Assembly (NCBI GenBank): GCA_002733205.1 | Contig: NVUW01000002.1 | Coordinates: 434,001-498,000 of the forward strand | Length of the DNA stretch: 64,000 bases | Source: Thalassobium sp. | GTDB taxonomy: Bacteria; Pseudomonadota; Gammaproteobacteria; Pseudomonadales; Oceanobacteraceae | Direction of reading: 5' to 3' | Part shown: one piece after another, positions 1 to 64,000 of the stretch | Numbering within the stretch: position 1 is the stretch's first letter | How the letters are laid out: each line of letters starts with the position of its first letter | Made by a program: the position numbers and the translations under genes | The notes under the pieces: generated by a model | The model's input: only the letters and a program-made list of their open reading frames with translations | Told to the model about the DNA's origin: nothing | The model's database searches: none

Positions 1-109
1 GCTCTATATGCGCGGGCCGGAGCTTAAAGCGACCCTTGATCATGGCTTTGCTGAGCTGCGCAAGCAGGGGCGGCTGCAGGAGTTGCTTAACTTTTATCTG
101 ATTGAGTAA
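1..109 (+). CDS. C-terminal end of an unidentified protein (partial)
   Basis: An open frame enters from the left edge (first full codon at base 2) and stops with TAA at 107-109, giving 35 residues that end in LLNFYLIE. The pattern of a leucine-rich helix with 'GFAELRKQGRLQELL' resembles the tail of periplasmic family-3 solute-binding proteins, which often end with a 'l..dG.l..l' helix, but this is too short to assign. No hairpin follows within 100 bases. Function is left open. Confidence 0.5.
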   Translation, partial: LYMRGPELKATLDHGFAELRKQGRLQELLNFYLIE

Positions 110-223
110 CGGCGCAGCACCAAGACTTTCGCTACCTGACTTTTTCGCAACGATCTTTCAAAACATTCGGACTGCAATAGTTAACCCTTTGTAATACAAA
201 AGATTTTTGATTTTTACTGGTTG

Positions 224-229
224 TATAAT
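224..229 (+). promoter_or_regulatory. Probable sigma70 -10 element before the porin gene
   Basis: A perfect TATAAT lies at 224-229 in an AT-rich 243-bp gap, about 124 bases before the porin start. No good -35 is placed 16-18 bases upstream, so an activator may be needed. The rest of 110-352 holds nothing else that I recognise. Confidence 0.4.
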
Positions 230-352
230 GATCAGGATTTTTGACCGAAACATTCTGTTACATATATCCAATACAACAAAGCGGACAATTCTGGAATGAT
301 GCTGCGCTTTTTATGACCGCTTGGTCAGGTTTTAATCATCGCAGAGAATTTC

Positions 353-1516
353 ATGTCTAACGCTACCTTCTCCCGCGCCTTGCTGGCGACCCTGTTGATT
401 GGCCCTCAGGCCTTTGCTGATACCCACGAAACCAACAGTCTGGAACAGCGGGTAACCGCGCTGGAAAATGTACGCCTGACCGGTGGCTTCCGTCTGAATT
501 ACACCTACAAAGACTGGAGCGAAGCGCAGACCGAACGCGGTGGCGATTTCACCTATAACCAGATCAATCTGGGTATCGAAGCCGAGCATCAGGGCGTACG
601 CCTGTCGAGCCAGTACCGCTGGTACGACAGCGGCAACGGTGCCATGGTGCATCATCTGTACTTTGCTACCGATGCCTCTGATAACACCGAAGTACAGGTG
701 GGTATCACCAAAGTACCGTTTGGTATTCTGCCGTTCGAATCGCACAGCTACTGGGGTGATGCGACCCTGTATCTGGGCTTTAACGATGACTACGACAGCG
801 GCATCAAAGTGCTGACCAAATCCGGTAACTGGGATCTGCAACTGGCTTATTTTGCCAGTGGCGATGCCGCACCAACCGATGCTCAGCGTTTCTCATTTGA
901 TGTGGTCTCCGATGGCGATGCCGGTGTGCAGCAGAATCAGGAAACCCACCAGCTCAACCTGCGTGCGGCCTATGCCCTGAGCGAACAGGCCGAAGCCGGT
1001 GTGTCGCTGCAGTACGGCGGTCTGTATAACGAAACCACCGGCAAAATGGGTAATGCTCAGGCGGCAGCGCTGCACTACACCGCAACCTACGGTGCTTTTG
1101 GCGTACAGTCGGAAGCAATCCGCTATTCCTACAATGCTGAAAACGCCGACGGCGTCAGCGATGACACCATCCAGATGGGTGGCTTTGGTGCGCGTTACAT
1201 GGCCGCAGCGCAGGCGAATGTGTATGTCCTGAACCTGAGCTACGACCTGCCGTGGAAAGGTGGTATCGTCAATCAGGTACAGCTGTACAACGACTACAAC
1301 CTGCTGGACAAAAACAAAGAAGCCTTCCGTGATTCGCAGATCAACACCCTCGGCGTGCTGGTGGTGACCGGTAACCTGTACACCAACTTCGATGTTACCA
1401 GCGCCAAGAACGTGCCTTTCATCGGCGCCGGTGATTACACCAAAGCCTTTGCGGAAGGTGATGGCGAAAACGGTTGGCAGACCTTCTTTAACGTGCAATT
1501 TGGTTACTACTTCTGA
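353..1516 (+). CDS. Outer-membrane beta-barrel porin-like protein
   Basis: This 387-residue protein begins with a signal peptide cleaved near residue 22 (after AFA). A short heptad segment follows (LEQRVTALENV, about 29-39), as in porins with a small N-terminal coiled coil. The rest alternates hydrophobic and polar residues, with many Tyr/Gly turns typical of beta strands. It ends in Tyr-Tyr-Phe; a terminal Phe is the outer-membrane assembly signal recognised by BamA. It is not closely similar to the porin at 28828. The gene is monocistronic, with a -10 at 224 and a strong terminator at 1566. The substrate cannot be read from the sequence; a phosphate- or carboxylate-type porin is possible. 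Confidence 0.7.
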   Translation: MSNATFSRALLATLLIGPQAFADTHETNSLEQRVTALENVRLTGGFRLNYTYKDWSEAQTERGGDFTYNQINLGIEAEHQGVRLSSQYRWYDSGNGAMVHHLYFATDASDNTEVQVGITKVPFGILPFESHSYWGDATLYLGFNDDYDSGIKVLTKSGNWDLQLAYFASGDAAPTDAQRFSFDVVSDGDAGVQQNQETHQLNLRAAYALSEQAEAGVSLQYGGLYNETTGKMGNAQAAALHYTATYGAFGVQSEAIRYSYNAENADGVSDDTIQMGGFGARYMAAAQANVYVLNLSYDLPWKGGIVNQVQLYNDYNLLDKNKEAFRDSQINTLGVLVVTGNLYTNFDVTSAKNVPFIGAGDYTKAFAEGDGENGWQTFFNVQFGYYF

Positions 1517-1565
1517 ACGTGATGGCTGAGCGAATGCGTCAGCACTGAACAATCAGTATGAAAGA

Positions 1566-1590
1566 AGCGGGCCTGGGCCCGCTTTTTTTA
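1566..1590 (+). terminator. Rho-independent terminator of the porin gene
   Basis: Stem AGCGGGC (1566-1572) pairs with GCCCGCT (1577-1583) across a 4-base loop, followed by seven Ts. It lies 50 bases past the porin stop. Confidence 0.85.
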
Positions 1591-1781
1591 TGGACGCAAA
1601 CCCTGATTGGCAAACCCTGCGGCCCCGGTCACTTTTTCCGGCGTTGGCAGCGTTATACTCTGGCCGGTATTTCTTTGATGATATTTGCGCAGGGCCTGAG
1701 CCAATATCATCAGGACAGCACCGGAAGCGATTGCGTATAGTCTCTTGCTGAGTCCCCAGTCAATTAACGTGAATACTTTTT

Positions 1782-4538
1782 ATGGATGAATTTACAACTC
1801 TGGCGTTTTTGCTTGCCATCGCCTTGTTGGGAGCGCTGGTTCTCGGAGTGATGGCGTTCTTCAGGGTCAGTATGCTGGAGCAGCGCATCGGGATATTGGA
1901 AGCGGCCTTGCGCCGCCTTGCGGCCGCTCGGGAGAAACCGGTGGAAGCCGGACGTGCGGAGACTGCGCCGCCATCAACAGCGGTCGATTCTGTGCAACCG
2001 GCTACGGCAGCGTCCGAACTGGCCGGGGTTGCGGCCAGTGAGGCGCTGTCTGCAGGTGTATCTGAACACGTCTCTGAACCCGTATCGGAGCCTGCCGCTG
2101 AACTGCCGGTGTATTCACCGACCGCACCGTCTTATCAGGCACCGTCAGCAACCCCTGCTTTCAGCAGTGGCCCCGACCTTTTTGATCGTCTGCTGCAGAA
2201 TATCCGCAACAACTGGATGGTCTGGCTCGGTGGTATCTGTGTGGGTCTGGCCGGCGTGTTTATGGTGCGCTACTCCATTGAGCAGGGGCTGCTGGGGCCG
2301 GAAACCCGCGTAGTGTTGTCGCTGCTGGCGGGTATCGGCCTGCATGTCGCGGCGGAATGGCTGCGACGCAACAAAGGCCAGAACAACGTCTTTGCGGCGC
2401 TGGCCGGTGGCGCCAGTATCATTCTTTATTCCGCGCTGTTTGCGGCCTTTAAGTTATTACCCGGAACCGCGCCGGGGTTGGTATTTACCGGCATGGCGCT
2501 GGTGTCTTTTGCCACACTGGCGTTGGCACTCAGGCATGGCCCGGTGCTGGCCGCGCTGGGCATGCTCGGTGGTTATCTGGTGCCCATTCTGCTCAGCAGT
2601 GGTTCGGGGCAGATTGAACTGGCGCTGGTGTATATCAGCATTCTGACGCTGTTCTCGCTCTGGTTGCTGGCCTATGTGCAGCAACGCTGGCTGTGGATCG
2701 GTGTGATTGCCGGCTCTCTTTTGTGGTGGCTGATCAGTCTGATGACCGAACCTGCTGATGGCGTGCGTTCACTCTATCTGCTGGCGCTGGCCTATATGTT
2801 CCTTGCGGTACCGGGTTTTGACTGGCTGCTGCAGAACCACGGTCAGGATGCGGATGATGCGGCTCAGAACGCAGAACCGCTCAGCTGGTGGCAGCGGGTG
2901 CAGAGCTGGCGTGCCGATCCGCACTGGCCTGCTTTGCCGGGCGTATTGCTGGTGTTGCTGGCGCAGGGGATTACCCTCGCCGGTGAAGGCGTGATCGCCT
3001 CGGGTTACTTCACCCTGCTGGCATTGCCGGTACTGATGCTGCTGGCGGCCAGCCGTCGTCCGGAGCTGAACCCGCTGGCGGCGATGCCGTTGCTGTTGAT
3101 TGTGCTGGCGACGGTTATTCCCATGCTGACCTATATCGGCGATGAATTGGTGCTGTTGGGCCCCGATGCCGCCGGGCAGGCACAGCTGGGTGTGCGCTTC
3201 CTGTGGCTGACGCTGCTGTATAGCGGCAGTGCGCTCTGGCTGTTGCGGATGCGGGTTCTGTATCCGGCCTTCTGGACCGGGCTTGGCAGTGCGGTACCGC
3301 TGCTGATGCTGGCGCTGGGTTATTACCTGTTTACCGATTTCCGCCTCGACTGGGCCTGGGGACTGGTGGCGCTGGTGTTGGGCATGCTGTACCTGTGGCT
3401 GGCCAATATGAACCAGCAGCGTTATGGCGATGCCCGGCCACTGATCAGTGTGATTCTGATCAGCGCGGCGCATCTGGGTCTGTCACTGGCAGCGGTGATC
3501 TGGCTGGCCGAAGCAACCCTGACGCTGGCGTTTGCCTTGCAGCTGGTGTCGCTGGCCTGGCTGCAGCAGCGTTATCAGCTGCCGCTGATGGCGTGGGTTA
3601 TCCGCGCAGTGTTGTTGCTGGTGGTCGTGCGTCTGACCTTTAACCCATGGTTGCTGAGCTATGATGCCGGCACGCATTGGTCACTCTGGACGTACGGTGG
3701 TGCCACGCTCTGTGCGGCAGCTGCCGCCTGGATTCTGCGCCATGAAGTAAAAATGCAGGCCTGGCTGCAAGGCGGTGCGGCACAGCTATTGGTGCTGACT
3801 CTCGCCGCAGAAGTGCGTTACTGGCTGTACGATGGTGATATTTTCCATCATGAATTCAGCTTTCTCGAAGCCAGCCTCGACGTACTGATCTGGGGCTGTG
3901 CGGCGGTTATTTATCTGTGGCGTGCGCGCTTAAGTGAACAGCTGCCGCGCTTCTATCAGGTGGTGGGCCTGCTGCATCTGGCAGCGGCTGCAGCCACCTA
4001 TCTGTTTGTGCTGTTGCTGGCGGAAAACCCGCTGTGGAGCAGTGGCAATATCGGTTCGACGCCGCTGTTTAACCTGTTGTTGCTCAGCTACGGCCTGCCA
4101 ACGCTGATTATGCTGGCGCTGTGGCGTCAGCTGCCGGCGCAATACGGCCGTTTTGCCGCATTGGCTGCCGGGCTGAATGCGTTTTGGTTTATCTCGCTGG
4201 AAATCCGCCAGATCTGGCAGGGCGATGCCGGTATGAGCCTGAGTAACTACACCCCGGATGGCGAGCTGTACACCTATTCGGTGGTGTGGATGTTACTGGC
4301 CGCTGGCGCGCTGACGCTGGGGCGCTGGTTATCCAGCCGCGATATTTACCGTGGTGGCATGGTGCTGTTGCTGGTAGTCGTGGCCAAGCTGTTCCTGATC
4401 GATATGGCTGGCCTGACCGGGCTGTGGCGCGTGGCATCCTTTATGGGGCTGGGACTGGCACTGCTGGGTCTGGCGTGGCTGCATCAGCGTTTGGGTTCAG
4501 TCGGGGAGCAGGATACGCTGCCGGCTGGTGATGCCTGA
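1782..4538 (+). CDS. DUF2339 family polytopic membrane protein
   Basis: This 918-residue protein has an N-terminal membrane helix (about 5-28), a short coiled-coil stretch (EQRIGILEAALRRLAAAREK, about 33-52) and an Ala/Pro/Ser/Glu-rich linker to about residue 130. More than twenty closely packed hydrophobic helices follow. The segment NWMVWLGGICVGLAGVFMV at about 145-163 marks the start of the DUF2339 membrane region. The biochemical role of the family is unknown; proposals about cell-envelope functions are unproven. It stands alone between the porin and the convergent lipase gene. Start ATG at 1782; no strong ribosome site precedes it. Confidence 0.8.
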   Translation: MDEFTTLAFLLAIALLGALVLGVMAFFRVSMLEQRIGILEAALRRLAAAREKPVEAGRAETAPPSTAVDSVQPATAASELAGVAASEALSAGVSEHVSEPVSEPAAELPVYSPTAPSYQAPSATPAFSSGPDLFDRLLQNIRNNWMVWLGGICVGLAGVFMVRYSIEQGLLGPETRVVLSLLAGIGLHVAAEWLRRNKGQNNVFAALAGGASIILYSALFAAFKLLPGTAPGLVFTGMALVSFATLALALRHGPVLAALGMLGGYLVPILLSSGSGQIELALVYISILTLFSLWLLAYVQQRWLWIGVIAGSLLWWLISLMTEPADGVRSLYLLALAYMFLAVPGFDWLLQNHGQDADDAAQNAEPLSWWQRVQSWRADPHWPALPGVLLVLLAQGITLAGEGVIASGYFTLLALPVLMLLAASRRPELNPLAAMPLLLIVLATVIPMLTYIGDELVLLGPDAAGQAQLGVRFLWLTLLYSGSALWLLRMRVLYPAFWTGLGSAVPLLMLALGYYLFTDFRLDWAWGLVALVLGMLYLWLANMNQQRYGDARPLISVILISAAHLGLSLAAVIWLAEATLTLAFALQLVSLAWLQQRYQLPLMAWVIRAVLLLVVVRLTFNPWLLSYDAGTHWSLWTYGGATLCAAAAAWILRHEVKMQAWLQGGAAQLLVLTLAAEVRYWLYDGDIFHHEFSFLEASLDVLIWGCAAVIYLWRARLSEQLPRFYQVVGLLHLAAAAATYLFVLLLAENPLWSSGNIGSTPLFNLLLLSYGLPTLIMLALWRQLPAQYGRFAALAAGLNAFWFISLEIRQIWQGDAGMSLSNYTPDGELYTYSVVWMLLAAGALTLGRWLSSRDIYRGGMVLLLVVVAKLFLIDMAGLTGLWRVASFMGLGLALLGLAWLHQRLGSVGEQDTLPAGDA

Positions 4539-4545
4539 TGTCGTG

Positions 4546-4576
4546 ACAGGAGATGCCGGATAACGGCATCTCCTGT
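4546..4576. terminator. Long perfect hairpin between convergent genes
   Basis: ACAGGAGATGCCG (4546-4558) and CGGCATCTCCTGT (4564-4576) form a perfect 13-bp stem with a 5-base loop. It lies between the stop of the DUF2339 gene and the stop of the lipase gene. There is no U-tract on either strand, so it may act as a bidirectional, RNA-stabilising or Rho-assisted end rather than a classic terminator. Confidence 0.55.
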
Positions 4577-4601
4577 TCGTATGAAACGGCTCAGAAGAGC
4601 C

Positions 4602-5480
4602 TTAATTAATCGACAGCCCGAACAGATTAATTTCCATCTGGTAAGGCACTTCTTCGGCCGACTGCAGCAGCTCACCGATCAGCGTCTGATAAGTGGTGAT
4701 CTGATGCGCCTGCAGGTTGCTTTCGTCCGGCAGCGCCGTGCTCAGTTTGGTCGCGCGCAGCATGCTTTTTAACCCACGGGTCTGCGAGTATTGCTGCTGG
4801 CCGAGCAGAATAATTTCTTCGCCCATGTGCCAGTAAACATCCAGATCCTTAATCTGCAGCGGACTGAGTGGTGGCACCAGTGGCACCAGATCTTTCTGGG
4901 TGACGACCCGCGTCAGCGGAATGCTGGCGTAAATTTCCGCGCCGGTAATGTTGGTGACCTTGGGCTGGCCGAAAGTAATCACCTGCGTTATCTGCATTGC
5001 CGTATCGTGTTTTAAATACATCGCCAGCACCACGGCAATGGCACCGCCCAGACTGTGGCCGGTAATCTGCACCGGCATGCCGGCAACCAGCCAGGGTTTT
5101 ACATCGTTAAACACCGCCTCAGCACCAGACTTAAAGCCATTGTGCAACGTGATACCCAGACGCTCGTCCGGCTGAAACTCAATATCCAGATCGACCATCA
5201 CATTGGCTAAATTAGCGGTGCCACGGATGGCGATGGTCTGCACGCCATTGCCCTGACTGAGAAAATAGCTGACCTGCGAATCCGCCAGCGTAGCCTGATG
5301 AATCAGCGTCTGGCCCTGCTGCAGAAGCTGTGCTTCACGTTCGCTGTCAGTCAGATAAGTATCGCCGGACAGTTGCGCCTGATTACGCAGCTGAGCAAAA
5401 TCCGGGGCTGCCTGCACGACGGGTAGAAAGCAGCAAAGCAGCGTAGTTGTGAGTAATTTTCTGAGCATTAAATTAAGCAA
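4602..5480 (-). CDS. Exported class 3 (fungal-type) lipase
   Basis: This 292-residue alpha/beta hydrolase has a signal peptide ending near residue 24 (VVQA-A). The nucleophile elbow is GHSLGG at 141-146, with Ser143. An oxyanion-type RGT occurs at 86-88. KDLVPLVPP after about residue 200 carries the likely catalytic Asp, and YWHMGEE further on the likely His. This order matches the lipase class 3 fold, which hydrolyses acylglycerols or other carboxyl esters. Export suggests periplasmic or extracellular lipid hydrolysis. No Lif-type foldase gene is nearby, which fits this family. The gene lies downstream of glmS on the same strand with a 41-bp gap, so readthrough is possible. Confidence 0.82.
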   Translation of the reverse strand: MLNLMLRKLLTTTLLCCFLPVVQAAPDFAQLRNQAQLSGDTYLTDSEREAQLLQQGQTLIHQATLADSQVSYFLSQGNGVQTIAIRGTANLANVMVDLDIEFQPDERLGITLHNGFKSGAEAVFNDVKPWLVAGMPVQITGHSLGGAIAVVLAMYLKHDTAMQITQVITFGQPKVTNITGAEIYASIPLTRVVTQKDLVPLVPPLSPLQIKDLDVYWHMGEEIILLGQQQYSQTRGLKSMLRATKLSTALPDESNLQAHQITTYQTLIGELLQSAEEVPYQMEINLFGLSIN

Positions 5481-5521
5481 CCCGTAATGTTATTGAGAAC
5501 CGGTGGTCGTTCAGCCGTTGC

Positions 5522-7336
5522 TTACTCGACTGTTACACTCTTCGCCAGATTACGCGGCTGGTCGACGTCGGTGCCTTTAATAATGGCGACGTGGTAGCTC
5601 AGTAACTGCAGCGGTAATGTGTAGAGCACCGGCGCGATGATGTCGTCACAGTGCGGTACGGCCATCACCTGCATATTGGCTTGGGGGCTGATTTCGGCGG
5701 CTTCGTCGGCAAACACGTACAGCTCGCCGCCACGGGCGCGCACTTCTTCAATATTCGACTTCAGTTTTTCCACCAGATCGTTGGCCGGAGCAACGACGAC
5801 GATCGGCATTTCGGCGTCGATCAGTGCCAGCGGTCCGTGTTTCAGTTCACCGGCGGCGTAGGCTTCGGCGTGGATATAAGAAATTTCTTTCAGCTTCAGC
5901 GCGCCTTCCATTGCAATCGGGTACTGGTCGCCACGGCCGAGGAACAGCGCATGGTGTTTTTCAGCAAAGTGCTCGGCCAGCTTCTGAATGTCGGCATTCA
6001 TCAGCAGGGCTTTGTCGATTAAGCCCGGCAGGCTGGTGAGGGCGTCGGCGATGCGTTGTTCACTGGCTTTATCCATATCACGGCCACGACCCAGTGCCGC
6101 GGTCAGCAGCAGCAGGGCGACCAGCTGGGTGGTGAAGGCTTTGGTAGAGGCCACGCCGATTTCGGCACCGGCACGGGTCATCAGCGCCATATCGGATTCG
6201 CGTACCAGTGATGAGCCGGGCACGTTACAGACGGTCAGTGTTTTGCTGAAGCCCAGTTCTTTGCCCAGACGCAGGGCGGCCAGAGTGTCGGCGGTTTCGC
6301 CACTCTGGGAAATGGTGACCAGCAGGCTGTTCGGGCGCACCACGGATTTGCGGTAACGGAATTCCGAGGCGATCTCGATATTACAGGCGACACCGGCTAT
6401 GTCTTCAATCCAGTAACGCGCGGTCATACCGGCGTGATAACTAGTGCCGCAGGCGATGATCTGTACCTGCTCGATACCGCTCAGGTCGCCCAGCGCTTCG
6501 AGGTTCAGCTGGCCGTTAAACAGGCGGCCTTCAAGGGTGTTGGCAATGGCCTGTGGCTGTTCGTAGATTTCTTTCAGCATGTAATGACGGAATTCGCCTT
6601 TGTCGCCGGCATCATGTTCAACGGTGCTTTCGTGGGCTTCGCGCTCAACGGCGTTATTGTCGCGGTCGTAAACGCTGACGCCATCGCGGCGAATCTCGGC
6701 TACGTCACCTTCTTCGAGGAAGGCGAATTTGCGCGTCACCGGCAGCAATGCCAGCTGGTCAGAGGCGACAAAGTGCTCACCAATACCAAAACCAATCACC
6801 AGCGGGCTGCCGGAGCGGGCGACGATCATATGCTCTGGCTGCTGGCGTTCGATCACCACCATGCCGTAAGCACCGTGCAGCTGGCTGCGGGCGGCCATAA
6901 CGGCGGCCAGCAGCGAGTCGGCGCTTTTCAGTTCGCGCTCGACCAGATGGGCGATCACTTCGGTATCGGTCTGCGAGGTGAACACATAGCCCTGGGCCTG
7001 CAGTTCGCGGCGCAGGGTTTCGTGGTTTTCGATGATGCCGTTATGCACCACGGCGATGTCGCCGGAAATATGCGGGTGGGCGTTGGCTTCGGACGGTTCA
7101 CCGTGGGTCGCCCAGCGGGTGTGGGCGATGCCGGTGCCGCCGGGCAGCGGGTCGGCTTTTACCGCATCGGCCAGCGCCTGAACCTTGCCCAGACGGCGCA
7201 GGCGTTTCAGTTCGGCCTGACCATTAATGATCGCCAGACCGGCGGAATCGTAACCGCGGTATTCCAGACGCTTTAAGCCTTCGAGCAGGATTTCCGCCAC
7301 ATCACGCTGCGCAACTGCGCCGACAATGCCACACAT
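5522..7336 (-). CDS. glmS: Glutamine--fructose-6-phosphate aminotransferase (isomerizing)
   Basis: GlmS makes glucosamine-6-phosphate from fructose-6-phosphate and glutamine, the first committed step towards UDP-GlcNAc for peptidoglycan and LPS. The 604-residue protein starts MCGIVG, so Cys becomes the N-terminal nucleophile after Met removal. An Ntn glutaminase domain (to about 235) carries RWATHGEPS and HNGIIEN. Two SIS isomerase domains follow, with SQSGETADT and STKAFTTQ in the first and the sugar-binding region ending LAKSVTVE. It lies 4 bp after the glmR stop, so the two form an operon, as in Pseudomonas. No glmS ribozyme is present; control probably comes through GlmR. Confidence 0.97.
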
Positions 7337-7340
7337 ATTG

Positions 7341-8147
7341 TTATTCTCCGTTGCCTGGCGTTGCGATGATTACGCGCACGCCCTGTTGTTCGATTAATGT
7401 TTGTTGCTCAGTGCTGAGCCGGTCATCGGTAATCAGAATATTGACCGCTGACCAGGGGAGTTCGAGGTTGGGAATACGCCGTCCGACCTTGTCGGCTTCC
7501 GCCAGTACAATCACTTCACGCGCCGCTTCGGCCATCACCCGGCTTAAGCCCAACAGCTCGTTAAAGGTGGTGGTGCCGCGCTCGAGGTCGATACCGTCGC
7601 AGCCGATAAACAGCTGGTCGAAGTCGTAAGAGCGCAGCACCTGTTCGGCAATCTGGCCCTGAAAGGACTCGGAATGGGCATCCCAGGTGCCGCCGCTGAG
7701 CAGCAGCGTCGGTTCGTTTTCCAGCTCGCGCACGGCGTTGGCGACGTTCAGCGAGTTGGTCATCACCACCAGGCCTCGTTTGCTCTGCAACTCCGGAATC
7801 AGTGCGGCGGTGGTGCTGCCGAAATCGATAATGATGCGGTTATGGTCGCGGATACAGTCTGCGGCGGCCTTGGCAATTGCCTGCTTTCGTTTCGAAACTT
7901 TTTGTCTGTTGGGGCTCTGACCATCATCCGTTCCCACAGGTTCACTCATCAGCTCGCTTGGCAGCGGAATTGCGCCACCGTAGCGGCGCAGCAGCAGGCC
8001 GCTCTGCTCAAGAGTCGCAAGATCTTTGCGGATGGTGACTTCGGAGGTGTCAAAGCGTCGGGCCAACTCCTCAACCTGCACCTGACCATGCTTGCTCAGC
8101 TGGCTGAGAATGCCATGGCGGCGTTGTACCGTATTGCGTTTGGGCAT
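7341..8147 (-). CDS. glmR: DeoR-family transcriptional regulator of glmS (GlmR-like)
   Basis: The N-terminal DeoR helix-turn-helix covers about residues 6-60 ([19 protein letters not shown]). A DeoR C-terminal sensor domain follows, with IIDFGSTT and LSGGTWD motifs typical of sugar-phosphate sensing. I chose ATG at 8147, starting [10 protein letters not shown], giving 268 residues; an in-frame ATG at 8207 would put the promoter and operator inside the gene. Position directly before glmS matches P. aeruginosa glmR-glmS, so it most likely senses amino-sugar phosphate and controls its own operon. A candidate operator lies just upstream, and an exact inverted copy lies within the gene. Confidence 0.85.
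7884..7898. promoter_or_regulatory. Intragenic operator-like site in glmR
   Basis: CTTTCGTTTCGAAAC is the exact reverse complement of the 15 bases at 8153-8167 in front of glmR, 269 bp away centre to centre. CTTTCGTTTC resembles operators of DeoR-family repressors such as AgaR. On the coding strand it encodes Val-Ser-Lys-Arg-Lys, so a coding reason cannot be excluded. Confidence 0.45.
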
Positions 8148-8152
8148 TTTAT

Positions 8153-8207
8153 GTTTCGAAACGAAAGATTTGATGCGGGAATTTAGCAGAGCGAAAGAAA
8201 AGATCAA
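8153..8207 (-). promoter_or_regulatory. Promoter and candidate GlmR operator region
   Basis: On the minus strand, TTGATC (8202-8207) and TAAATT (8180-8185) are 16 bp apart and could be -35 and -10. CTTTCG half-sites flank the -10: one in 8192-8197 and one within GTTTCGAAACGAAAG (plus strand, 8153-8167). The CGAAAG copies are 30 bp apart, about three helical turns. Repressor binding here would block RNA polymerase, giving autoregulation of glmRS. Inferred from sequence only. Confidence 0.5.
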
Positions 8208-8254
8208 GATACAGCGGAGAATTTACCTGAAGGCGGGGTATCTGACAGGGCAAT

Positions 8255-9895
8255 TCAGCCCTGACAGATACGGTTGCGGCCTTCGTTTTTAGCCTGATAC
8301 AGCGCTTTGTCGGCGCGGTCGAAAACGGCGTCCGGTGATTCCAGCGCATGAAATTCGCTGACGCCGAAGGACATGGTGATCGGCACCCGCTCTTTTTTAA
8401 AGTTAAACGGACTGCCTTCAATTTTTGCGCGTAATTTCTCTGCCACCACCATGGCATCCGCGCTACTGGTTTCCGGCATCAGAATGACGAATTCTTCACC
8501 GCCGTAGCGGGCAATAAAATCGACATCGCGCAGGTTTTTTCGCAACGAGCGGGCAATCAGCTGCAGCACTTTATCACCGGCCAGATGGCCATAATTATCG
8601 TTGATGCGTTTAAAGTGATCGACATCACCGATCACCAGGGCTAATGAACCGCCATAACGATTACGGCGCAGCAGTTCTTCTGCCAGGCGGGCCTGATAGG
8701 CATCGCGGTTGGGCAGGCCGGTGAGGTTGTCGTGGGTGGCGCGGCGTCGCTGCTCTTCAATAGCCACACGGCTTTCGCTGACTTCCTGTTCCATCTCGCT
8801 CAGCCGCGCCTGCAGCATTTCCAGCTTGGCTGCGAGCCGTTCTTCGCGTTCTTCTTCTTCTTTCTGATACTTTTCCATGGCCTGCACAATCATGGTCAGA
8901 TGATCGCGCACGCTGACACCCAGCTCGCCCAGATCACCGGATCCGGTGACCACCGAGCGGATATCGGCGATTTGATCGCGCACCATGCCGTCGAGATCCA
9001 GGCGCGCGCGTTTGCGTTCCATTTGTCCCTGGCTGGCTTCGCTGACCAGAATCTGAATTGCCTGCAAACGCTGATCGAGGCTTTGCAGAAACTGCTCCAG
9101 CTCGGTTTGGCTGTTGCCCAGGCATTCGAGCAGGAAATCGGTGGTGTCTTCCAGCAGAGGAACCAGTTCGTACCAGTTCAGACCTTCCTGTAAACGGTTT
9201 TGCAGGTTGAGCACGGTGTGGCTCAGACGTTCAGGAATGACCAGCTGTGACAGCAGGTTAAGCAGGGTTTCAGACACTTCCTGGGCAATATGGGAGAATC
9301 CCGGTTCAGTGTCGTGGCCTTCACCGGCATCCGAGTCGGGCGGAAGGTCTTCGGCGGCTTCCTGATCGTTGGGCTTAAACCAGCGTTGCCACCATTTGCT
9401 GCTGCGCTGTTCTTCAAAACCTTCCAGGGTGGCGATTTCACCTAAAATCTGAATCCAGCTTTGTAGCTGATTGATATAGCCTGACCAGCTCAGCAGCTCA
9501 TTGCTGGCATTTTTACGGATTTCTTTAATGCGCTTCAGCAGCGGTCTTGGCAGTGGGCAATGGCTGAGTTTTTCGGCGGTATCGGCCAGCTGACCAAGCA
9601 GCACTTCGGCCTGGGCGGTATTTTGTTCTTCAAAGCGTTTAACGGCGCGTTCCAGTTCATCCATGACCCGGTTCATGCCACTGGCTCCGGGTTTCAGCGC
9701 GTCGCGCAGGTCATTCAGCGATTTATCGACGCCCGCAGCCTGACCTTCTGCCAGCAGCGACACCATAACCAGCCCGCGTCGCATCTGATCGTGTTGCTGT
9801 TCTGAGGTGTTTTTGAGTTTCTCGTGGCTGTCCAACAGATCGAGATATTTGTCGCGCCAGCGCCGGGCGGAATCCGACCCTGCTCCCTCTGCCAT
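8255..9895 (-). CDS. dgcP: Diguanylate cyclase, DgcP-like
   Basis: The enzyme makes cyclic di-GMP from two GTP. The C-terminal GGDEF domain (about 375-546) carries an intact GGEEF active site (YGGEEFVILMP) and an inhibitory I-site RxxD five residues upstream (RDVD), so product inhibition is expected. The first 370 residues are mostly alpha-helical with strong heptads just before the catalytic domain (EEEREERLAAKLEMLQARL), as in the P. aeruginosa DgcP family. There is no membrane helix, so the protein is cytosolic. The order dgcP, EEP hydrolase, dsbA, cytochrome c4 matches PA5487-PA5490. A GAGG ribosome site precedes the ATG at 9895. Confidence 0.88.
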   Translation of the reverse strand: MAEGAGSDSARRWRDKYLDLLDSHEKLKNTSEQQHDQMRRGLVMVSLLAEGQAAGVDKSLNDLRDALKPGASGMNRVMDELERAVKRFEEQNTAQAEVLLGQLADTAEKLSHCPLPRPLLKRIKEIRKNASNELLSWSGYINQLQSWIQILGEIATLEGFEEQRSSKWWQRWFKPNDQEAAEDLPPDSDAGEGHDTEPGFSHIAQEVSETLLNLLSQLVIPERLSHTVLNLQNRLQEGLNWYELVPLLEDTTDFLLECLGNSQTELEQFLQSLDQRLQAIQILVSEASQGQMERKRARLDLDGMVRDQIADIRSVVTGSGDLGELGVSVRDHLTMIVQAMEKYQKEEEEREERLAAKLEMLQARLSEMEQEVSESRVAIEEQRRRATHDNLTGLPNRDAYQARLAEELLRRNRYGGSLALVIGDVDHFKRINDNYGHLAGDKVLQLIARSLRKNLRDVDFIARYGGEEFVILMPETSSADAMVVAEKLRAKIEGSPFNFKKERVPITMSFGVSEFHALESPDAVFDRADKALYQAKNEGRNRICQG

Positions 9896-10000
9896 GTTGC
9901 GTCCTCGGGTTACGTCTTTTGGAGGTGTTTAAATAGTCAGGACAAGTATAGGTAAGGGAGCTGAAGTTGCTGTGTTGAATCGTGGAAAAATTGCGTGGTG

Positions 10001-10795
10001 TCAGGGTTGTCCGGGCAGGACAATTTCTGCTGCAACGGGCAGGTGATCGGACTGCGGATGATTGATTACCGCGATGCGTTTCAGTTCGATGTTGTCACTC
10101 AGCAGAATATGGTCGAGGCCCCGGCTCGGCTGCCAGCTGGGATACGTGGGCAGATGCTGCTCCAGACGGTGCAGGGCGAGGCGTTTCAGCGGGCTTTGCT
10201 GCAGCAGGATTTCGCTCTCCTGATTGAGGTCGCCCATGATCACCAGGCGGGGCGCATCGGCGACCAGATCGCAGAGGAAATCGAGTTGGCTGAACTGGGT
10301 GCGTTTACCCAGCGCCAGATGCGTAATCGCAACCAGCAGCTCCTGCTCGCCGCTGCCAAAGCGCAGCAGCATTACGCCACGGCCGGGCAACAGGCCGGGC
10401 AATGAGTGTTGTTCGACCCGTGCTCCTGACAGGCGGGTCAGCAGGCCATTGCTGTGCTGCGCCAGTTTGCCGAGGTTGCGGTTAATCTGTTGATACCAAT
10501 GAGGAAAATGAGCTTCCCGAGCCAGGCGCTCGACCTGGTTTTCCTGACTGCTGCGCCAGCTGCCACCATCGGCTTCCTGCAGGGCGACAATATCGAACGG
10601 GCTGACCAGTTGGGCAATCTGGCTCAGCGCCCAATCGCGTTCGCGACAGGGCAGTAAATTCTGCCAACTGCGTAACAGATAGTGGTGATAGCCGCCGGTC
10701 TGAATGCCGACCTGCATATTGAAGGAGAGTAAACGAAGGGTGTCAGCGGCACGGGGTGCCGCTGTGAATTCCTGCAGAGTGCAGAAATGGGTCAT
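10001..10795 (-). CDS. Endonuclease/exonuclease/phosphatase (EEP) family hydrolase
   Basis: This 264-residue protein has the full EEP (exonuclease III/DNase I-like) signature: LSFNMQ near residue 24, VALQEADGG with the metal-binding Glu, MGDLNQE with the Asp and Asn, and SDHLPV with the catalytic Asp-His near the C terminus. All catalytic residues are present, so it should be a metal-dependent phosphodiesterase or phosphatase; the substrate is unknown. There is no signal peptide. The gene starts 1 bp after the dsbA stop, so the two are co-transcribed, as in Pseudomonas (PA5488-PA5489). Confidence 0.85.
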   Translation of the reverse strand: MTHFCTLQEFTAAPRAADTLRLLSFNMQVGIQTGGYHHYLLRSWQNLLPCRERDWALSQIAQLVSPFDIVALQEADGGSWRSSQENQVERLAREAHFPHWYQQINRNLGKLAQHSNGLLTRLSGARVEQHSLPGLLPGRGVMLLRFGSGEQELLVAITHLALGKRTQFSQLDFLCDLVADAPRLVIMGDLNQESEILLQQSPLKRLALHRLEQHLPTYPSWQPSRGLDHILLSDNIELKRIAVINHPQSDHLPVAAEIVLPGQP

Positions 10796-10796
10796 G

Positions 10797-11438
10797 TTAC
10801 TTGCCGGACAGCAGTGCGCGCTCTTTGGCGATCAGGTAGTCGGCCACTTTCAGCATTTGATCCTGACCACCGGCGGAGGTGGCATCAATCACGTATTTAC
10901 CCTGCACGATCAGGGCAGGTACGCCGGAGATCTGGAACGCACGGATACGCTGGTCGCCTTGTTTCATACGGCTTTTAACCGTGAATGACTCGTAAGCCTT
11001 GTCAAAATCAGCGGCTTTAACGCCGGCCTTGGCAACCAGAAAGTCACGCTGGTCGTCACGATCCAGCAGGCGCTGACGCTCAACATGGATGGCTTTGAAA
11101 ATTTCACCATGCACCTGATCCAGCACACCCAGTACGTCAGCTACGTAGTAAAACTGAGCCTGAGATACCCAGGCGCGGCCAAACATCGCCGGTACACCTT
11201 CAAAAGAGACATCAGCGGCCAGGTTTTTCTTCCACGGAGTAATGATGTCTTCCAGGTGGAAACAGTGCGGGCAGCCATACCAGAAAGCTTCTTCAACATG
11301 CACTTTGCCATCGGCCAGCACAGGTACAGGCTCTGCCAGCACTTTGTATTCTTTACCGGCCTCGTAATCGGCGGCCTGAGCGCTGGCGCTGATCAGCAAT
11401 ACGGCAGCTGCCATCCATTTGGTTACCTGTGACAACAT
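10797..11438 (-). CDS. dsbA: Periplasmic thiol:disulfide oxidoreductase DsbA
   Basis: DsbA introduces disulfide bonds into exported proteins and is reoxidised by DsbB. This 213-residue precursor has a signal peptide to about residue 22 (ASAQA-A). It carries the thioredoxin-fold active site CPHC at 56-59 (FWYGCPHCFHLE) and the cis-proline loop SGVPAL in the second half. Length and motifs are standard. The EEP hydrolase follows within 1 bp. The location beside two exported cytochromes fits a periplasmic redox cluster conserved in Pseudomonas (PA5489). Confidence 0.95.
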   Translation of the reverse strand: MLSQVTKWMAAAVLLISASAQAADYEAGKEYKVLAEPVPVLADGKVHVEEAFWYGCPHCFHLEDIITPWKKNLAADVSFEGVPAMFGRAWVSQAQFYYVADVLGVLDQVHGEIFKAIHVERQRLLDRDDQRDFLVAKAGVKAADFDKAYESFTVKSRMKQGDQRIRAFQISGVPALIVQGKYVIDATSAGGQDQMLKVADYLIAKERALLSGK

Positions 11439-11553
11439 GGGTTACTCCATTCTTATTAATCAGATTTTGTTAGATGCATTTTTGCATAAAGGTTCGGCAT
11501 CGCCCACCGCCAAAATGCAAAGACCAGTCAAGTGGGGGACAAACTGCAGGCAT

Positions 11554-11578
11554 AAAAAAAGGTGGCCGCAGCCACCTT
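11554..11578 (-). terminator. Terminator of the cytochrome c4 gene
   Basis: AAGGTGGC (11559-11566) and GCCACCTT (11571-11578) pair across a 4-base loop. The A-tract at 11554-11560 gives a U-run on the minus-strand RNA just past the c4 stop, separating it from dsbA. Confidence 0.85.
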
Positions 11579-11594
11579 CTTCTTTATCTGCGGA

Positions 11595-12200
11595 TTAACG
11601 CAGACCCTGAATGTACGAAGACACGGCTTCGATTTCAGTGGTGTGCAGACGATAGGCGATATCACGCATCATGCGGGTATCACCATCGTTGGTACGCTGG
11701 TTCATGCTGAACGCCGTCAGCTGAGCCTGAGTGTAGGCATCGTGCTGACCTGCAAGGCGTGGGAAACCAGCTGCTTCGATGCCTTTGCCGTCCGGGCCAT
11801 GGCAAGCGAGACAAGCGGGAACGCCTTTGCTTTCGATACCGCCGCGGTAGATGCGCTGGCCAAGTTCAACCAGTTCTTCTTTAGCACCGCCAGTGGTTGG
11901 TACCTGAGCGCTGAAGTAAGCGGCCAAGTCAGCAACATCGGTATCACTCAGGCCGGCAACGAATGGAGCCATCGCCGGAACCTGACGATTACCATCGCGA
12001 ATGTCTTTGATCTGTTTGATCAGATAACGCTCGCCCTGGCCTGCAATTTTCGGGAAAGTTGGTGCAAGGCTGTTACCGTCGGCACCGTGACAGGCAGCAC
12101 AGGTAGCAGATTTTGCTTTACCGGCTTCAGCATCACCGGCGTGAGCAACGGACATCAGTCCGGCAGAAACGATCAGGCTAATCAACAGGTTTTTCATCAT
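11595..12200 (-). CDS. Cytochrome c4 (diheme, periplasmic)
   Basis: This 201-residue protein has a signal peptide to about residue 21 (SVAHA-G) and two heme c sites, CAACH at 34-38 and CLACH at 130-134, one in each half of a duplicated fold. Met residues after each site (MAPF about 77, and in the C-terminal half) are likely axial ligands. Cytochrome c4 carries electrons in the periplasm to terminal oxidases such as cbb3. The gene lies 47 bp downstream of the cytochrome c5-type gene on the same strand and has its own terminator. Confidence 0.93.
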   Translation of the reverse strand: MMKNLLISLIVSAGLMSVAHAGDAEAGKAKSATCAACHGADGNSLAPTFPKIAGQGERYLIKQIKDIRDGNRQVPAMAPFVAGLSDTDVADLAAYFSAQVPTTGGAKEELVELGQRIYRGGIESKGVPACLACHGPDGKGIEAAGFPRLAGQHDAYTQAQLTAFSMNQRTNDGDTRMMRDIAYRLHTTEIEAVSSYIQGLR

Positions 12201-12246
12201 CAGGTCCAGGTTGTATGTGAATTCGTCTACTACTCAGGCAGCGCGC

Positions 12247-12546
12247 TTACTTCGGCGTTGCCATGTAGTTGATCAGTTGTTTGTACTGGTCAGCAGTACA
12301 GTCCATGCACAGACCGCGTGGCGGCATGGCATTCAAGCCGTTGGTGACGCTGGTTACCAGTGCATCCATGCCCTTGGCCATACGTGGCTCCCAGGCGGCT
12401 TTATCAAAGGCTTTCGGAGCACCGGCAACGGCCATTGCATGGCATACGTTACAGGTTTGCTGGAATTTAGCCGCTACATCGAAGGCCTGAACATTTGCAC
12501 TCATTGCTGCAGTTACGGCAGCCATCAAAGCCAATCTTTTCATCAT
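12247..12546 (-). CDS. Cytochrome c5-type monoheme protein
   Basis: This 99-residue exported cytochrome has a signal peptide to about residue 21 and one heme c site, CNVCH at 32-36. AMPPRGLCMDC places the axial Met near residue 74, with a Cys80/Cys83 pair. The CxxC near the C terminus is the hallmark of the cytochrome c5 family, where it forms a disulfide. DsbA, which could form it, is encoded nearby. The protein probably shuttles electrons in the periplasm. It is divergent from engB and lies upstream of cytochrome c4 in a likely operon. Confidence 0.88.
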   Translation of the reverse strand: MMKRLALMAAVTAAMSANVQAFDVAAKFQQTCNVCHAMAVAGAPKAFDKAAWEPRMAKGMDALVTSVTNGLNAMPPRGLCMDCTADQYKQLINYMATPK

Positions 12547-12687
12547 ATGAGTCTCTCTCTACTTGCATGTTTTAGTTGGTTAAAACAGCTTAGCCCCGGA
12601 CTCATCGCCCTGTGATAGAATGGGTGCGTCATCCAAAGGCCAAGCATTATATAACATTAATTTCCGGACGGTCATTACGTTTACCCC

Positions 12688-13344
12688 ATGATAGAACAGG
12701 AATCATTGACCTACACCAACACTCACTTCGTTAAGAGCGCCGCGAAGTTGAGTCAATGCCCGATGGATATTCTGCGGGAAGTAGCCTTTGCTGGCCGCTC
12801 CAATGCAGGTAAATCCAGTGCATTGAACAGGTTAACAGGTCACAAAAAACTGGCGCGTACGAGTAAAACTCCAGGTCGTACGCAGTTAATTAACTATTTT
12901 CAGATCGGCGAGTTGCCATTGGCGCTGGTTGATTTGCCCGGCTATGGCTTTGCCAAAGTGCCGTTGGCGGTAAAAAACGAATGGCAGCGCGAGCTGGATA
13001 ATTATCTGCAAAACCGTGACGCCCTGATTGGTCTGGTATTGCTGATGGATATCCGCCATCCGCTGAAAGAATTCGACAACGCCATGATCCAGTGGGCGAA
13101 GCGTTCAGAAATGCCGCTGCATATCCTGTTGACCAAGGCCGATAAGCTCAAACGTGGTCCGGCTCAGAGTGCTTTGCTGCAGGTACGTAAAGCGGTTTCG
13201 TCACTGGGAAATCTGGTCAGTGTGCAGACCTATTCGTCACTGAACGGTGAAGGGACGGACATTCTGCAGAAGCGTCTCAACAGCTGGTTGCTGCCGGTTG
13301 ACGACGATGCTGCTGCGGATGCGCAAGAGACGCCGCCTGCCTGA
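12688..13344 (+). CDS. engB: Ribosome biogenesis GTPase EngB (YihA/YsxC)
   Basis: EngB is a TrmE-Era-type GTPase needed for late 50S assembly. The 218-residue protein shows G1 GRSNAGKS at 36-43, G2 TPGRTQ, G3 DLPGYG and G4 TKADK. The C-terminal tail after about residue 205 is acidic and Ala-rich (DDDAAADAQE). The divergent arrangement with the cytochromes matches Pseudomonas (PA5492). polA, the usual neighbour, is absent; instead a 383-bp gap with a candidate sRNA separates it from the znu genes. Confidence 0.95.
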   Translation: MIEQESLTYTNTHFVKSAAKLSQCPMDILREVAFAGRSNAGKSSALNRLTGHKKLARTSKTPGRTQLINYFQIGELPLALVDLPGYGFAKVPLAVKNEWQRELDNYLQNRDALIGLVLLMDIRHPLKEFDNAMIQWAKRSEMPLHILLTKADKLKRGPAQSALLQVRKAVSSLGNLVSVQTYSSLNGEGTDILQKRLNSWLLPVDDDAAADAQETPPA

Positions 13345-13484
13345 ATGCGAACCGGCACTATCCGTGCCGGTCTCCTGCCTTTTCTGAGGCCGTCTGCGGC
13401 GGCTTCAGTTGGCAACACGACGATGTCCGCTCGTGATTGCTGCTCTGTATTACATCCCCGATATCCATAAGAAAATACAACCTG

Positions 13485-13503
13485 AAAACCGGTTTTTAAC
13501 CGG
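13485..13503. repeat. Palindrome / short hairpin in the engB-znuB gap
   Basis: AAAACCGGTTTT (13485-13496) is a perfect 12-bp palindrome. CCGGTT (13489-13494) can also pair with AACCGG (13498-13503) as a 3-base-loop hairpin. It could be an operator for the candidate sRNA promoter just downstream, or a weak end for engB transcripts. The remainder of 13345-13484 shows nothing recognisable. Confidence 0.35.
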
Positions 13504-13522
13504 CAAAGCAAAAATCCGTGGC

Positions 13523-13703
13523 TATAGTTTAATTATTCCCTTGGGAATTGATGGACAGATGCATGACTTCTCTCTCCGGATGTTTTTTTAAGGTCGTTCT
13601 TTTCAGGTAGTTATTTTTCTTCTGTACTTTTTTCTTCGGTACTTCCCCAATGATCCGAAGTTGACCCGGTCGTTTGCCCCCAATGGCGACCGGGTCTTTT
13701 TTT
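13523..13703 (+). ncRNA. Candidate small RNA downstream of engB
   Basis: This gap has no convincing ORF but ends in a strong terminator at 13663-13703, 320 bp past engB. A TATAGT -10 lies at 13523-13528, giving a start near 13535 and an RNA of about 165 nt. The 5' end could form ATTCCC(TT)GGGAAT at 13535-13548. The middle is pyrimidine-rich, with two similar stretches, CTTCTGTACTT and CTTCGGTACTT, at about 13619-13645. In enterobacteria and Pseudomonas the sRNAs Spot 42 and ErsA sit between polA and engB, so location supports an sRNA. No clear -35 was found, and sequence identity to either RNA was not established. Confidence 0.45.
13663..13703 (+). terminator. Strong rho-independent terminator
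   Basis: GACCCGGTCG (13663-13672) pairs perfectly with CGACCGGGTC (13687-13696) across a 14-base loop, followed by a run of seven Ts. It ends either engB transcripts or a separate small RNA. Confidence 0.9.
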
Positions 13704-13727
13704 GCCTGTCGTTTGCGTTGTCTGCCG

Positions 13728-14540
13728 TCAGGCGCTGCGTCTGCTATCACGCAGGCTTTGCAACACCAGACTGAACGCGAATAAAGCCGTTGCTGCCACA
13801 ACCACGCTGGGGCCTGCCGGTGTGTCCCAGTGGAATGATGCCCACAAGCCTAACAGCACCGAGATAACACCGGTCGCACTGGCCAGAAACACCATCTGTT
13901 CCGGCGTGCGTGCCAGGCTGCGCGCCGCCGCCGGGGGAATAATCAGCAGAGCGCTGACCAGCAGAATTCCGACCACTTTCATGGCCAGAGCGACCAGTAG
14001 CGCCAGCAGCAGAATCAGCATCAGGTTCAGGCGCTGCACCGGGTGGCCATCGATGGCGGCAAGTTCCTGGCTGACGGTAATCGCCAGCAGCGCGCGCCAC
14101 TGCCAGAACAGCAGCACAGCAATGAGAATGGCGGCCAGCAGAATCCAGAGCACATCAATACGTTCTACCGCCAGCAAATCACCAAACAGATAACCCATCA
14201 GGTCGACGCGGATGCCCTGTGCCAGACTCAGCGTCACCAGACCAATCGCCAGGGTGCTGTGCGACACAATGCCAAGCAGAGTATCGGAGGATAAGCGCGA
14301 GCGGTTCTGCAGCGGCAGTAACAACAGCGCCAGTAACACCGAGCCCAGCACCAGTGCCAGCGTCAGATTGATATCGGTGAGAACACCAAAGGTAATGCCC
14401 AGCAAGGCACCGTGGGCCAGGGTGTCTCCAAAAAAGGCCATGCGCCGCCACACCACAAAACTGCCCAGTGGTCCGGCCACCAGAGCCAGCAGAATGCCCG
14501 CCATTAATGGCATCAGCCACCAGTAATCGAACAGATTCAC
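13728..14540 (-). CDS. znuB: Zinc ABC transporter permease ZnuB
   Basis: This 270-residue protein is an ABC-3 family permease with eight or so hydrophobic helices, starting MNLFDYWWLMPLMAGILLALVAG... It carries the family segment FGDTLAHGALLG at about 37-48, followed by DIDGHP-type helices (AAIDGHPVQRLN). It forms the channel for Zn2+ delivered by ZnuA. The ATG at 14540 overlaps the znuC stop as ATGA, so translation is coupled. The operon order zur-znuC-znuB with divergent znuA matches Pseudomonas. Confidence 0.93.
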   Translation of the reverse strand: MNLFDYWWLMPLMAGILLALVAGPLGSFVVWRRMAFFGDTLAHGALLGITFGVLTDINLTLALVLGSVLLALLLLPLQNRSRLSSDTLLGIVSHSTLAIGLVTLSLAQGIRVDLMGYLFGDLLAVERIDVLWILLAAILIAVLLFWQWRALLAITVSQELAAIDGHPVQRLNLMLILLLALLVALAMKVVGILLVSALLIIPPAAARSLARTPEQMVFLASATGVISVLLGLWASFHWDTPAGPSVVVAATALFAFSLVLQSLRDSRRSA

Positions 14541-15313
14541 AGAATTTCCTTGCCGGGCGCCCGGTGTTCAACATGGCCATCGGCGCAATGCTGGTGATCG
14601 TGATGGTGAGTGTAATGGGCAATGGGAGCCTGTTGCTGGCGGGCACCAAACAGCTGAATGTAGGCTGGATCAAGGGACACGGTGTCCGGATGACCGGAGC
14701 AGCAAATATGGCCATTCAGGCAGATAACTTCGTCGGTGGCGGCCATCACCAGATGCAGATCATGCGACACCATCAGCACCGCGCAGCCGAGTTCGTCACG
14801 CAGCTGCGGAATCAGACGATACAGCTCCAGCTGCCCTTGCACATCGACGCCCTGCACCGGTTCGTCCAGCACCAGCAGGTCGGGTTTGATCAGCAGTGCG
14901 CGAGCCAGCAATACCCGTTGCCATTCGCCGCCGGACAAATCATGCACCGACTGTTGCGCCAGCGCGCGGATGCTCAGACGGTCGAGCCAGTGACCGATGC
15001 GTTCGTGGCTGGCACCCCGCGCCAGTTGCAGAAATCCGGTCACCGTTAATGGCATGCGCTGATCCAGACTCAGGCGTTGTGGCATATAGCCGATACGCAG
15101 TCCGGTGCGACGCGTAACGGTGCCGGAGTCGGGTTTTTCCAGCCCCAGCAGCACTTTAATCAGCGTTGATTTACCGCAGCCGTTAGGGCCGATCAGCGTG
15201 ATGATCTGCCCGGCTTTCAGATTCAGGCTGATATCGTTGAGTACGGTTTTGTGCTGGCGCACAAGCTGTAAGTGGCTGGCGCTGAGGACGGCGGTTGTCT
15301 CGCTGCTGTTCAT
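14537..15313 (-). CDS. znuC: Zinc ABC transporter ATP-binding protein ZnuC
   Basis: The ATPase shows Walker A GPNGCGKST, signature LSGGEWQR and Walker B LLVLDEP, then the H-loop SHDLH. The C-terminal tail is His-rich (HYTHHHDHQH), common in zinc transporters and possibly a zinc sensor. I chose ATG at 15313 (258 residues) because it overlaps the zur stop as ATGA; an in-frame ATG at 15337 would overlap zur by 28 bp. It powers zinc uptake by ZnuAB under Zur repression. Confidence 0.93.
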   Translation of the reverse strand: MNSSETTAVLSASHLQLVRQHKTVLNDISLNLKAGQIITLIGPNGCGKSTLIKVLLGLEKPDSGTVTRRTGLRIGYMPQRLSLDQRMPLTVTGFLQLARGASHERIGHWLDRLSIRALAQQSVHDLSGGEWQRVLLARALLIKPDLLVLDEPVQGVDVQGQLELYRLIPQLRDELGCAVLMVSHDLHLVMAATDEVICLNGHICCSGHPDTVSLDPAYIQLFGARQQQAPIAHYTHHHDHQHCADGHVEHRAPGKEIL

Positions 15314-15786
15314 GCGCTGGCCTGGCATCTTGGGCACAGCCCCATTAATTCCGTCATTTGTTGTTCAACTTTGACTCCCAGCATGGCTTCGGCCTGACGG
15401 GCAATGGTATTCACCTGCTCAGCGTCCAGCTCCTGCGCTTCGCCACACTCGCGACAGACGAAAAAGCAGCTGGGATGCGCTTCGCCCGGATGGGTGCAGC
15501 CAATAAAGGCATTGAGCGAACTGATGCGGTGCACCAATCCCAGGTCCAGTAAAAAATCGAGGGCGCGGTAGACCGTTGGTGGTGCCGAGTTAAATCCTTC
15601 TTCCGCCAGTTTGGGCAGCAGGTCGTAGGCACCAACCGGTTTGTGATTGGCCCAGACCAGTTCCAGTACACGCTGGCGTACCGGAGTCAGGCGCGCGCCC
15701 TGTTCTTCACACAGAGCGCGGGCGCGGGACACGGCGCTGTCGATACAGACGTGGTGGTCGTGGGCCTTGTAGACGTTTTGGGTCAT
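15310..15786 (-). CDS. zur: Zinc uptake regulator Zur (Fur family)
   Basis: This 158-residue Fur-family repressor has an N-terminal winged helix (TPVRQRVLELVW, PTVYRALDFLLDLGLVHRI) and a C-terminal dimerisation and zinc domain. CRECG and CPRCQ form the structural Cys4 zinc site, and HPGEAHPSC contributes regulatory ligands. The zur-znuCB operon is divergent from znuA across 61 bp that hold a likely Zur box, so Zur-Zn would repress both directions. It corresponds to P. aeruginosa Np20/Zur. Confidence 0.93.
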   Translation of the reverse strand: MTQNVYKAHDHHVCIDSAVSRARALCEEQGARLTPVRQRVLELVWANHKPVGAYDLLPKLAEEGFNSAPPTVYRALDFLLDLGLVHRISSLNAFIGCTHPGEAHPSCFFVCRECGEAQELDAEQVNTIARQAEAMLGVKVEQQMTELMGLCPRCQASA

Positions 15787-15806
15787 CGTCGCGCCTCGGA
15801 GATTAG

Positions 15807-15819
15807 GTTATAATGTTGC
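15807..15819. promoter_or_regulatory. Candidate Zur box overlapping a -10 element
   Basis: GTTATAATGTTGC in the zur/znuA gap matches 10 of 13 positions of the palindrome GTTATAATATAAC typical of gammaproteobacterial Zur boxes. It contains TATAAT (15809-15814), a likely -10 for znuA, so Zur binding would occlude the promoter. Confidence 0.5.
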
Positions 15820-15847
15820 AATTCTACGACAGGAACGCCCCGATACA

Positions 15848-16678
15848 ATGAAGAATTTGCCGTTGCTGCTGATTTCACTGTTGCTGAGTCTCAGTCTGAG
15901 CAGTCAGGCTGCTCCTATCAGCCATGAACCGCCATACAAAGTGCTGGCGACTGTTCACCCGCTGGCGCTGATGGCTGCCTCGCTGGTGGAGACGGAACAG
16001 CTCAGTGTCTTGCTGCCGCCGGGGATGACGCCACACGATTTTTCCCTGCGTCCATCCGATATCGATGTTATCCAGAGCGCCGATGTCATTATCTGGTCTG
16101 GTGCTCAGGCTGAGCCTTACCTCAGTGGTTTTGCCCGCCGCTGGCCGGATAAAATCTGGATTGATGTCTCGCAGTTACGTGCAGAAGGGCAGCCGAATGA
16201 TGGCCACTGGTGGTTTTCACCCACTATGATGGTGCGCGCACAGCAGCAGTTGGCCAATGCCCTGGAGCTGCCCGCGGGTAACTTCGCCGCCGATGTCGAC
16301 GCCGCTTTGCAACGTGCCGACCAGTTGCTGACCCCGCTGCGTGATCGTGGCTTTTTTGTGTTTCATCGCGCTTACGACCACTGGGTGCAGGCGATGCAGT
16401 TAAAGCAGGTGGGGGCTTTCACCCTGTCGCCGGAGCAGAAGCCGGGCCTGAAAACGTTGCAGCGTATGCGCGATCAGCTGACCTCCGGTGAAGTGGTGTG
16501 TGTCTTCAGCGAGCCGGAATTTTCCCCGGCACTGGTGCAATCGGTGGTGCGTGGTCTGGATGTTAAACAGGGCGAGCTGGACCCGGTGGCCAGTCATATT
16601 TCTGTGACAAAGACGGGCTACCCTGATTTTATTCAGGATCTGTCCCAGCGTTTTGCCACCTGTTTAAGTCCGGATTAA
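15848..16678 (+). CDS. znuA: Periplasmic zinc-binding protein ZnuA
   Basis: ZnuA captures Zn2+ and passes it to ZnuB. The 276-residue precursor has a signal peptide to about residue 21 (SSQA-A). Metal-ligand motifs of cluster A-I binding proteins are present: VHPLA (about 38), TPHDFSLRPSD (about 61) and FVFHRAYDH (about 167). The His-rich loop between the first two ligands of many ZnuA proteins is missing, as in some homologues. It is transcribed away from zur-znuCB. Confidence 0.9.
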   Translation: MKNLPLLLISLLLSLSLSSQAAPISHEPPYKVLATVHPLALMAASLVETEQLSVLLPPGMTPHDFSLRPSDIDVIQSADVIIWSGAQAEPYLSGFARRWPDKIWIDVSQLRAEGQPNDGHWWFSPTMMVRAQQQLANALELPAGNFAADVDAALQRADQLLTPLRDRGFFVFHRAYDHWVQAMQLKQVGAFTLSPEQKPGLKTLQRMRDQLTSGEVVCVFSEPEFSPALVQSVVRGLDVKQGELDPVASHISVTKTGYPDFIQDLSQRFATCLSPD

Positions 16679-16779
16679 TCACTCTGGTCTGACCTCCGCC
16701 CCGATCAGGCCAATCACCATTGCGGACTTGCCATGGCCGACGCTTTGGGTCAGGTTAACACCTGATACCTGTTTGCCAC

Positions 16780-16785
16780 GGAGGT
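16780..16785 (+). promoter_or_regulatory. Strong ribosome binding site for egtB
   Basis: GGAGGT lies 6 bases before the ATG at 16792 and fixes that start. Confidence 0.7.
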
Positions 16786-16791
16786 ACGGAC

Positions 16792-17952
16792 ATGGAGCTT
16801 TACCAGCAGGTCCGGTCACAGACACTCGTACTGTGCCAGCCGCTGAACGCCGCCGATCATGAATTACAGGCGGCCGAGTTTACCAGCCCGCTGAAATGGC
16901 ATCTGGCCCATACCAGCTGGTTCTTCGAAACCTTTCTGCTTAAACCCCATCGCCCTGATTATCAGGAATTTCACCCGCTGTTCGGCCATCTGTTTAACAG
17001 CTATTACAACGGCATCGGCCAGCCTTACCCGCGTGCTCAGCGCGGCCTGCTATCCCGCCCCACACTGGACGAGGTGCTGGCCTATCGCGCGCACATTGAT
17101 CAGGCGATGCAGCCCTTGCTGACTGACGCCAGCCTGCAGCCGCTGATCGAACTGGGGCTGAATCATGAACAGCAGCATCAGGAGCTGATGCTCACCGACC
17201 TGCTGTACTGCTGGGCAAAAAATCCGCTGGAACCTGTATATCAGCCAGCCATACAGCATTCTGCAGAACAGACAACGCTGAGCTGGCTGAGCTTGCCGGA
17301 AGGCATTGCCGAGATTGGTCACAGCGATTCGGTGTTTGCCTTCGATAACGAAACCCCTCGTCACCGCCAGTGGCTGGCGGGTGGAGAAATCGCCAGCCGT
17401 CTGGTGAGCAATGGCGAATACCTGCAGTTTGTGGAACAGGGCGGTTATCAGCAGCCGCAATGGTGGCTGGCCGATGGCTGGAGCTGGATCAGCAGCCTGC
17501 CACCGGAGGAACAGCAACCGCTTTACTGGCGCCAGCACAATAACGAATGGAGTGCATACGGCCTGGCCGGACGTCAGCCGCTCGACCCGCACGCGCCGCT
17601 TTGCCATATCAGCTTTTACGAAGCTGATGCTTACGCCCGCTGGGCCGGTGCGCGCCTGCCGACAGAAGCCGAATGGGAAAGCGCTGCACGGTTGTTTCCG
17701 CAACAGTTGCAGCAGCTGTTTGGTTGCCGCTGGCAGTGGACCGCCAGCCCTTATCAGCCTTATCCGGGGTACCGTCCTGCCGCCGGCGCGGTGGGCGAAT
17801 ACAACGGTAAATTTATGTGTAATCAGATGGTGTTGCGTGGCAGTTCCTGCGCCACGCCCGAAGGTCACGGCCGTATTACTTACCGCAACTTTTTCTACCC
17901 CCATGAGCGCTGGCAGTTTACCGGCCTGCGCTTAGCCCGCGACACCGCATAA
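16792..17952 (+). CDS. egtB: Ergothioneine biosynthesis sulfoxide synthase EgtB
   Basis: EgtB is a non-heme iron enzyme that joins a thiol (gamma-glutamylcysteine or cysteine) to hercynine with O2. The 386-residue protein has an N-terminal DinB-like helical domain with the iron-ligand histidines WHLAH (37/40) and NHEQQHQE (125/129). A C-terminal formylglycine-generating-enzyme-like domain follows ([24 protein letters not shown]). egtD lies downstream, so the pair should make ergothioneine, an antioxidant. No egtA, egtC or egtE is present nearby, which is usual for the short bacterial pathway, where cleavage is done elsewhere. OvoA is less likely because it is fused to its methyltransferase. 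Confidence 0.88.
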
Positions 17953-18015
17953 CGCCCTGAAAACAATATAAAACCGATGACACCACACAACGGATGGCAT
18001 TACGGGAGACACGGT

Positions 18016-18978
18016 ATGAAACGACAGGCATTGCAGGTTTTCGATCACTTACCCGCACCACTGGATCTGCGCGAAGAAGTTCTGAAAGGATTGGCACAAC
18101 GGCAGAAAACGTTGCCAGCCAAACTGTTTTACGATGAGCGCGGCTCACAGTTGTTCGAGGCGATTACCGCGCTGCCGGAATACTATCTGACCCGTACCGA
18201 AATTGGCTTGCTGCGCCAGCACGGCGGTGAGATTGCACGCATCGTCGGTGCCGGCAGTGTGCTGCTGGAATACGGTGCCGGGGCCAGTCTTAAAATCCGT
18301 TTGCTGTTAGAAGCACTGCGCCCGGATTGCTACGTGCCGATGGACATCAGCCGTGAGTTTTTATTGGCCGCCGCGCAGCGTCTGCTGGACGACTATGACT
18401 GGCTGAGTATTTATGCCGCCTGTGTGGATTACAGCCAGCCGCTCAGTCTGCCGCGTCAGATTGAACAAGCCGAACGCAAATTGGGATTTTTCCCCGGCTC
18501 CAGCCTGGGCAATTTCACGCCGCCGGAAGCGCAGCAGTTTTTACAGCGCGTGCGCCAGACGCTCGGGCGTGGCAGTTATTTTCTGCTCGGCGTGGATCTG
18601 GAAAAAGATGCGGCGGTGCTGGAAGCCGCCTATAACGATCAGCAGGGGGTGACGGCGGCCTTTAATAAAAACATGCTGCGCCATCTGAATCAGACCTTAA
18701 GTGCCGGATTTGACGAACAGCGTTTCCGCCACGAGGCACGTTATAACGCTGAACAATCCAGAATAGAAATGCACCTGATCAGTGAGGTTGATCAGGTACT
18801 CAATGTCGGAGGTCGTCAGATCGCGTTGCGTAAAGGCGAAAGTATCCACACCGAAAATTCCTGTAAATACCATCCGGAACGATTGCAGCAGATGGCTCAG
18901 ACCGCCGGTTTTGACACCCGCCGGATATGGACCGATGAACGCGGCTACTTTGCTCTGTTGTTGCTGCAGGGCGTGTAA
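18016..18978 (+). CDS. egtD: L-histidine N-alpha-methyltransferase EgtD
   Basis: EgtD trimethylates histidine to hercynine using three S-adenosylmethionine molecules, the first step of ergothioneine synthesis. The protein has the EgtD start region LPAKLFYDERGSQLFEAI, an SAM-binding loop LLEYGAGASLK and PMDIS, then FFPGSSLGNF and the late motif SIHTENSCKY. I chose ATG at 18016 (320 residues, the usual length), preceded by GGGAG at 18004-18008; an upstream ATG at 17977 has no ribosome site. It lies 63 bp after egtB and is co-directional. Confidence 0.92.
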   Translation: MKRQALQVFDHLPAPLDLREEVLKGLAQRQKTLPAKLFYDERGSQLFEAITALPEYYLTRTEIGLLRQHGGEIARIVGAGSVLLEYGAGASLKIRLLLEALRPDCYVPMDISREFLLAAAQRLLDDYDWLSIYAACVDYSQPLSLPRQIEQAERKLGFFPGSSLGNFTPPEAQQFLQRVRQTLGRGSYFLLGVDLEKDAAVLEAAYNDQQGVTAAFNKNMLRHLNQTLSAGFDEQRFRHEARYNAEQSRIEMHLISEVDQVLNVGGRQIALRKGESIHTENSCKYHPERLQQMAQTAGFDTRRIWTDERGYFALLLLQGV

Positions 18979-19077
18979 ATACTGCGCAAGGAGGATACCC
19001 GTCAGCCGCACCGTTGCTGGACAGGCATCGCAGGCCCGTTAGAATAGCCGCCACTATTTTCTGTGGATATTGCTGTT

Positions 19078-20442
19078 ATGACACTGGCCGTCGTTACCCT
19101 GGCTGCGGGCAAAGGCTCGCGTATGAAATCCGACCTGCCAAAGGTGCTGCACCCGCTGGCGGGTCAGCCGATGCTGGCGCATGTGCTGCGCAGCGCCTCA
19201 GCGCTGGCCGATGCCCGTCTGCATGTGGTGATCGGACACGGGGCTGATGTAGTGAAAGAACAGATCACGGATTTTCCGCTGACCTGGGCACTGCAAAGTG
19301 AACAGAAAGGCACCGGCCATGCGGTGGCGATGGCCATGCCTGACGTTGATCCGGCATCCACCGTGTTGGTGCTGTACGGCGATGTCCCGTTAATACGCAA
19401 CGAAACCCTGCAGAAGCTGCTTAATGAAACCCACGACGGCCATGCTCTGGCCTTGCTGACGGTTGAACTGGCCGATCCGAATGGCTACGGCCGTATCGTG
19501 CGCGATGATGCCGGTAATATTCTCTCCATTGTTGAACACAAAGATGCCAGCGACCTGCAGCGTAAAATCCGTGAGGTGAACACCGGTATTCTGGCGGTGT
19601 CGGCGGCGTTGCTGAATGAGTGGTTGCCAAAGCTGTCCGCCAATAATGCACAGGGCGAGTACTACCTGACCGATGTGATTGCCATGGCGGTGGAACAGGG
19701 TGTGGCGGTACGTGCGATTCATCCGCAGGATGAATACGAAGTGCAGGGTGTGAATGACCGTCTGCAACTGGCCGGTCTGGAACGCGTTTATCAGCGCCAG
19801 CTGGCGGATCAGCTGCTGCGCGATGGCGTCTCGCTGGCTGATCCGGCGCGCATCGACATCCGCGGTACCCTGACTGTTGGTAATGATGTGCGAATCGACG
19901 TGGGCTGTGTGTTTGAAGGTGATGTGGTACTGGAAGACGGCGTACAGATCGGCCCGTACTGCGTGATTAAAAACAGCCGCATCGGGCAGGGCTGTGAGAT
20001 TGAATGTTATTCCATGATCGATCAGGCGCTGGTGGCCGCTGACTGCCACGTTGGCCCATACGCGCGTCTGCGCCCGGGCGCCGAGCTGCATAACGGCGCC
20101 AAGGTCGGTAACTTCTGCGAAGTGAAAAAGTCGGTGATCGGTGAAGGTTCCAAGGTCAATCATCTGACCTATATCGGCGATGCTGAGATCGGTAAAGACG
20201 TGAACGTCGGTGCGGGCACCATCACCTGCAATTACGATGGCGTAAACAAGTTTAAAACCGAAATCGGCGACAACGCCTTTATCGGTTCCAATTCATCGCT
20301 GGTGGCTCCGGCCAAAATCGGCGCAGGCGCAACGGTCGCCGCGGGTTCGGTGATCACTAAAGAAGTGGCTGAGGGAGAGCTGGCCGTGGCACGCGGTAAG
20401 CAGCGCAACGTGACTGGCTGGGCGCGTCCGGTTAAGCAGTAA
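19078..20442 (+). CDS. glmU: Bifunctional UDP-GlcNAc pyrophosphorylase / GlcN-1-P acetyltransferase
   Basis: GlmU acetylates glucosamine-1-phosphate and then uridylates it to UDP-GlcNAc, completing the route begun by GlmS. The N-terminal uridyltransferase domain shows LAAGKGSRMKSDLPK at 8-22. The C-terminal left-handed beta helix (from about 250) is made of hexapeptide repeats and carries RLRPGAEL, KNxxIG-like and AGTITCNYDG motifs. ATG at 19078 gives 454 residues, the Pseudomonas length; a GTG at 19063 is the alternative. Unlike Pseudomonas, it is not beside glmRS but about 11 kb away. Confidence 0.96.
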   Translation: MTLAVVTLAAGKGSRMKSDLPKVLHPLAGQPMLAHVLRSASALADARLHVVIGHGADVVKEQITDFPLTWALQSEQKGTGHAVAMAMPDVDPASTVLVLYGDVPLIRNETLQKLLNETHDGHALALLTVELADPNGYGRIVRDDAGNILSIVEHKDASDLQRKIREVNTGILAVSAALLNEWLPKLSANNAQGEYYLTDVIAMAVEQGVAVRAIHPQDEYEVQGVNDRLQLAGLERVYQRQLADQLLRDGVSLADPARIDIRGTLTVGNDVRIDVGCVFEGDVVLEDGVQIGPYCVIKNSRIGQGCEIECYSMIDQALVAADCHVGPYARLRPGAELHNGAKVGNFCEVKKSVIGEGSKVNHLTYIGDAEIGKDVNVGAGTITCNYDGVNKFKTEIGDNAFIGSNSSLVAPAKIGAGATVAAGSVITKEVAEGELAVARGKQRNVTGWARPVKQ

Positions 20443-20451
20443 GTACAGACC

Positions 20452-20474
20452 GCAGGAGCCGCTCTGGCTCCTGC
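20452..20474 (+). terminator. Hairpin between glmU and the thioesterase gene
   Basis: GCAGGAGCC (20452-20460) pairs with GGCTCCTGC (20466-20474) across a 5-base loop, followed by a short T-rich stretch. It lies between convergent genes and probably ends glmU transcripts. Confidence 0.65.
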
Positions 20475-20488
20475 TATTTCAGCCGTCC

Positions 20489-20932
20489 TCAGCGCGGAAC
20501 GCGGCGGATACGCCCGGTTTCATCGATAGCAACATACACAAACACGGCGTCGACTACCTTGCGCCGTTCCACTTCGTTCGGATTCTGCGTCCACACTTCG
20601 ATAGCGATGCGGATGGAAGAGGTGCCGATATCCAGCAGGCGGGTATAAAAACACACGGCCGCGCCGATGCGAATCGGTGACATAAACACCACCGACTCCA
20701 ATGCAACGTTCGCAATCCGGCCCTGAGCCAGACGGCTGGCGACGCTTTCGGCAGCGTGGTCCATTTGCGCGACTACCCAGCCACCGCTGATATCGCCATG
20801 AACATTGGTTTCACTGCGGGTGGGAATCAGGCGCAGGGCCAGCTCGCCTTCGGGGGTTGGCTCGCAGTCTTCACGGACATCTTCAGGGGAGTGCTCGTGG
20901 GAATGGTCGACGGCGTCCTTTATCGGATCCAT
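20489..20932 (-). CDS. Acyl-CoA thioesterase, YciA-like hotdog protein
   Basis: This 147-residue single-hotdog protein hydrolyses acyl-CoA thioesters. It shows the YciA/acyl-CoA hydrolase pattern: GDISGGWVVAQMDHAAESVA (about 46-65) containing the catalytic Asp, then VVFMSPIRIGAAVCFYT and RKVVDAVFVYVAID. The first 30 residues are acidic and His-rich and look disordered. The gene lies downstream of the TRAP genes on the same strand but 95 bp away, with a hairpin between them, so it is probably separate. Confidence 0.85.
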   Translation of the reverse strand: MDPIKDAVDHSHEHSPEDVREDCEPTPEGELALRLIPTRSETNVHGDISGGWVVAQMDHAAESVASRLAQGRIANVALESVVFMSPIRIGAAVCFYTRLLDIGTSSIRIAIEVWTQNPNEVERRKVVDAVFVYVAIDETGRIRRVPR

Positions 20933-21022
20933 GGGGCTCTACCTGGTTGGAATTATTTTGTGCGGAGTGTACTGGTTTTCTGCCCCCAGCACATCCGCTG
21001 CCAATACGACTTTAGCGGCAGG

Positions 21023-21048
21023 CCGGATCAGCCATAGAGCTGATCCGG
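21023..21048 (-). terminator. Hairpin at the 3' end of the TRAP large-permease gene
   Basis: CCGGATCAGC (21023-21032) pairs with GCTGATCCGG (21039-21048) across a 6-base loop and spans the stop codon at 21028-21030. It lacks a U-tract, so it may protect the RNA or slow polymerase rather than terminate alone. Confidence 0.4.
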
Positions 21049-22404
21049 TAACCAAGTGGCCAATTGCGGGAAGATGGCCAGCAGCAGCAGGATCAACAGC
21101 TGAATGGCAATAAAAGGCATGACGCCGCGATAAATGGTGCGGGTGGCAATTTCTTTTGGCGCTACACCACGCAGGTAAAACAGGGCAAAACCAAAGGGTG
21201 GCGTGAGGAATGAGGTCTGCAGATTAATGGCAATCATAATGCCCAGCCAGACCGGGTCGACGCCCATCATCAGCAGTACCGGCGCAACAATTGGCACCAC
21301 CACAAAGGTGATCTCGATAAAATCGAGAATAAAGCCGAGCAGGAAGATCACCAGCATTACGATCAGCATGGCACTGAACACGCCACCTGGCAGGCTGGTA
21401 AAGGCCGAATGCACCAACTCTTCGCCACCAAAACCGCGGAATACCAGCGAGAACAGCGCAGCCCCGATAAAGATCAGGAATACCATGCTGGTGACCTGCA
21501 GGGTGGCATCCATCACTTCTTTTAAACGCGCAATATCAAACTCGCGGTAAGCAATGGCCAGCAGCAGGGCGCCACCGGCACCGATACCGGCGGCTTCGGT
21601 GGGGGTAGCAATACCGGTCAGAATTGAGCCGAGCACGGCGATAATCAGCGCCAGTGGTGGCAGCAACCCTTTGAGTAATTCGAGCACAAAAGCGCTGTCC
21701 AGTGGTGGCCGGTCACTGACGGCCGGTGCGGCTTGTGGACGGAACAGAGCCACCAGACCGATGTACAGCAGATAAGCGGCAACCAGCATCAGGCCGGGGA
21801 TCAGTGCACCAACAAATAAATCGGCCACTGAGATGGTTTCCGGGCTGAAAATACCCATCTTCAATTGCGCCTGCTGGTACGAACTGGACAGCACATCGCC
21901 AAGAATAATCAGCGCCGTCGATGGTGGAATAATTTGCCCCAGCGTGCCGGTTGCGCAGATGTTGCCGGTTGCCAGCGCCGGGCTGTAGCCCTGACGCAGC
22001 ATGGTCGGTAACGAGATCAGGCCCATGGTCACTACGGTGGCACCGATAATGCCGGTGCTGGCCGCCATCAGCATGCCAACAATCACCACGGAAAAGCCCA
22101 GACCACCGCGCACCGGGCCGAACAGCAGGCCCATATTGCGCAGCAGACGTTCGGCAATGCGCGACTTCTCCAGCATTACGCCCATAAACACAAACAGCGG
22201 CACCGCGATCAGAATCTGGTTGCTGAGAATGCCGAACATACGGTTCGGCAGCGCATGCAGGAAGGCATCATCCAGCGTACCGGTTAATACGCCGACACCG
22301 GCAAACAGCAGCGAGGTACCGGCCAGCGTGAAGGCCACCGGAAAGCCACACATCAGTACGAGGCAGACCAGCACAAATAACAGCAGCGGCATTAATTCAG
22401 CCAT
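21028..22404 (-). CDS. TRAP transporter large permease subunit (DctM-like)
   Basis: DctM is the 12-helix ion-coupled channel of tripartite ATP-independent periplasmic transporters for organic acids or similar solutes. The 458-residue protein shows the family features GFPVAFTLAGTSLLF at the N terminus, ATGIIGATVVTMGLISLP and LQTSFLTPPFGFALFYLRG near the end. I chose ATG at 22404 (MAELMPLL), which overlaps the small-subunit stop by 8 bp; upstream Met at 22437 would overlap 41 bp. The usual binding protein DctP is not encoded beside it. Confidence 0.92.
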   Translation of the reverse strand: MAELMPLLLFVLVCLVLMCGFPVAFTLAGTSLLFAGVGVLTGTLDDAFLHALPNRMFGILSNQILIAVPLFVFMGVMLEKSRIAERLLRNMGLLFGPVRGGLGFSVVIVGMLMAASTGIIGATVVTMGLISLPTMLRQGYSPALATGNICATGTLGQIIPPSTALIILGDVLSSSYQQAQLKMGIFSPETISVADLFVGALIPGLMLVAAYLLYIGLVALFRPQAAPAVSDRPPLDSAFVLELLKGLLPPLALIIAVLGSILTGIATPTEAAGIGAGGALLLAIAYREFDIARLKEVMDATLQVTSMVFLIFIGAALFSLVFRGFGGEELVHSAFTSLPGGVFSAMLIVMLVIFLLGFILDFIEITFVVVPIVAPVLLMMGVDPVWLGIMIAINLQTSFLTPPFGFALFYLRGVAPKEIATRTIYRGVMPFIAIQLLILLLLAIFPQLATWLPDQLYG

Positions 22405-22939
22405 AGTGCTTTTCCACCTCCGCGGCTTCATGTGCATCGGTATGCGGCACGAAGGTATTGGCCAGCTCGGCCAGCGCCTGCAGAATAATCAGCAGCGGCA
22501 GGGCGACGATCAGGCTTTTGAGCAGATAAACAAAGGGCAGGCCGCCGGTTTCCGGCGATTTTTCGCCAATGGCCCAGGCGTTGGCCACGTAATCCCAGCT
22601 GACCCAGAGCATAAACAGACAGACCGGCAGCACCAGTAGCACAATGCCGAGACGGTCGACCCAGGCCTGACGCTGTGGCGACCAGTTGCGGTAGAACACA
22701 TCCACCCGCACATGTCCGCCCTGCTGCCAGGTATAGGCGGCGCCCAGCATAAACAGCGACGCATGCAGATACATCACCGCTTCCTGTAAGGCAATGGACG
22801 GGATATTGAAGCTGTAGCGCAGCACGACCACCAGACAGGAAAAGATCACCATCAGCAATGACAGCCAGCGTACGGATTCGCCGATAAGCCGGGTGAGCCG
22901 GTTCAGTTGTAGCAGGGAATTCAGCAGGTTCTGGATCAT
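22397..22939 (-). CDS. TRAP transporter small permease subunit (DctQ-like)
   Basis: This 180-residue protein has four hydrophobic helices and the DctQ-family pattern: RWLSLLMVIFSCLVVVLRY, a short ALQEAVMYLHASLFMLGAAYTW segment (catalogued as the QEA motif) and HVRVDVFY. It binds DctM and is needed for uptake. It is the first gene of a two-gene operon with overlapping ends. No periplasmic binding protein is seen in either flank, so the substrate cannot be inferred. Confidence 0.9.
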   Translation of the reverse strand: MIQNLLNSLLQLNRLTRLIGESVRWLSLLMVIFSCLVVVLRYSFNIPSIALQEAVMYLHASLFMLGAAYTWQQGGHVRVDVFYRNWSPQRQAWVDRLGIVLLVLPVCLFMLWVSWDYVANAWAIGEKSPETGGLPFVYLLKSLIVALPLLIILQALAELANTFVPHTDAHEAAEVEKHYG

Positions 22940-23032
22940 CGGGTGCTCTTATTATAGGCGGTAGAACAAGGGCGCAGCAGGCCCGGGCGGCGCATTATAC
23001 CCACAGAACATGCGGCTTGCAGCCCGATTCCC

Positions 23033-23106
23033 GTGTCACACAACTGTCATGGTGTTGTAATAAATTGCCTGCCTGTCATATTTCTGTAACATTGCGCTCC
23101 AATAAT
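23033..23106 (+). promoter_or_regulatory. Tandem Pho boxes and promoter of pstS
   Basis: GTGTCACACAACTGTCAT (23033-23050) and CTGTCATATTTCTGTAAC (23073-23090) each match the 18-bp PhoB box, built from 7-bp CTGTCAT repeats spaced by 4. The second box takes the place of a -35; AATAAT at 23101-23106 is 10 bp further on, the standard spacing for a PhoB-dependent -10. The pst operon should therefore be induced by phosphate starvation. Confidence 0.88.
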
Positions 23107-23172
23107 CACGTTCATCCAATAGCCAACGCTGTTCCTGGATTGGTAACAACCGGAATACAAAAGGAAGCAAAG

Positions 23173-24216
23173 ATGAAAAAAGCTCTGTTAGCTGGCGCCG
23201 CAATGCTGGCCTCTGTCGTAAGTGTTACGGCTCACGCCGAACGTGATTACATCAGCATCGTGGGTTCCTCCACGGTTTACCCGTTCTCTACCGTTGTGGC
23301 TGAGCGTTTTGGTAAATCGACTAACTTCCGCACGCCTAAAGTTGAATCCACCGGTTCCGGCGGCGGTCTGAAGCTGTTCTGTTCTGGTGTGGGCGACGCA
23401 ACGCCGGATATCACCAACGCTTCCCGTGCGATCAAATCGTCTGAAATTGAACTGTGTGCCAAAAACGGCGTAACCGACATCGTTGAAGTGATGATTGGTT
23501 ACGACGGTATCGTATTCGCTAACACGGCGGCGGCTCCGCACATGGAACTGACCCGTAAAGATATGTACCTGGCGCTGGCGAAAATGGTTCCTGCGCAAGA
23601 CGGTTCCGACACGCTGATCGAAAACCCGTACAAAACCTGGAAAGACGTAAACCCTGTTCTGCCTGCCAAGAAAATCGAAGTTCTGGGGCCACCGCCAACG
23701 TCCGGTACCCGCGATGCTTTCGTTGAATTGGCTATGGAAGGTGGGTGTAAAGCATTCCCATTCATCAAAGCGATGAAAGACAGCGACAAGAACAAATACA
23801 AAGCGGTATGTCACGGTCTGCGTGAAGATGGCGCTTATGTTGAAGCGGGTGAAAACGACAACCTGATCGTACAGAAACTGGTTGCTAACCCGGATGCATT
23901 CGGCATCTTCGGTTTCAGCTTCCTGGAGCAGAATGCAGATAAAGTGCAGGGTTCAACGGTTGACGGTAAACTGCCGACCTTTGACGCGATCTCTGATGGT
24001 TCTTACCCGGTCAGCCGTTCACTGTTCTTCTACGTTAAGAAGGCACATGTCGGCGTAATCCCTGGTATCGAAGAGTATCTGGCTGAATTCACCTCTGAAC
24101 GTGCGATGGGTGAAGAGGGTTACCTGGCCGATAAAGGTATGATCCCGATGACTGATAAAGAACGTACCCGTGTTCTGAAAACAGTAAAAAATCTGACGCC
24201 GCTGGCCGCTAAGTAA
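23173..24216 (+). CDS. pstS: Phosphate-binding protein PstS
   Basis: PstS binds periplasmic phosphate with high affinity for the PstCAB importer. The 347-residue precursor has a signal peptide to about residue 23 (VTAHA-E), then the family motif IVGSSTVYPFS, which begins the phosphate site, VESTGSGGG and PTSGTRDAF. I chose ATG at 23173, preceded by AAGGAAG at 23161-23167; a longer open frame from 23017 would run through the Pho boxes. It belongs to the PBP-like PstS branch found in Pseudomonas (PA5369). A hairpin follows before pstC, which favours high PstS output. Confidence 0.95.
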   Translation: MKKALLAGAAMLASVVSVTAHAERDYISIVGSSTVYPFSTVVAERFGKSTNFRTPKVESTGSGGGLKLFCSGVGDATPDITNASRAIKSSEIELCAKNGVTDIVEVMIGYDGIVFANTAAAPHMELTRKDMYLALAKMVPAQDGSDTLIENPYKTWKDVNPVLPAKKIEVLGPPPTSGTRDAFVELAMEGGCKAFPFIKAMKDSDKNKYKAVCHGLREDGAYVEAGENDNLIVQKLVANPDAFGIFGFSFLEQNADKVQGSTVDGKLPTFDAISDGSYPVSRSLFFYVKKAHVGVIPGIEEYLAEFTSERAMGEEGYLADKGMIPMTDKERTRVLKTVKNLTPLAAK

Positions 24217-24243
24217 GCTGCAGGCGCGGCCGGAAGACACGCG

Positions 24244-24274
24244 GCAAAAGCCGAGGCAGCGCCTCGGCTTTTGC
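24244..24274 (+). terminator. Attenuator-type hairpin between pstS and pstC
   Basis: GCAAAAGCCGAGGC (24244-24257) pairs perfectly with GCCTCGGCTTTTGC (24261-24274): a 14-bp stem with a 3-base loop. Placed 27 bp after the pstS stop, it could reduce transcription into pstC or protect pstS mRNA, giving more binding protein than permease. Confidence 0.7.
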
Positions 24275-24304
24275 ATGTCACAACCACTTAAAGATCAATG
24301 ACCC

Positions 24305-25678
24305 ATGAATTACAGTAGCTTGATCATTGCGGTTCTGATTCTTCTCGGCGGAGCCTATCTGCTGGGACGGAACCGGGCCCGGGCAATTGCCAGCCAAGGC
24401 ATACGCCTGCACTCACTGCCAACTCACTACGGTGCGTTGATGGCCCTGTGGACGGGCCTGCCGCCTTTGTTATTGCTGCTTATCTGGGGTTTGGCCGAAG
24501 CGCCAATCATTGATCATCTGCTGATCGCCCAGTTGCCGGAAGCCATTCAGCAGGGCACTTCGTCGGAAATTCAGCTGACCATCAGCAAAGTCCATAATCT
24601 GGCGATTGGTGCGGGTATTGATGCAGCGCCGGAACTTGAACCAGCGGTGCGTCACCTGATCGATCTGCAACAGCGCACGCTGCTGCTGCACAGCGGTATG
24701 GTGTTGTCGCTGGCGCTGCTGGGTATTGCCTTAACCTGGCGCCGGATCAAAGCCGACATGCGCGCCCGCACCGAAGTGGAAAGCATTGTCCGCCGTCTGC
24801 TGTTTGCCAGCTCCGGTGTCGCGGTACTGACAACCCTCGGTATTCTGGCCTCAGTTCTGTACGAAGCCTGGCAGTTCTTCGGTAAAGTCAGCCCGTTTGA
24901 ATTCCTGTTCGGCACCACCTGGTCGCCGCAGGTGGCCTTGCGCGCTGACCAGTCCGGTTCTTCCGGCAGCTTCGGTGCGGTACCGCTGTTTGCCGGTACC
25001 CTGCTTATTTCGTTGATCGCGATGTTTATTGCCGTGCCTGTTGGTCTGATGGCAGCTATTTATTTATCCGAATACGCCACGCCGACTATTCGCCAGTACG
25101 CCAAGCCGGCGCTGGAGATTCTGGCTGGTATTCCTACCGTGGTGTACGGCTTCTTTGCCGCATTGACCGTGGCTCCGGTGATCCGTGAATTGGGTGAATC
25201 GATGGGTCTGGCGGTGTCATCAGAAAGTGCGCTGGCCGCCGGTCTGGTGATGGGCATCATGATTATTCCGTTCGTTTCTTCTTTATCCGATGACGTTATC
25301 AACGCCGTGCCGCAATCGTTGCGTGATGGCAGTTACGGTCTGGGTGCCACCAAAAGTGAAACCGTTAAAGAAGTGGTTATACCTGCGGCTCTGCCCGGTA
25401 TCGTGGGTGCCATTATGCTGGCCGTATCGCGTGCCATTGGTGAAACCATGATTGTAGCGATGGCGGCTGGTCTGGCTGCGAACCTGACGGCTAACCCGCT
25501 GGATTCCGTGACCACCGTAACCGTACAGATCGTAACGCTGCTGGTGGGCGATCAGGAATTCGATTCACCGAAAACACTGGCGGCCTTTGCGCTGGGACTG
25601 GTGCTGTTCCTGGTGACCCTGGTGCTGAATTTTGTGGCTCTGAAAGTCGTACAGAAATATCGGGAACAATATGACTAA
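24305..25678 (+). CDS. pstC: Phosphate ABC transporter permease PstC
   Basis: This 457-residue permease is longer than E. coli PstC (about 319), with an extra N-terminal region. Helices at about 5-20 and 36-58 flank a periplasmic stretch, and another helix follows near 130. The core BPD_transp_1 domain (from about 235) shows AIYLSEYATPTIRQYAKPALE, the VVYGFFAALTVAP loop and the EAA motif SLRDGSYGLGATKSETV. It forms the membrane channel with PstA. Its stop overlaps the pstA start by 8 bp. Confidence 0.93.
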   Translation: MNYSSLIIAVLILLGGAYLLGRNRARAIASQGIRLHSLPTHYGALMALWTGLPPLLLLLIWGLAEAPIIDHLLIAQLPEAIQQGTSSEIQLTISKVHNLAIGAGIDAAPELEPAVRHLIDLQQRTLLLHSGMVLSLALLGIALTWRRIKADMRARTEVESIVRRLLFASSGVAVLTTLGILASVLYEAWQFFGKVSPFEFLFGTTWSPQVALRADQSGSSGSFGAVPLFAGTLLISLIAMFIAVPVGLMAAIYLSEYATPTIRQYAKPALEILAGIPTVVYGFFAALTVAPVIRELGESMGLAVSSESALAAGLVMGIMIIPFVSSLSDDVINAVPQSLRDGSYGLGATKSETVKEVVIPAALPGIVGAIMLAVSRAIGETMIVAMAAGLAANLTANPLDSVTTVTVQIVTLLVGDQEFDSPKTLAAFALGLVLFLVTLVLNFVALKVVQKYREQYD

Positions 25679-26951
25679 TACCTCTATGAGTACCCGCGAA
25701 AAAGTTGAAAAAAGCATGGTGCGCCGCCGTGCGGCAGAAAAACGCTTCCGTGTTTACGGCATGGCGTCGGTGTTGTTTGGTCTGCTGTGTCTGGTGGGTT
25801 TGTTTGGCGACATTATTAATAAAGGCGCTTCCGCCTTTCGCCAGACCGTTATCCAGACGGAGATTCTGATTGATGCTGATTATCTCGGCATTAATAAAAA
25901 AGCCGATGATCAGGAAATCCGTAACGCCGATTTTGAAGGGTTGATTAAGCAGCACTTCAAAAAGCTGGTACAGCCTGAAGGACGCAGTGAACGGCGCATG
26001 CTGTACAGCATGATCAGTGCTGGTGCGGCCTGGCAGTTACAGGAAGCGGTGATGCTGAATCCGTCGTTACTGGGACAGACGATGAGCATTAATCTGATCG
26101 CCGATGACGATGTCGATCAGTGGTTCAAGCACGACCGTGGCACCGAGTTGCATAACAATCGTATGAACGAAACTCAGGTGAAATGGCTGGAACAGTGGAT
26201 TGAACAAGGCATGTTGAAGACACAGTTCAACACCCTGTTCTTCGTTAATGGTGATTCACGCGAGCCGGAACTTGCCGGTATTCGTGGTGCGATTACCGGT
26301 ACCTTCCTGACCTTGCTGGTGACCTTTCTGTTGTCGTTTCCGATTGGAGTGGCGGCGGCGATTTATCTGGAAGAGTTTGCCCCGCGCAATAAAATTACCG
26401 AGTTTGTTGAAATTAATATCAACAACCTTGCCGCGGTGCCGTCCATTACGTTCGGCCTGCTGGGCCTGGCCATTTTTATTAATATTTTTGGTGTTGCCCG
26501 CTCCACACCGTTAATTGGTGGTCTGGTGCTGACGCTGATGACCTTGCCGACCATTATTATTTCCGGTCGCGCAGCGATTAAAGCGGTACCACCGTCCATC
26601 CGCGAAGCCGCCTTCGGGTTGGGTGCGTCGAAAATGCAGGTCGTATTTCACCATGTATTACCGCTCGCCTTACCGGGCATGCTGACCGGTACCATTATTG
26701 GTATGGCGCAGGCGCTGGGTGAAACGGCCCCGTTGCTGATGATTGGTATGGTGGCCTTTGTGGTCGACGTACCGGGTTTTGTGAATGACCCGTCAACAGT
26801 ATTGCCGGTACAGATTTTCCTTTGGTCAGACAGTCCTGAGCGCGCCTTTATGGAGCGTACCTCCGGTGCCATTATGGTGCTGCTGGGCTTCCTGGTGACG
26901 ATGAATACCGCCGCGGTGATGCTGCGCCGTCGTCTGGAACGCCGCTGGTAA
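25671..26951 (+). CDS. pstA: Phosphate ABC transporter permease PstA
   Basis: This 426-residue subunit has an N-terminal helix near 28-48 and a large periplasmic insert (about 50-200, including KWLEQWIEQG). A BPD_transp_1 permease domain follows, with AAAIYLEEFAPRN, PSITFGLLGLAIF and the EAA loop SIREAAFGLGASKMQV. The long form is common in Pseudomonas and Vibrio. ATG at 25671 overlaps the pstC end, so translation is coupled. It imports phosphate together with PstC and PstB. Confidence 0.93.
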   Translation: MTNTSMSTREKVEKSMVRRRAAEKRFRVYGMASVLFGLLCLVGLFGDIINKGASAFRQTVIQTEILIDADYLGINKKADDQEIRNADFEGLIKQHFKKLVQPEGRSERRMLYSMISAGAAWQLQEAVMLNPSLLGQTMSINLIADDDVDQWFKHDRGTELHNNRMNETQVKWLEQWIEQGMLKTQFNTLFFVNGDSREPELAGIRGAITGTFLTLLVTFLLSFPIGVAAAIYLEEFAPRNKITEFVEININNLAAVPSITFGLLGLAIFINIFGVARSTPLIGGLVLTLMTLPTIIISGRAAIKAVPPSIREAAFGLGASKMQVVFHHVLPLALPGMLTGTIIGMAQALGETAPLLMIGMVAFVVDVPGFVNDPSTVLPVQIFLWSDSPERAFMERTSGAIMVLLGFLVTMNTAAVMLRRRLERRW

Positions 26952-26992
26952 GTGGTCTGACACATTAACGATTTGATTGGATTAAATAGATT

Positions 26993-27796
26993 ATGAGCAT
27001 CATCGAAAACCACAAAACCAATGGCGCCGCTTTTTGTGAAAATCCGAAATTAAAGGCCCGTGATGTCGGCGTTTTTTACGGTGAAAAACAGGCCATTTTT
27101 GATGTCAGCCTGGACATCGGTGCCAACGAAGTGATCGCCCTGATCGGCCCGTCCGGTTGTGGTAAATCGACCTTCCTGCGTTGCCTTAACCGTATGAATG
27201 ACACCATCGATATCTGTCAGATCCGCGGTGAAATTCTGCTCGATGGCGAAAATATTTACGATCCTAAAGTGGATGTCGTGCCTTTACGTGCACGGGTTGG
27301 TATGGTGTTTCAGAAGCCTAACCCATTTCCTAAGTCGATTTATGACAACGTTGCTTACGGCCCGCGTATTCACGGCCTGGCGCATTCACGCGTTGATCTG
27401 GATGAAATCGTAGAAAAAAGTCTGCAGCGTGCCGGCTTATGGAATGAAGTAAAAGATCGTCTGCATTCACCCGGCACGGGCTTGTCCGGCGGTCAGCAAC
27501 AGCGTCTGTGTATTGCCCGCACCATTGCGGTCGATCCGGAAGTCATCCTGATGGATGAACCTTGTTCTGCGCTGGATCCGATTGCAACGGCTAAGATTGA
27601 AGAACTGATTGACGAATTGCGTGAGAATTACACCATCGCCATCGTAACCCACTCCATGCAGCAGGCTGCACGGGTGTCGCAGCGTACGGCGTATTTTCAC
27701 CTTGGTCAGCTGATTGAAGTAAACCCGACCGATCAGGTGTTTACGACGCCTCAGCACACATTAACAGAAGCCTACATCACCGGTCGTTTCGGGTAA
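26993..27796 (+). CDS. pstB: Phosphate ABC transporter ATP-binding protein PstB
   Basis: PstB drives phosphate import and, with PhoU, signals to PhoR. The 267-residue protein has Walker [10 protein letters not shown] (about 45-53), signature LSGGQQQR, Walker [14 protein letters not shown] and the switch His in IVTHSMQQ. The PstB-specific [23 protein letters not shown] segment (in two stretches at about 102-124) makes the assignment specific. It lies 41 bp after pstA and 12 bp before phoU. Confidence 0.97.
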
Positions 27797-27808
27797 GGGG
27801 ACGCTACA

Positions 27809-28522
27809 ATGGAAATGAATTTTAACCAGCATATTTCCGGACAGTTCAACGCTGATCTGGAAGCGATCCGCAACCATATGATGGGCATGGGTGGTCTGGT
27901 CGAGCGTCAGGTAGCGAATGCTATTGAAGCGATCTGCAGCGGTGATACGCGCGTGGCCGACGATGTTATCCGCCGTGAAGACGAAGTGGATAAGATGGAA
28001 GTGAACATCGACCACGAGTGTACCCAGATTCTGGTGCGTCGCCAGCCAGCCGCGTCTGACTTACGCATGGTGTTGGCAGTCTCCCGTGTTGTGCGCGATC
28101 TTGAGCGTATCGGTGATGAAGCCAGCAAGATTGCCATTCATACACTGGAAGTCGCTGATAACAGCAGCAACCAGCTGTGCCAGCAGGCGATGCGTTATAT
28201 GGGTGCCGAAGTTGTAAAAATGATTTCCGGTGCGCTGGATGCTTTCGCCCGTCACGACGTCGATGGCGCCATTGACGTTGTGCGCAACGATAAACTGGTC
28301 GACCAGCAGTATGCTTCTGCTCTGCGTGAGCTGATTACCTACATGATGGAAGATCCACGCTCTATTGGTCAGGCGATTAACATCCTGTGGATTCTGCGGG
28401 CCATTGAACGCATTGGTGACCATGCGCGTAATATTTCAGAGCAGGTGATTTACCTGGTGAAAGGTACCGACGTGCGTCACAGCTCACTGACTGAAATAGA
28501 AGAACAGGCCAACAAAGACTGA
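27809..28522 (+). CDS. phoU: Phosphate signalling protein PhoU
   Basis: PhoU is a cytosolic helical protein that links PstB to PhoR and keeps the Pho regulon off when phosphate is plentiful. The 237 residues form two repeats of a three-helix bundle, each with an E/DxxxD metal motif: DEVDKMEVNID and DLERIGDEASKIA in the first, DKLVDQQYA and RAIERIGDHARNIS in the second. It ends the pst operon; a strong terminator follows at 28541. With two PhoBR pairs in this window, it could act on either PhoR. Confidence 0.96.
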   Translation: MEMNFNQHISGQFNADLEAIRNHMMGMGGLVERQVANAIEAICSGDTRVADDVIRREDEVDKMEVNIDHECTQILVRRQPAASDLRMVLAVSRVVRDLERIGDEASKIAIHTLEVADNSSNQLCQQAMRYMGAEVVKMISGALDAFARHDVDGAIDVVRNDKLVDQQYASALRELITYMMEDPRSIGQAINILWILRAIERIGDHARNISEQVIYLVKGTDVRHSSLTEIEEQANKD

Positions 28523-28540
28523 TTTTTGTCTCTGCAGTGC

Positions 28541-28575
28541 AAAAGCCCGCGCATTGCTTTGCTGCGGGCTTTTTT
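28541..28575 (+). terminator. Terminator of the pst-phoU operon
   Basis: AAAAGCCCGC (28541-28550) pairs with GCGGGCTTTT (28564-28573) over a 13-base loop, ending in six Ts. It lies 18 bp past the phoU stop. Confidence 0.9.
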
Positions 28576-28678
28576 GTGGGTCTTAATCAGCATTCTGCGC
28601 ACCGGAATAAGGCAAAGTGAAGTATCTGAGCTTAACTTAATCAGTATCCGCAGGTGAATTCATAAAACATTCATGGAA

Positions 28679-28741
28679 TTGTCATCCAAGTGCAATAAAT
28701 ATTGCTGATGTCATAATTCTGTAATGTAACTGAAACAGAAT
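28679..28741 (+). promoter_or_regulatory. Pho box and promoter of the second porin
   Basis: ATGTCATAATTCTGTAAT (28708-28725) closely matches the 18-bp PhoB box. A weaker one, TTGTCATCCAAGTGCAAT, sits upstream at 28679-28696. CAGAAT at 28736-28741 is 10 bp past the good box, the PhoB-type -10 position. The 305-bp gap 28523-28827 holds this promoter and the phoU terminator, nothing else seen. Confidence 0.8.
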
Positions 28742-28827
28742 TGTCACCTATCGGCCAGCCTGTTGCCTGATACGGCACTTTCAGGCAATGAGCTATAACA
28801 CTGCATGACATTATTCAGGTACACATT

Positions 28828-29796
28828 ATGAAAAAAATCGCCTTATCTCTCGCTATCGCTTCCCCGGTTCTGGTTCAGGCTGAAACCATTAATCTTGAAA
28901 TTGAAAAGCCCGAGTTCTACGGCAAAATCAATGTGACTCAGGAGTTCGTGCAGCAGAAAGACGCTGGCAATTACTCGCAACTGAATTCGAACGCCTCCCG
29001 CCTGGGTGTGAAAGGTAAGATTGCGCTGGAGCATGGCCTGAAAGCGGTGTATCAGGTGGAATATGAAGTATTTGCTGATAGCGGTGCAAAAACCCTGAAA
29101 GGCGAAGACGATGCCGGAGACAAATATGAGTATGACTCTACGCTGTCTCAGCGCAATACCTTTATTGGTCTTGAGGGTGGCTTTGGTCGTATTCAGGCCG
29201 GTATGTTTGATACGCCTTTCAAGAGTGCACAGAACAAAGTCGATCTGTTTAACGATCTGCGTGGTGATATCAAAAACATCATTTCTAAAAGCGAAAACCG
29301 CTCGAAAAACAGCGTGCAGTACAGCTCGCCGTCTTTCGCTGGTCTGGTTGCAACCGTTGATCACCTGAACTCAGAAGATGAAGACGTGAACAACGGCCTG
29401 TCAGCATCTTTGGCCTATACCCGTGGCGATATCTACGTTGCCTATGCCTATGACAACGAAGTGAATGGCGAGCTGATGAATGCACAGCGCGTCGTCGGTC
29501 AATATAAAGTGGGCGCGGTGCAACTGGGTGCACTGTGGGAAACTTTTGATAACGATGGCACTTCCGAAGAAGGCTGGATGGCATCAGCTGCATTCAAAGC
29601 GACTTCTGATGTAACTGTTAAAGCACAGTACGGTGCGTCTGATATCAAAACAAAAGGCGGCGTGAGCTACAGCCTGGGTGCAGATTACAAGTTGGCTAAA
29701 AATGCCAAGACCTTTGTTTACGCAACCAGCGAAGAGTCCGATAACGAAACGAAAGACGCTCAGTACTACGGTGCGGGTCTGGAATACAAATTCTGA
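28828..29796 (+). CDS. Pho-regulated outer-membrane porin
   Basis: This 322-residue general-porin (Porin_4/OmpC-like) protein has a signal peptide to about residue 19 (VLVQA-E). ASRLGVKGKIALEHGLKAVYQVEYE early and TFIGLEGGFGRIQAGMFDTPFK after about residue 110 form the typical strands and constriction-loop region; KNSVQYSSPSFAGL is another porin hallmark. It ends in Glu-Tyr-Lys-Phe, with the terminal Phe assembly signal. A Pho box upstream and its place between phoU and a phoBR pair suggest it lets phosphate or phosphate esters cross the outer membrane during starvation. It is not the OprP fold. Confidence 0.82.
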   Translation: MKKIALSLAIASPVLVQAETINLEIEKPEFYGKINVTQEFVQQKDAGNYSQLNSNASRLGVKGKIALEHGLKAVYQVEYEVFADSGAKTLKGEDDAGDKYEYDSTLSQRNTFIGLEGGFGRIQAGMFDTPFKSAQNKVDLFNDLRGDIKNIISKSENRSKNSVQYSSPSFAGLVATVDHLNSEDEDVNNGLSASLAYTRGDIYVAYAYDNEVNGELMNAQRVVGQYKVGAVQLGALWETFDNDGTSEEGWMASAAFKATSDVTVKAQYGASDIKTKGGVSYSLGADYKLAKNAKTFVYATSEESDNETKDAQYYGAGLEYKF

Positions 29797-29828
29797 TTGA
29801 TAGCTGTATTAATACAGTAATCAGAAAC

Positions 29829-29857
29829 AAAAAAGCGCCTTTAAGGCGCTTTTTTTA
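29829..29857. terminator. Bidirectional terminator between porin and phoR
   Basis: AAAAAAGCGCC (29829-29839) pairs with GGCGCTTTTTT (29845-29855) over 5 bases; both strands end in a U-run. It serves the porin gene and the convergent phoR copy. Confidence 0.88.
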
Positions 29858-29880
29858 TGTCTGCAATGCGGCGGGAATAC

Positions 29881-31161
29881 TCAGTCTTTTTCCATCACCC
29901 GGCTGCGGTCAGAAGAAATAATAAAGCTGAACGTACTGCCTTTACCCAATGTGGATTCGATATCCAGCACGGTGTCGTGATGTTCCAGTGCGTGTTTAAC
30001 GATGGCCAGACCCAGTCCCGAGCCACCGACGGTCGATTCGCGCGAATCATCAACACGATAGAAACGTTCGGTCAGGCGACTGATATGTTGCGCCGGAATC
30101 CCCGCGCCATGATCGCTGATGCTGACTTTCACACCATCAAAGCCGGAGCGGATACTGAATTCGATTTTATCTTCTCCGCCGTACTTAATGGCATTGGTCA
30201 GCAGGTTAGTCAGCACCGAGCTCATCTCATCACTGAAGCCCTGAATCTCAATCGCTTGTGTGCATTTGAAGGTAATGCGGTTGGCGCTGTAAGCCTGCAG
30301 CTGATCAACCACCGAATAGCCCAGTTGCTGCAGGTTAAACCAGTCACCCAGTTGCTCGGTGTTGGCGCTTTCCAGTTTGGATAATTCAATCAGATCGTTG
30401 ACCAGACTTTTCATCCGCAGGCCCTGGCCGTTCATCTGAGTAATGGCTTTTTGCAGGCTGGGGGGCAGCTCCATATCGTCAAGCATTTCCAGATAGCCAT
30501 TAATCACCGTGAGCGGTGTGCGCAGTTCGTGGGATACGTCGGCAATAAAATTTTGCCGCATGGTTTCTACGCGCTTACGTTCGGTGATGTCTTTTACCAG
30601 CATGACTTTCTGGTCGAGACCGAACTGTGTGATCTGAATCTGCAGGCTGAATTGTTTGCGGTGACTGACGTCGAACTGCAATGAGGAGTTGTAATCCCCC
30701 TCGTTAAAATATCGGGTAAAGCGCGGGTTACGGATCAGGTTGGTAATATGCTGGCCGCTGTCTTCACGACGCAGGCCGAGTAAGCGCGACGCTGAGCCGT
30801 TGAAATTAGTGATGTAGCCTTCCTGGCCGATGATCACCACGCCATCGTGCAGCGATTCGATGCCCTGATTGTAGCGTTGCAGCTGAATCGCCTGCTGTGC
30901 CAGCTTATTCTTCAGATTTTTTTCGCGGCGGATCAGTTTATCAACGCTGTAGCCGATAAGGCCGCTGTCTTGTGGCGGTGGTCCCTGACGGTAGCTCCAG
31001 CGGTACAGGCTGGCCATCGCCCGGAAGGCCATAACCTGAGCGGTCAGCAGGCCCAGAATCAGTCCCCAGACGGGATGGCCAGAAGACCAGCCAAGGGCGA
31101 CACCCAGTCCAACCACGACCAGAATGCGGAAAAACTCGCGTTGCCAGGCAACCTGCTGCAC
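29881..31161 (-). CDS. PhoR-like sensor histidine kinase (first copy)
   Basis: This 426-residue kinase has two N-terminal membrane helices (about 11-27 and 31-48) with almost no periplasmic loop, as in PhoR. A PAS domain (about 95-190) includes DGVVIIGQEGYITNFN and the PhoR-type ITNLIRNP. The HisKA domain has the phospho-His in DVSHELRTPLTV (His211), and the HATPase domain shows NLLTNAIKYGG, DHGAGIPAQH and GGSGLGLAIVKH. Its architecture matches the second copy at 37128, including the ITNLIRNP/ITQFG segments. It lies 10 bp after its response regulator. Whether this pair or the other senses Pst/PhoU is unknown. Confidence 0.85.
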   Translation of the reverse strand: MQQVAWQREFFRILVVVGLGVALGWSSGHPVWGLILGLLTAQVMAFRAMASLYRWSYRQGPPPQDSGLIGYSVDKLIRREKNLKNKLAQQAIQLQRYNQGIESLHDGVVIIGQEGYITNFNGSASRLLGLRREDSGQHITNLIRNPRFTRYFNEGDYNSSLQFDVSHRKQFSLQIQITQFGLDQKVMLVKDITERKRVETMRQNFIADVSHELRTPLTVINGYLEMLDDMELPPSLQKAITQMNGQGLRMKSLVNDLIELSKLESANTEQLGDWFNLQQLGYSVVDQLQAYSANRITFKCTQAIEIQGFSDEMSSVLTNLLTNAIKYGGEDKIEFSIRSGFDGVKVSISDHGAGIPAQHISRLTERFYRVDDSRESTVGGSGLGLAIVKHALEHHDTVLDIESTLGKGSTFSFIISSDRSRVMEKD

Positions 31162-31171
31162 AAACTTCCCC

Positions 31172-31876
31172 TTAGCTTTTTACTTCGTCAGACGGAGAAA
31201 AACGGTAACCAGCCCCACGTACGGTCTGAATCATTTGTTCCTGATCGTCGATCGACAACACTTTGCGCAGACGGCGGATATGAACATCCACGGTGCGATC
31301 ATCAATATAAACATTGCCCCCCCAGACGCGGTCGAGCAATTGGGCGCGCGAGTATACGCGATTGGGATGCAGCATGAAAAACTCCAGCAGGCGGAATTCC
31401 AGCGGCCCCAGGGAAATGGGCTGGCCGCTGATGCTGGCGTTCTGGGAAGAGCGGTCAAGGCTGAGCTTGCCGGCCTTCACCGGAACATCATCAATCAATG
31501 CATGAGTACGGCGCAGTACCGCGCGGATGCGGGCAACCAGCTCGCGGGTGGAGAACGGCTTGAGAATGTAGTCGTCTGCGCCGCTGTCGAGGCCGCTGAT
31601 ACGATCATCTTCGTCCGCCCGGGCGGTCAGCATAATGACCGGAATATCGGCGGTCAGCTCGTCGCGTTTCAGGCGCCGGGTTAATTCAATACCGGACATC
31701 ATGGGCATCATCCAGTCAGCAATAACCAGATCAGGCCGCTCATTGACGATCATTTGGTGGGCCAGATGGCCATTGGCAGACAGCTTCACACGGAAGCCTG
31801 CGAGTTCAAGGCAGGTACGGATCATATCGCAAATTGCAGGCTCGTCATCGACAACGAGAATATAGCCACCGCTCAT
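31172..31876 (-). CDS. PhoB-like response regulator (first copy)
   Basis: This OmpR/PhoB-family regulator of 234 residues has a receiver domain with VVDDEP (10-12), the phospho-acceptor in IADWMMP (Asp54) and Lys in LKPF. A winged-helix DNA-binding domain follows; its recognition helix DRTVDVHIRRLRK matches that of the second PhoB at every position except the first residue. It could therefore bind Pho boxes. Its own upstream region has only a half-site (CTGTCAC, minus strand, near 31915), unlike the second copy, so its expression may not depend on phosphate. Operon with the adjacent kinase. Confidence 0.85.
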   Translation of the reverse strand: MSGGYILVVDDEPAICDMIRTCLELAGFRVKLSANGHLAHQMIVNERPDLVIADWMMPMMSGIELTRRLKRDELTADIPVIMLTARADEDDRISGLDSGADDYILKPFSTRELVARIRAVLRRTHALIDDVPVKAGKLSLDRSSQNASISGQPISLGPLEFRLLEFFMLHPNRVYSRAQLLDRVWGGNVYIDDRTVDVHIRRLRKVLSIDDQEQMIQTVRGAGYRFSPSDEVKS

Positions 31877-32099
31877 AAGGGTCCTCGATTCTACGGCAAA
31901 TTTCCGATGCTGATTGTGACAGTTTTATTAAGCACTGTTCACTCTAAATTTAACCATTGGGGCCGCAGATTGCGCTTGCTGAAGTGCAGGGTGCTTGCTG
32001 ATCCGGCGGTTTTATTACTCTGATTGTCGCCGGAATCTGCCTGTTTTCACTGAAAACACGATAAAGCGATAATTTTCAGAGGCTTAGCCAAAAAAGCGG

Positions 32100-32137
32100 T
32101 TGACGGGGCAAGGGCAGGTCAGTAATATCCCCGCCCA
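32100..32137 (+). promoter_or_regulatory. Promoter of tRNA-Thr with GC-rich discriminator
   Basis: TTGACG (32100-32105) and TAATAT (32123-32128) are exactly 17 bp apart. CCCCGCCCA follows, a GC-rich discriminator typical of stringently controlled stable-RNA promoters. Transcription should start near 32135. Confidence 0.8.
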
Positions 32138-32141
32138 CTTA

Positions 32142-32217
<76 letters not shown>

Positions 32218-32221
32218 AATT

Positions 32222-32253
32222 AAAAAGCCCGTCCAATGGACGGGCTTTTTTTT
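32222..32253 (+). terminator. Terminator of tRNA-Thr
   Basis: AAAAAGCCCGTCC (32222-32234) pairs with GGACGGGCTTTTT (32238-32250) over a 3-base loop and ends in eight Ts, 5 bases past the tRNA. Confidence 0.92.
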
Positions 32254-32284
32254 GTGCTTTTTAAATGCAGCTGAACAGATGTGC

Positions 32285-32755
32285 TCAAAAGCGCATCGAC
32301 AATTCCAGATTGTATCCTTGATTGTTGGTTTGGCTGACGCTGTAGCGTATTTCGCCGGCTTGCGGCTCACCCTGGTAGATATCCCAGGCGGTCATCGCCA
32401 CGAATTTCATCAGATCGGCGGAAGAAGAATGGGCACTGACGCTGTCATCGTCGACCAGATCCCAATGGCTGGCTTCCAGCCAATCACCACTGAAGGCGGC
32501 TTCTTTATCTTCGTCAGCCCAGGTCATGGAAAAGGGTGCGATCAGGGCAAAGCAGGCAGCACAGGGTTTGATCCAGCGCTGGCGGCGTAAAACGTTGCGC
32601 AGCGTGCGCTCATCAATAAAACCGAGGCTGATTAACGCTTGCCCCAGCTGGCAGGGATTCTGCGCCTGATAGCTCAGCGCCTGCTGCAGTTGTTGTTCTG
32701 TTATTTCCTGCCGCTGTAACAGCAGTTGTCCCAGGCGGTGGGGGAATTCATTCAT
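32285..32755 (-). CDS. Small protein with GspE-N/MshEN-like N-terminal domain
   Basis: I do not recognise a named family for the whole 156-residue protein. Residues about 5-55 (LGQLLLQRQEITEQQLQQAL, then GQALISLGFIDERTLRNVL) match the helical repeat of the type II secretion ATPase N domain (GspE-N/MshEN), which in some proteins binds cyclic di-GMP. A hydrophobic stretch of about 15 residues (CAACFALIAPFSMTWA, about 68-83) could be a membrane helix or cryptic signal. The rest ends YNLELSMRF, resembling a beta strand with a terminal Phe. An ATPase domain is absent, so this is not a secretion ATPase. Alone between tRNA-Thr and the DUF3392 gene. Confidence 0.6.
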   Translation of the reverse strand: MNEFPHRLGQLLLQRQEITEQQLQQALSYQAQNPCQLGQALISLGFIDERTLRNVLRRQRWIKPCAACFALIAPFSMTWADEDKEAAFSGDWLEASHWDLVDDDSVSAHSSSADLMKFVAMTAWDIYQGEPQAGEIRYSVSQTNNQGYNLELSMRF

Positions 32756-32949
32756 GATCGCAGTTCCTTGTTATGTCCTTTACTGCACATCTTCAGAATG
32801 GCACAGCGGGGACAGAACTCCATGCTGTTTAGTTAACGTTCAGTTTTTATTCGTAACAGAAATGGAACAGGCTGTTCTTCCCGGCTAATGTCATGGCTGT
32901 CTGCTTTGCTATTAGCGGACAGAATCATTCACCTGACGGAGAACCTTGC

Positions 32950-33270
32950 ATGACCCTGATTCAAACTCTCGCCAGCCACGTGCGACCGCATACCGATGAT
33001 ATCGCTCTGGCGCTGATCGCGACCTTACTGGTAATTTTCGGAGACACCATTAATGATCTGGTGCGCAAGCTGGTGCGGCCGCAACCGATGTGGATACGGG
33101 TAGGCGTATTTATTGCGTTATGTACGTTTGGGTATGGTGCGTTGTCTGTGTGGCTGACACCGGTGCTCGACAGTTATCTGCGTACATTGTCGGCGGGAAT
33201 GTTTCTGAGTGTGGTGATCGGATCTTTTGTTGCCGTGGGGTTTATGGCGGAGCGTTATCACAGCCGTTAG
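32950..33270 (+). CDS. DUF3392 family small inner-membrane protein
   Basis: This 106-residue protein has three or so hydrophobic helices (about 18-34, 49-70 and 78-98) with IALALIATLLVIFGDTIND at the N-terminal end, as in the DUF3392 family found in marine gammaproteobacteria. Role unknown. ATG at 32950 has CGGAGAA 8-14 bases upstream; the longer open frame from 32893 lacks a site. Divergent from the MshEN-like gene across 194 bp in which I see no other feature. Confidence 0.7.
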   Translation: MTLIQTLASHVRPHTDDIALALIATLLVIFGDTINDLVRKLVRPQPMWIRVGVFIALCTFGYGALSVWLTPVLDSYLRTLSAGMFLSVVIGSFVAVGFMAERYHSR

Positions 33271-33365
33271 GTACAGACAGTCGGAAGGCGTTATGTGTGG
33301 CTGAATAAAAACATAGTGGGGAAACAATGTGGGAGTATGGGTGGTCTGAAACTTTATAACGGCCC

Positions 33366-33404
33366 AAAAAAATCGGGCGGTCAGGACATCCTGTCCTGAC
33401 CGCC
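33366..33404 (-). terminator. Terminator of the CsrB/RsmZ-like RNA
   Basis: A perfect 13-bp stem (33376-33388 with 33392-33404) has GGA as its 3-base loop in the RNA and is followed by a run of seven Us (A-tract at 33366-33372). Even the terminator loop displays the GGA motif. Confidence 0.92.
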
Positions 33405-33576
33405 ACAGCACCCTAGCGCCATCCTGGCGTCCTAGACTTCGTTCATCCTTGCCGCTATCCGTTGCGGTTGCTCATCCCTGACCAGCGATCCATCGCCGAC
33501 AACTCTATCCGTGATTGCAGTCCTTAGCGGTATCTTCCTGATCACTGCCATCCCGGCAGTGCGTCCGTCCTTGTGG
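33366..33576 (-). ncRNA. CsrB/RsmZ-type regulatory RNA (CsrA/RsmA antagonist)
   Basis: The minus strand of this ORF-free gap reads as a classic CsrA-titrating RNA. From about 33576 down to the terminator there are 14 GGA motifs in about 210 nt, including AAGGATG, CAGGGATG, CCAGGATGG and ACAGGATG, close to the CAGGAUG repeat of E. coli CsrB. Many lie in hairpin loops: CACTGCC(GGGAT)GGCAGTG at 33543-33561, GCGA(TGGA)TCGC at 33485-33496, CCGC(AACGGATA)GCGG at 33452-33467 and CGCC(AGGAT)GGCG at 33417-33429. A weak -10, TATCTT (minus, 33582-33587), places the start near 33575; TATAGA (33620-33625) would start it near 33613. Such RNAs sequester CsrA and are switched on by GacA/UvrY. Confidence 0.85.
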
Positions 33577-33665
33577 AATTAAAGATAGCAGAATCGCTCT
33601 TCTGAGATAGCCCAGGTTTTCTATACTGAGGCTGTTGTGTTTGTATCATGATTTATAAATATTAT

Positions 33666-33683
33666 ATAAATCAATCACTTACG
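33666..33683 (-). promoter_or_regulatory. Possible GacA/UvrY upstream site
   Basis: On the minus strand CGTAAG-TGATTG-ATTTAT resembles the GacA box TGTAAG-N6-CTTACA: 5 of 6 in the first half, 2 of 6 in the second, with the central AT. It lies about 100 bp before the predicted RNA start within a very AT-rich stretch (33645-33680). Confidence 0.3.
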
Positions 33684-33728
33684 TTTTTTCTGTGCGGATC
33701 TTTCCTTCGGGATCAGGGTGTTTTACCT

Positions 33729-33765
33729 AGATATCGCACTACCTTGTGAGATATCTCGCACAAGG
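33729..33765. promoter_or_regulatory. Operator-like repeats before the gene at 33813
   Basis: AGATATCGCAC (33729-33739) recurs as AGATATCTCGCAC (33749-33761). The second copy lies inside CCTTGTG...CACAAGG (33742-33765), whose core GAGATATCTC is itself a 10-bp palindrome. Two turns of near-identical sequence 20 bp apart look like a dimeric repressor or activator site. The regulator is unknown. Confidence 0.45.
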
Positions 33766-33812
33766 CTGCAGGCGCTTGTCTGCCGGTCTTCTCTCAGGAG
33801 TCATGAGTTTTT

Positions 33813-34628
33813 ATGAGTAATGCTGTCAATCTGCCGTCAGAGCTTGTGTATTTGCCCTTGGGAGAAGAGGCGATTCCGTTGTTAAAGCGTGGATTTATCC
33901 CTTTATTACCGGCAACGGCCAGCGGTTTGCCCTGGTTATTGCCGCCAGCGGCACAGCCGGCGTTGGTCAGAGTATCGGCGGACGACTATCAGTCGCACAT
34001 GCTGTCTGAATATGGACGTCTGCCAGCGAACCTGCGCGATTTGATCAGTCAGGAGGATTTTCTGCGTCAGGCGGAGAGTAAACGCGTGGATATCGAAGCC
34101 GCGCTGGTGGCACAGCGTAAAGCCCGCGCAGAAGAGGATGCCGGACGGCCACAAGACTGGTTATTGCAGCGCTTTTTCAGTAATCCTTATTGTGCGCTTG
34201 CCTGGCGCCACGGAGCAGGTTTTGGCGGTATCTGGCTGGGCGTTGATCCGCAGCAGTGGCCGGACACCGCGTTCCACCCGGTAAGTTATCAGTCGCAACG
34301 TGCTCCACGGCTCCCGGACAGCCTGTACTGCGATCCGCCGACGCACGCTCCGTTGGCGGAGCAGCGTTTAATCTGTGCCGCGGCGGCGGTGGATAAGTCG
34401 GTTCAGGTTGGTCATCAGCGGCAGTGGCTGTTGCGACTGCCGCCGAAAGCTTTGCGTGTGGTGTTGCTGGGCGCGCAGGTGTCACGCCGCTTTGAACAAA
34501 ACCTGCTGCAATTCTGGCAGCAGGATTTCCGCTATCAGCGTATTCCGCTGTCTCAGATGACGTTTAACAACCGCGATCTGAGCTGGGAGTTTCAGCTACG
34601 GCCGTTGACCAGAGCAGAAAAGCCCTGA
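33813..34628 (+). CDS. Uncharacterised protein, possibly DUF2971-like
   Basis: The 271-residue soluble protein is not confidently recognised. Several stretches follow the DUF2971 pattern: CALAWRHGAGFGGIWLGVD (about 127-145) like 'lMWaHYa..h.G..igfd', then HPVSYQSQRAPRLPD, and finally ALRVVLLGAQVSRRFEQNL like the 'l..iilG' element. This is remote and inferred. No signal peptide or membrane helix. AGGAG lies about 12 bases before the ATG at 33813. It ends inside trmH: the two convergent genes overlap by 37 bp. The repeat-rich upstream region suggests specific regulation. Confidence 0.5.
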   Translation: MSNAVNLPSELVYLPLGEEAIPLLKRGFIPLLPATASGLPWLLPPAAQPALVRVSADDYQSHMLSEYGRLPANLRDLISQEDFLRQAESKRVDIEAALVAQRKARAEEDAGRPQDWLLQRFFSNPYCALAWRHGAGFGGIWLGVDPQQWPDTAFHPVSYQSQRAPRLPDSLYCDPPTHAPLAEQRLICAAAAVDKSVQVGHQRQWLLRLPPKALRVVLLGAQVSRRFEQNLLQFWQQDFRYQRIPLSQMTFNNRDLSWEFQLRPLTRAEKP

Positions 34629-35275
34629 GGATCGACCAGCTCGCCGTCCTCTCCCAGCTCCGGGTAAGACAGTTTGTATTTATGGCAGAGTCTGGTGATG
34701 GTTGGCTGGCACCATTCAAATAACAGGCGCTGGTAGGTTTCTTCATCCAGACGGTTGTGCTCGAACAGGCCGGCAACCTCACGCTGGCGCTGGGCTTCAC
34801 TGAGAATGATGGCGGCCGCCACCGATACGTTAAAGGATTGCACCATGCCCTGCATCGGGATGATCAGATGCTCGTCAGCCAGTTCAGCGGCCTGCTCGCT
34901 GATCCCTTCTTTTTCATTACCCAGCATCAGTGCCGTTGGCCGGGTGAAATCATAATCGCGGAAGTCGATCGCGCGTTCGCTGAAGTGTGCGGCGCAAATG
35001 GTAAAACCTTGTTGCTGTAAATGGTCAATGGCGGTGTCGATGGCGGGATGGGTTTGCACATCGACCCAGGTGCCCGCTCCGGCGGTCTGATTGCGGCGCA
35101 GGCGGTACTGATCTCCGGGCCAGACACAATGCACTTCCGGCACAGCAAAGGCATCACAGGTGCGGACAATGGCCGACAGATTGCGATCTTTATGCACTTC
35201 GTCGGTCAGCACGGTTAAATCGGGTTGGCGCAGGCTCAGGGTTTGGTGAATTCTCTCCAGACGTTGCGGCGTCAC
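34592..35275 (-). CDS. trmH: tRNA (guanosine-18-2'-O)-methyltransferase TrmH
   Basis: TrmH methylates the ribose of G18 in the D loop of tRNAs. The 227-residue SPOUT enzyme shows the three SpoU motifs: NLSAIVRTCDAFAVPEV (about 32-48), LMLGNEKEGIS (about 117-127) and IPMQGMVQSFNVSVAAAIIL (about 139-158), which form the knotted SAM site. The C-terminal extension is of TrmH type. Its 3' end overlaps the convergent gene by 37 bp. Confidence 0.93.
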   Translation of the reverse strand: MTPQRLERIHQTLSLRQPDLTVLTDEVHKDRNLSAIVRTCDAFAVPEVHCVWPGDQYRLRRNQTAGAGTWVDVQTHPAIDTAIDHLQQQGFTICAAHFSERAIDFRDYDFTRPTALMLGNEKEGISEQAAELADEHLIIPMQGMVQSFNVSVAAAIILSEAQRQREVAGLFEHNRLDEETYQRLLFEWCQPTITRLCHKYKLSYPELGEDGELVDPQGFSALVNGRS

Positions 35276-35393
35276 GGGCTTGGCTCTCCTGGTTGGATTG
35301 GCCGTTTTTAACAGGCAACGGCACGGGTTGTTGGGTGGTTATTCAGGAGGAGGCATTGTATAAAAGCGCCCGAACTGATGCACGGAGTGAGAT

Positions 35394-36200
35394 ATGAACG
35401 GCAATCCTTTTCTTGGCTGGCACTATTTATGGCAGGGCTTCCTCTCTCTGCGCGAGCCGGGCCTGCGCCGCTTTGTGGCTTTGCCGCTGCTGCTGAATAT
35501 TGTGGTTATGAGCGCCGCCAGCTGGTGGGGTGGACATAAACTGAACAGCTGGATTGAATCGCTGGTGGCCTGGTTGCCGGGCTGGCTGGAATGGCTTTAC
35601 TGGCTGCTGATGCCGCTGGCATTACTGACTCTGCTGCTGGTAATGGCGTATTTTTTCAGCACTTTGCTGGTCACGCTGGGCAGTCCGCTTAATGGCCTGT
35701 TGAGTGAGCAGGTGGAGCGCCGTGCCGGAGTGGTTATACCGGAAGAATCTTTGCTCAAGATGATCCGCCGCACGTTTGGCCGCGAACTCACCAAACTGGG
35801 GTATCTGTTGCCACGTTACCTTTTATTGGTGGTGCTGAGTTTTATTCCAGGTCTGAATCTGGCCAGTCCGGTGCTGTGGCTATGGTTCGGCAGCTGGGTC
35901 GTGGCGTTGCAGTACATTGATTATTCCTTTGATAACCATGGCCGCAGTTTTGCCGAGATGCGTAAGGCAATGGCGGGCGACAACCTTACCGTGTTGGGCT
36001 TCGGTGGATTGGTCGCATTGTTTATGATGATTCCACTGGTGAACTGGTTTGTGATGCCGGCAGCGGTGATCGGCGCAACCCGTCTGCGACTTGATCGAAT
36101 GGCGGGTCCGGCGGGCAATGTCGGCGGATTCGGCTATGCTGAAGGGGATACCCACAGGCAAAGGTTAGCCGATGGCAGCACTGAATATTCTGATCGTTGA
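35394..36200 (+). CDS. cysZ: Sulfate transporter CysZ
   Basis: This 268-residue EI24/CysZ membrane protein has four to six hydrophobic segments and the CysZ hallmarks GWHYLWQGFLSLREPGLRRFV at the N terminus (split here by position 8-28), TLGSPLNGLLSEQVE (about 100) and the late 'LGFGGLVALFMMIPLVNWFVMPAAVIGATRL' region. It supports sulfate uptake for cysteine synthesis. The C-terminal 25 residues are charged. Its 3' end overlaps the following regulator gene by 29 bp, so the two are probably co-transcribed. Confidence 0.88.
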   Translation: MNGNPFLGWHYLWQGFLSLREPGLRRFVALPLLLNIVVMSAASWWGGHKLNSWIESLVAWLPGWLEWLYWLLMPLALLTLLLVMAYFFSTLLVTLGSPLNGLLSEQVERRAGVVIPEESLLKMIRRTFGRELTKLGYLLPRYLLLVVLSFIPGLNLASPVLWLWFGSWVVALQYIDYSFDNHGRSFAEMRKAMAGDNLTVLGFGGLVALFMMIPLVNWFVMPAAVIGATRLRLDRMAGPAGNVGGFGYAEGDTHRQRLADGSTEYSDR

Positions 36201-37110
36201 TGATGCCGCATTTATTCGCGATCTGGTTAAAAAAGCGGTCCGGGATACCTATCCCGGCTGCGAATTGCATGAAGCCGTCGATGGCCGCAAAGCCATCAGC
36301 ATCATGAATGGCAAGAGCATCAACCTGGTATTGTGCGACTGGGAAATGCCGGAAGTTTCGGGCATTGAAGTGCTGCAATGGATGCGCGCTGATGAGCGTT
36401 ACAAAAAAGTCCCCTTTATGATGATTACCAGCCGCGGCGAGCGCGATCATGTGCTGAAAGCGGTAGAAGCCGGTGTGTCTGAATACATTGGTAAGCCATT
36501 TACCCGTGAAAATTTCGTCGGCAAGCTGTCCAAGCTGGTCTACAAACATCTGAAAATACGTCCTAACCAGGGCGACAGCAAACCCGCTCTGGGGGGTGGG
36601 TCAGCGGACATTCTGGGGGCTGCCAGTGTGGGGGCCGCACCTAAAGTGGCCGGTGGTGACATGGGGGGAGCGTCGGTATTGATGGGCGCAACGCCGAAAG
36701 CGATGGCCGAACCCAAGGCCGTCGCCGCCGCCGACCTGGGCGGTGCATCGGTATTAATGGGTGAGCAGGCGGCTCCGGCGCGTAAAAGTGCTGCCAAGGC
36801 CCGGGGCCTTGCCAGTGTCCGCTTTGGTTCCGGCGGCAGTGCCAAGCTGGTCATCAAAGACATCAGTTTGCAGGAGCTGATTGGCGTATTTCGCCGTGAA
36901 GGGCCGTTACCGGCTTTGCTGGAGCAGGTGGTGCTCGATATCGTTGATCAGGAAAGCGGCGATGTTGCCCGCATTAACGGTTATGTTCGTATGATGCAGG
37001 CACAGGAACCTCATCCCGATGCGCAAACGATTCAGATGCTGATCCGCTACGTCGATGATGATCCGGAAAAACTGGCGACGTTATCGCGCTTTATTGCCAG
37101 GGTGCGTTAA
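36172..37110 (+). CDS. Response regulator with repeat linker and unknown output domain
   Basis: The receiver domain (1-125) shows ILIVDDAAF, the phospho-acceptor LCDWEMP (Asp56), TSRG and GKPF. An Ala/Gly-rich linker (about 140-210) contains the repeat GGASVLMG twice. A C-terminal domain of about 100 residues follows (KLVIKDISLQELIGVFRREG, PALLEQVVLDIVDQ, DDDPEKLATLSRFIARVR) that I cannot name; no DNA-binding, GGDEF or EAL motif is visible. A similar regulator stands near phoU and phoR in P. aeruginosa (PA5364). Start ATG at 36172 has AAGG 8 bases upstream. The partner kinase is not adjacent. Confidence 0.78.
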   Translation: MAALNILIVDDAAFIRDLVKKAVRDTYPGCELHEAVDGRKAISIMNGKSINLVLCDWEMPEVSGIEVLQWMRADERYKKVPFMMITSRGERDHVLKAVEAGVSEYIGKPFTRENFVGKLSKLVYKHLKIRPNQGDSKPALGGGSADILGAASVGAAPKVAGGDMGGASVLMGATPKAMAEPKAVAAADLGGASVLMGEQAAPARKSAAKARGLASVRFGSGGSAKLVIKDISLQELIGVFRREGPLPALLEQVVLDIVDQESGDVARINGYVRMMQAQEPHPDAQTIQMLIRYVDDDPEKLATLSRFIARVR

Positions 37111-37127
37111 GCCGTTTTAGTGCTGCG

Positions 37128-38462
37128 TTACGAGGCTTGCTCCTGCGGCACCGTTTCATGCTCATGCGGCTGACATCCGAGCAGCCGCTCAGGGCCAAAG
37201 TGGCATGTGAAACAACTGCCTTCTCCCGGCTCACTTTCTATCAGCAACTCCCCGTTATTACGCAACAACACGTGCTTCACAATGGCCAGGCCAAGGCCGG
37301 TGCCGCCAGTCGCTTTGTTGCGGCTGGGGTCAGCGCGGTAAAAGCGCTCGGTCAGGCGTGGCAGATGATGCGCCTCGATGCCCGTGCCGTTGTCGCGTAC
37401 GGCAAAGAAGGCGCCGTCATCGTTGCAGTACCAGCTTAACTCCACTCTGCCGCCATCCGGCGTATATTTCACCGCATTAAAGACCAGATTCGAGAAGGCG
37501 CTGCGCAGCTCATCGGCATAGCCCAGCAGTTGGGCCGGGCAATCGATACTGAGGTGGATATCGTGGCCGCGTTCGTGACTTAACGCGCGGGCATCGGCGG
37601 CGATGCTGGCCAGTAACGGCTCAATAGCGACGGCCTGTGGTTGTTCCTGTTGTGTGGTTTCCAGTCGCGACAGCATCAGCAGATCTTTGATCAGCGCTTC
37701 CATGCGCGCGCTCTGCTCGCTCATCTGTGCCAGCATGCGCCCCCAGCGTGGTGGCAGCTGGTCGCTGACGCTGGCCATGGTTTCGACGTAACCGGATACC
37801 ACGGTCAGTGGCGTACGTAATTCGTGGCTGACGTTGGCAACAAAATCTTTGCGCATCTGTTCCAGCTGCTTCAGACGGGTAATGTCATGCACCACCATCA
37901 GCCGGTCTTTACGGCCAAACTGGGTAATGTTGAATTGCAGATGAATACGGCTGTTTACCGGCGATTTAATTTCCAGCGGTTCGTCATACTCGCCGTGATT
38001 AAAGTAGTCGTTAAAAGCCGGATTGCGGATCAGGTTGGTGATCGGCTGGCCGACATCAACCGGCGCCCGCAGCCCCAGAAATTTGCTCGCCGCGTGGTTC
38101 CACCATTCCAGATTGCCGTGGCTGTCGACCATCAGCACCGCGTCCTGCAACGCGGCGGTGGAATCCTGAATGCGGTTAATAATGGCCTGCAGCTTTTGCT
38201 GGTGCTTGCTGCTGCGTTGCTGCAGGCGCTGGGTTTCATTGAAGACAGCCCCCCAGATACCGACAGTGCGTGGCAGCGGTGTACTCTGCCCTTGTTGTAA
38301 CCAGCGTTGCAGCCGCGATAACTGCAGCCACTGCCAGGCGGTGTAGCCTGCCAGTGCCAGAGCAATCATGGTGCCGGTCTGATGGATACTGAGGCCGATG
38401 CTCAGAGCGAGCAGCAGCAGATAGCACAGGCGGCGCAATTCCCTGCGCCAGGCCGGGCTCAT
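37128..38462 (-). CDS. phoR: Phosphate regulon sensor kinase PhoR (second copy)
   Basis: This 444-residue PhoR has two N-terminal membrane helices (about 12-25 and 31-47) and a PAS domain (about 100-195) with DAVLMVDSHGNLEWWN and ITNLIRNP. HisKA includes NVSHELRTPL (His213), and HATPase includes NLVFNAVKYTPDGG, DNGTGIEAHH and GGTGLGLAIVKH. I chose ATG at 38462, 5 bp after the phoB stop; the longer open frame from 38609 overlaps phoB by 142 bp. Being next to the Pho-box phoB and near ubiA, it corresponds to P. aeruginosa PA5361 and is the likely canonical PhoR. Confidence 0.92.
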   Translation of the reverse strand: MSPAWRRELRRLCYLLLLALSIGLSIHQTGTMIALALAGYTAWQWLQLSRLQRWLQQGQSTPLPRTVGIWGAVFNETQRLQQRSSKHQQKLQAIINRIQDSTAALQDAVLMVDSHGNLEWWNHAASKFLGLRAPVDVGQPITNLIRNPAFNDYFNHGEYDEPLEIKSPVNSRIHLQFNITQFGRKDRLMVVHDITRLKQLEQMRKDFVANVSHELRTPLTVVSGYVETMASVSDQLPPRWGRMLAQMSEQSARMEALIKDLLMLSRLETTQQEQPQAVAIEPLLASIAADARALSHERGHDIHLSIDCPAQLLGYADELRSAFSNLVFNAVKYTPDGGRVELSWYCNDDGAFFAVRDNGTGIEAHHLPRLTERFYRADPSRNKATGGTGLGLAIVKHVLLRNNGELLIESEPGEGSCFTCHFGPERLLGCQPHEHETVPQEQAS

Positions 38463-38467
38463 CGTGT

Positions 38468-39166
38468 TCAGGACGCTTTGGTCGAGAAACGGTAGCCAGT
38501 GCCGCGCACGGTCTGAATCAGATGCTCGTGGGTTTCGCCCAGAGCTTTGCGCAGGCGGCGGATATGTACATCGACGGTTCGTTCTTCGACATACACATTG
38601 CCTCCCCACACCTGATCCAACAGTTGGGCGCGTGAGTAGGCGCGTTCCTGATGGGTCATAAAGAACTGCAGCAGACGATATTCGGTCGGACCGATATCAA
38701 TCGGGCTGCTGTGTGAGGTCACCCGGTGGCAGACCGGATCCAGCATCAGGCCACCCACATCAATCGGTTCTTCAATGCCCTGTGGTGTGGCGCGGCGCAG
38801 CACGGCTTTCAGGCGTGCGACCAGTTCACGCGGGGAGAAGGGTTTGGTGATGTAATCATCCGCACCGGCTTCCAGTCCCTGTACCTTGTTGTCTTCTTCA
38901 CCTTTGGCGGTGAGCATAATAATCGGCAGCTCGGCGGTTAGATCATCCCGTTTCAGACGGCGCGCAAACTCCACGCCGCTGGTTCCGGGCAGCATCCAGT
39001 CGAGCAAAATCATATCTGGTTTATTATCGACGATATGAGCATGGGCCTCCTGAACGCTGGCTGCTTCCATACACTCATAGCCTGCCATTTCCAGGGCGAC
39101 CGCGATCATCTCGCGGATTGGCGCTTCATCATCGACGATTAATACCGTCTTGCCTGCTTTAGTCAT
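38468..39166 (-). CDS. phoB: Phosphate regulon response regulator PhoB (second copy)
   Basis: PhoB activates genes bearing Pho boxes. The 232-residue protein has the receiver motifs IVDDEA, LLDWMLPGTSG (Asp56) and TKPF, then a winged helix with ERTVDVHIRRLRK as recognition helix and VRGTGYRFS in the wing. I chose ATG at 39166 (MTKAGKTVLIVDD); an upstream Met at 39223 would reach the Pho box. A near-perfect Pho box upstream gives positive autoregulation, making this the canonical copy, as in P. aeruginosa PA5360. Confidence 0.94.
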   Translation of the reverse strand: MTKAGKTVLIVDDEAPIREMIAVALEMAGYECMEAASVQEAHAHIVDNKPDMILLDWMLPGTSGVEFARRLKRDDLTAELPIIMLTAKGEEDNKVQGLEAGADDYITKPFSPRELVARLKAVLRRATPQGIEEPIDVGGLMLDPVCHRVTSHSSPIDIGPTEYRLLQFFMTHQERAYSRAQLLDQVWGGNVYVEERTVDVHIRRLRKALGETHEHLIQTVRGTGYRFSTKAS

Positions 39167-39208
39167 AGTTGTCGTCACGCAAGTGTCACAATCCCGTATT
39201 GCGCTGGT

Positions 39209-39242
39209 ATTACACTGGCGCAATGTTACAGGGATGTGACAG
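39209..39242 (-). promoter_or_regulatory. Pho box and promoter of phoBR (second copy)
   Basis: On the minus strand CTGTCACATCCCTGTAAC (39225-39242) matches the 18-bp Pho box. TGTAAT, 10 bp further on (39209-39214), is the -10 at the spacing seen in front of pstS. Confidence 0.88.
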
Positions 39243-39305
39243 TTGCCGAGATAAGGGAACTTTTCGTGAAAAGCCTGAACCCTGTTCAGACCAATTCAGC
39301 AGGCC

Positions 39306-40211
39306 TCAGGCCGGATGCAGCAGATAGTGTCCGACCAGACCGGCCCAGATAATCAGGCCAAACCAGTAGCTCTGGCGGAACGCGGTAAAGCAGACGTCGC
39401 GCCCGCGTGAGCGTATCTGCCATAACTGGGAGGCAAAAAATAGCGCACCGCACAGCAGGCCGACATAAAACGGCCAGCTCAGCGCCAGCTGATTTCCGGC
39501 CGCTAACAGGCAGAACAGCGTTATGCCCTGCAGCAGAGCAATCATCGCAATATCCAGTTCAGCAAACAGCACGGCGGTGGATTTGATCCCTACTTTCAGG
39601 TCGTCATCGCGGTCGACCATGGCGTACATGGTGTCGTAGGCCACGGTCCAGCACAGGTTGGCGATATACAGCAGCCAGGCAACGGCCGGAATGTCGTTGC
39701 TCTGCGCGGCAAAGGCCATCGGAATCGCACAAGAGTACGCCGCGCCAAGAAACACCTGCGGCAGGTGGGTGTAGCGCTTCATAAAGGGGTAGAGCGACGC
39801 CAGCCCAAGGGCGGCAAATGACAGCATAATGGTGAAAGTATTGGTCAGCAGCACCAGCAGGAAGGCCAGTAGTACCAACACCGCAAAGCCGGTCAGCGCC
39901 TGTTTGCTGGTCATACGGCCTGTGGCCAGTGGCCGGTCAGCGGTGCGTTTTACATAACCGTCCACTTTGCGGTCGGCAAAATCATTGATGATGCAGCCGG
40001 CGGAGCGCATCAGAAACACACCCACCGTAAAAATCAGCAGCAGCGAGATATCCGGCTTACCCGAACCGGCAATCCACAATGCCCACAGCGTTGGCCCCAG
40101 CAGCAGGTACGAACCGATGGGCCGGTCGAGGCGGGTGATGGCAATCCAGTCCTGCCAGCGTGCCCAGCGGGACGGCCAGTAACGATCAAACAGTTGGGTT
40201 AATGCGGACAT
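39306..40211 (-). CDS. ubiA: 4-hydroxybenzoate polyprenyltransferase
   Basis: UbiA attaches the polyprenyl tail to 4-hydroxybenzoate in ubiquinone synthesis, in the inner membrane. This 301-residue intramembrane prenyltransferase has eight or nine helices. The two Asp-rich motifs are INDFADRKVDGYV (about 94-106), with NDxxDxxxD, and YDTMYAMVDRDDDLKVG (about 190-206). RLDRPIGSYLLLGPTLWALW near the N terminus is the substrate-binding helix. It lies 35 bp after ubiC on the same strand, forming a ubiCA operon. Confidence 0.96.
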   Translation of the reverse strand: MSALTQLFDRYWPSRWARWQDWIAITRLDRPIGSYLLLGPTLWALWIAGSGKPDISLLLIFTVGVFLMRSAGCIINDFADRKVDGYVKRTADRPLATGRMTSKQALTGFAVLVLLAFLLVLLTNTFTIMLSFAALGLASLYPFMKRYTHLPQVFLGAAYSCAIPMAFAAQSNDIPAVAWLLYIANLCWTVAYDTMYAMVDRDDDLKVGIKSTAVLFAELDIAMIALLQGITLFCLLAAGNQLALSWPFYVGLLCGALFFASQLWQIRSRGRDVCFTAFRQSYWFGLIIWAGLVGHYLLHPA

Positions 40212-40246
40212 AGCGGTTCTTCTTCTTGCAGAGGGCGCTCAGGCCT

Positions 40247-40813
40247 TCAGAGAAATTCGGTCAGACGCTGGGAAAACGCTTCCGACACCATTAACGGCTT
40301 ACCGCGCAGGGTAAACACCGAACGACGCGACCATTCTAACCCCAGCGCATTGGCTTTGCAGTGGCTGACCTGCAATGGCGTGCGGCGCAGTGATGGCTGG
40401 CGGAATAAATAACTGCCCAGCGAGCGCGCACCCAGATGCTGCAGGCAGCGTTCGTTGCCCGACAGTGTGGTTAACGGAATGGCGGTGCGGGCATACACCA
40501 GCGGCACGTCGCCAAGGCGCAGAATCACTTCTCTGATCCACAACCGCTGGCTGCCATACAGTTGCAGGGCCTGACGTTCAACCGCTGTTGGTTCGCCGTA
40601 ATACTGCGCCAGCACCTGAACATTAAAGGTGTTGGGGCGCAGAGCGCTGAGGCGGGCGGTCAGGGATTGCTGATCCAGCAGCCAGTCGCGCCAGATCGGC
40701 GGTAACGAGAACGCACGGCGTTGGTTCCGGTTAGACCAGCGGGGAGCAGATGGATGCAGCACAGGCGCCAGAGACGGAATCGCCGGCAGGTGCAGGGAGG
40801 ACAATGCCTTCAT
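40247..40813 (-). CDS. ubiC: Chorismate lyase
   Basis: UbiC splits chorismate into 4-hydroxybenzoate and pyruvate, the first ubiquinone-specific step. The 188-residue protein shows DWLLDQQSLTARLSAL, the flap region REVILRLGDVPLVYARTAIP and LGSYLFRQPSLRRTPLQV, and ARRSVF-like WSRRSVFTLRGKPLMVSEAF near the end. First gene of the ubiCA operon. It is divergent from rubredoxin across 209 bp in which I see no clear motif. Confidence 0.9.
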   Translation of the reverse strand: MKALSSLHLPAIPSLAPVLHPSAPRWSNRNQRRAFSLPPIWRDWLLDQQSLTARLSALRPNTFNVQVLAQYYGEPTAVERQALQLYGSQRLWIREVILRLGDVPLVYARTAIPLTTLSGNERCLQHLGARSLGSYLFRQPSLRRTPLQVSHCKANALGLEWSRRSVFTLRGKPLMVSEAFSQRLTEFL

Positions 40814-41022
40814 GAACGGGCTCGGTGGAGACGCAGAAATCCGGAAAACCGGGGATCATTTCAGGCGCGCAGGATGCGCTAAATCGGGGCGTCAGGCAAG
40901 CCTGGGCGGGCATGGCTGGCCATTTTCAGACGGCAAATGCCCGTAATTGACCGTTGATTTTCCGCGTGCGCCTGAGTAGTTTTAGCGCCTTTCTGAAAAT
41001 CGGTATTTTTTAAGGTAATAGT

Positions 41023-41187
41023 ATGAAAAAGTGGCAATGCGTTGTTTGCGGCTGGATTTATGACGAAGAACTGGGCGCACCGGAAGAAGGTCTGGCTCCG
41101 GGCACCCGCTGGGAAGACGTCCCGGCAGACTTTATTTGTCCTGATTGCGGTGTGGGCAAAGAAGACTTCGAGATGGTAGAAATCTGA
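41023..41187 (+). CDS. Rubredoxin
   Basis: This 54-residue iron protein starts at ATG 41023, with TAAGG about 8 bases upstream, and binds one iron through Cys6, Cys9, Cys39 and Cys42 (CVVCGWIYDEE and ICPDCGVGKEDFE). It passes electrons from NAD(P)H-rubredoxin reductase, encoded next, to partners such as alkane hydroxylase or oxygen-detoxifying enzymes. The single-domain form and neighbourhood match Pseudomonas rubA1/rubA2 (PA5350/PA5351); here there is only one copy. Confidence 0.95.
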   Translation: MKKWQCVVCGWIYDEELGAPEEGLAPGTRWEDVPADFICPDCGVGKEDFEMVEI

Positions 41188-41266
41188 TTCAGCCCTGCCG
41201 AATTCCCGGGAAGTGCCTCTGCACTTCCTGTCCTTTTCTCACCTGTCTCCATCCGGATAAAAGTCT

Positions 41267-42424
41267 ATGAACGAGAATTCTGCCCCGATTGTGGTTATCG
41301 GAACCGGTCTGGCTGGTTATAACCTGGTCAAAGAGCTGCGCAAGCTGGCGCCGCAACAGGATATTCTGATGATTACCGCCGACGATGGCCGTAATTACTC
41401 CAAGCCGATGTTATCCACCGGTTTCGGCAAAAACAAAACTGCCGATGAGTTAGCAATGGCCAGCGCTGCGGCAATGGCTGAGCAGCTGAATATTGTTATA
41501 CGCACCAACACCCGCGTTACCCATATCGACGCTGCGGCGCACAAAGTGTTCGTCGGTGAAGAACCCATCGACTACAGCAAGCTGGTATTGGCCTGGGGTG
41601 CGGAAGTGATCCGTCCGCGGGTGGAAGGTGATGCCGGAGACCGTATTTACTCCATCAACGATCTTGAAGATTACGCCCGTTTCCGTGCCGCTGCCGATGG
41701 CAAAAAGCGCGTATTGATTATGGGTGCCGGCCTGATTGGCTGTGAATACGCCAACGATATGGCCAATGGCGGTTTTGAGATCGACGTCGTTGCCCCTTGT
41801 GAGCAATTACTGCCGTCGCTGCTGCCACCCGAAGCGGCCAATGCCGTACAGCATGGTCTGGAAGGACTGGGCGTGCGCTTCCATCTTGGCCCGCTGGTCA
41901 GTCGTATCGTGCACGATGGTGATGAGCTGAGTGCCACCCTGAGTAATGGCGAAACATTAAAAACCGACGTCGTGGTTTCTGCTATTGGTCTGCGTCCGCG
42001 TCTGGATCTGGCGATTAAAGCCGGTCTGCAGGTGAATCACGGTATCGTAGTCAACCGCCAGCTGCAGACCAGCGAGCCGGATATTTACGCGTTGGGCGAC
42101 TGCGCCGAAGTTGAAGGCCGCGTGTTGTTGTACGTACTGCCATTAATGGCATCGGCCCGCGCGCTGGCGAAAACACTGAGCGGTGAAGCGACCGAGGTCA
42201 GCTACGGCGTTATGCCGGTTACCGTTAAAACGCCGGTTGTACCGGTGGTGGTTTCACCGCCGGCGCTGAGTGTTTCCGGCATGTGGCAAACAGAATGTGA
42301 CGGAGCCGACGTTCAGGCGGAGTTTCGCAACGAAAACGGCGAATTGCTCGGCTATGCTTTGACCGGAGCCAGGGTTATGAATAAAGTAGCACTCAACAAA
42401 GAGCTGCCGGCCATTCTGCCCTGA
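41267..42424 (+). CDS. Rubredoxin--NAD+ reductase
   Basis: This 385-residue FAD enzyme reduces rubredoxin with NADH. FAD binding: [17 protein letters not shown] (about 10-26) and the late [17 protein letters not shown] binding: [16 protein letters not shown] (about 146-161). The C-terminal domain is of the rubredoxin-reductase type. It lies 79 bp after rubredoxin. In relatives the pair serves alkane oxidation or oxidative-stress defence; no alkane monooxygenase gene lies in this window. Confidence 0.93.
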
Positions 42425-42443
42425 CCTCTCGTTACTTCACGCT

Positions 42444-42462
42444 CCCCTGCTGTCAGCAGGGG
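42444..42462 (+). terminator. Hairpin between rubredoxin reductase and HU
   Basis: CCCCTGCT (42444-42451) pairs with AGCAGGGG (42455-42462) over 3 bases. There is no U-tract, so it is a weak terminator or processing site. Confidence 0.4.
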
Positions 42463-42518
42463 ATAACGTCATCCCCGGGGAATCGGGGACCACTACAGAC
42501 CAATAAGGATAACCATCC

Positions 42519-42791
42519 ATGCGTAAACCAGAACTGGCTGCGGCCATCGCTGAAAAAGCAGATCTGAGCAAAGAAAAAGCAGCAGAAGTGATCACCGTGA
42601 TCACCGATCAGATTGCTAAAGCGTTGAGTGAAGGTGACTCTGTCAGCCTGATCGGTTTCGGTACTTTTGAAGTACGTCAGCGCGCAGAACGTCAGGGTAA
42701 AAACCCACAGACTGGCGCACCAATCACCATCGCGGCTGCCAAAGTACCGGCATTCAAGCCAGGTAAAGGTCTGAAAGAGGCCGTGCAATAA
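42519..42791 (+). CDS. DNA-binding protein HU
   Basis: This 90-residue nucleoid protein has the full HU/IHF fold: MRKPELAAAIAEKADLS, GFGTFEVRQRAERQGKNPQTG (arm, about 47-67) and the Pro-containing KVPAFKPGKGLKEAV. It bends and compacts DNA. AAGGATAA precedes the ATG at 42519. Its TAA stop (42789-42791) overlaps the unusual AUA start of the next gene, so translation may be coupled. Corresponds to PA5348. Confidence 0.95.
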   Translation: MRKPELAAAIAEKADLSKEKAAEVITVITDQIAKALSEGDSVSLIGFGTFEVRQRAERQGKNPQTGAPITIAAAKVPAFKPGKGLKEAVQ

Positions 42792-43372
42792 GCACGGCAA
42801 AGCGGCTGACCCGGGAATGGGTTAAGCAGCTGGTTATCGGCGAGGGGCTCTGCCCCTTTGCCGCTCCTGTTTTTCATTCCCTGCGTATTGATGTCTGTGA
42901 CAGCTCCGACCCGGAGCAGGCTACCCTGCAGTTTATGGAACTGCTGCGCGCGGTTGCCGACGCAGAACCCGCGCAATTACCCACCGCTTTATTCGTTGTT
43001 CCCCAAGGCTTTGACAACTTTGACCTGTATTGGAACTGGCTGCTGATCTGCGACAATCTGCTTGCCCAGATGGGTTATGAAGGCATGCTGCAGCTGGCGA
43101 GTTTTCATCCGCAGTATCTGTTTGAAGGCGAGGATGAAGATGACATGAGCCACTTCACCAACCGCTCACCGTATCCGATGCTGCATATCATCCGCGAGGC
43201 CGATATCGAGCAGGCGCTGGCCAGTGTCAGTCGTCCGGAGCGGATTCCTGAACGCAATCGTCAGCATATGCGCCGTTTAGGCAAAGAAGGTCTTTTGCAA
43301 TGCATGCCGGCTCTGGCACAATCGCGCCTCTTTCAGGATGCAGGCGACATCACCGAACAACCGGAATCCTGA
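42788..43372 (+). CDS. DUF1415 family protein with apparent non-AUG start
   Basis: The first ATG (42935) would delete about 49 conserved residues. The same frame upstream reads REWVKQLVIGEGLCPFA, the DUF1415 N-terminal signature, and is open back to the TAA at 42764. With ATA at 42788 as start the protein is 194 residues and begins M-S-T-A-K-R, as in the family, with AAAGAGG 7 bases upstream. CTG at 42806 is the alternative. ATAA overlaps the HU stop in the place where ATGA would usually couple the genes. DUF1415 function is unknown; the later FDLYWNWLLICDNLL and YPMLHIIRE are family segments. Confidence 0.72.
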   Translation: MSTAKRLTREWVKQLVIGEGLCPFAAPVFHSLRIDVCDSSDPEQATLQFMELLRAVADAEPAQLPTALFVVPQGFDNFDLYWNWLLICDNLLAQMGYEGMLQLASFHPQYLFEGEDEDDMSHFTNRSPYPMLHIIREADIEQALASVSRPERIPERNRQHMRRLGKEGLLQCMPALAQSRLFQDAGDITEQPES

Positions 43373-43408
43373 GAGACACTTTTTTCTCTACCCTCCTGAG
43401 GATGTGTC

Positions 43409-43780
43409 ATGATCAAGTTCCAACTGCTGCTGTGGGCCCTGGGCCTGCTGATGAAGAAAGCCGCACGCAAAAACCCTGATTTCCGTAAACAACTGGATGG
43501 CAAAGATTTTGCTTTTCAGTTACAGACCGAAGATGGCGGCATCGTCCGTCATTACGTCATTGCCAACAACAGCGTGAGCAGTAAGCGTAAGGCGCATAAA
43601 AATCCGGCCTTTACCATCAGCTTCAAAAACGCTGATACTGGTCTGCGTATCCTGACGTCGAAAGACAAAAATGCTTTTATGAAAGGCATTCAGGAGAAAG
43701 ACATTAAAATCGCCGGGGACCTGTCGCTGGTGATGTGGTTCCAGGGTGTGAGCAAGTACCTGAAACCGAAAAAAAAATAA
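43409..43780 (+). CDS. SCP2 sterol-binding-like domain protein
   Basis: This 123-residue protein has a short hydrophobic N-terminal helix (about 4-16), then an SCP2-like alpha/beta lipid-binding domain: FAFQLQTEDGGIVRHYVI, PAFTISFKNADTGLRILTSKD, AFMKGIQEKDIKIAGDLSLVMWF. The 'ikieGd..l...f' ending is typical. In bacteria such proteins may bind lipids or acyl chains; this one's role is unknown. It lies 36 bp after the DUF1415 gene, probably in the same transcript, and ends at a terminator. Confidence 0.78.
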   Translation: MIKFQLLLWALGLLMKKAARKNPDFRKQLDGKDFAFQLQTEDGGIVRHYVIANNSVSSKRKAHKNPAFTISFKNADTGLRILTSKDKNAFMKGIQEKDIKIAGDLSLVMWFQGVSKYLKPKKK

Positions 43781-43787
43781 CAACTTA

Positions 43788-43813
43788 AAAACCGCGGCAC
43801 CGTCCGCGGTTTT
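43788..43813 (+). terminator. Terminator after the SCP2-like gene
   Basis: AAAACCGCGG (43788-43797) pairs with CCGCGGTTTT (43804-43813) across a 6-base loop with a short U-run. Confidence 0.8.
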
Positions 43814-43863
43814 GCTTTACCGTCCGGCTGCGGTCGCGGCGGCCCGGCCAATAGGATATCCGT

Positions 43864-45159
43864 ATGAGCCTTACTCGTCAGATTCTGCTAGCCATGACCG
43901 CTGCCATTCTGCTGGGCAGTCTGACCCAGCGTTTGCTGCTGATACCTGACCTGCTGAGTGACCCTGTGTGGCAGGAATATCTGCATTACATACTCGACGA
44001 TTTACTGGCCCATGGGCTGTTTCTGCTGGGCGGTAAAATATTCATTGCCAGTCTGAAAGTGCTGGTAGTCCCTCTGGTCTTTGTGTCGCTGGTTTGTGGT
44101 GTTTGCCATCTGCGTGACCAGGGTTCATTGGGTCGGCTAAGCCTGAAAACCATTGTGCTGTATCTGGCGACAACCGGTCTGGCGATCTCGCTGGCGTTGT
44201 TGTTAGCCACCTGGTGGGAGCCGGGAAGCGGTGTCGATAAAACCACCGATGGTAACTATGTGCCGCCGCAGCCGATGGCGCTGATTGATGTGCTGGCCAA
44301 TATTTTTCCCAGCAATCCGGTGCAGGCGATGGCAGAAGGCCGGATGCTGCAGGTGATTGTGTTCGCTCTGCTGATTGGTATTGCCATCGGCCGTGCCGGT
44401 GAATACGGCGAACGTATCGGCAGCCATTTCAACGATTGGAACGAAGTGCTGATGAAGCTGGTCACGTTGTTGATGAGCTTCGCACCGTACGGTGTTTTCT
44501 GCCTGCTGTTTACCTTGTTCGCCGAACAGGGCATTGGCAAAGTCGGTGATCTGGCGCTTTATATGCTGACCGTCACCACTGTACTTTTGCTGCATGGCTT
44601 TATTATTTACCCACTGCTGCTGAAAAGCCTGTCGGGGCTGTCTCCACGGATCTTTTTACGCAAAATGCGTGATGTGCAGCTGTTTGCTTTCAGTACTGCC
44701 TCCAGTACGGCTACGGTACCTGTTACCCTGCGTGCGGTTGAGCAGCGCCTTGGCGTTAAAAACCGCGTGGCCGCCTTTTCGGTGCCGCTGGGGGCGACCA
44801 TTAATATGGATGGCACGGCGATTATGCAGGGTGTGGCGACGGCATTTATTGCCCAGGCTTACGGCATTGATCTGAGTTTGAGTCAGTATCTGCTGGTGGT
44901 GCTGACGGCTATGCTGGCTTCAATTGGCACTGCCGGTGTGCCCGGCGTAGGGCTGGTAACTCTGGCACTGGTGCTGGAACAGGTACAATTACCGGTAGAA
45001 GGCATTGCCCTGATTATCGGTGTCGACCGTATTCTCGATATGATGCGCACCGCCGTGAACGTTACCGGTGATGCTATGGTCTCCGTGGTGGTGGCGCGCA
45101 GTGAAGGCGCTATCGACCAGGACATCTACAACAACCCCAAAGCGGGAGAACAAAAGTGA
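43864..45159 (+). CDS. Dicarboxylate/amino acid:cation symporter (DAACS family)
   Basis: This 431-residue GltP/DctA-type carrier has eight helices plus two hairpins. The hairpin-1 serine motif FSTASSTATVPVTLRAVE (about 278-295), helix 7 NMDGTAIMQGVATAFIAQ (about 318-335) and helix 8 DRILDMMRTAVNVTGDAM (about 383-400) provide the substrate and Na+ sites. It takes up glutamate, aspartate or C4-dicarboxylates with Na+ or H+. The exact substrate is not readable. Its stop overlaps the next gene's GTG start by 4 bp. Confidence 0.92.
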   Translation: MSLTRQILLAMTAAILLGSLTQRLLLIPDLLSDPVWQEYLHYILDDLLAHGLFLLGGKIFIASLKVLVVPLVFVSLVCGVCHLRDQGSLGRLSLKTIVLYLATTGLAISLALLLATWWEPGSGVDKTTDGNYVPPQPMALIDVLANIFPSNPVQAMAEGRMLQVIVFALLIGIAIGRAGEYGERIGSHFNDWNEVLMKLVTLLMSFAPYGVFCLLFTLFAEQGIGKVGDLALYMLTVTTVLLLHGFIIYPLLLKSLSGLSPRIFLRKMRDVQLFAFSTASSTATVPVTLRAVEQRLGVKNRVAAFSVPLGATINMDGTAIMQGVATAFIAQAYGIDLSLSQYLLVVLTAMLASIGTAGVPGVGLVTLALVLEQVQLPVEGIALIIGVDRILDMMRTAVNVTGDAMVSVVVARSEGAIDQDIYNNPKAGEQK

Positions 45160-45983
45160 ACATGCAGCGTTCTATGCTGGCCGTGCTGCTGGCCAGCACG
45201 ATAGCGATGCCGGCAATCAGTGCGGAGCAGGGCGGTATTAATGCGGAGCAGGGTATTACTGCCATATCCATGCCGGTAGCAAACAATACCGAAGCAGATG
45301 CCCAGCTGAGTGCGGAGGAACTGGCAAAGCAACAGGCCGCCGAGCAGGCACAGAAACAACTGGAAGCCATTATCGGCGCTTCCGGTCTGGAGGGACTGGG
45401 AGAGCAGGCACGTAATCTGGCGCAGCAGGTGCTGAATGAAACCCAGGCGCCGCTCGGTTTTCAGTACGATGTCGTCGACCGGCTGACGCCGCTGTGGGCG
45501 CCGGTTGCCCTGCAGAATACTCTGGCCAGTGCACTGGCTTCTCTTGATGATCAGCAGCGCGAGTTATTACAGAGCACGCTTAACAGCCGTCGTCTGCAAA
45601 ATGCACGCAGCAAAGAACTGAGCGCCATTGCCGATCAGGATAACCGCAACTATCAGGACTACATCAGCCGTCTGCGTCAGCAGCCGCCAGCACCTGCGCG
45701 GGTAGCGCTGATTAAACAGCTCGACGAAGCCATGCAGTTCTCGGCCTTGCTCAGCGTTACCCGCAGCAGTGTGTATCCGCAACTGCAGGCGGTGCTGCGC
45801 AACTGGCAGCCACCACGGGATTGGCAGGCGGGATTGCAGCGTGACGTTACCGAATTTCTGCTCTATGTTCATCGCACCACCCCGAATGACGAACTGCAGC
45901 GCCTGGCGCAGGCATACCGCGAACCGGTGTTGCAGCAATGGCTGGCCGGGGTGAAAAAAAGTCTGAGCCGACAGGCGGGGTAA
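45156..45983 (+). CDS. Exported helical protein of unknown function
   Basis: I do not recognise this 275-residue protein. It has a signal peptide to about residue 23 (PAISA-E), a Gln/Ala/Glu-rich coiled stretch (LSAEELAKQQAAEQAQKQL, about 51-69) and a mostly helical rest with LIKQLDEAMQFSALLSVTRS. A distant resemblance to DUF2059-type helical domains is possible. GTG at 45156 overlaps the symporter stop (GTGA), so translation is coupled; ATG at 45162 is an alternative. GGGAGAA lies at 45144-45150. Coupling suggests a periplasmic role connected to that transporter. Confidence 0.6.
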   Translation: MNMQRSMLAVLLASTIAMPAISAEQGGINAEQGITAISMPVANNTEADAQLSAEELAKQQAAEQAQKQLEAIIGASGLEGLGEQARNLAQQVLNETQAPLGFQYDVVDRLTPLWAPVALQNTLASALASLDDQQRELLQSTLNSRRLQNARSKELSAIADQDNRNYQDYISRLRQQPPAPARVALIKQLDEAMQFSALLSVTRSSVYPQLQAVLRNWQPPRDWQAGLQRDVTEFLLYVHRTTPNDELQRLAQAYREPVLQQWLAGVKKSLSRQAG

Positions 45984-45998
45984 CGCCTGTTCCTGAGC

Positions 45999-46026
45999 AA
46001 AAAAAGCCGCAACAGCGGCTTTTTTT
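45999..46026 (+). terminator. Terminator after the symporter operon
   Basis: AAAAAAAGCCGC (45999-46010) pairs with GCGGCTTTTTTT (46015-46026) over 4 bases; it works on both strands and also serves the convergent HDOD gene. Confidence 0.9.
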
Positions 46027-46045
46027 GTGGACGACTGAATGCAGC

Positions 46046-47440
46046 TTAGTGATTCAGCATCTGCACCAGTTCGCTCAGGTCGTCCATGCGTTCGAGCAGA
46101 TTAACCGTCACTTCATCCACACTGTCGGAGCGCAGATGAAGGGTGTCGAGCAGAAAGTCTTCCGGCTGCTCGAACGGGCCGTCACCAAAGCCATGGCGGC
46201 GCAGACTGCGGGTAGCCACATACAGCAGGCGTGCATAGTCGGCGTGTTCACCTTCGTAATAGGGATTGTGTTGCTGACGCATCGCCGTGACCAGTTCTTC
46301 CGGCATACGCCATTGCTTCAGCAGACAGGCGGCGATCTGTTCCCGGGTCAGGCCGAGCAAATGACGCTCGATGTAAAAGCGATTGATGTGCGGGTTGGCC
46401 TCGATATGGCGGTTTACCAGTGAGAACTGCGGTGGGAATATGTGCCCCAGAATCAGGAAACCAAAGTTATGCAGCAGGCCACAGAGATACGCCAGCCCCT
46501 GACTGGGACGATGGCGCGCGGGCATCAGTTTGGCCAGTTCACCACAGAGTGCGGCAGTCACCACCGCCTGTTGCCAGAAGGGCGCATAGCCATGCGGGCC
46601 TTCTTTCGGCACTGAAAGTGTGCGGCCCAGTGCCAGTCCGAGCGCCAGATTGATGACCAGATCGAAGCCGAGTACGCGGATAACCGCTTCTTCCACGGTT
46701 TTGATTTCACCACGAATGCCGTAATAGGGCGAACGCGCCCAGCTCACCACCTGTGCGGACATACCGGGATCAAGCTCAACGGCCTGTGCCAGCGATACGG
46801 TGTCGGCATTCTGATCGACACGCAGTTCGATGATGCGGCGTGCGGTTTCCGGCAGCGGCGGCAGGTCGAGGGTTTCGGCCAGACGCTGACGAATACGCAG
46901 CGGTGTGAACTGGCGGATGGCGGCATGCACATCTTCCAGATCCTGTTGCGGGTCGTTGTAGTGAATATCGGTCATTAACGGCGCGGTATAGCTGCCGATA
47001 CGGGAACTGGTGGTCAGTGTGCGGAATTGTTCCATCGGCACTTTCAGCCACTCGTGTTCGGCACCGGAGACGATAAACAGCTCGCTCTGCTGCAGCAGAG
47101 AATCGTCAACCAGGCTTTCCAGCTTAGTGACCTGTGGCAGTGCCGGGAACTCGTCCAGGCCATGCTGTTTTTTCAGCCGTTCCAGTTCGCTGGCAGACAA
47201 CGCAGTAAATTGCCGGCCGAGCTGATGCGCCAGTTGATTCAGGTCGAGCATACGGTTGCCGGGGATCACGACCTGTACTTTACCCAGATCGTCTTTAAGG
47301 AAGACGACGTTGGCAACTTTGGCTGAATAGGAGGCCGGTGGGTTGCTTTGCATAAGATGGAACAGCTCCTCGTCGTCGGTCAGGCTGTAATTGATGTGCC
47401 AGTCATCCAGCACTTTCATTACGGTGGCGGGAATGGCCAT
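46046..47440 (-). CDS. YbaK-like editing domain fused to HDOD domain
   Basis: The first about 150 residues resemble the YbaK/aminoacyl-tRNA deacylase domain (VMKVLDDWHINYSL, VVFLKDDLGKVQVVIPGNRMLDLNQL, LFIVSGAEHEWLKV). Residues about 190-400 form an HDOD domain: LPPLPETARRIIELR, DPGMSAQVVSWARSPYYG, VIRVLGFDLVINLAL and YLCGLLHNFG. HDOD lacks the full HD hydrolase metal site and usually serves as a signalling scaffold. The same fusion occurs next to recG in Pseudomonas (PA5346). Probable signalling role, possibly linked to cyclic di-GMP or motility; not proven. Confidence 0.8.
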   Translation of the reverse strand: MAIPATVMKVLDDWHINYSLTDDEELFHLMQSNPPASYSAKVANVVFLKDDLGKVQVVIPGNRMLDLNQLAHQLGRQFTALSASELERLKKQHGLDEFPALPQVTKLESLVDDSLLQQSELFIVSGAEHEWLKVPMEQFRTLTTSSRIGSYTAPLMTDIHYNDPQQDLEDVHAAIRQFTPLRIRQRLAETLDLPPLPETARRIIELRVDQNADTVSLAQAVELDPGMSAQVVSWARSPYYGIRGEIKTVEEAVIRVLGFDLVINLALGLALGRTLSVPKEGPHGYAPFWQQAVVTAALCGELAKLMPARHRPSQGLAYLCGLLHNFGFLILGHIFPPQFSLVNRHIEANPHINRFYIERHLLGLTREQIAACLLKQWRMPEELVTAMRQQHNPYYEGEHADYARLLYVATRSLRRHGFGDGPFEQPEDFLLDTLHLRSDSVDEVTVNLLERMDDLSELVQMLNH

Positions 47441-47576
47441 GGGGGAAGTCCGTTTACTGATCGTTAGGGGTGGAAATAACTATAGACCAGCCTGCTGTAT
47501 CTGCTGCCCTGAAGGTGGTTAGCGGAGGATGATTCTGACCAGCGGTGGCAACAACGTTGTGGTTGTTCTGCAGGCA

Positions 47577-49655
47577 TCAGACGTTGGCAAAACGCTCGGC
47601 ATCGCCCAGCCAGCGCTGAATCAGTGGTTCGACCGTTTGCGGATGCAGGGTCCAGAGTTGCTGCGCCATATCGCGCACCTGCGGTAGCAGATCGCCGTCG
47701 CGTTGCAGATCGGCGACGCGCAGCATCTGCAAACCGGTCTGGCGCGTACCCAGCAGTTCGCCGGGGCCACGGATCTGCAGATCCTGTTCGGCAATGTAGA
47801 AGCCGTCCTGACTGTCACGCATCACTTGCAGGCGTTGTTTACTGGTAAATGACAACGGTGATTTATACAGCAGTACACAATGGCTCTTGGCGCTGCCACG
47901 CCCAACACGACCGCGTAGCTGATGCAGCTGCGCCAGACCCAGGCGTTCAGGATTTTCGATAATCATCAGGCTGGCGTTGGGTACGTCGACACCGACTTCA
48001 ATCACCGTGGTGGCAACCAGCAGGTCGAGTTCATGGGCTTTAAAGCGTGCCATGATGTCGGCCTTCTCGACCGCTTTCATACGCCCGTGGACCAGCCCGA
48101 TACGCAGATTTGGCAAGGCGGCGGTCAGCTCCTGTGCGGTGTTTTCTGCGGCCTGGCACTGCAGCGCTTCGCTTTCTTCAATTAAGGTGCAAACCCAGTA
48201 GGCCTGTGCGCCTTCAGCACAGGCGCTGTTCACCCGTTCGATCACTTCAGGACGGCGCTGATCGGTTATGGCAACGGTGGTAATCGGGCTGCGGCCGGGA
48301 GGCAGTTCGTCGATCACCGAGGTGTCCAGATCGGCGTAAGCACTCATCGCCAGTGTGCGTGGAATCGGTGTGGCGGTCATGATCAGCTGATGTGGAGACA
48401 ACTTCTGCGCCACCCCTTTTTCCCGCAGTGACAGACGCTGATGCACGCCAAAGCGGTGCTGCTCGTCGATGATAATCAGCCCCAGCCGGGCGAAATGCAC
48501 ATCGTCCTGAAACAGCGCGTGGGTGCCGACCACCAGTTGCGCTTCAGCGCTGGCAATCTCCGCCAGCGAGCGTTCGCGCGCCTTGCCTTTCACTTTGCCG
48601 GCCAGCCAGCCGAGCTTAATGCCCAGTGGTTCAAACCAGCCGGAGAGGTTGTGCAGATGCTGTTCAGCGAGAATTTCGGTGGGCGCCATCAGTGCCACCT
48701 GGAATCCGGCCTGTAGCAGGTCGCAGGCGGCTAGCGCGGCAACCAGGGTTTTGCCGGAGCCAACATCGCCCTGCACCAGACGCAGCATGGGGTAAGGCTG
48801 GGTCAGATCCTGTTCGATTTCGCTCACCACCCGTTGCTGAGCACCGGTCGGGGTAAACGGCAGCTGCTGCAGCAATGCCCGTTGCAGGGATTTGTCGCTG
48901 TGAATGGCCGGAGCTTCATCGGCCTGAACCTGTGCGCGCAGCTTATGCAACGACAGCTGGTGGGCGAGAAGTTCTTCCAGAATCAGGCGCTTCTGTGCCG
49001 GATGCTGGCCGCTTTCGAGCAATGCCAGATTGGTTTCCCGTGGCGGCGTGTGCAAAAACAGCAGGGCGTCTTTCAGCGTTGGTAACTGCCATTGTTGCAG
49101 CCAGGTAACGGGCAGCAGATCGGTAAGATCCACCTGATCGGCCTTCAACAGCTCAAGTGCCTGCTCATGCAGCAAACGCAGGCGCTGCTGGCTGATACCG
49201 TCGGTGGCCGGGTAAACCGGTGTCAGGCTCGGTTCCAGCGGCAAGTCGAGACCATCTTCCAGCCGGGTGTATTCTGGATGGTACAGCTCCAGTCCGCTGG
49301 CTCCGCGACGCGGTTCACCGTAACAGCGGATGGTGGCCCCCGTGCTGAACTGATTTTTCTGCGCGGCGCTGAAATGGTAAAAGCGCAGGCTGATGACGCC
49401 GCTGTGATCCTGCAGCTTCACCAACAGGCTGCGGCGTTTGCCGAACAGCACGGTGGCACCGCGCACTTCGCCCTGAATCACCGCCGGTCGCATCGGTTGC
49501 AGACCGCCGATGGGGGTAATCTGACTGCGGTCTTCATAACGAAAAGGCAGGTGGAAAAACAGATCCGCCAGGCTGCGGATCTGCAATTTATGCAGCTGTT
49601 CGGCCAGTTTCGGGCCAACGCCTTTCAGCTCGGTGATCTGGCTGAGTTTTGCCAC
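47577..49655 (-). CDS. recG: ATP-dependent DNA helicase RecG
   Basis: RecG reverses stalled forks and branch-migrates Holliday junctions. The 692-residue enzyme has an N-terminal wedge/OB domain (LKGVGPKLAEQL, then LPFRYEDRS), Walker A VQGDVGSGKT (about 300), DEQH box IIDEQHRFGV, motif III MTATPIPRTLAM and the C-terminal helicase motifs HGRMKAVEKADIM, VATTVIEVGVDVPNA and QLRGRVGRG. The oxyR gene lies 13 bp upstream on the same strand, as in Pseudomonas (PA5344-PA5345). Confidence 0.97.
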   Translation of the reverse strand: MAKLSQITELKGVGPKLAEQLHKLQIRSLADLFFHLPFRYEDRSQITPIGGLQPMRPAVIQGEVRGATVLFGKRRSLLVKLQDHSGVISLRFYHFSAAQKNQFSTGATIRCYGEPRRGASGLELYHPEYTRLEDGLDLPLEPSLTPVYPATDGISQQRLRLLHEQALELLKADQVDLTDLLPVTWLQQWQLPTLKDALLFLHTPPRETNLALLESGQHPAQKRLILEELLAHQLSLHKLRAQVQADEAPAIHSDKSLQRALLQQLPFTPTGAQQRVVSEIEQDLTQPYPMLRLVQGDVGSGKTLVAALAACDLLQAGFQVALMAPTEILAEQHLHNLSGWFEPLGIKLGWLAGKVKGKARERSLAEIASAEAQLVVGTHALFQDDVHFARLGLIIIDEQHRFGVHQRLSLREKGVAQKLSPHQLIMTATPIPRTLAMSAYADLDTSVIDELPPGRSPITTVAITDQRRPEVIERVNSACAEGAQAYWVCTLIEESEALQCQAAENTAQELTAALPNLRIGLVHGRMKAVEKADIMARFKAHELDLLVATTVIEVGVDVPNASLMIIENPERLGLAQLHQLRGRVGRGSAKSHCVLLYKSPLSFTSKQRLQVMRDSQDGFYIAEQDLQIRGPGELLGTRQTGLQMLRVADLQRDGDLLPQVRDMAQQLWTLHPQTVEPLIQRWLGDAERFANV

Positions 49656-49668
49656 GCGTTAACGGCCC

Positions 49669-50568
49669 TCAGGGTTCCAGACGGCACTGACGTGCGGTGC
49701 TCAACAACAGGTCAATGGCCTGACCGCGCGGGAAGCTGGCACGCCAGGCCAGTGCCACGGTGCGGAAGGGGGCCGGTGCTTTGAAGGGGCGGGTCGTCAC
49801 CAGATTCTGATCGAGATTACTCACCGCCGACTCGGGCAATACGGTAATCCCCAAGCCGCTGGCGACCATGTGTTTCAGGGTTTCCAGCGAGCTGCCTTCA
49901 AGTACGCTGCCGAGGCGGGTGTGATGCTTCCGTGCCAGCGTCGGACAATGCTCAAACACCTGATCGCGGAAACAATGACCTTCGCCCAGCATCAGCAGAT
50001 CTTCATCGGCCAGCTGTTCGGCCTCGATGCTCTTCTGTTTGCACCACGGATGATTTTTCGGCAGCACCACGACAAAATTTTCATCGTACAGCGGGCGGGT
50101 CAGGACATCGGCTTCGGTGAACGGCAGGGCGACGATGATGGCATCCAGCTCGCCATCACGCAGCTGACGGCGCAGTACGCCGGTGTAATTCTCTTCCAGA
50201 TACAGCGGCATGGTCGGTGCCTGCTGATGAATCTGCGGCACCAGATGCGGAAACAGGTATGGGCCTATGGTGAAAATGGCGCCCAGCTTCAGCGGTGTGC
50301 TGAGCTGATCTTTACCGGCGCTGGCCAGTTCGCGGATGGTGCGGGCCTCTTCCAGCACCCTTTGCGCCTGAGCAACAATGCGTTCTCCCAGTGGCGTAAC
50401 AGTGACTGAGCTTTTGCTGCGCTCAAATATCGCAACGTCTAACTCGCTTTCCAGTTTTTTTATCGCTACGCTCAGCGTCGGCTGGCTGACAAAGCACTTT
50501 TCCGCCGCCCGGCCAAAATGACGCTCCTGTGCCAGGGTCACGATGTACTTGAGTTCGGTCAGCGTCAT
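49669..50568 (-). CDS. oxyR: Hydrogen peroxide-inducible regulator OxyR
   Basis: OxyR is a LysR-type regulator that senses peroxide by disulfide formation and activates antioxidant genes. The 299-residue protein has the LysR helix-turn-helix (FGRAAEKCFVSQPTLSVAIKKLE, about 18-40) and the two redox cysteines at exactly Cys199 and Cys208 (GEGHCFRDQVFEHC), the E. coli numbering. It lies upstream of recG and is divergent from an epimerase gene across 170 bp, where its operator is expected. Confidence 0.95.
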   Translation of the reverse strand: MTLTELKYIVTLAQERHFGRAAEKCFVSQPTLSVAIKKLESELDVAIFERSKSSVTVTPLGERIVAQAQRVLEEARTIRELASAGKDQLSTPLKLGAIFTIGPYLFPHLVPQIHQQAPTMPLYLEENYTGVLRRQLRDGELDAIIVALPFTEADVLTRPLYDENFVVVLPKNHPWCKQKSIEAEQLADEDLLMLGEGHCFRDQVFEHCPTLARKHHTRLGSVLEGSSLETLKHMVASGLGITVLPESAVSNLDQNLVTTRPFKAPAPFRTVALAWRASFPRGQAIDLLLSTARQCRLEP

Positions 50569-50738
50569 AAGGGTTCCTTAATTGTTACCTTGTATGGGTG
50601 CCGGAAGTTTGATTTAGCTTACCTATTATGGCGGATTTAAGAAAGTCTGCCGCAAGCTGAATGCTGTCGCTTGGCTAAAATAACAATGAATGCGTGGCCC
50701 TTTGGGCCGCACCAGACTGAGCGCAAGAGGAGAATTAC

Positions 50739-51590
50739 ATGGCTCGGATTCTGATTGTCGGGGCAGGAGATATTGGCGGTAATCTGGCTCAGCGGCTGCA
50801 TGCTGATGGGCATCAGGTGTGGGGTGTGCGCCGCTCCGATAAACCAATCGGTGAAGGTATTGGTCTGATTCAGGCCGATGTGGCGGAGGCCGAAACGCTG
50901 CAGTCATTGCCTGAAGATCTGGATATTCTGGTGTACAGCGTGGCGTCGCCGGTGTTTTCGAAAGAGGGTTACCACGACTACTACTACAAAGGGCTGCGCA
51001 ATGTGCTGCGGGCTCTGAAGGGACAGAACCTGAAGCGTGCGTTTTTTGTTTCCAGTTCCAGTGTCTATCACCAGATGCAGGGTGAATGGATCGACGAAGC
51101 CACCGAAACCAAGCCCGGCAGTTTTGCCGGTAAAGAAATGCTGGCGGCGGAGCAGGCATTATTAAGCGATAAGCTGCCCGGTACGGTGGTGCGTTTTACC
51201 GGCATTTATGGTCCCGGCCGTACGCGCATGATTGAGCAGGCACGGCAGGGCAGTCACTGTGATCCGGAACCACCGGTGTGGACTAACCGTATTCACCGGG
51301 ATGATTGTCTGGGGGTTTTACAGTTGCTGATCGAACGCGCGCTGGCGGATAAACCACTGGACGACACGTACCTGGCAACCGATGACGAGCCAGCCACGCT
51401 GTTCGATGTGCTGGAGTGGATGAAAGACCGCATCGGCGATGTCGAACCGGATCATGATCTGCCCGAAGCTTCACGCCGTGCTAACCGCCGTTGTTCTAAT
51501 AAACGTCTGCGGGCGCTGGGTTACGATTTTAAATTCAGTAATTACCGCGAAGGTTATGATCAGCTGCTGACCGAGATGGGGCTGATCTAG
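50739..51590 (+). CDS. NAD(P)-dependent epimerase/dehydratase-like protein (YeeZ-type)
   Basis: This 283-residue extended-SDR protein has the nucleotide-binding ILIVGAGDIGGNLAQRL (about 4-20), SSSSVYHQ (about 104-111) and TGIYGPGR (about 153-160). The classical YxxxK is not obvious, as in the YeeZ/SDR_a4 subgroup whose substrate is unknown. AGAGGAG lies about 7 bases before ATG 50739. It stands alone, divergent from oxyR and closed by a terminator. Confidence 0.82.
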   Translation: MARILIVGAGDIGGNLAQRLHADGHQVWGVRRSDKPIGEGIGLIQADVAEAETLQSLPEDLDILVYSVASPVFSKEGYHDYYYKGLRNVLRALKGQNLKRAFFVSSSSVYHQMQGEWIDEATETKPGSFAGKEMLAAEQALLSDKLPGTVVRFTGIYGPGRTRMIEQARQGSHCDPEPPVWTNRIHRDDCLGVLQLLIERALADKPLDDTYLATDDEPATLFDVLEWMKDRIGDVEPDHDLPEASRRANRRCSNKRLRALGYDFKFSNYREGYDQLLTEMGLI

Positions 51591-51608
51591 TCTGCGGTTA
51601 ACGGCCAT

Positions 51609-51637
51609 AAAAAAAGCGCTCAGTGAGCGCTTTTTTT
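51609..51637. terminator. Bidirectional terminator between epimerase gene and ridA
   Basis: AAAAAAGCGCT (51610-51620) pairs with AGCGCTTTTTT (51626-51636) over 5 bases, with U-runs on both strands. Confidence 0.9.
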
Positions 51638-51652
51638 ATGCAGCAAAGAAAC

Positions 51653-52036
51653 TCAGTCGAGTACCAGTACGCCATCCATTTCTACGCCGGCATCACGTGG
51701 CAGCTGTGCCACACCGACCGCAGCGCGGGCCGGGTATGGCTGCTCAAAGTATTCCGCCATCACTTTATTAACGGTGGCGAAGTTGCCCAGGTCGGTGAGA
51801 AAGATATTCAGCTTGGCGATCTGCTGCAGAGAACCTCCGGCGGCTTCACAGACGGCGCTCAGGTTTTTGAATACCTGATGAATGCGCGCTTCGATATCGC
51901 CTTCAACCATCTCCATGGTTTCCGGTACCAGCGGAATCTGTCCAGACAGGTACACGGTATTACCGACTTTAACGGCCTGGGAGTAAGTGCCGATAGCGGC
52001 CGGGGCTTTTTCAGTGGCGATGATTTCGCGGCTCAT
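51653..52036 (-). CDS. ridA: 2-iminobutanoate/2-iminopropanoate deaminase RidA
   Basis: RidA hydrolyses reactive enamine/imine products of PLP enzymes. The 127-residue YjgF-family protein shows [25 protein letters not shown] (spanning about 11-35, in two halves around Tyr18), the catalytic-type Arg in [13 protein letters not shown] (about 101-113) and a C-terminal [11 protein letters not shown]. It lies 8 bp after the spoT stop on the same strand, as in E. coli and Pseudomonas (PA5339), so it is in the rpoZ-spoT-ridA operon. Confidence 0.94.
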
Positions 52037-52044
52037 AACAATCC

Positions 52045-54159
52045 TTAATTTTTACTGCGGACAATTTTATTCACGCCGCGGATATTACGCAGACGGCGGA
52101 TGGCGCGGGCCAGATGTTTGCGGCCATGAACGCTGAGACTCAGATGAATAACGCTGAGGCGGGCATCGCGTTCTTCCACGCTGATTTTTTCGATATTGGC
52201 TTCAGCCTGGTTAATGGCGCTGGCCAGCTCCACCACGATACCACGACGGTTCTCCAGGTAGACTTTAAGATCGACGGTAAACTCGCTGTCGATGTCTTTA
52301 TCCCAGCTGAGGATGACGCATTTTTCCGGGTTATCGCGGAATTCTTCAACGTTTTTACAGCTTTCGGTATGAATCACCAGACCACGGCCGGAGCTGACAT
52401 AGCCGATGATCGGATCGCCGGGAATCGGGCTGCAACATTTGGCAAAGTTAACCACCAGGCCTTCTGTGCCTTTGATTGCCAGCGGTGATTGCTCGACCGA
52501 TTCCAGATCAACATCGGACTCTTTATTGGCAACCAGCAGGCGGCGCGCCAGCAGCGGTGCCATACGGTTACCCGCACCAATGTCTTCCAGCAGATCGCCG
52601 AGATCATCCAGACCGGTTTCACGCAGTACCAGATCAATATGCTGCTGATCAATATCTTCCAGCGTTTTGCCCAGCGCATTCAGCGCTTTATTCAGCAGGC
52701 GTTCGCCCAGCGCCACCGATTCTGAGCGGCGCTGGCTCTTAAGGTAATTACGGATATTGGAGCGCGCTTTGCCGGTCACCACAAAGTTGAGCCATGCCGG
52801 GTTCGGCTGGCCGCCCGGTGCGGTCACAATCTGCACGGTCTGGCCGTTCTGCAGACGCGCGCTTAACGGTGCCAGCTGGCGGTTAATACGACAGGCGATG
52901 CAGTGGTTACCGACATCGGTATGCACCGCGTAAGCAAAATCGATGGCAGTGGAACCGGACGGTAATTCGAGGATTTTGCCCTTGGGTGTGAATACGTAGA
53001 TCTCATCCGGGAACAGGTCGACTTTTACGTGCTCGACAAATTCCAGCGGGCTGCCGGCGTTTTTCTGCAGCTCGAGCAGGTTCTGTACCCACTGTCGCGC
53101 CCGCTGGGTGCCGCTGGCCTGATCGCTTTCTGACTTATACAGCCAGTGGGCGGCAATGCCATGGTTAGCCATGGATTCCATTTCTTCAGTGCGGATCTGA
53201 ATTTCAATCGGCACGCCACCAATACCAATCAGTGTGGTGTGCAGCGACTGATAGCCGTTGGTTTTTGGGATGGCGATGTAGTCTTTGAAACGGCCCGGAA
53301 TCGGTTTATACAAACCGTGCATGGCGCCGAGGATGCGGTAACAGGAATCGACAGAGTCGGCGACAATGCGGAAACCGTACACATCCATAATGTCGGTCAG
53401 CGATTTACGCTGATCACGCATCTTGCTGTAAATACTGAACAGATGCTTTTCTCGGCCGACTACGCGGGCGCTGATGCCCACTTCAGTCAGGCGGTTACGC
53501 ACCGCGGTGGCAATATTGTTCACAATCTCAGAGCGATGACCACGGGCGGCTTTTACCGCTTTACGGATCATTTCTGAGCGCATCGGGTAGATGGCCTCGA
53601 AGCACAGCTCTTCCATCTCCACGCGGATGCTGTTCAGACCCAGGCGGTTGGCGATAGGGGCGTAGATATCGAGGGTTTCTTTGGCGATGCGGCGGCGCTT
53701 TTCAGGCTTCAGTGAACCCAGGGTGCGCAGGTTGTGCAGGCGGTCGGCGAGTTTAACCAGAATCACGCGGATGTCTTTGGCCATGGCCATGGCCATCTTC
53801 TGGAAATTTTCAGCCTGCTGGTGTTCTTTGCTTTCGAAATGAATATTGGTGAGCTTGGACACACCATCGACCAGATCGGTGACGACGTCGCCGAACTGTT
53901 TTGCCAGAGCGGTTTTGGGTACGCCGGTATCTTCAATCACATCGTGCAGCATGGCGGCCATCAGACTCTGATGGTCGAGATGCATGTCGGCCAGAATATT
54001 GGCGACCGCTAATGGATGGATGATGTACGGCTCGCCGCTGCGACGGCGCTGGCCATCGTGGGCTTGTTCGGCGTAATAGTAGGCGCGGCTGACCTGCTGA
54101 ATCTGAGGGTTATTCAGATAATGGGAAAGCCGCTCCGATAAGGCATCAATGGTGGGCAC
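52045..54159 (-). CDS. spoT: Bifunctional (p)ppGpp synthase/hydrolase SpoT
   Basis: SpoT controls the stringent-response alarmone. The 704-residue protein has an HD hydrolase domain with [11 protein letters not shown] and MLHDVIEDT (His72-Asp73) and [11 protein letters not shown]. The synthetase domain includes [23 protein letters not shown] and [16 protein letters not shown] domain ([19 protein letters not shown], about 390-408), a zinc-finger/RIS-type region with KCCSPIPGD and a C-terminal ACT domain follow. An intact HD motif and RFKD support both activities. rpoZ lies 27 bp upstream. Confidence 0.96.
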
Positions 54160-54186
54160 TTAAGCAGAACCTCAGGCTGGGTCTGC

Positions 54187-54417
54187 TTAGTACTGTTCCG
54201 CCCGGGCGGCTTCTTCCTGGGCGGCCATGGTGGTTGGCGTTACCAGGTTTTCAGCGATTTCACGCAGAGCCAGTACGGTTGGCTTGTCGTTTTCTTCCGC
54301 AACCAGTGGCTCGGCACCCTGTACCGCGATCTGGCGGGCACGTTTGGTGGCCAGCATGACCAGTTCAAAGCGGTTATCAACGTTGGTTAAGCAGTCTTCT
54401 ACGGTAACGCGTGCCAT
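54187..54417 (-). CDS. rpoZ: RNA polymerase omega subunit
   Basis: This 76-residue omega subunit helps assemble beta' and forms part of a ppGpp site on RNA polymerase. [25 protein letters not shown] and the ALREIA helix are standard. It lies between gmk (93 bp upstream) and spoT, the usual gmk-rpoZ-spoT order, so ppGpp synthesis and target are co-encoded. Confidence 0.96.
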
Positions 54418-54510
54418 GGGATATCCTGTGGAATCAGATGAATTCGGTGGAACCGGGTATTGTAGCGGAATCCGCCGGCAAGGGAAGAGGCCAGCGGGTT
54501 CCGGATGTGA

Positions 54511-55218
<708 letters not shown>

Positions 55219-55245
55219 TTAGTGATCATCCTGCCGCTCGGTGTC

Positions 55246-56412
55246 TTAGCGCTTTAAAACAAACATTTCATAACCGAATTCGCCGAGATGTTGTTCATAG
55301 CATGCAATTTCGCGTTCTATATCTGCGATGACTGGCGAATCAGGCATGTTCGGTTTGAGTTCTGTAACCCGTGCTTTCAGTGGCTGGTAATAATCGCTCC
55401 ACGCCTGTTCGCTCAGGGTGAAATGATCAATAACTTCAAAGCCTGCCTGCTGCATCTGTGTCAGGCGTTTTGTGACCGTTTGCATGTCGGGGTATTCGTT
55501 CTTCCAGAACGCTTTTGCATCCCGGCTTGGGTTCCCGTTTAGCCAGACCAGATCGCTGATGATCATGCAGCCATTCTCTTTAAGCAGCGGCCGCCATTGT
55601 TTTAATGCCTGCTCAATACCCATGATGTAGGCCGAGGTTTCTGACCAGATACAATCAAAGCTCTCCGCTGAAAATGGCAGCTCCGTCATGCTGGCGCAGC
55701 TTAAGGTTACGCGGTCGCCTAAGTCTTGTTCAGTAAGGCATGTATTCAGTTCATCAAGGGCGCTTTGTTCGTTATCTACAGCCACGATCTGTGCCTGGGT
55801 GTGTTGTGTTAATAATCGGGTGGAAAAGCCTTTGCCACAGCCAATATCAATAATGTTCGTGGGTGTGACAGGCAGCATTGAAAGCGCTTTAAGAGAATCG
55901 GCATCTGAGCCTGGTCCCCAGCGTTCTAATGTCTGGAATACCGTCATAAAGTCGGCCATATAGCGATCATGCTCGTTCATATCTTTTGATAACCATTTTA
56001 AGTGCAGGGCCTGTTTTTCATTAAAGCCTTGCTGTTGCAGCCAATCCAGATGGGCATCTGGCGCCAGTTGATCGGTTTGCTGATGCCAGGAGCGCAGCGA
56101 ACCCTCACCCAACAATGCGGCAAGTAAAGCGCGTGCCTGCTGCTTTCCGGCGATTTCTTCATCCAGCTGCTGCAAGCGCTTTTCAAGTAAAGGGCGTTCC
56201 ACTTTGCTGTCTAAAAAGGATTTACATTCTTTAAGTGTTAAACCGCCCGCCTGCAGTTGTTGCAGCAAATGCAGGCGCTGAACATCTTTATCGGAATACA
56301 GCCGATAACCGTTGGCCTGGCGTGCGCCATGCAGCAGCCCCTGCTTCTCGTAATAGAGCAGAGTGGAGCGTGACAGCCCGGCTTTATTAGCTAACTCAGA
56401 TATTCGGTACAC
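55246..56412 (-). CDS. MerR-type regulator fused to SAM-dependent methyltransferase
   Basis: The N-terminal MerR helix-turn-helix (YRISELANKAGLSRSTLLYY) with NGYRLYS is followed by a dimer helix to about residue 110. A class I methyltransferase domain (about 180-290) has IIDIGCGKGFSTRLL and VDNEQ, then DCIWSETSAYIMG, and a C-terminal part of about 100 residues. I chose GTG at 56412 (388 residues), downstream of a MerR-type promoter; the longer open frame to 56559 reads through it. Small-molecule-responsive control of its own gene is likely. Its codon use looks less GC-rich than its neighbours, and it splits the conserved gmk-yicC pair, so it may be acquired. Confidence 0.8.
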   Translation of the reverse strand: MYRISELANKAGLSRSTLLYYEKQGLLHGARQANGYRLYSDKDVQRLHLLQQLQAGGLTLKECKSFLDSKVERPLLEKRLQQLDEEIAGKQQARALLAALLGEGSLRSWHQQTDQLAPDAHLDWLQQQGFNEKQALHLKWLSKDMNEHDRYMADFMTVFQTLERWGPGSDADSLKALSMLPVTPTNIIDIGCGKGFSTRLLTQHTQAQIVAVDNEQSALDELNTCLTEQDLGDRVTLSCASMTELPFSAESFDCIWSETSAYIMGIEQALKQWRPLLKENGCMIISDLVWLNGNPSRDAKAFWKNEYPDMQTVTKRLTQMQQAGFEVIDHFTLSEQAWSDYYQPLKARVTELKPNMPDSPVIADIEREIACYEQHLGEFGYEMFVLKR

Positions 56413-56456
56413 CTGTAGTGGCTCGCTTTGCTGTTCAGACAGGAAGGATTGTGTGT

Positions 56457-56487
56457 ACGGTAAACTATGAAGTTGTAGACAGGTCAA
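56457..56487 (-). promoter_or_regulatory. MerR-type promoter with 19-bp spacer
   Basis: On the minus strand TTGACC (56482-56487) and TACCGT (56457-56462) are separated by 19 bp. The spacer holds AACT-ATGA-AGTT-like dyad symmetry (about 56463-56474 plus strand). Overlong spacers with an inner palindrome are the hallmark of MerR-controlled promoters, which the regulator untwists to activate. Confidence 0.5.
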
Positions 56488-56609
56488 GCCTGAGTGATCG
56501 GCCACTGCTGGCGGAAGAAGGGGATATCCGGGGGGATGTATATATAACAGACAAAGCAATCGCCAGTTGCGCCTGCAGAGCGGTGTGGCTGCAGGCGGCT
56601 TCGGGCAAT

Positions 56610-57473
56610 CTATTCGATGTTCTGTACCTGCTCACGCATTTGTTCGATCAGCACTTTCAGGTCGACGGCGGCCTGAGTAATGCTGGTCGTCAGTGATTTA
56701 GAGGATAGCGTATTCGCCTCGCGATTCAGCTCCTGCATCATAAAATCGAGGCGGCGGCCGATGGGTTCGTCCTGGCTGAGAATACGGCCGACTTCCTGAA
56801 TATGGGTGTTCAGGCGGTCGAGTTCTTCGGCGATGTCGGCTTTCTGGGCCAATAGCACCATTTCGGTTTCCAGCCGGCTGCTGTCGAGGGTGATTTTCAG
56901 GTCGGCGATTTTATCATCCAGCTGCTGGCGCTGGGCGGCCAGTGCCTGGGGCATCGCGGCGGAAACGGCAGCGACAATCTGCTGCATTTTTTCCAGTCGC
57001 TGGCGAATCAGGGTCGCCAGCTCTTCGCCTTCGCGCTCGCGGGCATCGCGCGCGCTGTGCAGGCAATCGTCGAACGCCTGCAGTGCCGCCTGTTGCAGTG
57101 CTTTGCCGTCGGTTTCCGCACTGCTGATGACACCGGGCCAGGCCAGCACTTCGAGCACATTCATGGCATTGCCGGGGCCGATGATGGCATGCACTTCATC
57201 GGCGGCACGGTTCAGCTCGTGTACCAGTTCGTGGTTTACGCTGAGTCTGTTTTCGCCCTGTAACGGCTGAAAACGCAGGGAGCATTCGACTTTGCCACGG
57301 CTGAGGGATTTTTTCAGGCGCTCGCGCAGGGCCGGTTCCAGATCGCGGAAAGCATCCGGCAGGCGGAAGTGCAGTTCCAGATAGCGGCTGTTCACCGAGC
57401 GGATTTCCCAGGTAAAACGTCCCTGCGGGCATTCGCTGCCGGCACGGGCAAAGGCCGTCATACTGAAAACCAT
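56610..57473 (-). CDS. yicC: YicC/YloC family endoribonuclease
   Basis: This 287-residue protein starts MVFSMTAFARAG and shows TWEIRSVNSRYLELHFRLP (about 22-40) and the C-terminal RRLDFMMQELNREANTLSSKS region, the YicC/DUF1732 signature with likely catalytic Glu and Asn residues. E. coli YicC is an endoribonuclease that contributes to sRNA (RyhB) turnover. Divergent from rph across 101 bp, the standard arrangement. Confidence 0.94.
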   Translation of the reverse strand: MVFSMTAFARAGSECPQGRFTWEIRSVNSRYLELHFRLPDAFRDLEPALRERLKKSLSRGKVECSLRFQPLQGENRLSVNHELVHELNRAADEVHAIIGPGNAMNVLEVLAWPGVISSAETDGKALQQAALQAFDDCLHSARDAREREGEELATLIRQRLEKMQQIVAAVSAAMPQALAAQRQQLDDKIADLKITLDSSRLETEMVLLAQKADIAEELDRLNTHIQEVGRILSQDEPIGRRLDFMMQELNREANTLSSKSLTTSITQAAVDLKVLIEQMREQVQNIE

Positions 57474-57529
57474 AAGTCTCTCGCGTTAATAAATTCCCCT
57501 GCATTGTAAGGGCTGGGGCTTTTTGCCGC

Positions 57530-57535
57530 TATAAT
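57530..57535 (+). promoter_or_regulatory. -10 element of the rph promoter
   Basis: A perfect TATAAT lies 39 bases before the rph start. The best -35-like sequence, TTGTAA (57504-57509), is 20 bp away, longer than ideal. Confidence 0.5.
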
Positions 57536-57574
57536 GCCGGCCTTTACTCAATATCAGATTCAAGGATTCCGCTT

Positions 57575-58291
57575 ATGAGACCCAGTGGCCGTACAACCGA
57601 TCAGCTGCGTGATGTGCGCATTACCCGCAATTTCACCAAACATGCCGAAGGTTCTGTACTGGTGGAATTCGGCGACACCAAGGTGATTTGTACCGCTTCA
57701 GTCGACACCAATGTACCGCCGTTTCTGCGTGGCAAAGGTCAGGGCTGGGTAACGGCCGAATATGGCATGCTGCCGCGCTCCACCGGCTCGCGCATGATCC
57801 GTGAAGCGGCTAAAGGCAAACAACAGGGCCGCACCGTGGAAATTTCCCGCCTGATCGGCCGCAGCCTGCGCGCGGCGATTGATCTGACGGCGCTGGGCGA
57901 AAACACCATCACCATCGACTGTGATGTGATTCAGGCCGACGGCGGCACCCGTACCGCGTCGATTACCGGTGCCTGTGTGGCCATGGTGGATGCGATCAAC
58001 TGGCTGAAAGCCAAAGGCAAAGTAAAAGGTGAGCCGCTGAAGCAGATGATTGCTGCAGTCTCTGTGGGCATCTACAACGGTGAAGCGGTGCTGGATCTGG
58101 ATTACGCCGAAGACTCCACCGCAGAAACCGATCTGAATGTCATCATGACTGAGAACGGTGGTTTCGTAGAGATTCAGGGCACCGCGGAAGGTGAAGCCTT
58201 CACGCCGGATGAACTGAATGCCATGCTGGCGCTGGCGCAGAAAGCCATCGGTGAGCTGAGCGCGAAACAGAAAGAAGCGCTGGCTGACTGA
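57575..58291 (+). CDS. rph: Ribonuclease PH
   Basis: RNase PH trims tRNA 3' ends by phosphorolysis. The 238-residue protein shows [32 protein letters not shown] (about 32-43), [19 protein letters not shown] (about 51-69), [16 protein letters not shown] and the GG(F/T)RTAS-like [11 protein letters not shown] phosphate site. Full length, unlike the frameshifted E. coli K-12 copy. A strong terminator follows, so the rph-pyrE coupling of E. coli does not apply. Confidence 0.96.
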
Positions 58292-58318
58292 TCGTTTCAG
58301 CGATCAATCTGCAGTACT

Positions 58319-58345
58319 AAAAAAGGCGCCGGTGGCGCCTTTTTT
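58319..58345. terminator. Bidirectional terminator between rph and crc
   Basis: AAAAAAGGCGCC (58319-58330) pairs with GGCGCCTTTTTT (58334-58345) over a 3-base loop with U-runs on both sides. Confidence 0.92.
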
Positions 58346-58370
58346 ATTTGTCTGTCAGTTGTGCGGGCTG

Positions 58371-59144
58371 TCAGTCTTCGTCGAACTCGTATTCCACCAT
58401 AACCGCGGCGTGATCACCAAAGCGCAGGTTGGTATCGAGTTTGGCTTCCACCACAAACTGGCGGATACCCGGTGTGCAGATCTGATAATCCTTACGCCAG
58501 CCGTGCTGATTGCGGCGTGCGCTTTCGGCATCCGGCCACCAGGTAAACTGGTTTTCGCCGAAATTGGCTTCGCGGAAGGCATCGACATAACCGGCCGGGC
58601 CAAACATCTGATCGAACCAGGCGCGTTCTTCCGGCAGGAAACCCGGTGTGTCCTGCTGGCTCTGCCAGTCGGCCAGATCAACGGTTTTATGCGCCGCTTC
58701 AAAGTTGCCGCAGAAAATAAACTCACGGCGTTTGCGCCGGGTTTTGTTCAGATGCTCCAGAAAGGATTTCTGGAAGGCGAGTTTGTCTTCCAGTGTGTTG
58801 TGCTCATCGACCGCCGGAAACAGGATGGAGCCAACACTGACATGATCAAAATCCGCCTGAATAAAGCGCCCCTGCATATCGCACTGCGGGAATGCCAGGC
58901 CGGTCATAATAGCTTTTGGCACTTCACGGGTGAGGATGGCCACACCGGAATAGTTATCGGCTTCGGCATCAAAGAAATAGGCGTTGTAACCATCGGGATA
59001 CACGACGGAATCAGGCAGCTGGTATTCCTTGGCCAATAAACCCTGAATGGCAACCACATCAGCCTGTGCGCTTTGCAGCCAGGTATACAGCCCTTTTTCG
59101 ACCGCTTGTTGCAGGCCGTTGACGTGTAAACTGATAATCCTCAT
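58371..59144 (-). CDS. crc: Catabolite repression control protein Crc
   Basis: Crc is an exonuclease III-like protein without nuclease activity that works with Hfq to block translation of catabolic mRNAs. The 257-residue protein starts [12 protein letters not shown] at 59144; the longer frame to 59183 lacks support. The fold matches P. aeruginosa Crc ([41 protein letters not shown]). Nuclease residues are lost: the metal-binding Glu (LQE) is IQG, and the GDFN motif is CGNFE; the late Asp-His survives (FGDHAAV). Its place between rph and pyrE matches PA5332. Confidence 0.88.
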
Positions 59145-59304
59145 ACATGGTTCCCAACTGGTGAAGCGTGTATCATACCGCATCCTTTGGAAAGCGGGTA
59201 AATATGGGCGCGAATGTTGTGCTTCTGGTCACGCATTGCCGGTATTTCTCCCTTCCGTCCGTAATGTTGCCGGCCTGTGCTGGCGGTTGAATCTCAGGTT
59301 TCGT

Positions 59305-59952
59305 ATGCAGACGTATCAGAAAGAATTTATCGAATTCGCCATCGCTCAGGGTGTACTCAAATTTGGCGAATTTACCCTGAAATCCGGCCGGGTCAGTCCT
59401 TATTTTTTTAATGCCGGCCTGTTTAACAGCGGTGCCGCGCTGGCCAAGCTTGGACGTTTTTATGCGGCAGCACTGGAAGCGTCCGGTGTTGACTACGATG
59501 TCGTCTTTGGCCCGGCTTATAAAGGCATTCCACTGGCCGCGACTCTGTCGGTGGCGCTGGCTGACCACTACAACAAAGACATGCCTTACGTTTTCAACCG
59601 CAAAGAAGCCAAAACCCACGGCGAAGGCGGTAACCTTGTCGGCGCCCCGCTTACCGGACGTGTACTTATCGTAGACGATGTTATTACCGCCGGTACGGCT
59701 ATCCGTGAAGTCATGGCTATGATTAATGCCGCAGAAGGCGCAACGCCAGCCGCTGCCCTGATTGCCCTGGACCGCCAGGAAAAAGGTCAGGGTGAGTTGT
59801 CTGCCATTCAGGAAGTGGAGCGTGACTTCGGCATGAAAGTGATCAGCATTGTGGGTCTGAACCAGGTGCTCGATTATGTGTCCGAAAAACCAGAACTGGC
59901 GCAGTATGCCGCTGCGATCAGTGCTTACCGTGATCGTTACGGGGTTGAATAA
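59305..59952 (+). CDS. pyrE: Orotate phosphoribosyltransferase
   Basis: PyrE joins orotate and PRPP to form orotidine-5'-phosphate in pyrimidine synthesis. The 215-residue enzyme starts [13 protein letters not shown] at 59305 and shows [16 protein letters not shown] (about 24-39), [23 protein letters not shown] loop and the PRPP site [16 protein letters not shown] (about 116-131). The longer frame from 59047 overlaps crc antisense and is not used. Divergent from crc over 160 bp. Confidence 0.95.
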
Positions 59953-59979
59953 ACCCGCGCGTAAAGGAGATTGATAACC

Positions 59980-60657
59980 ATGAAGCCACTGGTTGGGCTG
60001 TTTGCTGTTGTTTGCTTACTGGCGTCTGCCTCGAGCTTTGCGAACAAAATGTATCGTTTTACCGTCGATGGGCGTGTGGTCGTTAAGGATTATATTCCGG
60101 CGGAATACAGCCATCTTGGCTACGAGATACTGAACAGTAATGGCATGACCGTAAAAACCGTGGCTCCGGCACCGACCGCAGAAGAGCTGGCACAGCGCCG
60201 TGCTGAAGAAGCCGCGAAAAAGGCTCGTCAGGATGCCATTGCCGCGCAACGCAAACTGGATCTGGATCTGTTGCGGTTGTACGCCAAACCCTCCGATGTG
60301 GAACGTGCGCGGCAGCGCAAAGCCGACGAAATTGACTCCTACATCCAGTTACAGCGCCGACGTATTGTTGACCTTGAGCAGAAGCTGGAAAAATCTCAGG
60401 CACAGGCCGCCAACATTGAGCGCCGTGGTCAGGAGGTTCCGGCCGATATGCGTCTTGAAATTGTGCAACTGCAGAATGGTGTTCGCGACAGCGAGGGCAA
60501 TATCAAAGCACGTCAGCAGGAAATGAAAGACAGCACCCGCGACTTTGCTGAGCAATACGAACGTGTAAGGATTCTGCAGGTGTACCCGGCCGGTACGCTG
60601 GATGCCGATGTCGATCTGGATAAAGTCGACCGCGAGCTGGAAGGTAAAAAAGATTAA
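59980..60657 (+). CDS. Exported coiled-coil protein (DUF4124-like N terminus)
   Basis: This 225-residue protein has a signal peptide to about residue 20 (SSFA-N), then a small domain (MYRFTVDGRVVVKDYIPAEY) resembling the DUF4124 'yrw.d..G.v.y.d..p' module. A long charged coiled coil follows (about 60-200: ELAQRRAEEAAKKARQD, LQRRRIVDLEQKLEKSQAQ). The short DUF4124-like start in related proteins is periplasmic. Function unknown. ATG at 59980 has AAAGGAGA at 59963-59970. It lies 27 bp after pyrE, in the same transcript, and ends at a strong terminator. Confidence 0.72.
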   Translation: MKPLVGLFAVVCLLASASSFANKMYRFTVDGRVVVKDYIPAEYSHLGYEILNSNGMTVKTVAPAPTAEELAQRRAEEAAKKARQDAIAAQRKLDLDLLRLYAKPSDVERARQRKADEIDSYIQLQRRRIVDLEQKLEKSQAQAANIERRGQEVPADMRLEIVQLQNGVRDSEGNIKARQQEMKDSTRDFAEQYERVRILQVYPAGTLDADVDLDKVDRELEGKKD

Positions 60658-60689
60658 AAAAATCCCGGGCATGTCCCGGGATTTTTTTT
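60656..60689 (+). terminator. Terminator of the pyrE operon
   Basis: AAAAAAATCCCGGG (60656-60669) pairs with CCCGGGATTTTTTT (60675-60688) over 5 bases. It partly overlaps the stop codon and also serves the convergent slmA. Confidence 0.92.
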
Positions 60690-60698
60690 GCCTGCGGT

Positions 60699-61319
60699 TT
60701 ACACCGACAGGCTGGTGAGGTTTTTCTCGCGCAGTAACAGCGGTTGCAGCAGCAGCCATTGTTCATCCCAGTACTGGGTCGGACGGGTATCAAACTCGGT
60801 GCGCACATACTGACGGATTCGCCCTTCCAGCACGGCGGTCAGCAGATTGGCAGCGGCACTGATGGTCTGCAGCGGCACTTTGCCTTCGCGCATTTCGGCT
60901 TCGCGCAGTATCTGTTTGAACTGCATTTCAATGCGTTCAAAGAACTGCTGAATACGCTGACGCAGGCGTTCGGTTTCACCGGACAGTGCGTCTCCGGACA
61001 GCAGGCGGCACATGCCCGGATTTTTCTCAGCAAAGGTCAGCACCAGTGTCAGGGTGCGTTCGCAGCGCTGATCGGCATACTCGAAATCCTGCAGAATGCG
61101 GCTGACGCGGGAAAAGACCGCTTCTTCGATAAAGCTGATCAGGCCCTCAAACATTTTTGCCTTGGACGGAAAGTGGCGGTACAGCGCCGCTTCCGATACA
61201 CCTACGGCCTTAGCCAGGCTGGCGGTGGTAATACGGGCACCGGGATTGCTTTCCAGCATCTGCGCCAGCGCCTGCAAAATCTGATCGCGTCGTGACAGCT
61301 TGTCGGCGGTCTCAGTCAT
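60699..61319 (-). CDS. slmA: Nucleoid occlusion factor SlmA
   Basis: SlmA binds SlmA sites on the chromosome and blocks FtsZ ring assembly over the nucleoid. The 206-residue TetR-family protein shows RRDQILQALAQML, then the helix-turn-helix ITTASLAKAVGVSEAALYRHFPSKAKMFEGLI (given here as about 39-70) and the SlmA-type C-terminal domain ending TQYWDEQWLLLQPLLL. It lies 11 bp after argB on the same strand, as in Pseudomonas. Confidence 0.93.
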   Translation of the reverse strand: MTETADKLSRRDQILQALAQMLESNPGARITTASLAKAVGVSEAALYRHFPSKAKMFEGLISFIEEAVFSRVSRILQDFEYADQRCERTLTLVLTFAEKNPGMCRLLSGDALSGETERLRQRIQQFFERIEMQFKQILREAEMREGKVPLQTISAAANLLTAVLEGRIRQYVRTEFDTRPTQYWDEQWLLLQPLLLREKNLTSLSV

Positions 61320-61330
61320 GAAATGCTCCG

Positions 61331-62314
<984 letters not shown>

Positions 62315-62362
62315 TTATAACGTTATCCGGCGCGAACCTGCCAACGGGAATTGACGTCTTTC

Positions 62363-64000
62363 TCAGAACGGAACCTTAAGTTCCGGTGCGTAGCGGGTAA
62401 GTGCCTGCTTCATCCGCTGCTGAATCCGGGTAATGGCTTCGGCGTTGTTTCCGGCAAAGCGCAGGGTCAGTTTGGGCGTGGTGTTGGACGGACGGATCAG
62501 CCCCCAGCCATCGGCAAATTCGATGCGCAGGCCATCGGTGTTGAATACCCGGGCACCGGCGGTCAGTTCGCTGTCGGCGGAGAGCTCCTGCAGCAGGCTG
62601 AATTTGCGCACATCATCGCTATCAATGGTGATTTCCGGTGTGCTGACATCTTCCGGCAGAGCAGCAAAAAGCTGGTCGGTGGGCTGATTTTTCTGGCTGA
62701 TAATTTCCAGCAGACGGGCCGCGGTATACAGGCCATCGTCAAAACCATACCAGCGGTCCTGAATATAGAAGTGACCGCTGAACTCGCCACCGACCACAGC
62801 ATTAAGTTCCAGCATTTTACGCTTCATCAGCGAATGGCCGGTCTTCCACATGGTCGGGCGGCCACCGTGGCGACTGATAAGAGGCGCCAGATGGCGCGAG
62901 GATTTGACGTCATAGAGCACATCGCGGCCGGGATTGCGCGGCAGAATGTCTTCAATCAGCAGCATCAGCAAGCGGTCAGGCCAGATGATCTTACCGTTAT
63001 TGTCGACCAGTGCCACACGGTCGCCATCGCCGTCAAACGCCAGGCCAAGGTCGGCATTGTGGGCTTTCACCGCGTCCTGCAATGCCTGCAGGTTTTTCGG
63101 CTGACTTGGGTCCGGGTGATGGTTGGGGAAGCGGCCATCGACGTTGCAGAACAGGCATTCGGCTTCCAGCCCGAGCAGCGCCATCAGTTTTTCCGCCAAT
63201 GGTCCGGCGATGCCATTGCCGGCATCGATCACAATTTTCATGCTGCGCGCGAGCTGTACATCATCTTCAATGCGTTGCAGATAGGCTTCGGCCAGTTCAC
63301 GCTCTTCGGTTTGGCCGTGGCCGCGCGGCAGGTCGCGGCGCATGATGCGATGATACAGCGCCAGCAGTTCATCCTGCGCCAGCGTCTGCTGATCGATAAC
63401 GATTTTCAAGCCGTTGAATTCAGACGGGTTATGGCTGCCGGTCACGACAACCCCGCACGGGGTATCAAGCTCGTAGGTGGCAAAGTACAACAGGCCGGTC
63501 GGTTGCGCGCCGAGACGGATAACGTGGCAGCCACTGTCATTCAGTCCCTGCTGCAGCTGTCCGGCCAGCTGCGGGCTGGATTCGCGTCCGTCCCAGGCGA
63601 GGCTGATTTTGCTGAAACCACGCTCCTGCACTTCGGCACCCAGTGCGCGGCCAATCCAGTAGCAGGTGTCATCGGTCAGGTCCTGGCCGACGATGCCGCG
63701 GATATCGTAAGCGCGGAAAATCCCCTGCGCGATTTCAACCGGATGTTCCTGTTCAACTTCTTCGACCATCAGCTCCGGTAAGGTCTGGCGCTTGGCATGG
63801 CTGACTGTGGTGATCTTCTTCGGCTGCTCGAGAGGAATATCCTGACGCTCGCGGCCGTTGTTTTTATCCGGACTGGCAGCCGTGGTTTCTGCACCTGGCC
63901 GTATGGTATTGATCAGGTGTTGCATACTGCCCGCCAGCTCGTGGAACAAGGCCAGAGTAAAGACCGGTGGCTCGTCGATGCCTTTACGGCTGAGGTTGCG
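62363..64000 (-). CDS. algC: Phosphomannomutase/phosphoglucomutase AlgC, long form (5' end outside window)
   Basis: AlgC converts mannose- and glucose-6-phosphates to 1-phosphates for LPS, alginate and rhamnolipid precursors. The catalytic part starts at GIFRAYDIRGIVG and has the phosphoserine loop VVTGSHNPSEFNGLK, the Mg2+ site FDGDGDRVALVD, the sugar loop GGEFSGH and a C-terminal phosphate-binding RPSNTTPKLTLRF. The frame stays open past the right edge (RNLSRKGIDEPPVF...), so this is the long form with an extra N-terminal region, unlike the 463-residue P. aeruginosa enzyme. A Gln/Glu/Lys-rich linker joins the parts. The first 132 bp past its stop side lie before argB. Confidence 0.9.
   Translation of the reverse strand, partial: RNLSRKGIDEPPVFTLALFHELAGSMQHLINTIRPGAETTAASPDKNNGRERQDIPLEQPKKITTVSHAKRQTLPELMVEEVEQEHPVEIAQGIFRAYDIRGIVGQDLTDDTCYWIGRALGAEVQERGFSKISLAWDGRESSPQLAGQLQQGLNDSGCHVIRLGAQPTGLLYFATYELDTPCGVVVTGSHNPSEFNGLKIVIDQQTLAQDELLALYHRIMRRDLPRGHGQTEERELAEAYLQRIEDDVQLARSMKIVIDAGNGIAGPLAEKLMALLGLEAECLFCNVDGRFPNHHPDPSQPKNLQALQDAVKAHNADLGLAFDGDGDRVALVDNNGKIIWPDRLLMLLIEDILPRNPGRDVLYDVKSSRHLAPLISRHGGRPTMWKTGHSLMKRKMLELNAVVGGEFSGHFYIQDRWYGFDDGLYTAARLLEIISQKNQPTDQLFAALPEDVSTPEITIDSDDVRKFSLLQELSADSELTAGARVFNTDGLRIEFADGWGLIRPSNTTPKLTLRFAGNNAEAITRIQQRMKQALTRYAPELKVPF

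Follow-up and report, generated by a model that had tools for sequence, protein, structure and literature searches.

Our results indicate that the minus strand of the window (the whole 64,000-nucleotide stretch of DNA analyzed here) very probably encodes a GacA-activated small RNA (sRNA) that would sequester CsrA and act as the CsrB/RsmZ counterpart of the family. A preliminary description had proposed a CsrB/RsmZ-type RNA at this place, and at the sequence level the proposal is supported by GGA hairpins, a terminator, copies in all 34 family genomes examined, a GacA/UvrY-type box and the presence of csrA. Our reading builds on what we observed: the sequence itself, its conservation, the promoter plan, a covarying terminator, csrA in this genome and gacA/uvrY in its relatives. 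From these we infer transcription, activation by GacA, CsrA binding and a regulatory effect. In such a scheme, phosphorylated GacA/UvrY would bind an 18-bp repeat about 180 bp upstream and switch on an extended -10 promoter, and the gap would be transcribed into an untranslated RNA of about 209 nt. The short hairpins and single-stranded links of this RNA would present a GGA about every 13 nt; CsrA dimers binding to them would be withdrawn from mRNA leaders, and CsrA-repressed genes would be released. In Thalassolituus and its relatives, this sRNA may be the RNA arm of the Gac/Csr circuit.

The predicted RNA spans 33366..33574 on the minus strand (about 209 nt), its 5' end being placed from the -10 element and its 3' end from the T run. 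It contains 14 GGA motifs, the first and the last lying between 33389 and 33570, and the earlier count of 14 in about 210 nt of the minus strand is therefore accurate. The interval first given for the RNA, 33366-33620, holds at the 3' end and not at the 5' boundary, as the extended -10 element places the start probably near 33574; the control region reaches 33762, beyond that interval. Fourteen is the highest number of GGA in any 210-nt stretch of the window on both strands, the runners-up having 10 (plus strand) and 9 (minus strand) and the mean being 2.3. Counting overlapping matches, A(N)GGA occurs 16 times in the sRNA, compared with a mean of 3.9 and a maximum of 12 in shuffles, and 13 of the 14 GGA, each counted once, have an A at -1 or -2.

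We considered whether this could be a chance or compositional GGA cluster without function, or the remnant of a protein-coding sequence. Dinucleotide-preserving shuffles of the sRNA contain 7.9 GGA on average and reach at least 14 in 3 of 2000 cases (0.15%). Moreover, the gap, previously described as ORF-free, is only nearly so: a mechanical 97-aa ORF with a GTG start (33118-33411, minus strand) runs into it. However, this sole overlapping ORF covers just the 3' end of the sRNA, and the genus alignment contains single-base gaps, on which grounds we rejected a protein-coding origin. A chance cluster was rejected on the shuffle counts, the bias of conservation towards GGA and the family-wide copies with their fixed promoter plan. 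With the covarying terminator also standing against it, we assign a negligible probability to a non-functional cluster or coding remnant.

Local folding allows 11 of the 14 GGA of the window sRNA to sit in a hairpin loop, and the five GGA hairpins listed in the preliminary description are all present. Besides the terminator (33376-33404), these are CGCCAGGATGGCG (33417..33429), CCGCAACGGATAGCGG (33452..33467), GCGATGGATCGC (33485..33496) and CACTGCCGGGATGGCAGTG (33543..33561), all on the minus strand and with GGA in the loop. The GGA is retained in 8 of 8 aligned genus copies of the first, second and fourth of these hairpins, and is in register in 6 of 8 for GCGATGGATCGC. Folding thus bore out the local GGA hairpins, while the whole molecule was only modestly more stable than its shuffles (z -1.73; equally stable shuffles, 8 of 200). 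Over the 34 family RNAs, the mean unpaired probability was 0.67 for G within GGA versus 0.27 for other G. Placement in a local loop is possible for 377 of their 599 GGA, as opposed to 34-50% for five other trinucleotides, which is a weak test when taken alone.

The 599 GGA of the family RNAs have a median spacing of 13 nt, and an A is found at -1 or -2 in 526 of them. Averaged over the 34 loci, there are 6.5 GGA per 100 nt inside the RNA, compared with 0.8 in the 300 nt upstream and 0.7 downstream. In alignment A2, which comprises eight of the nine genus copies (the longer L022, from the same genus, was omitted), 10 of the 14 GGA are retained in all eight copies. In the part preceding the 3' module, invariant columns make up 31 of 36 within GGA and 61 of 124 elsewhere (Fisher p 5e-5); for the whole RNA the figures are 36 of 42 versus 100 of 171 (p 0.001). 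Within the genus the internal hairpins show almost no covariation and, being mostly invariant in A2, are neither supported nor contradicted. One internal hairpin pair is changed on both sides in two rows and broken in two.

The terminator was found as claimed at 33404-33376 on the minus strand, with a 13-bp stem, GGA in the loop and seven Us, the corresponding seven Ts running to 33366 (tail CGATTTTTTT). No other terminator-like site was seen in 33250-33850, for which shuffles average 0.6 such sites. Two-sided changes occur in 7 of the 13 consensus pairs of its stem, each in at least one of 27 relatives; the underlying alignment A1 holds 27 of the 29 rows known at that stage, L003 and L029 being omitted.

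Directly before the terminator (33413-33404 in the window) lies GGGTGCTG, which is invariant in 27 aligned family copies and has no evident role in CsrA binding. This element bears on the possibility that the GGA-rich sRNA mainly base-pairs with mRNAs, with CsrA binding being secondary; McaS, a dual-function RNA, is a precedent for base pairing plus CsrA binding. Such an RNA would accommodate the conservation across genera of the AGGGTGCTG box before the terminator, which CsrA binding leaves unexplained. Its seed should be conserved, yet between genera sequence is kept at little besides the two ends of the RNA, as judged from the blastn pieces. The length of the array differs between genera at a GGA spacing that stays near 13 nt, and we consider a mainly base-pairing sRNA very unlikely. 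A CsrA-sequestering RNA remains our preferred reading.

Conservation in relatives had been named as a check, and we found a copy in 34 of 34 family genomes examined, a count that refers to the family members within the searched genome set, as further family species may exist. These copies share a common plan of 18-bp inverted repeat, extended -10 element, GGA array and conserved terminator module. A blastn search with 33340-33700 gave matches in 30 of 55 genomes, namely 29 family members with real copies and G042; in the five family genomes missed by blastn, the copy was found with a covariance model built on the 3' module and then by direct reading. The match in G042 (L028) was rejected as a copy, since it consists of a 21-bp linker match, and L028 is excluded from all counts. 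This 21-bp stretch of the promoter linker occurs exactly three times within about 3.3 kb of G042, which belongs to another family (including L028:1501-1521).

Model R1, run on 194 genomes of the order, returned seven matches, six of them in the family; as the filters were strict, some family members may be among the 167 unlisted genomes that gave no match. The seventh match, in G173 (L078), was rejected as a long inverted repeat following a 356-codon coding stretch; GGA do not exceed 6 per 150 nt, and no box was seen there within six mismatches. A laxer run on 15 chosen genomes recovered true copies in 5 of 5 family members and, among 10 non-family genomes, four weak matches, none with array and box. 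Because R1 gives true distant orthologues (genus g4) just 16-25 bits, absence outside the family is weak evidence.

Upstream of the sRNA we found an 18-bp inverted repeat, TGTGCGAGATATCTCACA (33745..33762, minus strand), which constitutes a GacA/UvrY-type box centered about 180 bp before the inferred start. By eye, a partial second copy of the box, AGTGCGATATCT, follows 4 bp after it (33729..33740, minus strand). The conserved extended -10 element TGCTATCTT (33582..33590, minus strand) sets the predicted start near 33574. No -35 hexamer matched for the sRNA, and a two-hexamer sigma-70 scan of 33250-33850 gave no site. The linker between box and -10 element contains an A/T-rich inverted repeat (33649..33673, minus strand; by eye), a putative IHF-like site; a similar core resembling TTGATTTATA can be recognized by eye in relatives.

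The box was seen in 34 of 34 family loci, and in 31 it lies within two mismatches of one of two reference forms. The boxes of L082, L083 and L077 have 3-5 mismatches, and their assignment rests mainly on position. From the box start to the extended -10 element the distance is 171-175 bp in 33 of the 34 loci and 186 bp in L022. The reference forms, the loose -10 and box patterns and the search windows are our own choice, and the transcript ends are deduced. Of eight further family genomes, seven have a single match to a strict box pattern, and this match is at the sRNA promoter; in the eighth, G019, the sRNA box begins with C.

In the 4.15-Mb genome of the window organism, the box pattern has two exact matches and its reversed control none. 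One match is at the sRNA promoter, and the second is in the interval separating fliD from a SnoaL-like gene (PF07366), at L042:3976-3993 (G000:C12:329975-329992). The fliD/SnoaL-like box is also found at the matching place in L093 (G002:C1:2871609-2871626), and is thus conserved in two genus species. Downstream of it there are at most 5 GGA per 200 nt on either side, and it is possible that this box marks a direct, non-sRNA target of GacA. Within the same genome, a second copy of the RNA was rejected, as R1, with its stricter filters, finds one place. In the complete relative G002, a looser box pattern fits 10 places (reversed control, 2), and a dense array (10 GGA per 150 nt) follows the orthologous promoter only, the other nine having at most 6. 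Further Csr RNAs preceded by no such box would escape this kind of search, and there may be more Csr RNAs per genome.

The identity of the activator deserves attention. Another regulator, binding a TGTGMGA-type repeat, could drive a CsrA sponge in place of GacA/UvrY, all the more so as the usual box form here, TGTGCGATATATCTCACA, departs from TGTAAG-N6-CTTACA, and as uvrY/gacA was not found in the window's assembly. Nevertheless, TGTAAG forms of the box occupy the equivalent position in several genera (L027, L080, L082), and that of L027, TGTAAGACATGTCTTACA, matches the published GacA box form (PMC8523701, in its accessible part). The box of E. coli csrB itself carries TGTGAG, according to the accessible part of PMC4682653; there, the UvrY repeat TGTGAGAGATCTCTTACA has its center at -183/-182, and a partial repeat comes 5 bp after it.

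Furthermore, GacA/UvrY (NF007018) is over the cut-off in 45 of 55 genomes, including all 33 other family genomes. In the window's assembly, which is 87% complete, no protein exceeds the cut-off (best score, 138.6 bits versus 280). The 3.6 kb around uvrY of G002 also have no match there, and although an empty answer alone proves nothing, this absence of the whole region from an 87%-complete assembly makes an assembly gap the likelier cause of the missing uvrY/gacA. Taken together, a regulator other than GacA/UvrY appears unlikely to us, and we retain GacA as the predicted activator of the sRNA.

The proposed ligand is encoded in the same genome: csrA/rsmA had been named as a prerequisite, and three PF02599 matches exceed the cut-off. 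They lie at G000:C2:223294-223449, C5:437732-437887 and C5:337606-337725, and one of them is divergent (36 bits). In each of eight further genus members searched, a single CsrA match was found, versus three here. Overall, csrA is present in 55 of 55 genomes searched.

The locus had been called unusual, and it indeed has a DUF3392 gene on one side and, on the other, a gene that belongs to no known family. The genes on both sides are on the opposite strand, so the sRNA gene is free-standing, with its intrinsic terminator. It is convergent to the DUF3392 gene, which was matched in 26 of 34 loci. On the other side, the gene at 33813-34628 (plus strand) is divergent from the sRNA promoter region; its 271-aa product matched no Pfam or NCBIfam family and was matched upstream in 18 of 34 loci. 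TrmH, upstream of the sRNA, was matched in 29 of 34 loci, and 25 of 34 contain a tRNA-Thr. Of the three proteins DUF3392, 33813 product and TrmH, one or more were matched in every locus except L083 (33 of 34); loci here comprise about 1.5 kb on each side of the search match, and the absence of a neighbor may be a cut-off effect. Nearby, 32285-32755 (minus strand) encodes a short protein that carries a cyclic di-GMP-binding domain of the MshEN type at its N-terminus and otherwise matches no known family; this protein is near the sRNA in many relatives.

The number of GGA per orthologous copy ranges from 7 to 44 across the family genomes. Copies of genus g7 have 7-8 GGA in about 145 nt, whereas those of genus g3 (six genomes) have 33-44 in 437-550 nt. 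The complete copy with the fewest GGA is L030 (146 nt, 7 GGA); L029 is truncated by a contig end and has at least 130 nt and 7 GGA. This growth of the array reflects, at least in part, tandem duplication: positions 108-272 of the L018 RNA hold 3.1 copies of a 53-bp unit (92% matches) that contains two GGA hairpins. In each of the six g3 genomes, as in most of the family, csrA is single-copy, and the genomes with extra CsrA matches (G000, G016, G019, G023) do not belong to g3.

These data lead us to a model in which a single orthologous sponge keeps a near-rigid promoter while its CsrA-docking capacity changes in evolution between 7-8 GGA (about 145 nt) and 44 GGA (about 550 nt), partly through tandem duplication and with no parallel change in csrA copies; we regard the arguments for and against this model as evenly balanced. 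If it is true, sponge size would serve to tune the Csr switch, and its largest forms would carry twice the GGA of E. coli CsrB, which has 22 according to the accessible part of PMC7652899. For the Csr RNAs of Pseudoalteromonas, the accessible part of PMC11882849 gives 25, 21 and 9. The figure of 44 is the largest only among the Csr RNAs compared here, and the Marinomonas CsrC interval (655 nt) is longer than any family copy. Natural orthologues whose GGA number spans 7 to 44 behind a shared, conserved promoter plan would offer a direct test of how sponge capacity affects CsrA regulation.

The suggested comparison with the Rfam Csr models came out negative, as no Csr family reaches its curated cut-off for the window RNA. 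At curated thresholds Rfam reports one tRNA only in the window, and tRNAs only in 20 homologous loci. The best score of the sRNA is with PrrB_RsmZ (RF00166; 18.2 bits, E 0.061), which does not reach the gathering cut-off of 44. RsmY (RF00195) and CsrC (RF00084) gave nothing in 33200-33800 at E<=10 (one lower-scoring overlap from the same clan was left out), and CsrB (RF00018; cut-off, 71 bits) has no match in the window genome. A scan of eight homologous loci at E<=1 gave matches to the CsrB model in four, all below 71 bits: L018 (55.7 bits, E 1e-12), L021 (35.1, E 2e-6), L017 (33.3, E 6e-6) and L022 (18.5, E 0.2). These scores may be raised by the repetition of GGA units, most of all in L018, where the match overlaps the tandem repeats. 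L009 matches CsrC at 16.4 bits (E 0.42; cut-off, 61), and L016, L024 and L080 have no Csr match at E<=1. Judged by its anatomy, the sRNA would be a functional counterpart of CsrB/RsmZ outside any recognized Rfam family, and the covariance model combined with the promoter signature provides a route to annotation where Rfam is silent.

Our literature search, which left supplements and most subscription papers outside, found nothing pairing Thalassolituus or Oleispira with CsrA, and none of the 15 papers listed from a broader set of 476 pairs these genera with CsrB, RsmZ or GacA. Two papers combine CsrA, Oceanospirillales and sRNA, and the one paper on DUF3392 concerns, judging from its title, HD-GYP proteins of Vibrio cholerae. 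The main text of a machine-learning prediction (PMC5568370) names neither Thalassolituus nor Oceanospirill-. An earlier prediction of this sRNA may exist outside the literature searched.

Among known systems, Pseudomonas RsmZ/PrrB provides the best Csr match of the window sRNA and shares its GGA hairpins and terminator, whereas the window sRNA is larger, has more GGA and scores below the 44-bit cut-off. The RsmZ locus lies beside fdxA, and the window sRNA does not. CsrR1 and CsrR2 of Alcanivorax dieselolei, compared here by description, are likewise predicted CsrA-binding sRNAs of a marine alkane degrader, and CsrR2 is conserved within its genus; in contrast to the window sRNA, they are located at other loci (hfq 5'UTR; beside hpt and ferredoxin genes) and have fewer GGA (PMC9788540, accessible part). 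CsrB and CsrC of Marinomonas mediterranea, which belongs to the same broad group of marine Gammaproteobacteria as the window organism, resemble our sRNA, again by description, in their GacA box, many ANGGA and terminator, and RNA-seq showed both to be lost in regulator mutants. They differ in being two RNAs at other loci, with read-count intervals of 456 and 655 nt (PMC8523701, accessible part).

With E. coli CsrB, the window sRNA shares a dense array of GGA hairpins, a terminator, and an 18-bp UvrY-type repeat that is centered about 180 bp upstream and followed by a partial one (PMC4682653, accessible part). It differs in its locus and in having 14 GGA as opposed to 22 (PMC7652899, accessible part), and the RF00018 model reaches its 71-bit cut-off in none of the 20 homologous loci scanned and has no match in the window genome. 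Even so, copies in other genera of the family do match that model below the cut-off, a further likeness between the two RNAs.
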